This document shows positions 1-64,000 of a stretch of 64,000 nucleotides of DNA, in pieces (the stretch's first letter is position 1; the number at the start of each line of letters is the position of its first letter). The position numbers and the translations under genes were made by a program. Below the pieces are notes generated by a model that was not told where the DNA came from, ran no database searches, and worked only from the letters and a program-made list of their open reading frames with translations. Origin of the DNA: Labia minor (lineage: Eukaryota > Arthropoda > Insecta > Dermaptera > Spongiphoridae); NCBI GenBank assembly GCA_963082975.1, contig OY720345.1:2617001-2681000 (forward strand), in the 5' to 3' direction.

Positions 1-170
1 AAAAACAAAACTATTTATAAAATTTATTTCAATTTTTGTTTGATTGTGTGGGACTAAATGAGTTAAAAAGGTTAGTTTTAGTTTTATAAATCATATAAAA
101 CAAATGAAAAACTATTTCATACAGACTTTCAACCAAATAATACGTACTACTTTGAGGCTATGTATATATA
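1..170 (+). repeat. possible remnant of the HelA 3' region
   Basis: The stretch around 117-150 resembles the segment that lies just upstream of the 3' terminus in the HelA copies at 28,747-30,227 and 52,182-55,492: an ACTTTCAACC core followed by a run like AAATAATACGTA. The G+C-rich hairpin and the CTAG end found in the real copies are missing, so at best this is a decayed or truncated relic running in from the left edge. The call rests on short similarity judged by eye. Confidence 0.3.
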
Positions 171-3028
171 ACTTTAAAAACATTAATTTTATCATTTAAA
201 ATATTTTATAAAGTATAAAAAAAAAAATTAAGAAATAAATCAAATTTAAAATGTATTTATCAATATAATATGTGTAATTCATTTGTTTTTTTTTTTTTTT
301 TTTTTTTTGTTTTTTTTTTTAAATATGATCACATGACGAGGAAAAAATCAATCTACCTATTACATCACAAAAAAAATAAAAAAAAAATAATAAATAAATT
401 GATGTTATTCATTAATAAAAAGAAACTAATTGGATTTGTATTAAACATATATCGTTGTTTTGAATTTTAATAAATCATTCAATTAAAAAAAAAAAAAAAG
501 AGAAAATCCTTAGGTAATATTTAATATAATATATTAAAGGATAACAGAACATGCGTGGGTGCACGTAAAGAAATATGATCCGAATAAATTTTGATATTTT
601 TTTTTTTTTTTTTGGAGAGTAGTCTGATTTCTTATCATGGAAAGTATGGAAATAAATTAAATGTTATTATAATTTATTATAATGTAAATAATTTAAAAGC
701 ATGGATGATTTAAGCAGTTCATTCATATTTTCAACATTTCATCAAATTAATTTGATTAAATATAATTTAATTTTAAGGTTAGTAAAGCTAACCCCCCCCC
801 CCCCCCCAAAAAAAAGAGAGATTTAATATAATACAATCATTAAAAAAAAAATTCTGGTTTTTCGTGAATAAACTTAAAATTGTTTCATTTTGAATTCAAA
901 TAGAATAGATATATTATAATTTTACTATTATATTTATATTACAATATTTATATATTTACTTTTTTAAATAAGAAATAATTAAAAATAAATAAATACATAT
1001 AAATAATTAATGATATGATTATTTTAAAATAATTTAAATAGCAAAAGATAGAAGAGAAGTAATCACAAAAAAAAAAGATATATAATGACTCAGAATAAAT
1101 ATCATTGATGACGTAAAAAAATCACATGAGAAGAATATTTGATACATTAAAATCATAAAATTTATTTCTAGCTTTAGAATTGAACTTGTAAAAGTAATTG
1201 TGATGTTTCTGTATTTTATAATTATGGAAAAGACTATTATTATTATTATTATTATTATTGTATAAACTATAAATAGTTTAGTTTAATTTATTTATTCTTT
1301 TTTTATTACCGGCCTCTCTACTAACAACTAAGATAGTAATAGTTTTTTTTTAATAATATTTTTTATTCTATTCTAATTACGTTATAATATTAGCTTTTTT
1401 TTTGTTTAATATGTATTATTAATTGATTTCATTTTATTAATTGGAAAGTATATACGAGTATAGCACATTTCTACTATACATATTATAATTATTTCTAAAT
1501 GATGACAAAATTTGAATTTTTGATGCACTGATGATAGACAGTATCCTCCTCAACCCGTATAAATAAATATCAATTACATTTGTTAAGTTAAATGGATTAC
1601 AAAAATAATACGATTGCTTGAATTGCAATAAGCTTGGATGGATCAACTTAGATTATAAATGAGCTTTATGTATTCATGAATACCTAGTAATTAATTAAAG
1701 TTAAAGGCAAACAAATAAATGGCCGAAAAGAGATGAAAAGGAAGGCAGATGGTTGAAAACGAATCCTCATTGGTAGATTTGGTGTTGTTTCCATATCCGA
1801 GTAACGATTAGAGCTTTCCAACTCAGTCAGTAGCAAACTCTATAAAGAGTGATGGACACTAAGACCGCTTGTTAGTAAAGTTTTCCTTGACGACAGGGAA
1901 AAGGGGAAGGGACACTTCAGAAAAAGGAGGGGGGGGGGGATGAGATCCCATTCCTCTTCCTTATCCATCAGTGGCGTCATCCAATTAATCAAGAAACAAC
2001 CGTCTTTTCATAGTAGGGCTTCTTTTTTTTTTTATTCCAAGTTTAATTATTTTCTTTCTCTTTACAAATCGATTGTAATTGGATCAATTTCTCAAATTCC
2101 TGCGACTGATGAAATTTACCTATCAATGGCATCACAGCGTTAAAACGTTTAAGCCCTTGTTTTGTTGGCGTCCTACTCTACTCTATATGTAAATTTATTT
2201 ATCAAGTGTTTTTTTTTTTTGTTTTGTTTTTTTAGTTGTTCATCTAATTGAGAAAAAGGAAGGAAAAATTACAGTAGATCTTATGCAAAATATTCTTTGA
2301 ACGATCCGTTTCACTATTTATTTAGAAGATTATTATTTAAATCTACGCAAAAAAAAAAAATATTAAATGCATATGTTTTATTAAGTAAGAAATAAGCTTT
2401 ATTTGATGTAAATTATTATTAAAAAAAAATGACTGATATATTTTAATAAAAATAAAAGATTGATTTATTCATTAAAAGATTTGAATAAAAATAATAAAAA
2501 AATAAATAAAAATAAATAGTGACAAGGGAATTATTCTATTTTTGAATTTTAGTGAGAAATTCAACTACATAATGTACATAGCTTAAGTAATGAAAATTGA
2601 GAAATTAAAAAATAAGCTGTTTTAGGTTAATAAGGTCAATTATAAAGATATTAATTAGTATATTAATCATACAACGCATCTATCTTGACTTGCTAGGAAA
2701 GTAGAAATAGAATATAATAATAAAATATAATGACAAAATGTCTAGTATTCTTGTTTTTCTTCTTATCACACTTATCAATATTATTTATTCGTTTAAATAG
2801 TATGTATGGTAAACTTGACACATTACTACACGGTTTCTATTTATATATAAATTTCTATATATTATATGTAAGTATTATGATTATAAATGATTTATTTGAA
2901 ATTTTTTTATAAAATCTGTGCATTTATATTTTATAAGACTTTTCACACTCCTTTATTTTGAATATATAGAATGAGAAAATAAAGAATTATAATAACTAAC
3001 ATACTCTTGTTTTATAAGATATTTTATA
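171..3028. other. A+T-rich spacer, no gene recognised
   Basis: The stretch holds long T and A homopolymers (for example 287-320), a run of 16 C at 792-807 and a TTA microsatellite near 1,238-1,260. A more complex segment lies at about 1,730-2,160. Its ORFs are short and resemble no known protein. I see no splice-like exon chain and no repeat shared with the rest of the window. Confidence 0.6.
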
Positions 3029-3460
3029 TCTTATCTTATTATACTAGCAAAAATTGTATATATTGTTGGATTAATTTATTAATTAACCGCTGTGGACGGA
3101 TTTTTTTGAAATTCACACCATAGATAATATTTATAAATACAAATCGATCTGTATTGGTTTCAGCCTGGAGAAAAATCACCTTCATTAGTTATTTCTTAAT
3201 TTAAATTTATATATGGATGACGTCAGAAATGACTGTCTCTTGCCAATTTTTTTTTAATTTATATTGTATTAATATTTTTTTTATATTTAAAATATTTTAA
3301 AATTTATTATTTAATTTCGAAATAAAATTAAAAATATTTATTAATCTCTCAAAAAAATGGCAAACAAATACGGTTTGGTAATTGTCTTGCAAACATTATA
3401 AATAATGTTATTTTTATTCTCTAAAATATATTAGCCGAGGGTTAAACGATTGGTCCGACG
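3029..3460 (+). mobile_element. HelB Helitron-like fragment, 5' end
   Basis: It begins with TCTTATCTTATTATACTAGC preceded by A, the 5' terminus shared by the copies at 7,406-9,105, 18,859-20,158 and 33,347-38,714. The conserved body follows: a segment with TTGAAATTCACACCATAGAT, a GATGACGTCA stretch and an A/T-only block of alternating TTTAAAATATTTTAAAAT type. Near 3,430 it enters the degenerate tRNA-like part of the family. The 3' palindrome of complete copies is absent, so this copy is truncated on its right side. Confidence 0.65.
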
Positions 3461-5289
3461 ATAAAAAATAAAAATAAAAATAGTAATAATAAAATGGAGA
3501 TATATTCCAAAAAAGAGAAATTTGTTGATATGTTTTTGATATTTTTTTGTAATTTAATTTCTCTAAACTAAATGGTTGGGCTTTATTTTATAAGAGTTCC
3601 CCTGTAACCCCAGTCCCCTCTGTAGAGCCATCCTGTCCTAAGATTTGTGCAGAGGGGTGGCGGTTACATTGATATAAGTGTCTCAATTTTATATTTGTTT
3701 AACCAATTGCAATTTTTAAAGGATGGACCACTCAGATGTTCATGTAATGTAATTTGCGTCCCTCTTCTTTCTAATTCTTAATGGATTGGAGAGTCATGTT
3801 GGAGGGTTGAGTTTCGATAGGTCGGCACCATCCATCGGTATATATGGGGTTAATCCAGAATGATGTCTTTCTGATCTCTCCATCCCGAAGAATGTTCTTG
3901 GACTGACCACTCCATAAAGTACCATCATCTCATTCTCCCTCAGGACAAAAAATATTTCAGAAATATCATCAACAAATCAATCATAAAGTACAAGTATTAT
4001 AATTGTTGAGACTTATCAAGCATACGCAAAAATACATAGAAGAATAAAAAAAACAAACAAACAAATTTTGGTTACTACCGTTTTGATCGCTACCCAATTT
4101 GGCCAACTGTACAAATCTAAAGTCCTTGCAAGCATCAATTTTAAATGGGTAATATGTATCCCACAGGGATCAACTACCTCACTTCTACTATATATATAAG
4201 AAATTTGAAATAATTAAAGTACCAATAATAACTATATATATATTTATATATTTATAGTTTTCTAATTGAGGAAACTTTTTATTTATATTAAATAGATTGT
4301 GTATACACGAATCATAAATCTAAATGATGAGGGCTCAAACATGATAGTGATTCATGATTGTAAACCTCCACGGAGAGATTCAAACAAAATCGAACGAACG
4401 TGGCAAGAATATGTGTTGGTGTGCAAGCATGCATGCACGCATGCATGCATCTGGTTTGGTTGGTAATTAACAGCCCAAGTTGTTATGTATATTAGATCAA
4501 ACTACTCCCTTTGCATTGCCCATTTGGTAGTATTTATTTTCCCCCTTGACTTTATTCTTCTCCCCTTTACTTGCTCTCTTCCTCAAATAGGCAAATATTT
4601 ATTTAATTTAATTAAAATAACAATTTTTTTTTTTATTAAAAAACAATATCATAGTACACGTGTGAATTAATATAAATATGATTTATTGTGAATTTTGCAT
4701 TTATAAATAATAATTATGCAAGTTAACATATACTAGAAAAATAAGATAAGATAAAATATAAACGATAAACGATTTATAATAATCTAAGACAAGTTAATGG
4801 TAATAATTATCTAGACGATATGATTATTAGTGTATAATTGCAAATCATTTAGAATGAATACAAATCTATTAGATAAAATAATTATTCATTTAAAAAAAAA
4901 AACAAAAAACATTCGGGTATTTAAGATACTCAGCAAAGCACAAATGGATTAGCATAGAAATTGCAGTTTTGAATTTTTCACTTCAAAAAATAAATAAATT
5001 TTCATATTAAGAAAGTTTAATAGGACAGAGGTCAAAGCTTTTAGGAACATGGAAGATTGATGTCTTTTACATATTTTTGAAAGAAACCAAGAAGTTAAAA
5101 AAACATTTTAAATAAATAAACAGTAAAAGGTTGAAAATTAATTTACTTTCGATGTAAATATAAAAAAAAAATATTAAAATAAAATTAACAGAATAATTTT
5201 TAAAGAGTTTATTTTTTATGAGAATAATTAAAAAATAAAAATTTTTAATTACAAATCTTATAAATAAAAATAAATTTGTTTTCCAGTAT
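3461..5289. other. spacer with a moderately complex island, no gene recognised
   Basis: About 3,590-3,960 is less A+T-biased than its surroundings but gives no ORF that I recognise. A GCAT-type microsatellite lies at 4,423-4,452. The rest is A+T-rich DNA with homopolymer runs. Nothing here matches the repeat families seen elsewhere in the window. Confidence 0.55.
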
Positions 5290-5715
5290 TATCAAATGCT
5301 TCAAGCTCCATCCGCTGAAACATTCTCCAATCAACTCAGTTTAGATGAAACTGGATGCGTAAAATTACCGACTGACTTCTGCACAATCTCTCATTGAATA
5401 AATATTTCCCGATGCACACACGAATTACATAAATCTCGAGTGGCTTGCAGAAAGAGCAATTTTAGCGGCAAAAAATGTGAACGTTTGACATTTTGAACCT
5501 TAAGATACAACAGTTATTGCAATGGGACTTGGTATCATATAAATCTATTGATACAGTTTGCAATTCCACTGAAGCTGTAATTTTTCCAACAGAGTTTTTG
5601 AACTCACTGGATTGGCCAGGCATGCCACCTCATTACTTACAATTGAAGGTTCGATCTCCAATTAGTTTGCTTCGTAATTTATTAACTAGTTATTATTTAG
5701 GTTTATTATTTTAAA
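5290..5715 (+). pseudogene. Helitron PIF1-like helicase, C-terminal relic
   Basis: Conceptual translation over several frames gives the C-terminal part of the PIF1-type helicase of autonomous Helitron Rep-helicase proteins. Recognisable segments, in order, are KLPTDFC, then WLAERAILAAKN at about 5,440-5,475, then YKSIDTV, then FPTEFLNSL, PGMPPH and LQLKV. The order and spacing follow the family's terminal helicase motifs, where the last block normally continues as a P-I-x-L-L-R-N-L segment; here this reads SPISLLRNL. Stops and frame changes interrupt the first half, and only 5,493-5,714 is open. No Rep (HUH) nuclease motif is visible nearby. This is the only trace in the window of the machinery that moves the many non-autonomous Helitrons around it. 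Identification as Helitron helicase is firm; its link to the HelA or HelB family is inference. Confidence 0.8.
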
Positions 5716-6273
5716 TTTTTTTCATAAAAATATTTGAAATTTTTTAATCTGTTTTTCGTTTATTTTTTTATTTTCTTCTAATTTTTTGATAATTAATTCT
5801 TATAAATTTTTTATTTAATTTTATATATATATTTTATCTATTTTCGTGTTTATTTTTTATTAAATTACTAATTTATATTTATTTATTTATTGTTCTTTTC
5901 ATATATTATCACTATATTAAAAATGCGTAGACGACGACCAAAAAAGAAATTAAGATAATTTATTAAGTTGGGAATTTTTCGGGATTCTGGGTCTTAGACT
6001 GTGTGTCCAAGAGAAAATGCCATCGAGCATCTCCTGATTTTACACCTGGATAATCGTAATAAGAGGTGTTTGTTTTTTGTCCATTTTTTTCAGAACCCTT
6101 TCCATGTATATTAGCGGGGTACGTCAACACAAAGAAATGTTGGTAAATGAGGAAAAATGCAATTAATGTAGTATCTCTGTATAATTGTTTTCAGTGAAGT
6201 AAATCTGCTTTATATAAAATTGAAAAAATTGTATTTTTAGTTGACATGATTGTCATGGTTACGATATAACATA
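5716..6273. other. A+T-rich tail of the helicase relic, no gene
   Basis: T-rich DNA runs to about 5,920, followed by a short basic-residue stretch near 5,925-5,955 and a moderately complex segment at 5,960-6,200. It may be the 3' part of the decayed autonomous Helitron, but no terminal hairpin or CTAG end was found here. Confidence 0.4.
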
Positions 6274-6533
6274 TCTTATATATAAAATTCTCGTGTCACA
6301 AAACCTTGAAATGATACTCCTCCGAAACGGCTGGACCGATTCTTATGAAATTTTTTATGCATATTCAGTAGGTCTCAGGGCATGTCAGACTTCTTTTATT
6401 AAACCGCTAATTGGTAAGGTGTGTCCAGGGGGTAGTATTTAACTAAAAATAGTTTAGTGCTAGATCATAGAGGCACTGCTGGCGATAACCCCGTCTGGGT
6501 GTGGAGAGCGCCGAAGGCGCTCGGAGCAGCTAG
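6274..6533 (+). mobile_element. HelA non-autonomous Helitron, 260 bp
   Basis: The 5' terminus is TCTTATATATAAAATTCTCG and the 3' terminus carries the hairpin GAGCGCCGAAGGCGCTC followed by GGAGCAGCTAG. The element is flanked by A on the left and T on the right, with no target-site duplication, as expected for Helitrons inserting between A and T. Its first ~200 bp match the start of the copy at 22,447-24,204, including the segment ACGGCTGGACCGATTCTTAT. It then jumps, near a GGCGATA sequence, straight to the 3' end. It looks like an internal-deletion derivative that kept only the two ends. Confidence 0.9.
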
Positions 6534-6739
6534 TAATATATATAATTTTTTTGTTGATAAAATTGTAAAGGCTCTAATTTGATCAATTATTAATTAGTAT
6601 TTAAGTAATTATTAGTCTTTGTGTTATTCTGATGTATAAGCTATATTATTGCAAAATTTCATTAAAATCTATTCAGTATTTTTATTTTAAGAGTAACAAA
6701 CATCCTCACAAACATTTGCCTTTATATTATATATATATA

Positions 6740-6900
6740 CTAGCTGCTCAGAGCGTCTTCGGCCCCTGTACCTCCGAGTGGTATATTTTTTTGAAATTCA
6801 CACCAGAGATAGTAATTAGTAATAAGAAAAATCGAGTTTTATTGATCACATCTCTGAGAAAAATCATCTTCATTAGTTTTTTCTTAATTTAAATGTATCT
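6740..6900 (-). mobile_element. HelA 3' end joined to HelB body (chimeric fragment)
   Basis: Read on the minus strand, 6,740-6,775 ends in GAGCAGCTAG followed by T, the HelA 3' terminus, with a mutated hairpin (GCCGAAGACGCTC). Immediately to the right, on the plus strand, sits the HelB body with TTGAAATTCACACCAGAGAT and the following 100 bases. The two families are therefore fused or inserted into one another. The short ORF across this region is not a gene. Confidence 0.6.
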
Positions 6901-7405
6901 ATTAATGCAATAAAAAACAGATTTGGATATAACATAAATATTATTTATTTTATTTTATTTATAATAAATACGTAAGATATAAGAAGCGGTGGCTGTGACG
7001 TCACACATAAAAATAATAAAAAGTAAGAAAAAAATTATTTTTTCACTTTTCTCCAAAAGTATTTATTGTTTTCCAATGAATTTCAGGCCTTTAATAGATT
7101 AGCCCGAAGGCTATCCAATGGCATTGGAATGGCCCAAATCGCATAAGTCGTTTAGGAGTATGGGATAGAATTGTCTTTTAAATATATATATATATTAGAT
7201 TAGATATTAGATTAGATTAGATGTTTTTTTTTTATTTAAAAATTAATTATGTTAAATAATAAATAAGAAATGGCAAAATATAGTTTATCCATTGATCTTA
7301 AAATTAGTTGATTATCTCTTAATTATATGCTTTTTTAAGGCCGTGTACTGCTAGTTATTAATATTAATCTTGGCACAAATTTTTGATTTGTAAAACAATC
7401 AATAA
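6901..7405. other. A+T-rich spacer with degenerate repeat pieces
   Basis: HelB-like A/T-only body continues to about 7,060. A segment at 7,085-7,180 (containing AGCCCGAAGG and TTTAGGAGTATGGGATAGAA) looks like another Helitron-type end region. It is followed by a short ATTAGATT tandem run at 7,194-7,220. No gene was seen. Confidence 0.4.
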
Positions 7406-9105
7406 AAGTACCGGGACCCCGAGCCTCGGCTCGGTACTTAAGTTAAAAAAAATGATTCATTATTATTGGATTTGGCTGGTAATATTAATACCTGGGACAC
7501 CGAGCTCTCGCTCTACCCTTTAAAAAATATTGATATACAATTCTTTAATTATTTATTACAATTATTAAATGTTACACATTTGCATCAATCTGATTAAAAC
7601 GAATGAACTTGTGCTCCTCAATAATACATAAATATATAATATATAGGTACATATATTTTTTTTCTATAGTGTTTTTTGAAAAACTGTTTAGCGCCCCAAG
7701 TGGTTATAAAACAAACTAAAGACAAAAAACGTGCTTTGCAGCTTTTCGGAATTAAAAAAGCAAAATTGGCAGTCGTGGGACTGGCCGACAGAAGTGAAAA
7801 CTTCTGCGTAAGAAATTTTAAAACAGACGAAATTCGCGCTATTTCACGAGAAAGATGAATTTCATATGCATGTATATATATATAACTTATATATTATTTT
7901 AAACATATATTTTAAACAAATTTGTAACTTATATTTATATATATATAAATACACAACTTTGTTTAAAATATTGCAATACGAACTGTTTTATGATTCTTAT
8001 CTCTAACATAAAATATATATTTATTATGTAAAGTTCATTTCATATATACATATATAATCAAAATTATACGAAATGAACTTGAATAATTTATAAAACAGTT
8101 CTAATGACAATTCAAATTTCGCGCTCTGTTATAAGAAATTTGAAAGCAGACGTAATGTGCGCTAGCAAAAGTGCTCAACGCCGCTAAAGAAGTTTTCACT
8201 TTAAAAATTATTTAATATTTGGAAATATATCTGACTTATAGAAAAAATGAATATTAATTAAAGAAAGAAATTGTTTTTAAAATATCCTGAATAATATGTA
8301 ACAATTTTCAAGATAGAAATTTATTACAATATTACGATTATTAACTGTTGCATCATTGCATCAATCTGATTAAAATGAATGGAACTTCGGGTACTCAATA
8401 ATAATAAATAAAATAATATTAATAAATATATTAAATAATATTTTATTGAAAAAATATTAAAAATTATAAAACTATCTAAAACTTAATTAATAAAAGAACA
8501 ATGAATAAATAAATATAAAATAGTAATTTATTAAAAAGTAAACAATAGATAAAAAGAAAAAAAATAACAAATTCATTATTTTCATTTTTAAATAACGATT
8601 CACCCGGCGAGTTTCGAACCGACGAAATCCACTCGTTAAAACATCAATCTACCCTCTGGACTATATATATTTATATAAAAAATTGATATTTTTTTACTGT
8701 CTTAGCAGGCAGTATGTATTTGTTGTTTTTTATTTTTTTTTTTTTGAGAGAGATTAATAAATATCTATATATATTTTATTAAAAATAAATATTTTTAATT
8801 TTATTTCGAAATTAAATAATAAATTTTAAAATATTTTAAATAAAAAAAAATATTAATACAATTTCAGTTAAAAAATAAAAATGGATGCCAATTTTGACGT
8901 TTTCCATATATAATTTTCAATTAAGAAATTAATAATGAAGCTGTATGTTTCAAGAGATATCATCAATAAAACTTAATTTTTCTTTATAAATACTATATCT
9001 AGTGTGAATTTGAAAAAAATCGTTAGAGCGGTTTTTGAGAACCAATGGCTATAGATAAATAGATAGATAGATATATACAATTTTAGCTAGTATAATAAGA
9101 TAAGA
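7406..9105 (-). mobile_element. HelB Helitron-like element, complete copy
   Basis: On the minus strand it starts at 9,105 with TCTTATCTTATTATACTAGC after an A. It passes through a TATC microsatellite, then AGCCATTGGTTCTCAAAAAC, the A/T-only body, a tRNA-like segment (8,599-8,662) and a long A+T-rich middle. It ends at 7,406 with a palindromic 3' terminus: CCGAGCC/GGCTCGG arms inside AAGTACCG...CGGTACTT arms. At 1.7 kb it is the longest uninterrupted copy here. Short ORFs inside, such as 7,676-7,858, belong to the repeat and resemble no protein I know. The 5' A/TC rule fits Helitrons. The 3' end lacks a canonical CTRR, so the class is an inference from structure. Confidence 0.75.
8599..8662 (-). 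other. tRNA-like segment inside HelB
   Basis: On the minus strand it holds an A-box-like AGTCCAGAGGGTAGA and, 30-40 nt later, a B-box-like GGTTCGAAACTC, the spacing of an RNA polymerase III internal promoter. The T-loop centre is tRNA-like, but no acceptor stem can be closed around it, so it is not a tRNA gene. The related position in the copy at 18,859-20,158 keeps a weaker version. Confidence 0.5.
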
Positions 9106-10852
9106 TATATTCTTTATGTTGGAAATAGTCTAATGTCAAATTCATTAGTTTTATTTTTATTATATAGTTGATTGAAAATAATTTCGTTTTTTTTTATTAT
9201 TTTCTAAATTTAAGAATTGCAAAATTATAAGAAATTGTAATTTTAAGTAATGAGGAGAAGGGATCAAAAGGAAACTGTTGATCTTATTTTCTTTTTTAGT
9301 TTTCTCTTTAGAATAGAGATCAGCTGCATTTTTTGTTTTTATATTCTGACACATTTTTCAAAAATTTAATTTTAGTTTTTGAAATTGTTTATAAAATCAT
9401 TATTTTACATTTAATCGTATCTCATTTATCATTTTACATAAATTAAACTCTCATATAAATATGAAAAATAACATCAAAATGTGAATTTATTTAGTGGAAA
9501 TTTCGAATGCTAATTCAAGATCTTTAAGACCAAAATATTATTATCCCATAGGTGTTATTGTGTTTCTATAGAAATTTTTCATAAAATAATTCACTACTTA
9601 ATTGAAGTGTTTTAAAAGACGATATAAAAAAAATAGAATCTAAATAAAATTGAAACATATTTAGATTTATAAACGAGTATATTTTTTTGTTTTGTTTTGT
9701 TTCTTTTCTACTTTAACTTTATAATATATAATATAAATCCATTTAACTAACATTTTCTTTTTTCTACTTTTAAGTCTCTTCAAACATCCGAGATTCTTTT
9801 CACGCTTTGTTTGAGAGTTCAAGATTGATCTATCAGACTTCTTCTCCCCCGAGAATCAATTTTTGATGGTGTGGACTTATAAAGAAATCCTTGATAGATT
9901 AAAGGAAAAAATCTTTTAAATCTATTTGATTTCAAATCCAATGAATGAATCTTTAAACTATCAGGCAATTATATTATATATTTTTTTTAAAATCTATTTA
10001 TTCTTTTAATTTAAAACCCTCTTCTTCTTCAATGTTTAATTTTTTTTTTTTCGTTAATAATAAATTGTTATTTTAGAGAAAATTTTAATCTTGGTTTAAA
10101 ATATCTTTGTCTTGACTGTTGATATTATTCCCCCCTTTTGAAGCGCTTGAATGAATAGGAAATCAAAGGTTCCTTGTTTCTAACAGAAAATTTTTCTAGT
10201 AAAAGATTAAGCAAACCTTTATAAACGATGTCGCCTCTTTTATAACATAGTATATTATTCTCTTTTAGGTATTATGATAATAATCTCAATATGTTACTAT
10301 ATAATAAGTAATAAGCAATAATAAAATTTACACAATTCATTGAGAAATAATAAAAATAAAAATAAAAAAAAAAAAGCGGTGCGTGTACTTATGTACGCGC
10401 GTGAGAAGTTATACTTCTTTGGCATCATTAAAAAAAAATTGAAAATTAATATATTTATATAATAAAATATATTTAATATATACATTTAATATAAATTTAA
10501 ATAATATAATAATATATTATTAATAATAATATATAATAATAAGTATTTAACATTAATAATTTAATAATATTTAGTGTTAATTATATTAAATAATTAATTT
10601 ATATCAATAAATAATACATACGGATAGTTAACCTCAAAAGTATATAAGCACATTTTTTGTTTTCACTAATATTCACAAATAGTAAGTAATATCAATCAAA
10701 ATATTCAATTTAAATCACTACTGAATATAATTTATTAGCACACATATATAATTCGAAATGAAATGTTCAAGCGGTCCATTAGAAACAACACAAATGAAAC
10801 GAAATGTTGACATCTATCTATCTATCTATTTATTTGGTCTGGTATTAGATTG

Positions 10853-10898
<46 letters not shown>

Positions 10899-11042
10899 TC
10901 TTGGAATTATTATAATTTTCTACACACCTTAGATTAGATATGACATCAAGAATTCAACAAGATTCTTCATATTTTGTGTTTAATTAAAAAATTGTTAATA
11001 ATCTATCCATGGGATGGCATATATGGTTAAAATAAGATAATA
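9106..11042. other. A+T-rich spacer, no gene recognised
   Basis: The stretch contains poly-A/T runs and an (AT)n tract at 10,855-10,897. A short G+C-richer block at about 10,372-10,430 carries the palindrome GAAGTTATACTTC with flanking GCGC; a related inverted sequence recurs near 11,235-11,262. No coding signal was seen. Confidence 0.5.
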
Positions 11043-11147
11043 ATGTTGGGGATTCGTCATAGCCTAGTGGGTAGAGCGCTCGCTTGCTTTGAGCGCTATG
11101 ACGTAGTCGAAGAGAGACATGGTAGGTTCGAATCCTACTTCAGGCAA
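11043..11147 (+). other. tRNA-derived element or tRNA pseudogene
   Basis: A near-consensus A box (TAGCCTAGTGGGTAGAGCG, from 11,060) and B box (GGTTCGAATCC, from 11,125) are present. The T arm is perfect: stem GTAGG/CCTAC around loop TTCGAAT. The two boxes are about 55 nt apart, which would need an intron or a long variable arm. The seven bases after the T arm do not pair with any seven before the D arm, so a working tRNA is unlikely. An extra 8-bp inverted pair, GTCATAGC at 11,056 and GCTATGAC at 11,095, encloses the A box. A tRNA-derived SINE head is the best guess. Confidence 0.5.
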
Positions 11148-11958
11148 ATAAAAATTTATTTTTCTGGAAAAACAAAAAAACTGTTAATTTTTCGTGTCAC
11201 ACATCTTAAAATTTCACTCCCCATCAATTTTCCATAACGCGCCTAAAGAAGTATAACTTCAAAAAAAATTTCATTGATGAATTAATTAATATAAAATTTA
11301 TTCTTATTACCTATTCAAAATTAAAACTAAATAATGTTTAGAAATTTATTTATTTATTTATTTCTTATTTATTTCCAGGGAGTTGGAATTCATTTTTGCA
11401 TTGACTAAAGAATATTATATGTAAGTATGTATGTTTGTATGTAATACTTTTAAAAAACCTTTCTAATTCAGTTCGAGTTCCATTTATTCAGTCTAAAAAT
11501 AAATTATGTTTTGGACAGACTTTAGATACCATCCAAATGAAGTGTCTATTGATGAAAATTTCAAATTAGATTATTAATTAATATAATAATATAATTTGTT
11601 AAAGTTGGTATGTTAAATCATATAATGATATTCTATTTTTTTTTTTACATTTATGTAGAAATTAGTATTAAAAAGAAATGTTTAAATAAATAAATTTATG
11701 GTAAGAAAAAAAGATTAAGTAAATTGTTTATATATTAATAAATAAATAAAAAAACTAAAAAATTGAACGATTATACGTTTTTCAATCTCTCTATGAATAT
11801 TCATTGAAATATAAAATCTATATTTCATTTAAATGTGTGCATGAGTGTATGGATATGTGATATAAATATATGTAAATTTTCTGTACACAATCAGATTAAT
11901 ATTTTTTATTTTTTTTTTATTTTTGTCCTTTATTGGATTGGATTATTTATCTTTTTAT
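11148..11958. other. A+T-rich spacer, no gene recognised
   Basis: The first ~110 bases may be the body of the preceding tRNA-derived element, ending near AAAGAAGTATAACTTC at about 11,247. Beyond that there is only A+T-rich DNA. Confidence 0.45.
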
Positions 11959-12142
11959 CACGTTTTTCTTAGCTTGCTTTCTTGTTTATCTGTTCGGATC
12001 AAATCTTGCAATCGAAATTTCGACCACTTCCAGTCATCCAATCGCTCTGAAACTTTTCAGAGTTATGTATTCTGGATGACAATACAATAAAATAACACAT
12101 TCGTAGCTTGCAAGTGATTAATTAGAGCATAATTAATGAATA
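11959..12142 (+). repeat. dispersed repeat R1, copy 1
   Basis: It is nearly identical to 13,264-13,463. It starts CACGTTTTTCTTAGCTTGC and contains CGAAATTTCGACCACTTCC and TCCAATCGCTCTGAAACTTT, with a GTTT/ATCT-type simple repeat close to its start. It ends with CGTAGCTTGCAAG and a short A+T-rich tail. The microsatellite near one end and the inverted AGCTTGC-like bases near both ends suggest a small non-autonomous element. Confidence 0.7.
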
Positions 12143-12496
12143 TTTGTATTTTGTTAACTTAAAAAGGAGAAACAATAATAATACAACAAAAGGCCCTTTC
12201 CAAAACTTACCTTTCTCAATACATAATACAAAAGAAGAAAACAACAAAAGGGACTTTGTCAAAACATTAAAAATAAATAATACAGATGTCCATAGTCCGC
12301 TTGTTTAAAAAAATATTCAAGAGTTGATTCTAGTATGTATTAAATATATTCAATATATTAAATATTAAATATATTATTTTTGATCTAAACGAATAGAGAA
12401 TGGATTTTACATAAAATTTGTAATCATTTCACAAATTAATAATATAATAAATGACACATTGTGAATTGACGATAAAAATAAATATATTTCATTAGA
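12143..12496. other. A+T-rich spacer, no gene recognised
   Basis: A short tandem-like pair of AACAAAAGG...CTT segments lies at 12,185-12,262. No coding signal or family match was seen. Confidence 0.45.
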
Positions 12497-12630
12497 TCTT
12501 ATTTTATTATACTAGCAAAAATTGTATAAATATATTTTTAATTTTCTTTCGAAATTAATTAAAAAATTTTAAAATATTTTAAATATAAAAAATATTGATA
12601 CAATATCTAATACAAAAACGAGGCGGGATG
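12497..12630 (+). mobile_element. HelB 5'-end fragment
   Basis: It begins TCTTATTTTATTATACTAGC after an A, followed by AAAAATTGTATA and the A/T-only body block. It is truncated within about 130 bp. Confidence 0.6.
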
Positions 12631-13263
12631 CAAATATAATACATTAATTAATAATAATAATCAAAATATTAAAATCCGTTTAAATAAGAAGTTTGAAAAA
12701 ATGTTCAGGTCGCTCCCCTCCAACTAAATGACAGTCCTGATCGTATGTTCCATGCTGCGAATTAAATTTGGATTAAGCATCATAAATTCTAAAATAATAA
12801 TTAAATAAATTTCAAATAACGATTAGATATTTATTAAATGAATTACTAATAAATAATATTCAATCTAATGAAATAAAGAATCTCTATATATTATATACAC
12901 GGTAAATGTATTAGAAAAAATAAAAAGCCATTTTTTTTTATGAAGAATTTTGATTTTTTTAAATTATAATTTCTGACTTTTGATTGATTACATTTAAAAT
13001 CATTTTAAAGTTATAATTTCGTCTTTACAAAGAGAGATAAAAAATTAATAAAATCAAAATATTGAAAAAATATAATAGGGAGGTAGAAAAAAGGTTCAAA
13101 CTCCCCTCTTCTTATTTTTACTTAACGGGTCTTCTGATTGGTTGCCTGTTTCGACACACCTTTTTTCGACTTAAACGCCACCCTCAATTTCCTTCAGCTA
13201 TCATTTGCTCTCTGCATCTCACCAAGTCATCATTAGCACTCTTGCTAACTGAGTGTATTTTAC
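12631..13263. other. A+T-rich spacer, no gene recognised
   Basis: A less A+T-biased patch at 13,080-13,260 gives a 71-codon ORF (13,062-13,277) with no recognisable similarity. The ORF runs into the R1 repeat, so it is unlikely to be a gene. Confidence 0.45.
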
Positions 13264-13463
13264 CACGTTTTTCTTAGCTTGCTTTCTTGTTTGTTTGTTT
13301 GTTTATTTATCTGTTCGGGTCAAATCTTGCAATCGAAATTTCGACCACTTCCAGTCATCCAATCGCTCTGAAACTTTTCAGAGTTATGTATTCTGGATGA
13401 CAATACAATAAAATAACACATTCGTAGCTTGCAAGTGTTTAATTAGAGCATAATTAATGAATA
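13264..13463 (+). repeat. dispersed repeat R1, copy 2
   Basis: This is the second copy of the repeat at 11,959-12,142, in the same orientation and 1.3 kb away. The main difference is an expanded GTTT run (TTGTTTGTTTGTTTGTT) near its start. The remaining ~170 bp differ at only a few positions by eye. Confidence 0.7.
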
Positions 13464-13821
13464 TAATTTTGTATGGGAAAATCAAAACAAAAAGTGTAAA
13501 TATTTAAATTTGAAAAAAACCGTTAAAAACCCGTTAAAAGAATAATATAATATGTATAATATTTAAAATGTAAATAAATTTGAAAGAAGGTATATTAATG
13601 TTTTGTACTGTAATTTAGAAAACAAAATTTAAATTTATGAGTTTTAGGCAATAAAGAATTAAAATATGACAAATTTAAAAATTTCTCTTTATAATTCAAT
13701 TTAAATTTATTACTTTCAGGATAATAGTATTTCATGACTATTAAAGTCAATCAAAAAACTTAAAAGTAGTATAGGTCAAGTGAAATCGATTGCAATATAT
13801 GAAGACTAAAAAGTAGAAAAT

Positions 13822-14672
13822 AATACTTTATATAAAAAAAAAACTTTTTTAAAAAACCACGTTTTTAACGCACTAAAAAGAAGAAAATAATTTTTCTGAA
13901 ACCCCATAGGTACTGACATTACAAACAAGAGATATGATTTGAAGAAAATTTTCTATAACGTAAAACGTGGGGCGCAACTATGGCTAAAATATTCTGTATC
14001 GTATAAAAATTTATAAATAAATGTTATTAGGTACAAATTAATAGGATAAATGAATTCATATTTTAATTAGCTTCAAAAAGTAAAGCTTATAACTTATCGA
14101 AATTTTTAAAAGAGGTAAATTTAATTTATGAAAAGATTACCTTTAGATTACTAATAATATTCACTTTTAAAAAATTCTGATAAAAAATGACATCCTAACA
14201 ATATTCTGGTAAATAATATAAGAAATTTAACTTGAAGAAATCTAAAACTAAATTTTGCTACTGCAAAACTTCTAGCAAATATTTAATATTTATGTTAATA
14301 AAATTTCTAAAGTGTAAATTGAAGATGTTTATTTAATATTAAGGAATTAATTTTCCAAAAAAAATTTACATTAATAAAAGTATTCTGTTGGATTACTAAT
14401 AATATTCCCTTTTACAAAAAGTCTGGTAAAAAATATAAAACTTAAAATATAAATCCATGGATATTGAAATAAATTAATCAAAGAAATTATATTGCATTTA
14501 AAAAATTTATTATTATTTGCGCCCCACGTTTTACGTTATAGAAAATTTTCTTCAAATCATATCTCTTGTTTGTAATGTCAGTACCTATGGGGTTTCAGAA
14601 AAATTATTTTCTTCTTTTTAGTGCGTTAAAAACGTGGTTTTTTAAAAAAGTTTTTTTTTTATATAAAGTATT
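13822..14672. mobile_element. foldback-like element with perfect 156-bp inverted termini
   Basis: The left arm, 13,822-13,977, is by eye an exact inverted repeat of the right arm, 14,517-14,672, down to a run of 10 A against 10 T. The arms contain ACCCCATAGGTACTGAC and end inward at ACGTGGGGCGCAA. The 539-bp spacer is A+T-rich and codes for nothing obvious; it has two similar segments around TTACTAATAATATTC. No convincing target-site duplication flanks the arms. It could be a long-TIR or foldback DNA element, or a recent inverted duplication. The ORF at 14,566-14,751 is a by-product of the right arm. Confidence 0.75.
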
Positions 14673-14689
14673 TATAGTAAATTTAAGAC

Positions 14690-15665
14690 GAAGAGGTGAT
14701 TTTTCTTCTCCACAAAAAACGATCATGAATCAACAGCCACATTACAGGTGAATAAAATGAGAGAATTAAAATTAGGAACATGGAATGAATAGTGACGGGG
14801 AAATATTAAAGATAAGTTTTATGAGGAATTAAAATCCGTAATAGATCAAGTCTCAAATTATAATAATAAAAATTATATTAGGTGATTTTAATGCCAAAAT
14901 TGAAAATAAAGAGGAAATATTTCGACTAGGATTTCGATTAGGAAAAGAGAGCCTCTTTAAGTAGGCGATATTAGTCTAATATTCTGTCTCAATTATTAAG
15001 AAATAAATCACTTTCACTATACAATTTTATTTGTGATTGTGCCTGATTAGACAAATGCAGGAGAAATCAAACGAAAAAATAATTCAAGTATGTAAATTAG
15101 GTTAAGCGGACAATTTATATATAATAGGAGATTTAACAAATTCAATTAAAGAGGCTGGAGAAAAATTAATAGACACTTGAACAAAGTGGGGCTTGAAATT
15201 AATAGTGCTAAAACAAAAAATATTTAGTATCAGAGAGGAATAATATTAAAAAAACTCACAAAATCTTAAAAGAAAAAAATTTCTTAAAATTTTAAAATGT
15301 ATTAGAAAATTGTAAATACTTAGGTTCACACAAACAATAACAAAGAATAATAATATTCGAGATGAAATTAATTATTGAGGTTGTAAATGTTGCAATCGGG
15401 TAACACCTGTTATCATACAGTAAACGGGATTAGCTCGTCAAAATTATTATCAAAGGAGATCAAAATTAAAATCTATAATAAATATAATACAATTATTTTG
15501 CCTTTGTATTATATTTGTGTGTAAGACGAGAGCGATTTAGAATAGCAGATACTGCATAACGAGGAATTGCATGAGCTCTATGCATCTCCAGGCATAGTCC
15601 AGAGTCCTAAAATCCAATGTGGTTCGGGCGGCTAATAATTTTCGAGTTCCGTATAACTCAAAAAT
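14690..15665 (+). pseudogene. LINE relic: APE endonuclease start and RT C-terminus
   Basis: Two parts of a non-LTR retrotransposon ORF2 are fused by an internal deletion. At 14,755-14,960 the translation shows the apurinic-endonuclease start (K-L-G-T-W-N) and the motif GDFNAKIENKE. From about 15,100 it shows the region after the RT catalytic core (INSAKTKN), then the C-terminal tail, with an EELHELYASP-like segment near 15,560-15,590. Many stops and frame changes interrupt it. The same C-terminal tail recurs at 23.6-24.1, 29.1-30.0, 40.2-40.3 and 54.3-55.3 kb. The RT core itself is missing here. Confidence 0.75.
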
Positions 15666-16086
15666 TATGTAGATTGACTAAAGCAAAAAATGAGAAATAC
15701 ACTTTCAATTTTGTAAGATTTATATTTTATTACTTTTTCTTAAAAATATATTATATCGTATATTATATGTATATTCACACAGAGTCGAAGTGTACCATAT
15801 AATAATAGTAGTTTTATTTCTTTTTCTATGATAATAGAGAGACATTTTTCATGAGGATAAAATTTACTTGATAGTATATCATAGAAACTCGAACGTCACA
15901 TGAACAGTTCGTCGCTCTTACCATATTCATCTTTAACTTTCCTACCTTATTTATTCTTTCAACGTTTTTTACCGACCGACGATAGATAGTAAGGGAGGTC
16001 TTGTTTTCACACCAAATTTCACATGTGAAGATTTTTACATATCTCCACAAATCATGCATTTTCTTAACAGATAAAAAGTATTATTA
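15666..16086. other. A+T-rich spacer, no gene recognised
   Basis: This is A/T-rich DNA with no family match. The 77-codon minus-strand ORF at 15,826-16,059 has no recognisable similarity. Confidence 0.45.
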
Positions 16087-16250
16087 GCATGATGTCTGTC
16101 TGTCCGTCTGTCCATATAGATGTGTACAGCTTGAACAGCTCAACGAATTTTAATAAAATTTGATTTAAGTATTTACTTAATGCATCAGTGGCATGAATTC
16201 ATCAACTTTTAGTGTAGATCCGGAAACCGGAAGTGGTAGTTTACAAAGTA
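16087..16250 (+). repeat. degenerate Helitron/Helentron-type 5' region
   Basis: A short GTCT run (GTCTGTCTGTCCGTCTGTCC) is followed by TTGAACAGCTCAACGAATTT and TAATAAAATTTG. This is the arrangement of microsatellite plus a 'ctgaacggatttttatgaaattt'-type sequence that follows 5' ends of several Helitron families, including the copy at 52,182. No matching terminus was found. Confidence 0.4.
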
Positions 16251-16970
16251 TTAATTTTATATTCATTGTCAGAAAAAATATAGTAGTAATTAATAATTTA
16301 TTAATTAAACTAAAAATAAAAACTAAGATAATATAATTTAGTCATTTTAATTCAAGTTTTAAATATATTTTTTTCTTTTTGGATACTTTCTAAATATATA
16401 TAATTTTGTTTGGTAATTAATTTATCTCAAATCGTTGGTCGGTTCTGTGCCTGGCCACAATTCATAGTTATTTTTTCTACTTCTTAATGCTACTCCTGCT
16501 TAAAATCCTCAAATATTAAAGCTCTAAATAATATATTTTTAAAATTAAAAAAATATAAAATTATTAATAAATAATAAACTAAATTGAATCTTTGTTTATT
16601 TTTAATATTATATCATATATAAATACTATTACCTACTGCCCTAATTAGTCTGAAATTTAATTTTTCAAAAGTTTCATTTAATCTGGATTTTTGGTTGAAT
16701 GGATTTCAAATTTCAGTAATATTTCAATTTAATTTATTAACTTTTCAAAAGTTTTTCCTCCGCCAAAGATATGAATCTTTGTTGTACTGACTCCTTTCCT
16801 CTCGACACTTTCTAATCAAAAATTTATAATAATGAGAAATATTCTTTAAATAAATAAAGAAATAATTTCAACCATCAGTGAAATATGTTTGCTCAAAAAA
16901 CTTTACGCTTTATTTTAAAAATAAATGTTGTTCAAAAAGTGAATTTTCATCGAATAAATAAATACGATAA

Positions 16971-17008
<38 letters not shown>

Positions 17009-17207
17009 CATGTTGAAAACGAAAGTTTTGTGATTCTTGGTACATATATTTTTAATAATACATTAACATTGTTTACTGATAGAATCATCGCCTTTGTAAC
17101 TCATTTCAAACGAGTTTTCATTATTTTAACATAACAATTTAAATTATTATATTATTTGTCATAAATCATGATATAATTATAAACTCAATTTGTTGTTGTT
17201 GTTGTTC

Positions 17208-17244
<37 letters not shown>

Positions 17245-18858
17245 TGTGATTTTATTGGGTTTATATTTTACCTCTTCTTTGTATCATCTACAATATTCGA
17301 TATCAATAGAATTAATTATTTATATTGTGAATTGGAATGTTAAATTTATATATTTTCAGTAATAAACATGTAAAAAATATTAAAAAAATAAAAATAAAAG
17401 AATTATCTGAATATGATAATCTCATATTTATTTCAAACCATCAAATAATCCAGATTTAAATCTTATACTTTAAAGAAAGGAGGAGAGAAGGAGAGAGAGA
17501 GAGTTGTGGTATTTATATACACACACTCTGTATGGATTTATAGCAGGATGCAATAAACTTCAATGATTGTAATTGATAATCAAAATATATTTCAAAACTC
17601 AATTAATATTAATGAAATAATTTAGAAAAATATTTAAATGGCTTTGATTATTTTGATAAATCAATAAATGAAGAAAGTATTTTTCTAATTTTCTTCTTGA
17701 GAGAAAATATATTCAATTTCGAATGGTAACAGAAATACTGGTAATTGCAATCCACATTAGACATATTGACTCCAATTTAATTTTAATTGCTTTCCTTAGC
17801 TCTTAATAGCTATTATATTGATTTTGAATAGACATGAGACGTGAGAGGAGTGTAGTTATTTGGACTCCACATAACAACAACGTATCAATTGAACATTAAG
17901 ACATCATTATATTGTATTCCATTCTTTAATTTTGAAAAAAATAAAATTTTATATTAAAAAAAAAAAAAAAATATAAAGATTTGGATTCTTTGGATGAAAC
18001 TATATTTCTTGTAATTTAAAAATAAATTTCATATCTAATTTGAAAGTTTGAAAAAAATATTCTATCAACAATTACGCTAAACTTATTAATTTACATATAT
18101 TTATATATATAATAATATATATAAGCATAAAGATACCTTTTAATAGGGGAATGTCATTAAGACACCATAAATAACATATTCAAAACCTCAAATAAATCCA
18201 TTTTACCAAAGAAGAGAACAATGTAATTGAAATAGGATCGTTTAATGAATGGATCATATTATGATGAATTAGAACTTTTCAGGGGATTTAAATTACATGT
18301 CAGTGAATAATCAAGTTTTAATATTAATTTTAAAGAATGTCCAAAAACGTAGAATACAATATACTTGCAAAAATTGCCAAAAAAAAAGAAAAAAAACTCA
18401 AATTACGTGCCTTTGAAATAAATATGATGAAATTACACTTGTGTTGATCTTTAACATTGCGGACCAAAAAATATTCTCCTTACTTATCAGTTGGCTTATA
18501 ACCAAGGTAAACACGCTTGTCTACTTTACTGTCTTTCCCATGCCAAAAGGATTCGTTTTCAAAACATAAAAAACGTCATATCCTTTATATATATATATAC
18601 GAGTATAATATGTTTTTATCATGTTTTCCAAAGGCATCTTAGATTATCGTAATATTTAAATTTTCATATAATTATATTTACATGTATTATTAATTATTTT
18701 AATTAAGAAAAAACAATTAAAATTATTTTTCTTTTCAATGAAACTTCTATTGATCAATTTTTCAACTCATAATCTCTCGAATATGTGATTTTCATAAAAA
18801 TTGTATGCATAATTTTTAAAATCAGAAAGAAAGATATTTACTACAATTTTTTCTAGAA
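16251..18858. other. A+T-rich spacer with microsatellites, no gene recognised
   Basis: It holds an (ATT)n tract at 16,974-17,006, (AT)n at 17,211-17,242 and a GA-rich run near 17,480-17,505. No ORF above noise and no shared repeat was seen. Confidence 0.6.
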
Positions 18859-20158
18859 TCTTATCTTATTATGCTAGCTAAAATTGTATCTATCTATCTA
18901 TCTATCTATATATATATAGCCATTGGTTCTCAAAAACCGCTCTAACGATTTTTTTCAAATTCACAATAGATATAGTATTTATAAAGAAAAATTAAGTTTT
19001 ATTGATCATATCTCTTGAAACATACAGCTTCATTATTTATTTCTTAATTAAAAATTATATATGGGTGACGTCATTTGGAATTTTACTCCCGCCTTTTTTT
19101 AAAGGATATTGTATTAATATTTTTTTATATTTAAAATATTTTAAAATTTATTATTTAATTTCGAAATAAAATTAAAAATATTTATTTTTAATAAAATATA
19201 TATATATATTTATTAATCTCTCTCAAAAAAAACAAAAACAAAAAAACATATAATTCTTGCTAAGAGAGTAAAAAATGTCATTTTGATCATCTAAATATAT
19301 TAGTCTATTGGGTAGAGGAACTGTTTTGACTAGTCAACTTCGCAGGATCGAAACAGGCGGAAAATAATTTTTTTTTTTAATCTATTATTTTTTAATAAAT
19401 TACTATTTTATATTTATTTATTAATTGTTCTTTTATTAAATTTAATATTTATTAATTTTATTTAGTATTAATTTATATATCGATGACATATGACATTCAT
19501 ATTGAAATTTGACTCCCGCCTTTTTTAAAAGATATTGTATTAATATTTTTTTTATATTTAAAATATTTTAAAATTGTTTATTTAATTTCGAAATAAAATT
19601 AAAAATATATATTTTAATAATATTTTATAATTATAAATTACGATATATATTTATCATTCTTCCAATAAAAAAAAATATTCATGCACTTAGAAACATATCT
19701 AATAATACATATTTATGTATTATTGAGGACCCCAAGTTCTATTCATTTTAATCAGATTGATGCAATGATGCAACATTTAATAATTGTAATAAATAATTAA
19801 AGAATTGTATATCAGCTCGGTGTCCCAAGTATTAATATTACCAGCCAAACCCAATATAATAATGAATTATTTTTTTTAACTTAATTACCTAGCCGAGGCT
19901 CGGGGTCCCGGTGTGATCTTAATATATTGTCAGAATTAGATAAATAATGTAGAGAGAAAAATTATTTAAAAATAGATATTTATTTAAATGAAATAAAATT
20001 ATTTAATTTACAGAATGAAAATGTCTATAATAATGTCTAAACATTTTTTCGAGCGACAGCTCGGTATCCCAGGTATTAATATTATCAGCCAAACCCAATA
20101 ATAATGAATCATTTTTTTTAACTTAAGTACCGAGCCGAGGCTCGGGGTCCCGGTACTT
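18859..20158 (+). mobile_element. HelB Helitron-like element with tandem 3' ends
   Basis: The 5' end is TCTTATCTTATTATGCTAGC after an A, then a TATC microsatellite and AGCCATTGGTTCTCAAAAAC. It ends at 20,158 with CGGTACTT. Two 3' terminal modules are present in tandem. The first palindrome lies at about 19,889-19,912 (GCCGAGGCTCGGGGTCCCGG); the second ends the element 246 bp later. Between them lie ~150 bp of unrelated sequence and a second copy of the subterminal segment GTATTAATATTA/CAGCC. The same tandem arrangement occurs in the copy at 33,347-38,714, so it spread as one unit. A weak tRNA-like segment lies at 19,301-19,363. Confidence 0.75.
19301..19363 (+). other. degenerate tRNA-like segment inside HelB
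   Basis: It has an A-box-like TTAGTCTATTGGGTAGAGG and a mutated B-box-like GGATCGAAACA about 35 nt later. It sits in the same place as the better preserved segment at 8,599-8,662. It is not a tRNA gene. Confidence 0.4.
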
Positions 20159-21100
20159 TACTACAATAACATAATAAGAATGGATACATTTCAAATATCT
20201 AAAGATTAAAATTTAAAATAAATTGAAAATGTTCTTATTTTTGTTAAAATAAATATTAAGACACACACACAATAAATAAACTTAAGCAAATTTTATATTT
20301 AGGTAAGTATACACACTCTATATGATGATTTTATATTAAAAATATTTTATTTATTAAATAGTAAAACATTTTATTTAAATAAATTAATATGAATGTGTTT
20401 TATTTAATTGTCTGTTCAAATCTATCAATTATCAAAAAAAAAAAATAATAATGAAATAAGATAAATAGTTTTTCAAAAGAATATTTATCATTTTTTAATA
20501 GGTAATGTAATAAGCGACCAATTATGTTAACTTGTATTAATACTTTGATATAAGTACTATAAAATGACTGTTGCCTTTAATTTAAATTTTGTTAGACAGA
20601 GAGAACAATGCCAAGTTGTGAGTTGTATGAAACCTTTCTGAGATTTCAAGTTTGAATATTCCATCTCTTGATTTATTTCTAAGGATGAATAATTACCAGA
20701 CACCCACCAAGAAGTTATAGGAAATAAACATATATAATTGTTAGTCTTGACATATCATACATTATAAAAGCACTGAATTACAGTGAAATTTGTGTTTAAT
20801 AATAACCATAGGTAAATAGAAGATGTATATTTCCAGTTGTAATTTATTCATATAAATTAAGTAACAAAAGCAAGTATTAAAAAAAAATATATTTTTGTAT
20901 CAAATGAAACAGAATATCAAACATTTGTTTTATTTAATTTATTTGTTGTGTTAAGAATGTCACTAGTCTAATTTTAATTATTTTTAAAATTAAAAGAAAC
21001 AAATTTATATGACACCACCAAGGATATTTATTATATCGGTAATAAATATAAACATTTTGAGGGTTTGAAATTTTCCTAATTTCGGATAATTATTAAATAT
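20159..21100. other. A+T-rich spacer, no gene recognised
   Basis: There are short CA-type simple repeats near 20,260-20,310 and an otherwise plain A+T-rich sequence. A slightly more complex patch at 20,600-20,800 gives no recognisable product. Confidence 0.5.
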
Positions 21101-21717
21101 TTTTACTATCTCGCCAGATTGCGCCAGTATTGCGATCATGAAAATTTTCGATGTCGAGATTTTGATGTTTTTATACGTTTGGAAGGTTCCTGAATCATTG
21201 TCACTAAGGTTGAGAAATATGTCTGTGTTTATGTGTGTGTGTAAACAAGATTACGCAAAAACGGTTTGAGCTAGAATCATGAAATTTGGTACATGGGCAT
21301 TATTCAAAATTTGTAGTTTTCTATCAACTTTAGAGAAATGTAGCTCAACCGGAAGATGGTCATTACCTACAACGTTTTGATTTTTTTTTTTCCTCTAAAG
21401 TGACCGTAAAAATAAAGATAGATGTTTGATAGGTTTTCACATGATTAAAAATTGTATAAAACTGCTATATATAGAATTTCAGCTTATATGAATCTCTGAA
21501 AGTATCGGAATTAATTTTTTGAACACTGCAAATCTCACGCGCCAACACGTGACGTGGTGCTATCAACAAAGAGCCAAACACGTGCTGGTTTAATAAATAT
21601 TATTTATTAATTTAAATTTATAATTTATAATGAATTAAATTTAATTTAAATATAATATATGTTATATTATTTAATGCAATTCAAATTGCGAGATTGTCGA
21701 GTAGAGACACTCCAGCT
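21101..21717 (+). mobile_element. Helentron-like (HINE/DINE-type) element, full-length copy
   Basis: It runs from ACTATCTCGCC to GCGAGATTGTCG plus the hairpin region GAGACACTCC. The architecture fits Helentron-associated elements: a 10-bp subterminal inverted repeat (ACTATCTCGC against GCGAGATAGT), a TG microsatellite about 120 bp from the 5' end, and a short stem-loop at the 3' end. Conserved internal segments include ATTTTGATGTTTTTATACG, GGTTTGAGCTAGAATCATG and CACGTGACGTGGTG. There is no coding capacity. Seven further copies or fragments lie in this window. Confidence 0.75.
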
Positions 21718-22446
21718 TATATCTAAATTAGAATAAATTATATATAATAATCAAATTTAATATAAATTAATCGATTAGGTACGCCAAGGAGTGAGAAAAA
21801 TAGAAAGAGAAAGAGAGAAAGTGAGAGAAAAAGCCGGTTTCTTCGAAATCGTTTTCAGTCAATTTTGAAATACAAATCAATTGTAATTCACCTTGTAAAA
21901 AGTAATAGAAGTAAGTATTTAAAGAATTTATATAACTACTCGTATATATGTTTATGAATATGAAAAATAATATTATAATCATACATCGTAATTAATAAAT
22001 ATATTCGAACGAATAACTAAGATTAATTAATATTTATAATTAAAAAGATATTATTATTGGGGATATAATAATACAATATATAATAATTGTTAATTACCTG
22101 TTAGAACGTCCACTCAGTCATTTCGGCGTCATTCACTATTCACTGTTCAATGTATACTGATGTACACTAAAAATGAAATTCTTTTATTCTATTATAATTT
22201 CTTTTATTTTATTTTAATATTTTAATAATATTTTTCAAAGAATTGGCCGAGTCGCTTATCGCTTTTCAATGAAATAAATAATATAAACAATCGAATTATT
22301 CTGGTTGTGCCCGTTTGCCTCCTGCATTTAGAAAATAAAGAATATCATTTATTTTTTATTTATTAAAAATCAAATTGATAAAGAAAATAATTTAAGGAAT
22401 GTTTTTCATTTGAATAGCTAATCTATCTATTTATATATATAATTAA
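21718..22446. other. A+T-rich spacer, no gene recognised
   Basis: A minus-strand 71-codon ORF (21,767-21,982) is made of low-complexity hydrophobic residues and is unlikely to be a gene. A short patch at 22,100-22,160 is more complex but unrecognised. Confidence 0.5.
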
Positions 22447-22718
22447 TCTTATATATAAAATTCTCGTGTCACAAAACTTTGAAATGATACTCCTCCGAAA
22501 CGGCTGGACCGATTCTTATGAAATTTTTTAAGCATATTCAGTAGGTCTTAGGGCATGTCAGACTTCTTTTATTAAACCGCTAATTGCTAAGGTGTGTCTA
22601 GGGGGTGGAATTTAAATAAAAATAGTTTAGTTACAATGCTAGATCATAGAGGCGCTGGTGGCGATAATTTGACTTCTATATATACCCTTATAGGAGACTT
22701 GCAAACAAGACTGGTTCA

Positions 22719-22783
22719 TGGCTAAACGAGCTAGCGCGTCATCTTATGACTTTGCACCCTCAGTTCGAAACTCGCAAAGGCAC
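22719..22783 (+). other. tRNA-like segment inside HelA
   Basis: It has an A-box-like TGGCTAAACGAGCTAGCGCG and a B-box-like AGTTCGAAACTC with about 30 nt between them. A 10-T run follows shortly after, which could act as a Pol III stop. No acceptor stem can be drawn. Only this HelA copy carries it. Confidence 0.45.
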
Positions 22784-23104
22784 ATTTTTTTTTTAAGTAT
22801 TATATATTTTTTTTACAAATTTATTAATTTTTATTAATTTAATATTTTATTAAATAATTTTATTTATTTAAATTAAATTTTATTAAATAATTTTATTTAT
22901 TTAAATTAAATTTTATTAAATAATTTTATTTATTTAAATTAAATTTTATTATTAAATTTTATTTTATTAAATTTTATTTTATTAAATTAATAGTTATGTC
23001 AATTAATTTTTTCTGCATAAATAAACATATATAAAAAAATATATATATAAAATTTAAATATTTTTTCGACTTGTTCCTTTAAAATATAATAAATAATTAA
23101 ATTA

Positions 23105-23260
23105 ATCCCTACTAGGGGCTCGGAGGGGATGCCATGTAGGGGAATCTGCTTTCTCTATTGGGAAAACCCAAATTGCCACCCCCAGCGTCCACTATAGGGT
23201 ATAAAAGCAAGCAGTGAGTGTAAGTCGAGTTCTCAAAATCAACGACTATTGAGTTGTAAC
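23105..23260 (+). promoter_or_regulatory. promoter-like segment with TATA box
   Basis: A patch clearly less A+T-biased than its surroundings (CTAGGGGCTCGGAGGGGATG, then ACCCCCAGCGTCCACTATAG) leads into GGTATAAAAGC at about 23,197-23,207. Downstream come GTCGAGTTCTC and an A+T-rich stretch. The layout resembles the U3-TATA-R part of an LTR. No matching second LTR is visible, so it may be a captured LTR or promoter piece. Activity is inference. Confidence 0.35.
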
Positions 23261-23599
23261 TATAAATTATTTTTATTAATTTAATTCATTAATATATATA
23301 TATATATATTGATATTTACAATATCTCAATTGATCTTATTGGCCTTTTAAACTTTGAAAACATTCACATTACGGCTATAATTTAATACTATTAATTTTTA
23401 AGATTATGTGAGTAAATCATTTTAATTAAGAAAATTTGATCTCATAATTGAATTTTCACGTAAGATTTTAATATATATTTTTTAATATTATTTTTATAGT
23501 AGTTAAGTGTTATGCTAATCTCTTTATATTTTATTTTTATTTTGTTTTCTTTGTTTTTTTTTAAATAAATTAATAACATTTAAAGTAGCATAAAAAAAA

Positions 23600-24115
23600 T
23601 AATCGAGGCAGGAAAAGTGATGGGGTTTGAAATTAATTAATTTGATAAGACAAAATAATTAGTATCAGAGAGAATAATATTTGCAAAGAATTTAAATCGA
23701 TGTTGCAATCGGGAAATTATTATTAAAGAGGATCAAAATTATTAAATTATTAATTGTATTATATGGGTGGGAGGCATGGTCTATAACCCTGGGAGATGAG
23801 AGTAGATTCAGAGTATTTGAGAATAGGATTCTTCCCAGCATTTATGGGCCAAAGAAAGATGAGGACACCGGGGAATGGCGGAGACTGCATAACAAGGAAT
23901 TGCATGACCTCTATGCATCTCTAGATATAGTTAGGGTTATAAAAGCGAGAAGGCTGGGATCGGCAGGGCACATGGCTAGAATGGGAGAGGAAAAATATAT
24001 TGGTGGAGAGTTCGATTGGAAAACGTCCGTGTGGAAGACCAATTGTGAACAGGGTGGACAATGTAGGAAGGAACGTGACAGAGATGGGACAGGGTAGCAG
24101 TTAGATGGTTATAGC
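23600..24115 (+). pseudogene. LINE reverse-transcriptase C-terminal fragment (in HelA)
   Basis: Translation gives the tail of a non-LTR retrotransposon ORF2. It starts with a GFEIN segment, then an SGN-like block, then LYGWEAWS-type residues near 23,757, GDESRFRVFENRILP at 23,790-23,850, and ELHDLYASLDIVRVIKARR at about 23,896-23,955. The conserved GHMARMGEE follows at about 23,965. The open piece at 23,900-24,097 is a fragment, not a gene. Frame changes and stops break it, and it lacks the catalytic RT core. Confidence 0.75.
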
Positions 24116-24290
24116 TCAGAATAGGGACACTCGGGGGGGGGGGGTACATGGGGCGGAGCCCCCGTCTAGATGTGGAGAGCGCCGAAGGCGCTCGGAGCAG
24201 CTAGTCTATATATATATTAAATTTAATTAATTATAAGTGAAAAAGTCATGATAGTCTCGGACCCTCTCCACATATATATATACTCGTATA

Positions 24291-24456
24291 TCTTATTATA
24301 TTAGCAAAAAGAAAAATATATTATAAATTTGTATTTCTTAAATATTAAAATGCTCTAAGTATTTTTTTTTTTTTTTTTAAATTCACATTTCACATTTTAT
24401 AAAGCAAAATAGCTCCTAATTGGTTTCAGCTTTGGGAAAAATTATATATATTAGTT
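24291..24456 (+). mobile_element. HelB 5'-end fragment
   Basis: It starts TCTTATTATATTAGCAAAAA after an A, then keeps a version of the body (TTGGTTTCAGC) before joining a Helentron-like fragment. It is degenerate and truncated. Confidence 0.5.
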
Positions 24457-24570
24457 TTTTTACAATCTCACCAGAGTATTGCGATCACGAAAATTTTCGA
24501 TGTTGAGATTTTGATGTTTTTATACGTTTTGAAGGTTCCTGAATCATTTTCATTAAGGTTGAGAAAAATG

Positions 24571-24629
<59 letters not shown>

Positions 24630-24632
24630 AAA
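24457..24632 (+). mobile_element. Helentron-like 5' fragment ending in a microsatellite
   Basis: It begins with a mutated subterminal repeat (ACAATCTCACC), keeps ATTTTGATGTTTTTATACG and AAGGTTGAGAAAAATGTCTG, then runs into an expanded (AT)n(GT)n tract at 24,577-24,630, where similarity stops. The microsatellite sits where full-length copies also have one. Confidence 0.65.
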
Positions 24633-24789
24633 TATGTTTTTAAATAATAATTAAAATTTGTATTATTATTTTGGTCAAATAATTAAATCAAATTTCGTAG
24701 CTTTTTAGTTCATCCACTTTTACTCTTAATTTATTTTTCTCTTTAATTCTAGTTGTAATATTCTTTGATATATATATATATATATCGTT

Positions 24790-24991
24790 TAGGGTAAACG
24801 TACCAGTAGTTGACCATTTGGTAAATTTTTGATTAAAATAAGCTTTCATTGTTAAGCAATCCGGAAGAGGCTCTTTTTGATATTTTTAGATATCTCGCGC
24901 TTAATTTGAAATTAAAAAGCTTATTTTGATAAAAAATTTATCAAATGATGAATTACTGGTATAGTGGTCAACTACTGGTATGTTTACCCTA
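24790..24991. mobile_element. pogo-like MITE, about 200 bp
   Basis: The terminal inverted repeats begin GGGTAAACGTACCAGTAGTT on the left and GGGTAAACATACCAGTAGTT on the right (minus-strand reading), with one mismatch in 24. Each is flanked by TA, which fits a TA target-site duplication as in Tc1/mariner/pogo elements. The termini share GGGT and the block CCAGTAGTTGA with the 1.8-kb element at 42,017-43,825. It has no coding capacity. Confidence 0.75.
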
Positions 24992-25499
24992 TATTCAAAT
25001 AGAAATTGAGAATATTGAATTATAAACATTTTATAAAAAATTTCTAGATAATCTTTGACTCCTGACGTTAAGCAACTAATATCATTGTCAATAACCAAGT
25101 GAAAAAAAAACCGATCCAATAAATTACTTTATGTGTTAAACCATTTCCAATTAAATATCATATCCTCTTTCATTAAAGCATGGTATATATTTTTTAACAA
25201 ATTTTATTAGTGTGAAAAATCTACAAAACAAAACAAACAATAAAACATAACAATAACATTTCTTATAGGGCTATAGGCTATTGGTATACGAAAAATATTG
25301 TGTTCAAAGAACTTTTTAATTAATTGCTGCAAACCATTATAAATTAAGTTTAAAACTGAAATTGCAAACACCGTTTGCAACGGGTTCGACTATTTCTTAG
25401 TATTTCCTAAAACAAACTAAGCAATATTATTTATATTTAAATTTATATTTTGAAAGATAGTTCAATTTGCAAATTTGAGTCAAAATGAAAACCCAAATG
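24992..25499. other. A+T-rich spacer, no gene recognised
   Basis: No ORF or family match was seen. A patch at 25,340-25,420 holds ACACCGTTTGCAACGGGTTC, a small imperfect palindrome of unknown meaning. Confidence 0.4.
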
Positions 25500-25624
25500 A
25501 AATAAATAAATATACTGATTGAATTAAAATGAATTAAAACCTTTCGCATACAGACTTTCAACAAATTACTATGAGCCCTCTGTCTATCTTCCCAGAGCGC
25601 CTGGGGCGCTCTGGGAAAAACTAA
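25500..25624 (+). mobile_element. HelA-related 3' end with variant hairpin
   Basis: It shares with HelA the segment before the terminus (AAACCTTTCGCATACAGACT, TTTCAAC) and then has an 11-bp perfect hairpin at 25,591-25,615: CCCAGAGCGCC, loop TGG, GGCGCTCTGGG. The following bases are AAAAACTAATG rather than GCAGCTAG. It is probably a diverged subfamily or a 3' relic; no matching 5' end was found. Confidence 0.55.
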
Positions 25625-28487
25625 TGTATATATAAATCCTCTTACATCTTATATATAGTAGATATTTTAAATTTAGGTCTATACAACGTAGACTAGCAAC
25701 GTTTAACTTTGCGATAGGCAACCAAACAACCATTCTATTTGACTAACATATTCAGAAGGTGGAGGGAAACTTTTTAAAGCAAGAAGAATGTAAAACTGTC
25801 AATTGAAATTAAAAAAAAAATTAATTATTTTAATTTTTATTCACATATTAATTATAATAATTACAATGTTTAAAAAAAATCCAGGAATTTCGAACGAAAT
25901 TTCTATCTTAATTTTAAATTGTTTTAAATAAATGTTGAAAATGTTAATTCGTGTAGCATATTTCCAAGACAAGATATTTAAAAAGTGAAAGTTTACAAAA
26001 TTGTAATCTTTAAGAATAATTACAGAATTACAGAATTACGAGTATTTTGAAAATTAATGCGCCCATTTTTGCTTATTATAAAATATGAACGATGGATGAT
26101 CAATCCCTTTGCAAAGAAAATGATGAATCTTATAATATTCTAATGGAGATGTAAATTTAAAAATAAATAAATAAATAAATAATCCAACTCTTCGTTTTTA
26201 TATTTGGTTTTATGCAACTAATTTATCAAGAGTACTTTTCAAAAAAAATTTCTATACATCTAGTAAGAAGAGAGTATAAGCGTTATCAATCGAAGCAGCA
26301 ATGTTATTTGCATGTAATTCGTATATAAAGGAAAGGGGCATTAATGCAAAGTAATATCAGGACTGGCGACAGCACCTGCACCCTTCGCGCCCGGGTTATT
26401 GGTTTAGTTGTGAGACGTCACCAACGGAATTTAGAACAGCCCCGCTTACACTCCCCCCTTCCCAGTTACAAAGACGTGTACCGCTCATTAAAAAACACAG
26501 CAAGCTACTTGCTCTTTCAGGGTGACCATTACTTGTTCTTAGAGAAGCTCGCCTACACAATTATCCTTCCCGGCTAAAACATTATTATTTTTTTTTTTTC
26601 TTTGTTTTCCTCTTTATTTTTATTTCAACATTGAAATTAAATGAATCATAAGTAAAGTCTTGATTACTATTATTATTATTATTATTATTCAAGATTAATT
26701 AATATATAAGAAAGAAAATAATAATATAATAAACATGCTAAAATAATTGTAAATAAATGCATGGAACTAAGAAAATAAATGAAATTGTCATTATCTAGTA
26801 CAAATAAAGATACCGATATATAGATATCGATATATTTCTTTTGAAAGATTTCTCTTGCTTTCTTTTCTTATAAAAATAAAAAGATTATCATTAGAAAATC
26901 TTCTTCTTTGCATATTTTTTATTGAAATTGTTGATGAAATCCTCTTCCTGGTTAGTCAATCAAAACATTCCATGGTGGTAATGTCTCTTCGATGTTTGAT
27001 AGGAAACTTGACATGTTTTATTGTGCCCCCATTTATGATAGAAAATTAATTAACCATCAATACTGGTGTGTAAACAATAACATACATATAAGTAAACTTT
27101 ATCATTATAATTAGAAATGATTTTTTTATTCATTTATTTTACCTATATATGGTATTATATATATATATATATATCTAAATATATTATATAATTAGATTAT
27201 GGCAATACACTTTAATATGTATTATTAAAGATTAAAGTGATTAATGATTATTAATTTCTTCGTTTTGACACCTATATTATTTTATAGTTCAATTTATGTA
27301 CTGTCTACTATTACTTAACAAACCTTATACCCTCATTTTACTTATACTTTTATGAAAATAGAATTTATATATATATATAATTAACTTATTCACATATAAA
27401 AATATATAAAATATTTACTATTCGTATATAAAAGGAATGAGTGAGAGTTATTCGGATATTTATTTTTAATAATTACAATATCCTTACACGTAATTACAAT
27501 ATTAACAATTTTATAATAAGTTGTAATTAAAATTTGTATTTATTAAAATCTGAAATTATCTTTAAAATAGAATTCCTTTCAAATGAAATAAAATCAAACA
27601 AAGGCGTTTGTTTGTTTGTGTTTGTGTTTTTTTTTCTTCTTTTGAATCCTAAATACTCCAAGTAATTTTTTATTGGCATGTTTTACCAAAAGCTAAAAGG
27701 GCTTTAAGTAATCTTAAATAGCATGAATTTGAAGAACCATTTGTTTCATGAGATTTTTTACAAAAAGTATACCATCGCTTTTGTCATGTTACTCGTTTAA
27801 TTGAATTTTCTTTAAATTATTTATTTATTTTTTTTTATTTACCAACAATTTTGTTTTAACTCTTTTCGCGTTTAAACATGTTTTAAGCTAAGCAAAGAAC
27901 TGTTTTTTTCAATTGCCTTATCTTCTTTTGATCTCTAATGTGTTTTAATTTTCATCGTTTAATTAAAATTAAAGCAAATTTATTAAAAATAATATTCATA
28001 CCCTTTGGATATTTATATATATATGAAAATTCAAATTGTGTAATGTTCCTAATAGTATTGGTTTTTATTAAGATTGAAGAAATTGAAAAGTGTAATGAGT
28101 GTGTGTCTATAAAAGTAAATAGGATGAGATGAAACTATAGCTGGATTTTTTTGAACTTAAAAATAAATGAAAATTCATTTTTAATGATATTTAATGCATG
28201 TAAGTAACGATTTTATTAATTTAACAAGTTGTTGTTAATATATTTATCTACACTTTGCTTTGATAACAGACCATCATAGAAACTAATCGTAAAGTCACTG
28301 AGGTTAAAGTCTTTACAGTTGGTATATACACTTACATTAGATGTGTGATAGAAACGTCTGCCTCCCACCCCACACCCCACCCGAGTTTTACATTCAATTC
28401 AATCTGTGAGATGTTGGTTGGTTGGTTGGTTGGTTGCTTGGTTGAAGGAACAAAATGAAGTGGCGATCCTACACAACAGTTATACGG

Positions 28488-28524
<37 letters not shown>

Positions 28525-28746
28525 TAGATGTCTCGCCAATGACCTTTAACGCAACGTCTTTATTTCTAACTAACAAGAACTTTCTCTCATCTGTTTATAA
28601 ATTTTATATTATATTCAATCCATTTATTTTAATTGATTTTCCTAATGCTAATTTAATTATTTATACTTATACTTCATACTTATATATTTTTTCAATAGAT
28701 ACTCGTATTAAAAAATATACTAATAAATATTAAACCTAGGGATTAA
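25625..28746. other. spacer with microsatellites and one unexplained complex patch
   Basis: The most complex part is 26,270-26,580. It has a TATATAAAGG sequence at about 26,323 and an open frame at 26,344-26,577 (77 codons, rich in R and L, no known similarity). The ATG lies only about 14 bp past the TATA-like site, too close for normal use. Microsatellites include ATT near 26,670, GGTT at 28,413-28,436 and ACTT at 28,488-28,524. No gene is supported. Confidence 0.5.
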
Positions 28747-29079
28747 TCTATATATTTAATACGATAGTGTCCGTCTGTACGCAAAAAACTCCAGAGCCTA
28801 AACTACAAGGAGTAAGGTAACCAAATTTTTCTGAGGTGAAGGGTACCTCAAATGAGATGAAAAATAAAAAAGAAATTAGAATCTTAGGTAACTCCTAAGC
28901 TGAGCTGCGGGTGTTCCATTTTCCAGAAATATATATAAAGGAGAGTGTTTGTATGTATGTAATTTGTTTACTTTTTTGCTGTCATAGAAACAGATATATA
29001 TATATATATATATATAATTAGAACCTCTCTCTCTTCCTCCATTTAAAATTTTAAAAAATGGAGTGTTCTAGCCAAATTA

Positions 29080-30010
29080 AGAAATTTAAATTCCTTATGC
29101 AACATTGATAGGTAAATGAATTGGACTGGAAGAGGAGACATGTGATTAGAGAAATTGGGGAAGAATCAACCGAAATGTAATTAAACAAAAAAATTCAAGA
29201 ATTATGATACCGATACGACTTACATACAATTAACATACAAAATGTAGAATTTGAAAAAGTATAAATATTTAAATACTTAAGATCTCTAATCACGAAGGAT
29301 AATAATATTCGAGAAGAATTTAAATCGACGTTGTAATTGAATAACGCCTGTTATTATGCAGTAAAGGGGCTTATCTCATCAAAGAGGATCAAAATTAAAA
29401 TATATAAAACAATTATTTTTCATGTTGATCGATGACTAGGGTGACCATATTTCGAAAACACCAAACCGGGACAAACGGTATACCTTTTTATTTAGAACTA
29501 AATTGAAAAAATTTTGAAAAAAAATTACGAAATGTCCTAAATATTGTAAAAACAGTAGGGTGTCCCGAAGACATTTTTGGGACAGAGCACCTAAAGACGG
29601 GACGTTTGGTCACCATATCGATGACTCTGGGAGACGAGAGTAGATTTAGAGTATTTGTGAGATTAATATTGTTCGCAGCATTTATAGGCCAAAAGAAGAT
29701 GAGGTCACAGGGGGATGGCGGAGATGGCATAACGAGAAATAATGTCCAGATATAGTTAAGGTTATAAAATCAAGAAGGCTGGGATGGGAAGGGGACGTGG
29801 TTGGAATTGGAGAAACTAGAAATTAGGAGAAACCGATTGGGAAACATCCGGTGGAAGACCAAGGACCAAGGTGGGTGGACAATGAAGGAAGGGACATGGG
29901 AGAGATGGGACAGGGTAGGATTTGGTTGTAGCTCAGGATAGGGACGCTTAGAGAAATGTGGATGCTGCGGCTAAGAACTTTCGAAAACTGTAGAGACACA
30001 GAGTTAGATA
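29080..30010 (+). pseudogene. LINE reverse-transcriptase C-terminal fragment (in HelA)
   Basis: The translated order is the same as in other LINE tails in this window. A KYLRSL-like segment at about 29,270 leads into SGNARLLLC-like residues, then an LGDESR equivalent (29,630-29,645) directly after the MITE. A GWRRWHNEK block near 29,712-29,735 and SRRLGWEGDVVGI near 29,770-29,810 follow, then RWVDNEGRDMGEMGQG near 29,870-29,925. It ends just before a run encoding FRKL-stop. Multiple frame changes are present. It cannot encode a working RT. Confidence 0.7.
29437..29617. mobile_element. hAT-like MITE, 181 bp
   Basis: The ends read TAGGGTGACCA on the left and TATGGTGACCA on the right (minus-strand reading). 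The flanks are an exact 8-bp direct repeat, TCGATGAC, at 29,429-29,436 and 29,618-29,625, the duplication length of the hAT superfamily. Removing the element and one repeat restores the LINE frame across the site, so the insertion postdates LINE capture. It has no coding capacity. Confidence 0.85.
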
Positions 30011-30227
30011 AATACAATAATAATATATAATTAATTTACTGATTAAATTAAAATATATTTTACAAGAAAACAAATAAATGTCTTATCTACTTATACTGAT
30101 TGAAACAAAATGGATGAAAACCTTTTACATACAAACTTTCAACCAAATACTATGTATCACTCGGGGGTACAGGGGGCGGAGCCCCCGTCTAGGTGTGAAA
30201 AGCGCCGAAGGCGCTCGGAGCAGCTAG

Positions 30228-31219
30228 TATTATTTTAATAAGGGTTTAGAAATTTTTGAAAATTATTTTTTTTTTATTTTTGTTTTTAAATTTTTATAAC
30301 ATAAAACTGAAAAATTGAGACTAGGGAATTTTGAATAATTTTACAAGGAATTTTCTCTCATTTTTTATTAATACTCGTAGAAACAATTATTTTTTAAATT
30401 ATATTCATAATTATTAGGAATATAGGAAAATATATTACAATACCTATATACTTAATTGTTTTTTTTTTTTTTTTTTGATAAAGAATGGAAGTATCTATCT
30501 TTCTATTATGTATGCTCATTCTCATTTTCAATTTCTATTTAAACTTTTCTATTATATTTTTCTTGTTCATAGAATAAAAATAAATACTTAAATAAAAAAA
30601 AATGCTATAATTGTATATTATATTGCAATATCAATCAAAGTTTATTTAGTTCAGTTAGTTGAATTAATCAAAAAATAAATGAATACATTAATTAGTTGAT
30701 TTTTTAAGTATAGACGAACACAAGTAGAGCCAGCTTAGATTCCCAAGTGATACTAGAATTTACTTAGCAGACAGGATGATCTCTTGTTTATGTTTCGAAG
30801 AGACATAAATAATTAATTTGCACGACACTTTCTTAAGACATTGTTTAGAACATCAAGTAATTTGAGACGAAAATACCAAGAATTATCTTAACATGATATT
30901 CCAGAGGGATTAAACACATCTCAAGAACTGAATAATCATCCTTTTTGCCAACCAATGATGATTTTATCATTCTCTAAAACAGAAAATCAAAAATTAATTG
31001 TATTATTTTTTACTTTCATTGAAAAATAAATCTTAGAAAAGTTGAAATTTATATGAGATACTCTGTTGTATGTTAAGAATCCAATCGTTATAATTAAATT
31101 ATAATTTATAAATTCAATTTACATAGAATGAAAAAAAAACGATTTATTTTTTATTTATTTATTCCAAATATAAGATTTTTTTTTAAATTAAATTTAAAAA
31201 TCTAAATTTCTTTTATAAA
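30228..31219. other. A+T-rich spacer, no gene recognised
   Basis: The patch at 30,710-30,990 is more complex but gives no recognisable protein and no match to repeats in this window. The rest is A+T-rich. Confidence 0.5.
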
Positions 31220-32115
31220 TATTAGTTCCTTGAACACCGAACTATCGCTCGACCCTTTAAAAAATATTGATATACAATTCTTTAATTATTATTGATTAAA
31301 ATTATTAAATGTTACATCATTGCATCCTTCTGATTAAAATGAATGGACCGGGGTGGAATGGGGTTCTCAATAATAATAAATAATAAAATTATGTATGTTA
31401 AGAATCCAAACGTTATAATTAAATTAATTAAGTTGAACTAATAAAAATTCATAAGAATTAACAAAATATTAAATGACAAAACAGATTAAAAAATTACAAA
31501 TATTCTAGAGAAAAAAATATTAAAATGTATAATAACTAAATAATAAAATAAATATTAATTAAATTAATATTATTAAAGGAACAGGAATTAGAAAATTATT
31601 TATTTATGCTTTTCTATTTGATTATTAATAATATTAGATCATATTTATTCAATAATTTATTTTGAATAAGATATTCTTTAATTATCATTTTATATGAATA
31701 TTAATTGTTTTTAAAATATCATAAATAATATGTATAATATATTTTCAACGATAATTTATATACTTACAAGTTTGCAAGACAAATAAAATAACTTTTAGAT
31801 TTTTTTTGGTGAAAGATTAATAAATATATTTCGTAATTTGATTCTAAAATATTATTAAAATAAATATTTTTAATTTGATTTCGAAATTAAATAAAAAAAA
31901 TTTTAAAATATTTTAAATATAAAAAAATATTAATACATTAACTCTTAAAAAAGAATGGCAAGAGGCAAATTTCAATGTGGATGACGTCATATAAATTTAA
32001 AATAAGAAAAAACTAATGAAGATGATTTTTCCCGAGGCTGAAACCAATACAGATCGATTTATCTTTATAAATATTATCTATGGTGTGAATTTCAAAAATG
32101 AATGGTTTTATGAAA
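31220..32115 (-). mobile_element. HelB fragment, diverged copy
   Basis: The subterminal 3' part (ACCGAACTATCGCTCGACCC, then the ATTAAATGTTACATCATTGC block) lies at 31,230-31,375. The body continues, on the minus strand, as TTGAAATTCACACCATAGAT at about 32,077-32,096 with the GATGACGTCA motif near 31,980. Both termini are missing or too diverged to place. Confidence 0.6.
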
Positions 32116-32651
32116 TTGTCACTTGTCCTTCACTGAATGACAAATTTAATTAAGATAATTTATAAAATTCATATTGAGTTAAAAAAAAAAAAAAAATTAT
32201 AATTATAATTCTACGAGTATCTATGGTAAATGAATCCATACAGAATAGATAAATCAATCAATTATTGTGTTATGCATTTAGGAGGTTTGAATTCGATTAG
32301 TGAAAATATATTTCATAATTGAAATCAAACAAAATAAATTTAGTGTATACTCGTATGTTGAGTTGAACTAATGGGAATTTAATAAATGTTTAATAGTCAT
32401 ACAATTGAAAATAGTTTCCAATGAGATGGACAAACAGTTAATTAAGCAAGTAGAAGATTTTTTAGCCATTATTTTATAATTGATAATAATTTAGAAAATT
32501 ATAAAATTATCATCATAAACTACATTATATAATTATATGAATCAAAAGTTTAATAAATTTTTTTAATGAATATTAAATCTATATTTAATGAATTTAACAT
32601 TGAAGCCATATGTAAAAGACAAGAATTTATATAAATAATCAATTTATTAAT
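32116..32651. other. A+T-rich spacer, no gene recognised
   Basis: Only A+T-rich sequence with homopolymer runs. No ORF, repeat terminus or shared block was found. Confidence 0.5.
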
Positions 32652-33072
32652 ATTTACTAACTCGTCATAGATAGTATTGTTATTACAAAGATTTTGATGT
32701 TTCTATACGTTTTGAAGATCCCTGTGTCATTTTCACTAAGGTTGAGAAAAATGTCTCTCTCTCTCTTCCTCTGTGTGTGTGTGTGTGTGTTTTTCACATG
32801 ATTAAAAATTGTATAAAACTGCTATTAGTATAGAATTTCAGCTTGTATGAATCGTTGAAAGTACCGGAATTAATTTTTAACACTACAAATCTCATGCACA
32901 AACACGTGACGTGGTGCCATCAACAAAGAGTCAATCATGCGCTGATTTAATAAATATTATTTATTAATTTTAATTTAGAATTTAGAATTAATTAAATTTA
33001 ATTTAAATATAATATATGTTATGTTAATTAATCCAATTCAAATTTGCGAGATAGTCGAGTGGAGACACTCCA
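32652..33072 (+). mobile_element. Helentron-like element, internally deleted
   Basis: The 5' end is mutated (ACTAACTCGTCATAGATAGT). A CT/GT microsatellite lies at about 32,753-32,790. The 3' part is well kept: ACACGTGACGTGGTGCCATC, then the A/T block, then TGCGAGATAGTCGAGTGGAG and ACACTCC. About 200 bp of the middle, including the GGTTTGAGCTAGAAT segment, is missing. Confidence 0.7.
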
Positions 33073-33399
33073 GATTTTTTGAAATAAATTTATTAATAAA
33101 CTATTACATAGATTAAATTAAATTCGATTCATATTCTATATTAATTTAGATATCATTATATTATATTAAAATTATGGATTCGTATGAAATTAGAATGGTA
33201 TATTTTAGTAGTAGTAATATTAGTAATAAATTGGGAAAAACAAATAGAGGTGTGGGTAAGTGCATCATTTATTGCTAAATATCTAACTTTCAAGGGTTGA
33301 ATCATTTTTTTTTTTTTTAGTTTATAATTATTTTTAAAATAAATAATCTTATCTTATTATGCTAGCTAAAATTGTATATATCTATCTATCTATCTATCT

Positions 33400-33614
33400 A
33401 TAGGGTTTCGAAATAAAACACTATGTTGAGATATAGAAATATTTATTTATCGCAATTGTATGTGAGCAAGTTGAACTGAGGCAGCTGAATGACTTGTGAC
33501 GACGAGATCTCTTGTCTAAGTCCCGCGCGAAGCTGGCACACAAAACATTTTTGGAAAGTCACGTGAGTCGTCATATGTGGTCTATGTCGTGTGTGTTTTG
33601 TGCTTGCTGCCACA
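33400..33614 (-). repeat. 3' LTR of the Ty3 element
   Basis: It is 215 bp and, by eye, identical to 37,483-37,697. On the minus strand it starts TGTGGCAGC and ends CGAAACCCTAT, so the 3' end is not the usual CA. An AATAAA signal (within GATAAATAAATATT) lies near its end, and TCAGTTCAAC could serve as an initiator. Confidence 0.9.
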
Positions 33615-33627
33615 CCAGCCCCCCGCG
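33615..33627 (-). other. polypurine tract of the Ty3 element
   Basis: On the minus strand a G-rich run, CGCGGGGGGCTGG, directly precedes the 3' LTR. This is the expected place and composition for plus-strand priming. Confidence 0.65.
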
Positions 33628-33652
33628 GAGAAAGAAGGGTCAGTAGGCCCTT

Positions 33653-36600
33653 CTAGGCCTTGTATGTTGTCGTGGGTTTCACACGCCGTCCACTGCGTGT
33701 GACGTAGTCTGTCATCGGTGTCGTTGTCCTGGTGGTGTCGGTGGTCGATACGTATGCCGGTTTCAGTCTGTCTATGGAGACGCGCGTGTCCGAGCCTTGG
33801 ACTCGGATCACGAACGTCTTCTCATCGCGTTTGATCACTTGGTGGGGGCCGGTGTAAGGAGGCTGCAGCGGCGCGCGTATCTTGTCGTCTCTTAGGAATA
33901 CGTGGGTGCAGGTTGCCAGGTCTTTGAATACAAAGACGGTTGGCTTCCTGTGGCTCGATGCTGGAGACGGGCGTAGGCGACGCATCTGCTGCTGTAGCCG
34001 TTCGATGAAGTCGGCGTGGGGTATCGTCTGCGCGTTCGTGGGTGGAGGGATGAGCATCTCACCGGGCAGGCGTAGCGGTTCGCCGTACACCAATTCGGCG
34101 GAGGTGGTCTTGAGGTCCTCCTTGAAGGCGCTGCGTATGCCGAGGAGGGCAACGGGCAGCGACTCCAGCCATGTGGTGCCGGGGTGGCACATGATGGCGG
34201 CCTTGAGTTGCCGGTGTAGACGCTCGACCATCCCGTTGGCGCAGGGGTGGTAGCCGGTGGTGCGCGACCTGCTGAAGCCGGTGCGGTTACCCAAAGCCTG
34301 GAAGAGCTGGCTCTCGAACTGGCGCCCCTGGTCGGTCGTGATGGTCTCGGGGACTCCGAACCGGGCGATCCAGCCGGCGAAGAGGGTAGTTGCGACTCTG
34401 TCGGCCGTGATGTTCTCGATGGGCCAGGCTTCCGGCCATCGTGAGAATCGGTCGATGGCTGTCAGGCAGAAACGATATGGGCCCGCGGTTGGTAGGGGGC
34501 CGATGATGTCGATGTGAATGTGCCTGAAGCGCTGGGTCGGGATCTCGAACGTGCTCGGTGGTGATGTGGTGTGCCGGCTCACCTTTGATCGTTGGCAGGG
34601 TAGGCATGTGCGTGTCCAGGTGTTACAGTCACGGCGCATGCCTGGCCAAACGAATCGTTCGGCGATGAGGCGCGTCGTCGCTCGTGCTCCTGGGTGGCTG
34701 AGGCCGTGTAGGCTGTCGAATATCTGGCGTCTGTAGCTGGCTGGGACGAAGGGTCTTGTCCGTGTCGTCGATGTGTCGCAGTAGAGGGTAACGTCAAGGC
34801 CGGGTGGCGTGATGTTCGTCAGTCGTAGGGAGGTCTCGCCGTTCAGGAGTCCTTGTAACTCCGTGTCGTTCGTCTGTGCTTGTGCTAGGTCGGCTAGGCT
34901 GGTGGTCGTTAGCTCGATGGTCTCGATTCGTGACAGAGCGTCGGCGACGACGTTATCGGCGCCGCTGACGTGCTCAATATCGGTGGTAAATTGTGCCACG
35001 AATGAGAGTTGGTTCAGTTGGACTGGCGGTAGGCGCTCGCGGTGCTCGGTGAACGCGGACGTGAGCGGCTTGTGGTCCGTGTATATCGTGCAGTGTTGCG
35101 CCTCGAGTATGTGGCGGAAGTGCTGCACGGCTTCGTAGACGGCAAGGAGTTCACGGTAGTAGGCGGGCCATCCAACGTGCTTGTCCGTGAGCTTCTTGGA
35201 AAAGAAAGCTAACGGTTGCCAACTGTCGCCGATACGTTGCTGTAGACTGGCGCCGATGGATGTCGCGGAGGCGTCGGTGAAGAGGCCGAGTCGTGCGTCC
35301 GGGGCGGGGTGCGCTAGCATGGTTGCCGTCGACAGGGCCTCTTTACAAGCCTCGAACGCTTGAGTGAGCGCTGACGACCAGGGGATTGGCTGAGAGCTTC
35401 GTAGCTTCGTCAAGGCGTCGTGGAGTGGGGCTTGGTGCGTGGCGGCGGAGGGGATGAAACGTCGATAGAAGTTTATGACTCCTAGGAAGCGGCGGAGGTC
35501 TTTAGCTGTTTTGGGTGGGGGGTAGCCTTGTAGGGCGGCGATACGGTCGGGAAGGGGGCGTGTCCCCTCGGCGCTGACCTCGTAGCCCAAGAATGTTACT
35601 TTGTCGGCGCCCAGGACGCTTTTGGGGGCGTTCACGATGATCCCGTGGTCGGACAGGCGTTGGAAAAGGGCGCGGAGGTGTTGCTTGTGCTCCTCTTCGG
35701 TGCGCGAGCATACAAGGATGTCATCGACGTAGGCGTAGGCGAACTCGAGTCCATTGATGACCTCGTCGATGAACCTTTGGAACGTCTGACCGGCGTTTCG
35801 GAGGCCGAACGACATGTATGGGAATTCATACATGCCGAACGGGGTCGTGATAGCCGTTTTAGGTACGTCGGCGGGATTCACTGGGATCTGTGTGTAAGCC
35901 TTCACCAAGTCAATGACTGAGAAGACTTTACAGTCCCTGATGTTCTGGTTGAAGTCATGAATGTGCCGCACCGGGTACCTGTCGGGGATCGTCCGTGCGT
36001 TGAGGGCCCTGTAGTCTCCACAGGGGCGCCAGTCATCGTTCTTTTTAGGGACCATCAGCAACGGCGAGGCCCAGGGGCTCTCGGATCGGCGTGCGATTCC
36101 GTCGCGCACCATCTCGTCGAAGATGGTTTTGGCAATGCGTAGTCGGTCCGGGGCGAGGCGACGTGGTCGACATGACGTTGGTGGTCCGGGCGTGGTCCGT
36201 ATGTGGTGGACGGTTGTGTGTAGTGGTCCACGTTGTACGCCGTCCGGTCGGGTTGCGAGTGGGTACTCGGCCAGGATGTCGAAGAATACGGACTCACCCG
36301 GGATCATCGTCTTGACGCTTGCTTGGCGCACTTTATTACTGGAGCCTGTGATGGAGAGGCCAGTCTCGCCGTCGATGAGCAGACTACGTCGGCAGTCTGG
36401 TAGCAGTCGGAAGTGCGCCAGGAAGTCCGAGCCGAGGATGGGGGTGGACACGTCGGCGACGACGAAGTTCCACTTGTATTTGTGGCGTAGGCCCAGGTCC
36501 AAGTGTAGCTGGATGTTGCCGTATGTTTTGATGGTGGTGTTGTTCGCGGCGCTGAGTTCGTACGTCGTCGCTGAACGGGGTCCGCAGACGCGGGAGCGGG

Positions 36601-36724
36601 GCCAGCAGGAAAGGTCGGACCCGGTGTCGACCAGGAAGCGTGTGCCCGTGTCGCGTGTACTGATGATCAGGCGGTGGGTGTTGGTAGTACCAGCGGCTGC
36701 CGCCTTCAGGCGCTGGTGTCGGTG
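33653..36724 (-). CDS. pol: Ty3 Pol: protease, RT, RNase H, integrase
   Basis: The frame is entered by a -1 shift from gag and encodes 1,023 residues after the shift. There is no ATG at its start; the first TTG in frame is at 36,502. Protease has the LVDTGSDLS motif (Asp codon near 36,628). Counting from the TTG, RT shows [10 protein letters not shown] at about 146-155, then [13 protein letters not shown], and the catalytic YVDD at 258-261. RNase H has FTD at about 408-410 and YTD near 475. Integrase has an H-H-C-C finger (H599, H603, C633, C636) and a D-D-E triad at about D665, D724 and E760, followed by a GPY/F-like YTGPHQV segment. No chromodomain is seen. The frame is open throughout. Several long plus-strand frames overlapping it are antisense shadows caused by its G+C-rich codons. 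Confidence 0.95.
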
Positions 36725-37467
36725 TTTTTTGGCGTGAAGGAGCAGGGTGGCCTACACTTTCGGGCTTCGGCCCCGAAGCGAGCGTGGTAGTAACACTGGC
36801 TGTTCGGGGGGGCGGCTGGTTGCTGTTGGCCCGAAGCTCGTGGCCTTGAGGGTGCCGGCCTGGCCAGATTTGCCGCGAGCTGCTGGATTTGTCGCTCCAA
36901 GTCCGTTAAGCGTTCGCTCAGCGAGCGGGCCTCGGCGACCTGTTGTTGATGCGCGACGTTAGTTGTTGTGCGCTCATGCGCACTACAGGCTGCGTCAGCG
37001 AGCTGCGCAGTTGTTTCGAGCGGCAGCTGGGGCTGTCCCCCGATTATGGCCTGCGTGATGGTGGGTAGGCGTTGCAACCAGAGGGAGCGCGTGAGGTCCT
37101 CGGGGACGGCGTTGGCCTTGGCCAGTGTGAGCATCTCTCGGAGAAGCTCCGACGGCTTCCGATCTCCAAGGGGCGCTTCCTCTAGCAGTTGTTTCAGCTG
37201 CTGTTGTTTGGTCGGGGCGAGGCGGCTGATGAGGCCTTCTTTTAGCTTGGCGTATTTGCCGTCGTTGGGGGGGTCCTCGATAATGTCGTGCACTATGGCG
37301 GCTTCGCTGGCTTCAAGACGAGACAAGATGTGGTAGTACTTTGTCTCGTCCTGGGTTATGCCCGCAAGGGTGAACTGAGCCTCTGCGACGGCGAACCATG
37401 CTCCGGGCCGTTCGTGCCAAAATGGCGGGAGTTTGACCGCCGTGTGTTGGATCGCTGGCGTACTCAT
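36706..37467 (-). CDS. gag: Ty3 Gag with C-H-C-C finger
   Basis: It is 253 residues; the ATG lies only 15 nt inside the 5' LTR, just after the primer site. Near the N-terminus the pattern P-P-F-W...[12 protein letters not shown] (residues 14-32) is typical of this clade's capsid. A coiled-coil-like stretch rich in E, R, L and Q spans about 175-200, followed by a P/R/Q-rich linker. The nucleic-acid finger is C225-x2-H228-x9-C238-x3-C242. This C-H-C-C arrangement replaces the usual CCHC knuckle and is known for CsRn1-like elements. Gag would form the particle and package RNA. The frame stops shortly after the slippery site. Confidence 0.92.
36724..36730 (-). promoter_or_regulatory. -1 ribosomal frameshift site A AAA AAC
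   Basis: The heptamer AAAAAAC lies in gag phase: A is the third base of a Pro codon, then AAA (K247), then AAC (N248). Slipping back one base enters the pol frame and reads on without a stop into protease; gag itself stops 18 nt after the heptamer. The predicted fusion has 248 + 1,023 residues. The heptamer matches the X XXY YYZ rule. A downstream G+C-rich region (GGCGGCAGCCGCTGG) could form a stimulating stem, which I have not folded. Confidence 0.85.
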
Positions 37468-37468
37468 T

Positions 37469-37480
37469 TCGGGGTCACCA
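37469..37480 (-). other. primer-binding site, tRNA-Trp type
   Basis: Two bases inside the LTR the minus strand reads TGGTGACCCCGA. This complements the 3' end of tRNA-Trp including CCA over 12 nt; the match weakens after that. It sits directly against the gag ATG. Confidence 0.8.
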
Positions 37481-37482
37481 AT

Positions 37483-37697
37483 ATAGGGTTTCGAAATAAA
37501 ACACTATGTTGAGATATAGAAATATTTATTTATCGCAATTGTATGTGAGCAAGTTGAACTGAGGCAGCTGAATGACTTGTGACGACGAGATCTCTTGTCT
37601 AAGTCCCGCGCGAAGCTGGCACACAAAACATTTTTGGAAAGTCACGTGAGTCGTCATATGTGGTCTATGTCGTGTGTGTTTTGTGCTTGCTGCCACA
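37483..37697 (-). repeat. 5' LTR of the Ty3 element
   Basis: It is 215 bp, identical by eye to 33,400-33,614, and upstream of gag on the minus strand. It starts TGTGGCAGC at 37,697. No strong TATA box is seen; an E-box-like CACGTG is present in GACTCACGTGAC. Confidence 0.9.
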
Positions 37698-38714
37698 TAT
37701 CTATCTATCTATAGCCATTGGTTCTCAAAAACCGCTCTAACGATTTTTTTCAAATTCACACTAGATATAGTATTTATAAAGAAAAATTAAGTTTTATTGA
37801 TGATATCTCTTGAAACACATACAGCTTTATTATTTATTTCTTAATTAAAAATTATATATGGGTGTGACGTCATTTGGAATTTTACTCCCACCTTTTTTTA
37901 AAGGATATTGTATTAATATTTTTTTTATATTTAAAATATTTTAAAATAAAATAAATTTCGAAATAAAATTAAAAATATTTATTTTTAATAAAATATATAT
38001 ATATATTTATTAATCTCTCTCAAAAAAAACAAAAACAAAAACAAAAAAACATATAATTTGGAATTTTACTCCCGCCTTTTTTTAAAGGATATTGTATTAA
38101 TATTTTTTTTATATGACATTCATATTGAAATTTCACTCCCGCCTTTTTTTAAAAGACAAATATTTTAAAATTGTTTATTTAATTTCGAAATAAAATTAAA
38201 AATATATATTTTAATAATATTTTATAATTATAAATTACGATATATATTTATCATTCTTCCAATAAAAAAAAAATATTCATGCACTTAGAAACATACCTAA
38301 TAATACATTTTAATCAGATTGATGCAATGATGCAACATTTAATAATTGTAATAAATAATTGTATATCAGCTCGGTGTCTCAAGTATTAATATTACCAGCC
38401 AAACCCAATATAATAATGAATTTTTTTTTTTAACTTAATTAGCTAGCCGAGGCTCGGGGTCCCGGTGTGATCTTAATATATTGTCAGAATTAGATAAATA
38501 ATGTAGAGAAAAAAATTATTTAAAAATAGATAGATTTATTTAAATGAAATAAAATTATTTAATTTACAGAATGAAAATGTCTATAATAATGTCTAAACAT
38601 TTTTTCGAGCGACAGCTCGGTATCCCAGGTATTAATATTACCAGCCAAACCCAATAATAATGAATCATTTTTTTTAACTTAAGTACCGAGCCGAGGCTCG
38701 GGGTCCCGGTACTT

Positions 38715-39412
38715 CTATTTTAAAAGTTATATACAGTTAAATAGTATAATAATATAAATAAATATAGAAAATAAAATAATTTATAATTTTAAATACTTCA
38801 TTATTAAAAACATATGCTACTGTGCCATTGAGAATTAATTAAGAATTATATTTAAATAATAATTGAAAAATAATATTCTATAATAATATACATAGATATT
38901 AGTTGTTCTTTATAGTAGTTTTAGTAGTGAACAGCATTGAAATCGATTTATAACTATAAGACTAGAGAAAAAAAAATACACAGGACATTATTTCTAGAGT
39001 TATGTATATCGTAACGTAAAGAAAATGTTTTGCGCGGATTGCCTCGGGAGAGGTATAACTTTGGAGAAGTTAACCTCTATTGACCCCTCCGCAGAGATAA
39101 AGGAAATATACGTCCCTTGGAGTTGCGATCGCTTTAACTAGAGTCAATATAATATGTGCAATGTCACAAAAACAAAAAACAAAAAAAACAATGATATATA
39201 TTATAAAATATCCAATACCAACCAATACTTTATTTAATCTACATAAAATTTCTTGCAACTTACACTCACAGAAAACAGATTTGAGATGGATTCTGGTAGA
39301 TAGGAGATGCCAGTCTAATATTCTCGATGTCAGGGTATATAAACTAGAAGGGCACATTGTGATTTGAATGATTATTTGTTTACAATAAAATGTAGAGAGA
39401 ACAGATAGTTAG
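38715..39412. other. A+T-rich spacer, no gene recognised
   Basis: A more complex patch at 39,030-39,150 (GGATTGCCTCGGGAGAGG) may be the start of the LINE relic that follows, but I could not align it. Short ORFs on both strands at 39,070-39,367 are unrecognised. Confidence 0.4.
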
Positions 39413-40350
39413 TTAACTTGTAGTAGTAATCAACCAAAAACGATACAATTTAGACAATTTTAGGTTGAAAAACCAAGTACATATATAAATGAAAATTCTA
39501 GCTAGAAATAAAAAAATCGGTATAGCAATTTGTTTCTTAAAGGAGGTGATACGATGAAAGATACAGGAAAAAATAAAGACAAATATTAAAACGGCTGTAG
39601 TAAAAAAAGAAAAGGGAAATGTGTTAAAAAATAACATTGAAGAACCGATTTTACATAAGAGAGCAATGATAATGGGAAAATTTAAAAATAACAAAGCAAC
39701 GGAAACGGGAAGATGGGATACATGGAAAATTAATCAAATATACGAGAATTGATAACCTTGAGTAGAATGTATGCACAAATTAGTTCTTTCAAATTGGCAT
39801 AAGGAACAGAGATTCCAATCACACACACATTCCACTTTACATAAAAACTTCACTAACTGCAGTGGAATTTCTCTTTTAACGTCATTAGACATAAGATTCT
39901 CTTACATATATTATCTTACAAAGTAAAATTTTTCGACAATATGCAAAAGAAATATTAGGACATTATCAATCCACATTGAGGATTCAGGCCAAATCGATCA
40001 ACATTAGATTAGATAATAGAAAAAAATGCGAATTCAATATTTCTGTTCACTTATTTGTTATTTGTAGACTTTAGTAAAGCATACGTATGACTCAATAGAT
40101 TCAAAATGTCTCAAAGATAGCAAAGGAAGGGTAATCAATTATCAAAAACTAAACTTTCGAAATTCAGTTGACATTTAGCACGAATTGGGAAACGTTCGTT
40201 TGGAAGATCAAGGTCGGAGTGGGTGGACAATGTATATTATTAGAAAGGAACGTAAGAGAGATGGAAGAAAATAGGAGTAGGAGGAATAGGATATGGACAC
40301 TTGCCGCGGCCAAGAACTTTCAAGTTCCGTAGAACCACAGAGATAGATGA
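39413..40350 (+). pseudogene. LINE relic: pre-RT, RT fingers and C-terminal tail
   Basis: The translation, over several frames, shows a pre-RT segment ending in GKFKNNKA, then NCSGISLLTSL near 39,858-39,890. Next comes the F-R-P-N-R-S-T-like block near 39,975-40,005 and FVDFSKAYD with frame breaks near 40,060-40,085. It then jumps near 40,170 to the tail WVDN...RKERKRD and AAAKNFQVP-stop near 40,300-40,330. The catalytic RT centre is deleted. The minus-strand 93-codon ORF over 39,413-39,694 is an antisense shadow. This copy has no recognisable Helitron ends around it. Confidence 0.7.
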
Positions 40351-40517
40351 ACATAGAGTTACACTTAAAAGGTTAATTAAAAAGAAAAGAAATATTCTTC
40401 AATTAATTAATATGATATTAAAAAAATAATAAGTGTAAAACTATATTACTTTATTTCTAATTTAATTCTAAATCACAATCCTAAGCACAATCAAATAATA
40501 ATTATAATTAGTACTCG

Positions 40518-40884
40518 CATCTGGTTCACCGAGGTCATTAAAAAAAATGATTCCTTATTATTGGCTGGTAATATTAATACTTTCGTAATTTGATTATAAA
40601 ATATTATTATACTAGAAATATTTTTAATTTCATTTTATTTACAATATTTTTTTGTATTTAAAGAAGCGTTCTCTGACGTAGTTGCTGATGTCATTTAAAT
40701 TTACTATTTTGAATTGAGAAAAAAATAACAAAGATGATTTTTCCCAATGCTGATACCAATACAGATCGATTTGTCCTCATAAAAATTATCTATGGTGTGA
40801 ATTTCAAAAAAAAATCCTTAGAGGGGTTTAATATTTCAAAAATACAAATATGTATACAATTTTTGCTAGTATATTAAGATAAGA
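40518..40884 (-). mobile_element. HelB fragment with intact 5' end
   Basis: On the minus strand it begins at 40,884 with TCTTATCTTAATATACTAGC after a T-A-G-C-A flank, keeps TTGAAATTCACACCATAGAT and TTGGTATCAGC, and ends near 40,518-40,580 with the subterminal TATTAATATTACCAGCC block. The palindromic end is lost and most of the middle is deleted. Confidence 0.65.
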
Positions 40885-41829
40885 TGCTAAGATATTAACT
40901 TAAATATTTATGTATATATTATATAATATATCTTTGGTTGTTGAAATGTAGTAACATTTATAAATCTTTAAATTACAATAACGATTTTTATTTTTTTATT
41001 ATCATTATTAATAACTTTGGTGAATAGTGTGGTGAATAGTGTAATAAAGACTTTCTTTGAAACTTTTATACAATATTTATATATTATTTTTTTATTTTGC
41101 TATAATTTTCAAATTTAATTATAGTTCGATTGATGTCGTTGGTTTGTTCAAAGAACAAATACCATGGTATAAAATATCGAAATCGGATTAACTTTTTTTT
41201 TTTTTGTTTCGGTGGAAAAGATTTATAATAATTGAATGAAAATCAATATTCTTTTTTTTTTTTTTTTTTGCTTGGAATCATCCATGATATCTAATCTTAT
41301 TTGAAATCATACTCATCATAGAGACTTCAATTTTTAATCTATTAATTTTTTTGATTTTTTTACTTTCATTTATGTTTTTCGACTAAATGATGAATAATAA
41401 TATAATTTTAAATCCTTAAAATAACTCTAAACAAAAAAAATCTGGTATTTTATCTTCGGAAGAAAATTGTAACATACATTTCTAAATTTAAACATAAATT
41501 AATATTAAACTTTGAAAAATATAAAATATCTTTGTATAGTAATAATTTATCTATGTGTTTTCCAGCTATTAATAATGATTTAAAATATGAATGTGATATA
41601 TACTATATATATATATTTCTTTATAAATAAAACACAGATTTTATTACCTATCTAAACTAAACGATTAATACCTACTATATAACCTATATAGGTATAATTT
41701 ATTATTTTTATATATAGCAAAATTGTTATTATTATTATTATTATTATTTTGTTAATTTCTTTGTATTAAAATAAATTCATATAAATTTTATTTATTTCTC
41801 ATTTATTAATTAATCTATAATTCTATCTC
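40885..41829. other. A+T-rich spacer, no gene recognised
   Basis: The stretch holds long T runs and a TTA microsatellite near 41,728-41,748. No coding signal was seen. Confidence 0.5.
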
Positions 41830-42012
41830 ATTGCCACTGACTCTACGAAACTTGTTAGTTTTTTGGCCGTAGCAACCACAAATTTTTCAAACGTCCCTAA
41901 CCTAAGTAACGCTCATTCAAATTGTAAATATTTTCTCCCATCTCTCCTCATATGTCTTTTTCTATATTGTCTACCCAATTGGTCACCTCACAAATAGACT
42001 TTTTACAAGGTA
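41830..42012 (-). pseudogene. LINE 3'-terminal fragment
   Basis: Minus-strand translation gives WVDNIEKDI near 41,960-41,985 and, after frame changes, an AAAKN-like ending followed by a sequence similar to the 3' end of the other LINE copies (CGTAGAGTCAGTGGCA against CGTAGAACCACAGAGA at about 40,338). It is short, degenerate and cut at its 5' side just beside the pogo-like element. Confidence 0.55.
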
Positions 42013-42016
42013 GATA

Positions 42017-43825
42017 GGGTGACCCAGCCAGTAGTTGAACCCCTTCCAGTAGTTGAACAAATTACCAAAAATCCGCCAAAATCTCAAGAGGAAACATGCT
42101 TGGAACGTGAAATTTTATTTTATTTTTTTTAAGTTGTTATGTTGTCACAACTGAAACACCTATCGTCTGCTGCACGTGACTTAAGTACTCAGAGATATTA
42201 TTTTTTTTCTCAAATGAAATACTTGTTTTTGCATTCACGACTAGTCTACTGAAAATACGGTAAGTAAAAGTAATCCACGTGCATCCTAGTCATTTTTAGA
42301 GATATTTTTACCGAATTGGTCTTAAATTAAAGCTAAAGGACTACATTTTGAAGCATGATATTAAGGTATAGATATTTTTTATTTTTTAGAGCTCTAAACT
42401 GACTGTTCAACTAATGGCATTGTTAAAATGCACAAATTCCAGTAATTGAACAGTGGTGAACGGTGCCCGCCATTAAAGATCACCAGACTGTGAATGTTCA
42501 ATCCCTCTTATACCTTGAATCCCTCTTCCCCAAGGGTAGGCCTGAAGAATTTAGAAAAGTGCAGGGGAAGAGTGGGAGGGTAATATTGGCCTTTTGTCTG
42601 AGTGTATTGAAAAAGAGTCCGAAATTAATCATAATTTTGATGCCTCACCTTCAGCATTGAATGTTAGTGCAATCCAAGCAACACTTTCAAGACAAACGGA
42701 CTCGCCTAAAGTCGTAGGGACTGAAGTCAGTCCTGCATTTGCCGATGCTATATTATGGCCACATGAATCTCCACAAAAGATTAAAGCAACAAGGCGACGC
42801 TTACCTTACGCAACAACTTCAGAGCAATGGATTAAGTCTTTTGAAGACAAGAAGAAAGAAAAAGCAGAGAAGGAAAAGGAAAAGAAAAGAAGAATTCAAG
42901 AAAGGCTAGATAAGAAAGAGAAACTCTATAAAAAGAAGCAAGAAAAACTTCGAGTTTCTAGTAAACGACAGTCAGTACCCCGGACAGCTCTGAGTCTAGT
43001 GTCGAAGTATCGTCGGGCACGAATCCGAGCGTGATGACAATGGGCATAACTGGCAGCCAGTACAGAATCAAGTAGAAGAGCATGTGATTATTGTATACGA
43101 GGACAAATATTTCCCAGGCATAATACTAAAAATCGATGAAGATGGTGCAGAAGTGTCCTCAATGGCCAAATCAATGGAAATGGCCAAAATAAAGATGTTC
43201 TTTTTTATAATTGGGAAAGCATTGTTTCCCATTGTGAGCCGACAAAAATCAGTAAAACCAGGGATCTGTATGCAGTAACGGGACTCGACTTCCAAAGCAA
43301 TTTCGTATCAAAAGTTTAAAAAATTATAAAAATATTTTTAATTTTGTATCTTATGTGTATATTGCCGATTGGTGTTTGTTTGAAATAAATAAATAAATGT
43401 ATTATTGTTATTATTATTATTATAATTTAAACATTGAGCAATGTTTGGAATGTGAATCAGCCTTGTATTGTGTTATGAGTGCTCAAGCTATAGGCCTAGA
43501 TATTTGTTAAGTCGTTTTGGATGTGTACCTAAACTTAAAATAAAAAAAAACTATGAAATAACGGGTGTTCAATTACTGGAATATCGAGCGTTCAGAAACT
43601 GGACATGTCTGTTCAACCACTGGGATAAAATCATAAAAAATGTTGTGAATTTTTTTTTGCTTTTTATTTTTCAGTTAAGCACTGTTTAATATTTTTTTTT
43701 AATAACTACAATAATAAAGCTTTGTTAAAAATCCATTAGCTTAGTTTTACGGCTAATAGTATAGAACTTACAACAGGATCTGTGGTAAACTGGCTTTATT
43801 TGTTCAACTACTGGCTGGGTCACCC
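42017..43825 (+). mobile_element. pogo/Tigger-like DNA transposon, deletion derivative
   Basis: Perfect 24-bp terminal inverted repeats begin GGGTGACCCAGCCAGTAGTT on both strands, and both ends are flanked by TA (42,015-42,016 and 43,826-43,827). Just inside, the motif CCAGTAGTTGAAC recurs: it repeats at about 42,046, and diverged forms occur at about 42,438, 43,565 and 43,610. These subterminal copies may be transposase sites. The only coding remains resemble the C-terminal tail of pogo/Tigger-type transposases; the DNA-binding and DDE parts are gone. The superfamily call rests on the TA duplication and this tail. Confidence 0.75.
42594..43319 (+). pseudogene. pogo/Tigger-type transposase C-terminal remnant
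   Basis: An open piece (42,594-43,034) has a PHESPQKIKATRRRLPYATT segment, then EQWIKSFEDKK and a long K/E-rich coiled-coil-like stretch. This matches the charged tail of many jerky/Tigger-like transposases. After a frame change near 43,020, the frame at 43,084-43,278 gives VYEDKYFPGIILKIDEDGAE. This is the small domain that in related proteins continues as a W-K-W-P motif; here WKWPK appears in another frame near 43,175. The end LYAVTGLDF is in a third frame near 43,268-43,295, with a stop at 43,317. At least two frameshifts break it. The upstream ORF at 42,463-42,660 is unrecognised. Confidence 0.6.
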
Positions 43826-43827
43826 TA

Positions 43828-44570
43828 TATATATAGTATATACGATATATGGTATAAAATGTAAATAGCTTTAATAAAAAGTTATTAAAACTATATTTAA
43901 GTAATAATAAATAATGAGAATATTAGTAAATTTCATATAATAGAGATAATATCATGTCTAACAGTATAAATAAATTCTAACATTAATCTGAATAGATTAA
44001 ATCAATCATTTCATCAAAAGCTAATATTTGTATTCATTTTTAATCCTCATATTCTATTTATATTATTTATTTAAGCGTGAAATACTCCGTCTACAATTTC
44101 ATCAGCCATTTCATCAGTCAACTTCTATTATATTGTGTTGGTTGCTTTGAATAATTTTAACTTAATCATTAGTTTATTTATTAAGAAGAAATGGATATTT
44201 GAAATTCCACATTTATTCGATAAAATTTTATAAATTAACATTTACAAATATAGAAAAATAAATAAATAAATAAATAAATATATGAGTTGATATTGTCTTA
44301 TGAAATTAATAATAAAATGTTAAGGGAAAATATCATTAGAGTACAACATTCCATAATATAATAATTATGTTTTCATTAAACATTCATTTATGATCGTTAA
44401 GTATGTTATACTGATGATAAGAGAAACAGGCTCTTCTCTTAAAGCCGAGATTGAAATTGCCAACCTTTTTCTCATTAAAATAAAAACTTGCAATTCATCA
44501 GACAATAGATAAAACGTGTATTATACAATTTCAGTATGATAAAAATTTTAATTAAACCCAATAGGATTTT

Positions 44571-44606
<36 letters not shown>

Positions 44607-44661
44607 AAAATTATTATTATATAGGAATCAAAATTAAAGTTTTTTCAAATATTAAAATTAG
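43828..44661. other. A+T-rich spacer, no gene recognised
   Basis: The stretch includes an AAAT microsatellite near 44,260-44,280 and a T run of about 29 at 44,571-44,599 just before the next Helentron-like copy. No gene was seen. Confidence 0.5.
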
Positions 44662-45280
44662 CTGGAGTGTCTCCACTCGACTATCTCGCAATTTGAATTG
44701 GATTAAATAACATAATATATTATATTTAAATTAAATTTAATTAATTATAAATTATAAATAATAAATAATAAATATTAAACCAGCGCATGTTTGGCTTTTT
44801 GTTGATGGCACCACGTCACGTGTTGACGCGTGAGATTTTCAGTGTTAAAAAATTAATTCTGGTAATTTCAGCGAATCAATCAAGCTGAAATTCTATATAT
44901 AGCAGTTTTATACAATTATTAATCATGTGAAAAATTATCAAACATATATCTTTATTTTTACGGTCACTTTAGAGGAAAAAAAATCAAAACGTTGTAGGTA
45001 ATGACCCTCTTCCGGTTGAGCTACATTTCTCAAAAGTTGATAGAAAACTATGAATTTTGAATAATGTCCATGTACCAAATTTCATCATTCTAGCTCAAAC
45101 CGTTTTTGCGTAATCTTGCCTACATACATACACACACACATACACACATACACACACACAGACATTTTTCTCAACCTTAGTGAAAATGATTCAGGAACCT
45201 TCAAAACGTATAAAAACATCAAAATCTCAACATCGAAAATTTTCATGATCGCAATACTATCTCTGGCGAGATAGTAAAAA
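44662..45280 (-). mobile_element. Helentron-like element, full-length copy
   Basis: On the minus strand it begins ACTATCTCGCCAGAGATAGT at 45,276 and ends GCGAGATAGTCGAGTGGAGA plus CACTCCAGC at 44,662. The TG microsatellite lies at 45,121-45,162. It keeps all internal landmarks (ATTTTGATGTTTTTATACG, GGTTTGAGCTAGAATGATG, CACGTGACGTGGTGCC). With its two clean ends it is a good reference copy for the family. The 108-codon ORF overlapping its edge is not a gene. Confidence 0.8.
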
Positions 45281-45416
45281 TGCATCAAACTACCTGACAA
45301 TACAATGTATTCATATACAAAATTTGATTCTTTTTTTTTCTTCTTTGTATATTTTCTTATATTTACTGCTATTGTATAATTTAATTTTGTTGTTGGTAAT
45401 AATAAGTACATACCTT

Positions 45417-45826
45417 TTTTACTATCTCGCCAAAGTAGTATTACGATTATGAAAATGTTCGATGTCTAGATTTTGATGTTTTTATACGTTTTGAAGGTCC
45501 CTGAATCATTTTCACTAAGGTTGAGAAAAATGTCTCTCTTTCTCTCTCTCTCTCTTTGTGTGTGTGTGTGTGGACAAGATTACGCAAAAATGGTTTGAGC
45601 TAGAATAATGAAATTTGGCATTATTCAAAATTCGTAGTTTTCTATCAACTTTTGAGAAATGTAGCTCATCCAGAAGAGGGTCATTACCTATCACGTTTTG
45701 ATTTTTGTTCCTCTAAACTGACTGTAAAAATAAAGATTTATGTTTGATAGTTTTTCACCTGATTAAAAATTGTATAAAACTGCTATATATAGAATTTCAG
45801 CTTCTTTGAATCCTTGTAAGTAACGG
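45417..45826 (+). mobile_element. Helentron-like element, 3'-truncated copy
   Basis: It starts TTTACTATCTCGCCAAAGTA, has a CT/GT microsatellite at about 45,532-45,572, and follows the family through AAATTGTATAAAACTGCTAT and ATAGAATTTCAGCTT. It is cut before the CACGTGACG segment. It lies 137 bp from the copy at 44,662-45,280 in opposite orientation, 5' ends facing. Confidence 0.75.
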
Positions 45827-45850
45827 GGTTGGGTTAATTAAACAAAAATC

Positions 45851-46527
45851 GATTTAAAATTAATAAAAAATGATTTTTAATTTAATTGATTGCACTCTGT
45901 TTATTATTAGTAGAAATAGTTGGGTGAATCCAGCAAAGGTTGATTATGGAAGAAGTAAATTTGAATTTATTCAGATTAAAATAAAATATTAAATTATAAT
46001 AAAATTAATATTTAATGATGGAAGAAATGAATGCAATTATAATAGATATCATATAACTTAGAAATTAACTATAAAATAAAGTTCATTTATTTTAATTAAT
46101 ATTAAAGATATATCAACAATTGCAAATTATAAAGAGTTGACCACTTAGCTGTTAATTGTTATTAGTATAGCGTTCAGGGCAAGGCGATTTCTGGGGTTCC
46201 TTTTAGGCATTCCATTATACATCACCACTGGCATCAACTTGTATGTTTGACCTCCATGTAGGATCCTGGCACTGTCGTATCGGTTAGAAATGATGTTCCA
46301 GTAGAATGCCTCTCTACCCCATCCTACCAGCCCTTGGCTACTCTTCCAATAACTCAGGAGAATTAACACTTGTCTCGCCTTTATACTACTATTAACAATG
46401 AACAGCAAAGAATTTAAATTTACCTCTACCCTAATCAACCTTCGCTGGATTCACCCGACTATTTTATATTAATAATAAACAGAGTGCAATCAATTAAATT
46501 AAAAATCAATTTTATTAATTTTAAACA
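45851..46527. mobile_element. long-TIR element enclosing a 97-aa ORF
   Basis: Arms of about 95-120 bp, 45,851-45,970 and 46,407-46,527, are inverted copies with some mismatches. Shared segments include TTTTTAATTTAATTGATTGC, ACTCTGTTTATTATTA and GGGTGAATCCAGC. The spacer carries the minus-strand ORF at 46,145-46,438. No clear target-site duplication was identified. Long imperfect termini suggest a foldback- or Mutator-type element, but the superfamily is not established. Confidence 0.65.
46145..46438 (-). CDS. hypothetical 97-aa protein inside long-TIR element
   Basis: I do not recognise this protein. Its ATG lies in the right inverted arm. The middle (about residues 30-85) has an ordinary amino-acid mix: W-K-S-S-Q-G, GWGREAFYWNIISNRYD, then ARILHGGQTYKLMPVVMYNG and a basic P-K-R-N-P-R-N-R. 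The DNA there is clearly less A+T-rich than its surroundings and looks protein-like rather than random. No signal peptide or membrane segment is evident. It could be a captured exon, a fragment of a TE protein, or chance. Expression and start choice are unproven. Confidence 0.35.
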   Translation of the reverse strand: MIRVEVNLNSLLFIVNSSIKARQVLILLSYWKSSQGLVGWGREAFYWNIISNRYDSARILHGGQTYKLMPVVMYNGMPKRNPRNRLALNAILITINS

Positions 46528-48205
46528 ACTATTTTTTATAGTAATCGAACATATAGTAAGCCTCAAATATACAACAATAAATATATATATATATATATAT
46601 ATATAAAACTATTTATAGAGTTTTTTTTTTTTTTTTTTTTAGTTCATAAAGTTGAAAATTTGTTATGTCGATCAACCACCAAAATTCTTATTCGAGAGGT
46701 CGGTGGTGAAATAAGATGTCTATCGAACATCCAATGTATATTCATTCCATTTATTATTAATGATGAAATTACAATAATCGTATACTGTTAAATTTATTTG
46801 ATGTCAAGTGAACAAGATGGTAGCAATATTGACCAAAGAGTTATGAGCGGAGGTTGTTTTCTTGACTTTTACTTACGAATAAAGAAGATAGCGAGAGAAC
46901 TTTTCGGAGAATGAAAGAAGGAGAGGTGGGGGTGGGAGAGGTGAAACTTCTTGTTTTTCAAGCAAATCTCATTAGTTATTCAGTCCTCGACTTTGTGACC
47001 TTTTTTAATGACCGATGTCCCATGAATTATGTAGCACCGTCTTTCATCTAGTGAATTAATAAGAATTATGAATCAACTAACTAGCTAATATGCACCCCGT
47101 AAAAGAGGGAGGATGATTTTCAACTTCCTTAGCGAAAATTTGAAATGTGTTTATGTTTGTGTGAGAGGTATAAAGTACATTTATTGGAAGAAATAAAAAT
47201 GTATAGTAGCTCTGAGGGAAAGAAATGACATAATATTATTGAGATTTTTGTAGTTTTGTAAAAAAAAAAAACAAAAAAATGAATTTTGTGCAAGTAGAGA
47301 GGCTCTAAAGGCCCAAAATATGAGGGAGGCACGATAAAAAAAAAAATAAAATTCCGCAAGTGAATGAGTCATCCGTTGTGGGAGACATCCGGATGCCACT
47401 CGCAGAAATCAGATCCATTTGTAGGCAGCAAGTTGGCTGGTTTATCAGTTACCTTATCAGTTACCCCTTTAAATCAAGAGGCATTTTACCTTTCCATTCA
47501 ATCTTTGTTTGAGTGTGAAAAACCAGGCAATTAACTTGAAATGTCATCCTATTCTCCACTTTTCATTTGTATATTATGTATATTTTATCACTGATAAAAA
47601 TAATATTGCATAAATTTAAAAAAATAAAAATAAATATATTATTATCTCTTTATTTTATCACCAGATGAGAATGAAATGAAAAAAACTTGAAATCAACCCA
47701 CAAAGAAAAACTCAAACAAATAAATTATATATTGGAAAATGTAACTTTTCTAATTTTATAAAATATGTAAATACATATCGATTTTTATAGTTTTATTTGT
47801 TTTATCAATGAAATACAATATAACAAAACTTATTATTAAAAGATTTATAGTATTAGAATGAATTTTCTACGAAAAGAAAATTTATATCATATTATAATAA
47901 CAAACAAATTTCAGTTAGGCAACTTAAAAATATACAAGAAAATTAAATAACTAACTAATTAAATCATTCAAATTATACAAATGTTATTTACATATATATA
48001 AATAGATATTGTAAAAGGTATTTCGTAAATCAAACATTGTAACATTTCTTTTATTTTTTTTTTATTTGTTAATATCTGCCCGGCCTTACTCTACTTTGTC
48101 GCCAATATTAAAGGTTACTGGGGTAAATAACCACAAATGAAAATAATTATATTATTGGCTATTTTAAAAAACAAGTGACAGGATCTAGCAAATGGAAAAA
48201 TATCT
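46528..48205. other. spacer, no gene recognised
   Basis: An (AT)n tract lies near 46,578-46,606 and a T run near 46,620-46,640. The stretch 46,650-47,560 is more complex than typical spacer (for example ATTCGAGAGGTCGGTGGTGA near 46,692) and shares no repeat with the window. Minus-strand ORFs at 47,129-47,399 are hydrophobic low-complexity frames. This is a candidate single-copy region, but no exon can be supported. Confidence 0.45.
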
Positions 48206-48260
48206 GCAGTGTATCCACTCGACTATCTCGCAAATTTGAATTGGATTAATTAACATATAT

Positions 48261-48291
<31 letters not shown>

Positions 48292-48297
<6 letters not shown>

Positions 48298-48862
48298 TTT
48301 GATATTTCCCCCCAGACCAAGCGAGATGGCGGCGAGCCACGTCGCACTCAATGGGCGGGGCCTGTAAACTTAAGACGCCGCGTAAAGGCTTTTACCCAGG
48401 TATAAAGAGGTCGACCCAAGTGTCTGAACACATAAGTAAAACAGTCAATCAACGCATCATGAAGTCCTCTCTTGAATTACCTAGTTATTAAACCCTTAGA
48501 CATAGCCAATAATTTTTGTATTCGATTATAAACCCGGATAATGTAAAGAGTGACTTTAAGACATTGACTAATTATATATCAGACGATCAGCTTCCAAAAG
48601 GCAGTTCATCCAGCGCCTCCAGTTCATCCAGCGCCTCCAGTACATTCGATTGTAGATACTACTATTTTACTCCAAGTGCCAAAAGTGTTAAGTGATTTGC
48701 TGACTCTCCAGAAAGTACGTAAGCCGACTTTATTATTATCTTAATGTCACTCTGCTTGAATTCCCTTTAAATTGATTAAATCTTTATAAAACTCTTCCGT
48801 TAATAAATTTATATTAAATCTACGACTCTCTGATCATTTCCCCTAAATCAAGAAATCCCACA
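48292..48862 (+). repeat. 5' LTR of the Gag-only element
   Basis: 571 bp, TG...CA. It carries a GGGCGGGGCC box at 48,353-48,362, a TATAAAGAGG box at 48,401-48,410 and an AATAAA signal at 48,802-48,807. A TTCATCCAGCGCCTCCAG unit is repeated twice in tandem near 48,604-48,642. Between 48,807 and 48,808 it keeps the empty site of the Helitron found in the 3' LTR. Confidence 0.93.
48401..48410 (+). promoter_or_regulatory. TATA box of the 5' LTR
   Basis: TATAAAGAGG lies about 110 bp into the LTR, after a GC box. Transcription would be expected to start about 30 bp downstream, near ACACATAAGTAAAACAGTCA. The same box is at 51,775 in the 3' LTR. Confidence 0.65.
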
Positions 48863-48865
48863 AAT

Positions 48866-48883
48866 TGGGGGCTCGTCCGGGAT
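48866..48883 (+). other. primer-binding site, tRNA-Pro type
   Basis: TGGGGGCTCGTCCGGGAT lies three bases after the 5' LTR. It complements the 3' 18 nt of tRNA-Pro (with CCA) along its whole length, the same primer site known from murine leukaemia virus. A complete 18-nt match supports recent function. Confidence 0.92.
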
Positions 48884-48954
48884 TTGAATTAAATATCCAC
48901 AAAGTGGCTGGGATTTTAAATAATAACGCGCCAAAAATAATTCTCTAACTCAGA

Positions 48955-51447
48955 ATGAGTACCTTAAGGGAAATGATCGAAGTAGCCAACAAAATTAAAA
49001 CAGAAAAACTCAAAATTGTTAAAATATTGAACACAGTAATTTTCGACAAATCAACGAGAGTGAATAGAAAAAATATTCTATCTTTCAAGGGATTCAATTT
49101 TTCGGAAGATTCAGAAGAATTTATAAATAAATTGGAATATATGAAACAAAATTTAACATGGCAAGATTTAATTAAAATTTCACCCGTCTTGAATATAAAA
49201 TGCAATCCATCAGAAGACATCTTAAGAAAAAGAATATTATCATTTTTGTGTCACTTGGAATACGAAGAGGAGGACGACAGCGATGAAGATAACGAAGAAT
49301 CCGACGACGAGGGAACCAACGACGATGAAGAAATCAACGACGATAACGAAGGCAACAATCAGCAGGAAAAGGAGGATGAACTCAACCAAATCGATTACGA
49401 CGACCCGAAGATAGTCAGAAACAAAGGTGAGCAAATCTTCAATTCAAATTGCTCTGTTGGTTTCCGAGATATTGAAGAGATGATCAGAAAATTCAATGGA
49501 AAGGACGGATATCCAATAGAAAAATGGATTGAAGAGTTTGACAATATCAAGATTTTGCTAAAATTAAACCCTCTCCAGACTTTAATTTATGCAAAACGAT
49601 CTTTAACTGATTTGGCAAAATTATTTATTCAGTCGGAACCTTGTATCGATTCGTGGCGAACATTAAAAGAGAAACTAAGAAGTGAATTCGGATCAAAAAT
49701 TTCAAGTGCCAGCTTGCATAGATCACTGAATGAACGACGAAAACGACGAGAGGAATCTACGCAAGAATATTTCTTAGTAATGAAAGAAATGGCAAATAGA
49801 GGAAATATTGAGCAAGCATCTCTTTTTGAGTACGTCATCAACGGGATAGAGGATAACGAAACAAATAAATCAATTTTATACGGAGCCAAAAACCTTTCCG
49901 AATTCAAAGACAAACTGAGGATCTACGAAAAAATTAAAAATAAAATAAGCAATAAAACCCCAAACTCAACGAAAATATTAGAAAAAGATTGGAGAAAACC
50001 CAGAGAGCAACCAAAAGATTTTCAAAAACCAGTACGATGTTTCAATTGCGGCTCAAATCAACATCTCTCAATAAGATGCCCTGACAAAAGTAAAGGAACT
50101 AAGTGCTACAATTGTGGAAAATTTGGTCATTTAGCCCGACTATGCCGTGAGAATAAAGCCTCAGTAAATTTAGCGATCGAAAAAGATAATACAAAAATAG
50201 AAAACAATAAACTATTGAAAAATGGTTTCAACGATGTTTTTGGTGAAGAAGAAAATAATTTTAATAAATTTCAATCAAAGGACAAAAAAGAATATTTTAA
50301 AAATAAAAAAACATTAAATGATAATGAAAAAGAAGAAATTTATAATAAAAATCAAATTGATGATGAATTATCATTACAATCCAATGATAATTTATTATTA
50401 TATAAATCTACTGAAAAAAATAACGATGAAAATGCTCAATGCTTCGATTTTTTCGAAGAAAATGATACAAACAGTACTAATGGTACTAATGTTAATAACA
50501 ATTTAAGTGAGATCAGTATTATAGAAGTAGAAAAAAATTCAAATTCTCCTAAATCATTAATTGAAAATAAATTAAAGCAATCATCATTAATTAAAGATGA
50601 TATCTTTACAAATACAAATCAAAATATTCAAAATAATAGTAATAATTCTCAAGAAGAAGTTACACAAAATTCAAATCCTAATGATAAGGACAGTGATAAA
50701 AATGATGTTGAATTTTGTGAAAATATTCAAAATAACAGTAATAATTTTCAAGAAGAAGTTACACAAAATTCAAATCCTAATGATAAGGACAGTGATAAAA
50801 ATGATGTTGAATTTTGTGAAAACGAATCGCTTTTTGAAGAAGGTGGAAATAATTTATCAGATAATGAAGAAAATTTATTAACAAATATAAATACTAATAA
50901 TAATAGAAGAAAAGATAATGATAATAATATTACAAATAAAGATTTTATAACGCTTGAACCAAAAATCAAATGTAACGTAGAATCAATTTATCAATTTCAT
51001 TTCAATGATGATGAGAATATAAAAGTAATTGATACTAATCAAGAGAAATCTTATCATCCTCTTTCTGATACAACAACTATAACTACAACTACTATATCTA
51101 ACAATAATTTACTATCTTCTCAACAAAATTTCAATGATAATTTATCATCAGTTCAACAACAAAAAACTAATCAATCATTCGAATTAGAATTAAACACTAA
51201 TATTGAAAATACAATGAATAATTCACATAATGAAAATGTTTTTGGTAATATATCAGATTTAAGTGAATCGGATCATGAAACACCTGTTGATTTAAGAAAA
51301 TTAAAAAAGAAAATAAAACCGATAACTAAATTAGAACGATTACGTTCCAAAATTACAAATTTAAAGCAAAATAATAAAATACAAATAGAAAAAGAACCTA
51401 AAAAGAAAGTGAAATACAAGAGAAATAGTGAAAAAAGTGAAATATGA
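48955..51447 (+). CDS. gag: Gag-like protein with two CCHC knuckles, 830 aa
   Basis: The ATG is the first after the primer site. Residues 1-100 are a helical-looking N-terminus, and 101-150 form a D/E/N-rich acidic stretch. Residues 165-330 are a capsid-like domain (GYPIEKWIEEFDNI; YAKRSLTDLAKLFIQSE; TLKEKLRSEFG; TQEYFLVMKEMA; NGIEDNETNKSILYGA), a pattern seen in Ty3-type Gags of arthropods. Two exact C-x2-C-x4-H-x4-C knuckles lie at 362-375 and 384-397. The last ~430 residues are N/D/E/S-rich low complexity with a 33-residue tandem duplication (50,623-50,820) and end in a basic K/R tail. No protease motif follows. Codon use is A+T-rich like the host, unlike the Ty3 element. The long C-terminal part is unusual for a Gag and its role is unknown. 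Confidence 0.93.
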   Translation: MSTLREMIEVANKIKTEKLKIVKILNTVIFDKSTRVNRKNILSFKGFNFSEDSEEFINKLEYMKQNLTWQDLIKISPVLNIKCNPSEDILRKRILSFLCHLEYEEEDDSDEDNEESDDEGTNDDEEINDDNEGNNQQEKEDELNQIDYDDPKIVRNKGEQIFNSNCSVGFRDIEEMIRKFNGKDGYPIEKWIEEFDNIKILLKLNPLQTLIYAKRSLTDLAKLFIQSEPCIDSWRTLKEKLRSEFGSKISSASLHRSLNERRKRREESTQEYFLVMKEMANRGNIEQASLFEYVINGIEDNETNKSILYGAKNLSEFKDKLRIYEKIKNKISNKTPNSTKILEKDWRKPREQPKDFQKPVRCFNCGSNQHLSIRCPDKSKGTKCYNCGKFGHLARLCRENKASVNLAIEKDNTKIENNKLLKNGFNDVFGEEENNFNKFQSKDKKEYFKNKKTLNDNEKEEIYNKNQIDDELSLQSNDNLLLYKSTEKNNDENAQCFDFFEENDTNSTNGTNVNNNLSEISIIEVEKNSNSPKSLIENKLKQSSLIKDDIFTNTNQNIQNNSNNSQEEVTQNSNPNDKDSDKNDVEFCENIQNNSNNFQEEVTQNSNPNDKDSDKNDVEFCENESLFEEGGNNLSDNEENLLTNINTNNNRRKDNDNNITNKDFITLEPKIKCNVESIYQFHFNDDENIKVIDTNQEKSYHPLSDTTTITTTTISNNNLLSSQQNFNDNLSSVQQQKTNQSFELELNTNIENTMNNSHNENVFGNISDLSESDHETPVDLRKLKKKIKPITKLERLRSKITNLKQNNKIQIEKEPKKKVKYKRNSEKSEI
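50623..50820 (+). repeat. 99-bp in-frame tandem duplication in gag
   Basis: Two 33-codon units, 50,623-50,721 and 50,722-50,820, lie head to tail and encode a segment starting NIQNNSNN and ending DVEFCE. They differ at a few bases only (for example TCT against TTT for one residue), so the duplication is recent and keeps the frame. Confidence 0.85.
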
Positions 51448-51665
51448 GTGAAATAGTGAAAAAGTGAAATATGAGTGAAATAGTGAAAAGTAAAATGTAA
51501 GTGTAATATTAAAATAAAGTGATAAAACAATACTAACAAAGTGATCTAGTGTAATAAAATAATAATGTTTAAGATGTTATTTTTATGTTCAAATTGTTTT
51601 TAAGTTTAGAGAATTTTTGAAACTGTGATCAAGTGAGGACACTATGAAGGTCAGGAATGGCCGAT
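51448..51665 (+). other. 3' untranslated part of the Gag-only element
   Basis: A GTGAAATATGAGTGAAATAG unit is repeated just past the stop codon. The purine-rich AAGGTCAGGAATGGCC next to the 3' LTR is the likely polypurine tract. No pol remnant is present in these 218 bp. Confidence 0.65.
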
Positions 51666-52181
51666 TGCGGGTTTGATATTTCCCCCCAGACCAAGCGAGA
51701 TGGCGGCGAGCCACGTCGCACTCAATGGGCGGGGCCTGTAAACTTAAGACGCCGCGTAAAGGCTTTTACCCAGGTATAAAGAGGTCGACCCAAGTGTCTG
51801 AACACATAAGTAAAACAGTCAATCAACGCATCATGAAGTCCTCTCTTGAATTACCTAGTTATTAAACCCTTAGACATAGCCAATAATTTTTGTATTCGAT
51901 TATAAACCCGGATAATGTAAAGAGTGACTTTAAGACATTGACTAATTATATATCAGACGATCAGCTTCCAAAAGGCAGTTCATCCAGCGCCTCCAGTTCA
52001 TCCAGCGCCTCCAGTACATTCGATTGTAGATACTACTATTTTACTCCAAGTGCCAAAAGTGTTAAGTGATTTGCTGACTCTCCAGAAAGTACGTAAGCCG
52101 ACTTTATTATTATCTTAATGTCACTCTGCTTGAATTCCCTTTAAATTGATTAAATCTTTATAAAACTCTTCCGTTAATAAA
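51666..52181 (+). repeat. 3' LTR of the Gag-only element, first part
   Basis: 516 bp, identical by eye to 48,292-48,807. It stops at AATAAA, where the Helitron begins, and continues for 55 bp at 55,493-55,547, giving 571 bp in total like the 5' LTR. Confidence 0.95.
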
Positions 52182-52295
52182 TCTATATATATAAAAAAAG
52201 GTTTTTGTCTGCACATTGCTCAGAATTTAAAAATTTTTGCATATCTTCGCGTTTCATGACCTCTAGAATCCAAAAGTGACTTTAGAATTTTTCAC

Positions 52296-52366
<71 letters not shown>
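52296..52366 (+). repeat. (GTCT)n microsatellite
   Basis: A pure run of about 17-18 GTCT units lies just inside the Helitron 5' end. A tract at this place is a common Helitron/Helentron feature. Confidence 0.95.
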
Positions 52367-54279
52367 CGGAAAATTACTATTTTATAGACTCAGAATTGGC
52401 TGAACCGATTTCTTTGAAATTACATCACAATATTCTTATATACCTCTAGAGTAACATAGGCTATACATTTTATTAATATCTTATCAATAACCGCAGAAAT
52501 TAATTTTTTAAAGTTTATATAATTCTCCGTGTTGTTCATTCAAGAGCAGCTCGCGGCTCACTGTCGGCCTAGCGGAATCATTTCAAACAATGAATTATCA
52601 TAGAGTTTCCCAATCGAAGAATTATTATAATATTTCCCTTTTTATTTTAAATTCTAATATACAAATATCAATTCAATTAAATAATTTATTCTAAAAGTTC
52701 TCAATTTAATTAAAATATTTATTAGATCATATTTTTATCTTAAATTATTTTTTATTTAATTGAATATTTCTTCTTTTCTATAATATATATATAATAATAT
52801 ATAAATTTTATCATTGAATAATAAAAAAAAATATTATTTAACCTGAATTAAAATGACTGAATTATATTATCTTTGTTTTTTATTTTAATTTAATTACTCT
52901 ATTATTAATTACTAAATATATATATATATTATATATAAAATTAAAATATGATGATATAAAGTTGTTTTAAATTTTTGACATTTTTAAATTGGGTATATTT
53001 TTTAAATTTATTAAAATGTCTTTTTTATTTATTATGTTTAAAAGATTCATTTTTATTATGTGATATTAATAAAAAATAACGATGCTCTGTGCAAGTCGAA
53101 TCATGTTGCACATAATTAAATAACAATTGCCAAACAAAGAATATAATATTTTTTTAAATTCTTATATTTAAATATCATTTCAATTAAATAATTTATTCTA
53201 AAAGGTCTCATTTTAATTAATTTAATAAAATATTTAAATCACCATTCAATTTTTTATTAATAGGCTTCTTTTTTTATTTTTAATTTTTAATAAATTCTCT
53301 TTTTTTGATATGATATTAATAAAAAATAATATTAAATTGTATATATAAATATAAAAATTAGAATATTTGAATTTTTTTAAATTTTAACACATGTAATCAA
53401 TCATATGCATTAAGAATGGAAAATTTTTAAAATCAACTTGCTATTAAATTCAGAAAAAAAATACTGATATATAGAATATATAGACTATTCGAATATAATT
53501 TAAAACTCTTTCTCTCCTTCTATTTTAAATTAAAAAAACGGAGTTTTAAGAAATTTAGATGCCATATGCAACATGGGTGGGTAAATGAATTGGGCTGGAA
53601 GAGGAGGCAATTTATAATTTTCTTCTAATTCAGATTTAGGACAAATCGTACAACATTATATCAAATCTCGCTAAGAACATTCAATATTTTTGTACACAAA
53701 ATATTCAGAGTATTGGCTAAGCGTATCACTCACAATCAGTTTATATTGAAATTTATATAAATTAACAAAGTAAAAATTTTTATTTTTTTAAATTTTATTA
53801 TAATGAATCAAAAAAAATTAAATATATAGATCACATGATTAAGAGAAGCAAAAAACTTAACAGAAAATAACTGTTGGATGGAGGTCGGACATGACAGAAA
53901 CTGTAAGCGAAATCTTCATATTGCGACGAATAATTTTCAAATCCCCTAGCACCACAGAATTTAAGTTTCTTTTAAGGAAAATAACTATGATCTAAAAAAA
54001 TTAATAAATGAACTTAATAATAAAAAAAACAAATAAATCAATTAATTTAAATTAATACTATTAATGAATGTATATATTGGTCATTTATCTATAGTTTTAT
54101 ACCGTTAATTTTTATAAATTGTCTCAAGTCTCTATTTTTGCATTTTCTCAAGTTTCATTATAATTAAAAATATTCAATAATAATCTAGCAATGAAAATAA
54201 AATACCAAAATGTAATGATCAAGAAATATTATACTCTATTATAACATATACAATACTTATAAACTATAGGCGGAGGAAA

Positions 54280-55260
54280 TATTAGGAGATATCATTGCGG
54301 GTTCAGGCCAAATCGACCAACATTAATTAAGATATTTTCATTATGACAGATATTAGGAACAAAACCGCGAATTCAATATTTCTGTTCACTAATTATTTGT
54401 AGACTTTAGTAAAACATACGCATAACTCAATAGATCCGGATAAACTTTTTCAAATTTTCAATCTTCAAATTTCTCTTGAAGGTAGTAAAGAAAGAATAAG
54501 ATGCGGAAATCAATTGTAAAATATTAGGTTACTCAGACGACTTAAATATAATAGGAGATTCGGCAATTGCAATTACAGATAGCGAGGAAAATTTAATGGA
54601 GGTTTGAAATTAATAGTGATAAGAAAAAATATTTAGTAACAAAGAGGAAGAGTATTAACATACAAAATCTTAATATACAAAATGTAGAATTTGAATATGT
54701 AGAAAAATTGAATGTAATCACGAAGGATAATAATATTTGAGAAGAATTTAAATCGGGGTTGCAATCGGGAAACGCCTGTTATCTGCAATAAAGAGGCTTA
54801 TCTCTTCAAAATTATTATCAAAGGGAATATATAAAAAGATTATTTTGCCTGTTGCATTATATGGGTGGGAGGCATGGTCTATGATCCTTGGAGATGAGAG
54901 TAGATTCAGAGTATTTGAGAATAGGATTCTTCCCTGCATTTATTGGCCAAAGAAAGATGAGGTCACCGGGTATGAGGGAGACTGTCTAACAAGAAATTGC
55001 ATGGCCTCTCTGCATCTTCAGAAATAGTTAGGGTTATAAAAGGGAAAAAGCTGCGATAGGCAGGGCACGTGGCAAGAATGGGAGAGGAAAAAGATATTGG
55101 TGGGAAGACCGATTGGAAAACGTCCGCTTGGAAAACCAATGACGCGTAGGAAGGGACGTAAGAGAGATGGAATAAGGGCTCAGGATAGGGACACTTGGAG
55201 AAATGTGGTTGTTGCGGCTAAGAACTTTAGAGTATCTTTGAGCCACATAGGTAGATAGAT
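54280..55260 (+). pseudogene. LINE reverse-transcriptase fragment (in HelA)
   Basis: The broken translation shows, in order, an RPNRST-like block near 54,310, VDFSKTYA near 54,400 and a YADD-adjacent region without a clean catalytic box near 54,540. INSDKKKY at about 54,610 is followed by LQSGNACY near 54,757. The open piece 54,845-55,027 holds LYGWEAWSMILGDESRFRVF and ENRILPCIYWPKKDEVTG. RQGTWQEWERK- and GKTDWKTSAW-like blocks follow near 55,060-55,135. It is the longest LINE piece among the HelA copies and still lacks the endonuclease. It is not functional. Confidence 0.75.
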
Positions 55261-55745
55261 ATAACATATACAATAATAATATATATAATTAATATAGTGA
55301 TTAAATTAAAATATATTTTTTAAATAAGAACACAAAAAGAAATGAATGTTTTATGTAATATACTGATTGAAACAAAATGGATGAAAACCTTTTAATACTT
55401 TCAACCACCAAATACTATGTACAACTCGGGGGTACAGGGGGCGGAGCCCCCGTCTAGGTGTGAAGAGCGCCGAAGGCGCTCTGAGCAGCTAGTTTATATT
55501 AAATCTACGACTCTCTGATCATTTCCCCTAAATCAAGAAATCCCACATATATATATTTAAATTAAATTTAAATTATAAATTAAAATTAATATAAATAATA
55601 TTTATTAAAACAGCCCACCATGTTTGGCCAACTCTTTGTTGATGGATATTTGTAATGAATTAATTAATATATTCCAAAGATGATGATGATGATGATGATG
55701 AGAGCATTAAAAAATGAATCTTCCGGATGAGCTACATTTCTCAAA

Positions 55746-56945
55746 AAAAGACTTACTTATTTATTTAAAATATTATGTACCTACGCGTATACCTTTGTAT
55801 GTATGTAATATCTATTTAAAAAAAAATTAATTCTTTTTAATTGGTGACACCACTTGTATTCAACATTAATTTAAATAAATTCTTTCCTATTCAAATATTT
55901 AAATTTGGAATTGTATAAATTCATATTGAAAATGTTAATTAAACGTTTTATATGAAGGTATAAAATGGGATGGCGTTAATGACTTTCCTTTGGTTGGATC
56001 AGGATGTCGTCCAACATTCTCTTTGATTCAAAGTTGAATATCCAATAATTTTCAAAACGAGAGTGAAAGAGGGTGAAAGTCATTTTTCAATCTTTCTTAA
56101 TAAACGATGAAATTCCATGGAGGTAAGGCAGGAATTTGCTAACGCCCGAACACGCACGCACGCACATATGGAAAGTTATGACCGGGTATCGAATGTGGGT
56201 CACGTGCCTGAACAGTGGACCCCACACTGTCGAGTAGTGCAAGTGGAAGTGGAAGTAAGTAGTGAGTAGTCAGGAAGTAGTCGAAAGGGGGGTGGGGCGC
56301 CTTATTTGCCTCTTCTCATCCCTTTCACTTACAAGTAAATCAGCCACAACCGGCGCCATACTAATTAATTAATATTAATTGATCTCCATCATCAGGATCA
56401 TTCATCATGTGACTGACTCTCGTGGACAAACATGAGAAAGATGCTGCTGGGATGTCTGTTCGTTACCTCCCTCCTCCCCCCCCCCTGAGCAACGAGGTGT
56501 GAGGTTTCGCAACAAACACTATCCTTGTAACCGCAAGCAAAGCTTCACCCATCACCCTTTACAACCCTTTACTTTACCCATTGGATTTATAAAGCCTCCA
56601 TTTGTTTCTTAAATGTCTTCAGTAACATTCCTCTCATTTCATAACCAGAGAGTTCTACCAAAATAATCTCATCTTATCTCGAATTTAAACTTAATTTATA
56701 ACCACAAGTGGAGCTTTTGCAACAATTTAGAAGACTTGAAGAGTTTCCGAAAGTTAACCAGAATCATTTAATAATTAAAATTAATTACTATATAAATATT
56801 TTTCAATTTAATTAATTTCACTTCGTTATAAATAAATGTAATTTATCAAGCATTCAATAATAATTTCCGGTTTTTATAAAGTTTATAAAAGAATCTTTAT
56901 AAGATATATTTTGATTAGTATTATTAGAGTATACGATACATATAC

Positions 56946-56981
<36 letters not shown>

Positions 56982-59900
56982 CGCAATCACTTGAACCTTT
57001 AACAAATATTGATTTATTTATTTATATTTTTTAATTATATTTATTACAATTATTAAATGAGATTTCTAAAGATATATTACAAAATTTGTTTTCTTAAAAT
57101 GATACAAATTAATTAAAATAACTCGATTTCCATTTCAAGATGAGAAAAAGATTAAATTTACTGAATAAAATATTTGATCTTATATAAAATATATGTTTAT
57201 AATAAAATATATAAATTTTCAACTATCAAGTCGTATTTGTCCATAGAAAATTTCAATCAATTTGTTACTGTCAAAATTCCAAAAACTCTTTTAGTATAAA
57301 TTATACTTTTATTTTATAAGAATTTACTAAAAGCTCCCCGTAGTTCATTTAATGCTTCTTTAAATAAAAGAAATAATATTTAAAGTTTCTTCTATAATAA
57401 TTGATCAAATGTATTATTATGTTGCTAACATCATGAATATATTTGTGCGATTTTTTTTTGACGGGGGGAATGAATGATATATTTCGGAATTTAATTCTAA
57501 AATATTATTAAAATAAATTGAAAATACCTATATAATAATTTACACTTTTTCTTAATTATAATTTAAAATATTGTTTAGATATTTGAGGTGTACTGGTTAA
57601 GATTTTCTTTGTTTGCATATTGAACGACCTCAAATTTTGGTTATATAATTTTTTAATTTGTTATTAATTAATTAATTTGTTTAGTGTATAAGATTACTTT
57701 TTTAATGTTGTAACTAACTACCTTTTTGCTCATTTGAATAATATTTTATGTATTTCTTACAAATATTAACTTTTATAAATATATTAGAAAATCAATTGAA
57801 TTTGTTTTATTTAATAAATATTTTCTTGTTCCATTAAGAAACGCAGCTGAGTTGAATTAATTGTCGTTTGGAGAACTTCCAATGTTTTTATTTAATTATT
57901 TATTTAAATAGAGAATAAAAACCTCGTGATTGCAGTCTTCGGATCAACCTGGCGACGATTTAAATATTTCTTATAATTCTTATAAGAGATAAACTAGTAA
58001 AATTGATTCCTAAATATTTAGGTGCGGTACGTATTAATGAATTAATGAATTAAAAGGTTAAGCTAATCTCTTTAAAAAAAAAAAAATTGCTGGCGGCTGT
58101 GGATTATCAGTCTTTATATAATTAAAAACGTTATAAAATACGTAGTTAATGCAAGTAGGGGATTTGTTTATGGGCTCTAACATCATTTCTTTTGACGAGT
58201 GATAAGTATGGAATGTCCCATAGATAATAATAATAAAAAATATATGAAATTTTTTTTTCCCGATTATTTAAAATAGAAAATTTTTTTAATATCAAATTTT
58301 CATTCATTTTAAGAATATATATTATTAATATCCTATTATAAATAAATGACAAATGAAAAATGATATTGATTACCTGTCACAAACATATAATAAAAATATA
58401 AATATTGAAATTATAAATAATAAATACAAAGCTACTTTTGCTAGTATCTCAACCTTTTTCTGCCTCTAGGGCTAAATAAAATTTACCAATTATAAAATAT
58501 AATATTTGTTTCATGATGTAGTGTTTCTTTGTACAAAATGACAATAATAAACAATTATTAATTGTAGATAATAATTTGTCATTTTATGTATTTGTTTGTA
58601 TTTGAGTAAATGAATAATACATATAAGCATAATTAACAAATACACTTAAATGATATCAATTTTGATATGCGACTTGTTATTTGCTTATTTTTATAATAAA
58701 CAATAAAATAACTAACTAAAATTATTTTCGTTTTTCCCACATGTATTTAGCCCCGATAGATTGATAGATATATAAGTACATGTAGATATTATAGTCAGGA
58801 TTATATTTAAAAAGTTTTTAATTATCATTTGAATCAAAAGAATGAATTGAGCTCTGACAATCAACAAATTATATGTATAGTATATATCAGAAGATTTTTA
58901 AATAAAATTATCAATTTCTATTTCGTTTTTACTATATGTTCTACGTATTTATGTAAAATATTACAATGGAACTATTTTAACTAATAAAAACATTAGTTAA
59001 AATTTAATAACAAAATTTAAATTTCTTTTCTTTTTTTTAAAAAGAAACCCTTTTTTGTGTTCAAAATTATTAGAAAAATTCATTATTAATTATTATTAAT
59101 CAATAATGTTAAAATGAATGTCCTAATATGTTATTCTTTGTAACTTAATAAATAAACTAATATTAAAACAAATATAAAAAAAAATCATATTTCATTTTAT
59201 ATTATTACATGTAATTGATATGAATAACAAATTTAAAAATTATATAAGTAAATAGAATAATGTTCAAAATTATATACTTACTTATTGATTAATTAAATAG
59301 AAAAAAATTTTAAATAGAAAAATTTCAAACGAAAATCAAAGCTTCTCTTAATTTTGTCAGTTTGGATATTTGATAAAAATAAAGGAGAGGACAAAACACA
59401 GAGTAAAAACTAATAATAAAACATGCAACTAATATCATTATAAAAATATCAAAATAAATACCTCTAGTTTTATATATCTTTTATATATATACATATATTT
59501 ATGTAATTATGAAATAATAATGATATTTTATACATATAATATATCAAGCATTTTTTAATATTAATTAACGGAGGAAAAAAAAGGAATGTTAAAAAAAAAT
59601 GAGAAGAGTGATGGGAGGGCATTTCCGAGAAATCAATCATTTCATTCAATCCATTGATTTCAATTTATTTAAGTTAAAATCATAAATTTTCATTAAATAA
59701 ATTCTTATCAGAAATTCTAATAAATAATAATTTATAAAGTAGAATGTTGCTCATTTAATATATGCTTAATTTGAATTTTGAAATAAAATGAAAATTGTTA
59801 TTATTATAGTTATTTACATAATTAACTTTAAATTTCCAATTGGTATTTCAAATTTCAAATACAAAATAATATAATTATAAAATGGATGCAAATGATATAT

Positions 59901-60113
59901 TATATAGAAATAAATTTTAATTGTATTTTTGATTAAATTAAAAATTATAAAAGTATTTAAAATTTTACACCCCTTATAATAATTTTTTTAAGTGATAACA
60001 AATTATTAAATTCATAAATCTTCTAATGATGATTAAATATAAATTAGATCTTAATATATAATAAATGACAGTGCATTTAGATAGATCTATAATATTTTTT
60101 TTTATATAATAAG
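55746..60113. other. long spacer with one complex island, no gene recognised
   Basis: The stretch 56,000-56,600 is the most complex non-repeat DNA in the window: CACG simple repeats near 56,150, GTGGAAGTGGAAGTAAGTAG near 56,245, and C runs near 56,475. A short ATG frame near 56,431 (start MRKMLLGCLFVTSLLPP) reads like a signal peptide but stops after 18 codons. The rest, 56,700-60,100, is plain A+T-rich DNA with (AT)n at 56,950-56,981. I see no exon chain. Confidence 0.45.
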
Positions 60114-60350
60114 CTGGAGTGTCTCCACTCGATTATCTCGCAATTTGATTTGGATTAAATAACATAATATATTATATTTAAATTAAATTTAATTAATTAT
60201 AAATTATAAATTAAAATTAATAAATAATATTTATTAAACTAGCTCACCATTTTTGGCCAACTCTTTGTTGATGGATATTTGTAATGAATTAATTAATATA
60301 TTCCAACGATGATGATGATGATGAGAGCATTTAAAAATGAAAAATGAAAT
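60114..60350 (-). mobile_element. Helentron-like 3' fragment
   Basis: On the plus strand it starts CTGGAGTGTCTCCACTCGAT (3' hairpin region), then TTATCTCGCAATTTG, the A/T block, and GGCCAACTCTTTGTTGATGG, ending at an ATGATGATG stretch. It shares with the split copy at 48,206/55,548 the same variant middle, so these two form a subfamily. Confidence 0.7.
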
Positions 60351-60770
60351 CAATGATCAAAAAGTAGATAACGTTTAATCGTAATAATCAAATAATTTAA
60401 TCCAAAAAAAAAAAACATAAATAATTAATTAAAATATTCATTTTAATAGAAAGTGTGGATAGAAAACAAATAAATAAATAATATTTCTAATTAAAGAGAA
60501 TGAATAAAATAATTATTACTTATTAATGAATTACCTGGCAAGGCGGATGGACACAAATCCCAACCGATCATATTCACTTTACAATGCAAACTAAAATATT
60601 TTATTAAAATAAATAAATTTTAATCGTATTTTTATTTATATTCTGTTTTTCCATGAAATTTAACCATTAGAAAATAAAATCATTTACTGGAATTGTACTT
60701 TTTATTTAAAACAAAATAATATTATCTCTATATTATAATAATAATTTATTATATTTATTATAAAAAAAAT
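60351..60770. other. A+T-rich spacer, no gene recognised
   Basis: Plain A+T-rich sequence between two Helentron-like copies. Nothing else was seen. Confidence 0.5.
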
Positions 60771-61483
60771 CTGGAGTGTCTCCACACGACTATCTCGCAA
60801 TTTGAATTGGATTAATTAACATATAAAATATTTAAATTAAATTTAATTAATTAAATTATAAATTAAGTATAATTGTTTGTGAATTTTAATTAATTAATTA
60901 ATTTAAAAAAATTTAAATTTATAGTATTGTTATTGAATTAAATTAATTAATTAACATATATTAAATTGATATTTAAAACCTTTACCTTCATTTTTAAGTC
61001 AAAATTTAAAAATTTAAAAAATTAATACTTTGTAGATGACACCACGCCACGTGCTGGGGGGTGATTGGCAGTCACTATGTTAAAATATTTATAAAATTAA
61101 TTCCGGTACTTTCAGCGATTCGATCATGCTGAAATTATATCTATAGCAGTTTTATTCAATTTTTAATCATGTGAAATACTATCAAACTTATATCTTTATT
61201 TTTACGGTCAGTTTAGAGGAAAAAAATATGAAAACGTGGTGGGTAATGATCCTCTTCCGAATCAGCTACATTTCTCATAAGTTGATAGAAAACTACGAAT
61301 TTTGAATAATGACCGTGTACCAAATTAATTATTCTAGCTCAAACCGTTTTTGCGTAATCTTGTCAACACACAAACAAAGAGAGAGAGAGACATTTTTCTC
61401 AACCTTAGTAAAAATGTGTCAGGGGCCTTCAAAATGTATAAAAAGATCAAAATCTTGTGATCACTGGTGAGAGATAGTAAAAA
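60771..61483 (-). mobile_element. Helentron-like element, nearly complete
   Basis: The 3' hairpin end is at 60,771 (CTGGAGTGTCTCCACACGAC) and the 5' end at about 61,475 (plus strand GGTGAGAGATAGTAAAAAAC). It keeps CCACGCCACGTGCTGG, the CTAGCTCAAACCGTTTTTGC segment and a GA/CA microsatellite at 61,366-61,390. The A/T block is expanded to about 200 bp. Confidence 0.75.
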
Positions 61484-61929
61484 ACAATGTGTTTAACTAT
61501 TTATATATTTTAATAATGACTTGAATAATTATATTATAGTTATTCCCGTATTAATATATTAATTAATATTGCTTTTTCATTATAATTGTAATAATATGTT
61601 AGCGTTTCCAAAATATACTTTGATTTTAGATTATTTTGAAAATTGACTTTTTAAAACAGTTTTTAAAAAATAAAATAAAATTACAAACTTAGTTGACAAA
61701 GAAATTGAAAAATATTCTTTTTTCAATATTGATAATTAAATTTAACCAATTTTACTAATTGAATGTAAATAAAAATAAAATGTATTTTATATATTTAAAA
61801 ATATTCGCAAAAAAACTAATTTTCTTATGAATTTATTTATTTATATAAAACAGTTTTATTTTTAATAAATTGCAAGTATTGAATTTAAATTTTATTATTA
61901 AATTCATTTATTAATTTGTCAGTTTGTCA

Positions 61930-62164
61930 GAAAACTACGAATTTTGAATAATGCTCATATACCAAATTTCATCATTCTAGCTCAAACCATTTTTGCGTAA
62001 TCTTGGTTACATACATACACACACACACACAGAGAGAGAGAGAGACATTTTTGTCAACCTTAGTGAAAATGATTCAGGAACCTTCAAAACGTATAAAAAC
62101 ATCAAAATCTCGACATCGAAAATTTTCATGATCGCAATACTATCGCTGGCGAGATAGTAAAAAT
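61930..62164 (-). mobile_element. Helentron-like 5' fragment
   Basis: It covers AGAAAACTACGAATTTTGAA through CTAGCTCAAACCATTTTTGC and a CA/GA microsatellite (62,016-62,044) to the intact 5' end GGCGAGATAGTAAAAAT. The 3' half is absent. Confidence 0.75.
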
Positions 62165-63967
62165 GATAAATGAAAAATATAAATGGATTGTAATAAATTT
62201 AAATTTAATATTATATTAGATATATCAAAAGAAATAAGAGAATGTTTTTTAGGAGATTCTCCAATAATGCCAGAATCCAAAGTTGCAAGAGTCAACGTCC
62301 TTATGACTTCATAGATGTTTTTTTTTTTTAGTTTTATTATTAAATAAAATAAAGATGCAATCTTTTTTAAGAGATTGAAATAACATTTAACAATTTCGTT
62401 GTTTGAAAAAAAAAAAATATAAAAATTTTTGCTGATCAGAAAAAAAAATAAAATTAATTAGAGAATTAGCTTGTTTTCATTTTAATAAAAAAAAAATCTC
62501 GTCCCCAAAAATAATAAAAAAAAATATAACTAACTCTAGAAACACATTATAGAAAGAAGAGAGAGAGAGAGAGAGAGAGAATGAATTTAAAATTATATCT
62601 ATAAATTAACTTTGGAAGGAAATCATTGATAAAAAAAAACATCAGTTTCTAACTTTTTTAACTCGGCAAAAGTTTACATTGTGTGAAAACTTACCGATTG
62701 AGAATCTTAATATCCCTTTGAAATGAATTACATTTGTTTTTTTTTTAATATTAAAAAAAGAATCAATGAAATTCATAAGAGAATATGAAATAATTTTTTT
62801 TTTCTCTATTATTAAATCACCAAATCAAATGTTGGTAATACAATTTGTATTCTATTGCAGCGATATTGATTAATTGATTATTGAATTAGGATTATTAGTT
62901 CACTATTGGAATGGAATTTTGTATATTCAAAAGAATTTTTTTTTTTTTTATATATGTATATAAATCAATTTACGTTATTTGTTTTAATTTGAAAGTGAAT
63001 GTATCTTCTTTTTTTTCTATTATAACGTGATAATAAAATGTTACAATTTACGTTTATACTCCATAAGGTAGGATAATAATTGAATCCTAAATTAAATCCT
63101 TCACAAGGGACTCCAAATAATAATTCAAAATGGATTTTAAATGGTTACATTGGGTAATGTCATTTGAAAATTTACTATATATATAAAAAAAAGTGTTAAA
63201 TTGATTATACCATTTAATTGGGAGGCAAAATTAAAGTTCGTAAATTTAGAATATTAATAAATTTAAGAAACAGTTTTTTATCGTATAATAAATTAAATTT
63301 AATTTATTAACAATAACACTTTTTTTTTGTTATTTATTTATTTATTTATCTATCATGATAAGTGGTATATATAAATATATTTGTTAGCTTATCACCACAT
63401 AACATTCTTTTATTTATTTAATTATATATACGAGTACAATTATATTATTAATAGTAGTATCAAATATGTATTAACTAGCCAATCTTCACGAATATAATAA
63501 TTCATTTATCATTTATTTTACGTCATCACAATTTCTTCTTTTATTATTATATTGTAAAATGTTTTGTTCCATTTTACAAAAAGAATACTACTACTACTAC
63601 TACTTTATTATTATTAAAACTTAGTTGTTAATTAGTTATGATCAAAGGGAAGTTATTGTTATTATTATTTCTTTCCTATTGAAATCTCTTAAAAATTAGA
63701 ATCAAAAGAAATCACTCAATCATAATTATTTTTATGACCTTAATTAATCTAATTAATAATTTTTCATTAAAAATTTAATTTATTAATATTAAATCTACTA
63801 AAAATAAATTCATGTGACAAATTCTATAATTTCTATTGTATTTATGTAAGTGAAAAATACGTAATATTTGACATTCATTGAATTTTAGAAAATTATTAGT
63901 ACTATTGTGATCACAACAATCACAACAATTTAATAACTTCATAAAATTGGATATAAAATATGATATA
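62165..63967. other. A+T-rich spacer, no gene recognised
   Basis: A (GA)n tract lies at 62,558-62,580 and an ACT microsatellite near 63,587-63,605. No ORF above noise and no repeat family was found. Confidence 0.5.
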
Positions 63968-64000
63968 ATCTATCTCTGTGGCTCTACGCAACTCGAAAGT
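63968..64000 (-). pseudogene. edge of a LINE copy, minus strand
   Basis: CTATCTCTGTGGCTCTACGC is the inverse of the 3' end of the LINE copies (compare CGTAGAACCACAGAGATAGA at about 40,338). A minus-strand copy probably continues beyond the window. Confidence 0.5.

Follow-up and report, generated by a model that had tools for sequence, protein, structure and literature searches.

The locus examined here raises the question of the order in which three mobile elements, each lying within the next, came to occupy a single site, and of what the innermost one, a Helitron, can tell about how its family moves. The window (that is, the whole stretch of 64,000 nucleotides that was analyzed, C2:2617001-2681000 of a genome of 604 Mb and 71 contigs) harbors a three-level nesting, in which an outer repeat is split by an LTR element, whose 3' LTR is split in turn by the Helitron. 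The account given here, in which we have high confidence, is that the locus records three ordered insertions and that the last of these came from a young, high-copy Helitron family that a RepHel transposase probably mobilizes in trans. The layers and their parts are as follows.

48204..48291, plus strand: 5' part of the outer HINE/Helentron-like repeat, aligning with relatives at 44654, 60114, 33080(-) and 21715(-)
48292..48862, plus strand: 5' LTR of 571 bp (TG...CA), uninterrupted, with the empty site between 48807 and 48808
48863..51665, plus strand: internal region of a gag-only LTR retrotransposon, with no pol frame of at least 80 aa in the ORF list
48866..48883, plus strand: primer-binding-site-like TGGGGGCTCGTCCGGGAT, 3 nt past the LTR, recognized by eye
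48955..51447, plus strand: gag ORF of 830 aa, open in the window, with zinc knuckles (PF00098, E 5.6e-07; PF03732, E 8.4e-05)
51666..52181, plus strand: first 516 bp of the 3' LTR (0/516 differences from the 5' LTR)
52182..55492, plus strand: non-autonomous Helitron of 3,311 bp (TC...CTAG), between A and T
52296..52366, plus strand: (GTCT)n tract near the Helitron 5' end
54752..55255, plus strand: decayed pieces inside the Helitron, with related stretches elsewhere in the window
55437..55451, plus strand: upstream hairpin of the Helitron, GGGGGC-GGA-GCCCCC, with an internal CTAG next to it at 55454-55457
55464..55482, plus strand: terminal hairpin of the Helitron, AGAGCGCC-GAA-GGCGCTCT, 10 nt before the 3' end
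55493..55547, plus strand: last 55 bp of the 3' LTR (0/55 differences from the 5' LTR)
55548..55745, plus strand: right-hand part of the outer HINE/Helentron-like repeat, lacking the 3' hairpin of its family (homology was measured as far as 55718 and judged by eye beyond)

Retrotransposon insertion makes both LTRs from one template, and therefore a Helitron present in just one of them arrived later. The two LTRs were compared piecewise, without joining the halves of the split one: 48292-48807 matches 51666-52181 without a mismatch over 516 positions, and 48808-48862 matches 55493-55547 without a mismatch over 55. The coordinates that a sequence-only reading had assigned to the LTRs and the Helitron are thus exact, as is its sum of 516 + 55 = 571 bp, to which the pieces add up without loss or gain; and the LTR identity, which had been judged by eye, is now a count of 0/571 substitutions, so that a merely similar pair is ruled out. 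Because the Helitron splits the 3' LTR while the LTR pieces match exactly and the 5' LTR is intact, the order proposed earlier, first the LTR element and then the Helitron, is safe. An assembly artefact that joined two repeats could in principle have made such junctions, given that both repeats have near-identical copies elsewhere in the genome; but it would have had to place the junction exactly at the ends of the Helitron family and at A|T, and to leave LTR pieces that total 571 with nothing lost or gained, and is therefore extremely improbable.

Comparison of the 5' LTR with the split 3' LTR also bears out the Helitron ends previously proposed, namely TC...CTAG between A and T: the target within the LTR is AATAAA|TTTATATT, and the insert 52182-55492 is TCTATATATATA...GCAGCTAG. 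The window copy has the 5' TC and 3' CTRR ends of a canonical Helitron, a hairpin near the 3' end (an 8-bp stem that ends 10 nt before it) and an A|T target that was not duplicated on insertion, the A side being the weaker part of this signature. Genome-wide, the 34-bp 3' end of the family occurs in about two thousand exact copies; the next base is T at 2,023 and another base at 8 (2,031 in total; 99.6%), the reversed-pattern control for this search yielding 0. Exact 5' ends number 2,267, of which 1,896 are preceded by A and 371 by another base (84%); part of the non-A flanks are head-to-tail joints between copies, there being 47 exact CTAG|TC joints in the genome. The target is hence almost strict on the 3' side and looser on the 5' side. 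An end at the internal CTAG (55454-55457) is excluded both by the LTR, which resumes only after 55492, and by the T that comes after the 34-bp 3' end at 2,023 of its 2,031 places. The window Helitron lacks a transposase frame. Its decayed pieces (54752..55255) presumably resemble a non-LTR reverse transcriptase in its C-terminal part; a Pfam search with two of these relic pieces returned no family over its cut-off.

The outermost layer had been described as a split Helentron-like copy. The split is confirmed by four relatives within the window that are uninterrupted across the LTR insertion point (44654-44808, 60114-60341, 33080-32917(-) and 21715-21562(-)), but the label is only partly supported, because the split copy, which has the family's 5' end (from 48204), lacks its 3' hairpin end and hence a 3' boundary. 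The alignment of the relatives reveals a subterminal inverted repeat (ACTATCTCGC/GCGAGATAGT) together with an AC-rich tract further in and a palindrome at the 3' end, and 48204..48291 carries GACTATCTCGC, which is half of that inverted repeat. Helentrons and HINEs insert between T and T.

The LTR element has paired TG...CA LTRs, the primer-binding-site-like stretch (48866..48883, putatively of the tRNA-Pro type) and gag, whose frame contains, by profile search, zf-CCHC and a Retrotrans_gag domain just under its curated cut-off. Gag is the only sense frame of more than 94 aa within the element, and this copy is non-autonomous. When 40 of 47 candidate LTR matches in the genome were scored, 38, the window's own 5' LTR included, ran from 1 to 571 across the Helitron site; the other two were the window's 3' LTR (1-523, which by chance extends a few letters beyond the true break) and one match of 1-546. 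The target duplication of the element falls within a TA tract and for that reason is not exactly readable: the flanks are compatible with a length of 4 or 6 bp but not with one of 5.

How recently this element inserted is constrained by its LTRs. Zero differences over 571 sites correspond to K of up to about 0.005 at 95%, which, for an assumed rate of 3e-9 per site, puts the age of the pair below roughly 0.9 million generations, a bound rather than a measured age. The very recent insertion proposed by the sequence-only reading accordingly finds support in the LTR identity, though only as an upper age limit. Gene conversion between LTRs could, moreover, mimic youth, in which case both the element and its Helitron could be older. 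The LTR family contains tandem LTR arrays (C9:32389874-32401604), and LTR-LTR recombination therefore probably occurs; conversion nevertheless leaves unexplained the letter-for-letter match of the Helitron, microsatellite length included, to two copies elsewhere, and on balance it is quite improbable.

That match emerges from the Helitron family itself. The 40 best-scoring of 3,399 candidates are all full-length at 99-100% (one from position 3), the other 17 matches listed beside them being partial pieces; 30 full copies were fetched. All 30 end in CTAG and 29 start with TC; one copy (L015), which is without 2 bp at the 5' end, was excluded from the substitution count. The remaining 29 are of equal length outside the (GTCT)n tract, whose 15-24 repeats account for their length differences, and over 3,243 bp they differ from the majority by 0-3 substitutions (pi 0.0004). 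The window copy (L010) and those at L009 on C6 and L011 on C1 are identical in every letter over 3,311 bp, while their 1.5-kb flanks are unrelated, none being common. The 30 full copies are biased toward youth, inasmuch as they are the best-scoring of 3,399 candidates. A less biased sample, consisting of every fifth of the first 95 3'-end sites listed (19 loci, all on C1, each with an intact 34-bp end), has 17 loci at which 547 or more of the final 633 bp match at 94.2-100%, and 2 with other interiors. The activity of the family has thus extended over time, yielding older and younger members, and the window copy belongs to the youngest of these. Recent Helitron activity in this genome, as claimed from the nesting, is thus supported, the LTR pair contributing less to this than the genome copies, three of which are identical over 3,311 bp.

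At several loci the family forms composites, in which a 5' fragment precedes a full copy. The arrangement [1-807][1-257][full] was seen at two loci that differ in their outer flanks and agree in having G at 502. Likewise, [1-1317]n[full] was seen at two loci with dissimilar outer flanks, C at 2980 being common to them (the numbering leaves out the GTCT tract). G at 502 is the weaker mark of common descent because it is present in other copies (5/29 of the best-scoring ones), whereas C at 2980 occurs in 1/29, that one being the composite's own C5 locus. Most simply read, each two-locus composite was copied as a unit. With regard to how composites originate, the junctions at 1317, 807 and 257 correspond to A|T sites in the reference copy and that at 1496 to A|C; TA-rich sequence surrounds the junctions near 610 and on C9, which are not placeable to the base, and one junction in a C5 composite has three extra letters. 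The 1317->1 junction is present at 3 sites in 2 loci. At C5:11.95M there is, furthermore, a nested insertion whose remainder is kept, [1-610][deleted copy][611-745][full][746-3311]. These junctions fit a process in which one Helitron inserts into another and the nested pair would then be copied beginning at the outer 5' end and stopping at the first 3' end met. Circular concatemers or template switching could instead have joined fragment to full copy, and extracts of published reports describe Helitron circles and tandem arrays (PMC4778049, PMC5876387, PMC5148889). The 47 head-to-tail joints and the three consecutive, equal [1-1317] units at C5 agree with such an origin, as does the failure to find a founder for the 1317 composite, a genome search for its reciprocal junction, 3311->1318, giving 0. 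Set against this are the positions of the 1317, 807 and 257 junctions at internal A|T sites and the surviving remainder at C5:11.95M, and concatemers or template switching therefore seem a doubtful, though by no means negligible, source of the composites.

Nesting followed by copying concerns the first 3' end met; in one case a 3' end seems to have been passed. The copies at L009 (C6) and L037 (C10) have a common 3' flank (1500/1500) but not a common 5' flank. Slices totaling about 2.2 kb, compared as far as 5,219 bp downstream of the Helitron, contain no mismatch between the two loci, whereas at 9 kb downstream 110/151 positions mismatch. The common block, which includes 2.9 kb of other DNA and a second Helitron, starts at the TC end of the first Helitron, with A before it at both loci; the first Helitrons themselves differ in GTCT number (24 on C10, 17 on C6). 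The second Helitron reaches CTAG at C10, and at C6 it stops inside its upstream hairpin (the equivalent of 55437..55451), followed by T. Because the second Helitron extends to CTAG at C10 and is cut inside the hairpin at C6, C10 is likely the donor locus, and C6 would hold the daughter copy from a transfer to another chromosome in which the 3' end of the first Helitron was passed. This is one such pair only among 30 copies whose 1.5-kb flanks were compared, as an ordinary segmental duplication might also produce; yet a duplication has no reason to begin at TC with A before it at both loci, or to end inside the hairpin of a second Helitron and then continue with T, and it is an unlikely explanation of the pair.

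A PF14214 profile search of the genome for helpers gave 104 matches, and four RepHel loci (L070-L073) were fetched with their 3' side. Two of these loci (C5:34.91M and C4:72.53M), which match each other at 99.7% across 5.5 kb, encode Helitron_like_N and PIF1 domains in long open frames, and their 3' terminus is that of the window Helitron family; they are candidate helpers for that family. The 5' end of a mini-Helitron stands directly before this terminus at both loci, so that the helper terminator looks as if it had been taken over from a nested mini-element. No clear helper 5' end was seen in the 1.1-kb stretches upstream. Neither Helitron terminus was seen at L070 and L073, and the RepHel family with 1,652-aa frames was set aside as a helper, the 7-kb stretch of the single copy considered (L070) having neither.

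The Helitron boundaries, the target preference, the identical copies, the two-locus composites and one block that extends from a 5' end past a 3' end are all read directly from these loci. In the history favored here, the HINE/Helentron-like repeat inserted first; a gag-only LTR retrotransposon then entered a TA tract of that repeat, and a non-autonomous canonical Helitron was finally copied into an AT dinucleotide of the 3' LTR. By rolling-circle chemistry, a RepHel transposase from a helper such as those on C5 and C4 would move the family in trans: copying would start at the 5' TC end and run to the 3' end, where hairpin and CTAG would signal a stop, and the product would enter between A and T without target duplication. 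A bolder proposal can be put forward only tentatively, namely that the family is still moving today, that an intact RepHel helper acquired its 3' terminator from a mini-Helitron that had nested downstream of the helper ORF, and that new mobile units routinely arise when nested elements are copied, beginning at the outer 5' end, as far as the first 3' end.

It is useful to have the donor, the daughter and the empty site of natural Helitron movements side by side. At near-zero divergence, a single genome here permits counts of 3'-end bypass, of composite formation and of target choice, and it also contains candidate helpers whose frames are open. In kind, extracts of earlier reports already describe young identical insect Helitrons, tandem arrays, a nested origin of multi-terminus elements and bypass (PMC6544945, PMC5148889, PMC3288121, PMC4778049, PMC5876387, PMC4067079). 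The outer-family relatives share with HINE/DINE-1 elements (non-autonomous Helentrons), as described in part of PMC4067079, the subterminal inverted repeat, AC-rich tract and 3' palindrome, whereas the split copy differs by having no 3' end. The likeness to Hel1, for which 11 copies identical to the consensus are reported from Pieris rapae in an excerpt of PMC6544945, lies in young, identical copies, and rests on copy identity rather than on the 30-bp ends. In maize, according to a portion of PMC3288121, nested Helitrons yield elements with extra termini; nesting as the source of such elements is common to both cases, but there the inner 5' end is the start and three 3' ends are kept, whereas here there is an outer 5' end and one 3' end. 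With the canonical animal Helitrons Helibat and Helraiser, for which passages of PMC4778049 report that the 3' end is bypassed in cell culture and that bats have new 3' ends, the family has the following in common: 5' TC, 3' CTAG with a nearby hairpin, an A|T target, a RepHel transposase (here candidates) and 3'-end bypass with flank transduction. The likeness drawn is one of such features, and the process is read here from the natural loci of one genome. By comparison with these systems, the window Helitron is ordinary in kind, unusually young and clear, and accompanied by natural evidence that is unusually complete.

The PF14214 search of the host genome for RepHel, the Helitron transposase, gave 104 matches, among them seven loci that each score 195.7 bits and whose open frames span 1537-1652 aa:

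C9:43365333, RepHel locus
C9:43358460, RepHel locus
C9:45506044, RepHel locus
C10:14925745, RepHel locus
C1:82181971, RepHel locus
C5:81088381, RepHel locus
C2:51174103, RepHel locus

These equal-scoring loci represent a second autonomous Helitron family, probably a young one; the ends of the window Helitron's family are absent from L070, the one 7-kb stretch inspected among the seven. The same search placed five decayed RepHel matches, again equal in score and spaced at ~9.8 and ~5.7 kb, within C5:46740114-46771612, a region that appears to hold relic RepHel in tandem repeats. Movement of other DNA is indicated elsewhere in the genome, where 2.9 kb of it would have been carried between two sites:

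C10:1736560 and C6:430933, putative Helitron bypass donor/daughter pair

As to the gag-only LTR element, whose gag frame contains a 99-bp tandem duplication (window 50621-50818; 98% identical), its internal region (window 48863-51665) gave 58 listed matches, from 40 of 52 candidates scored. Because 21 of these 58 stop at internal position 1,332, most relatives seem to share the first part of the element but not its middle. Among the pairs listed, adjacent LTRs of the family lie ~3.4-3.8 kb apart, start to start (5.5 kb in one pair), which would leave scant space for pol. At C9:32389874-32401604, four such LTRs follow one another at a uniform 3,720 bp, an arrangement that points to a tandem array of LTR-internal units.
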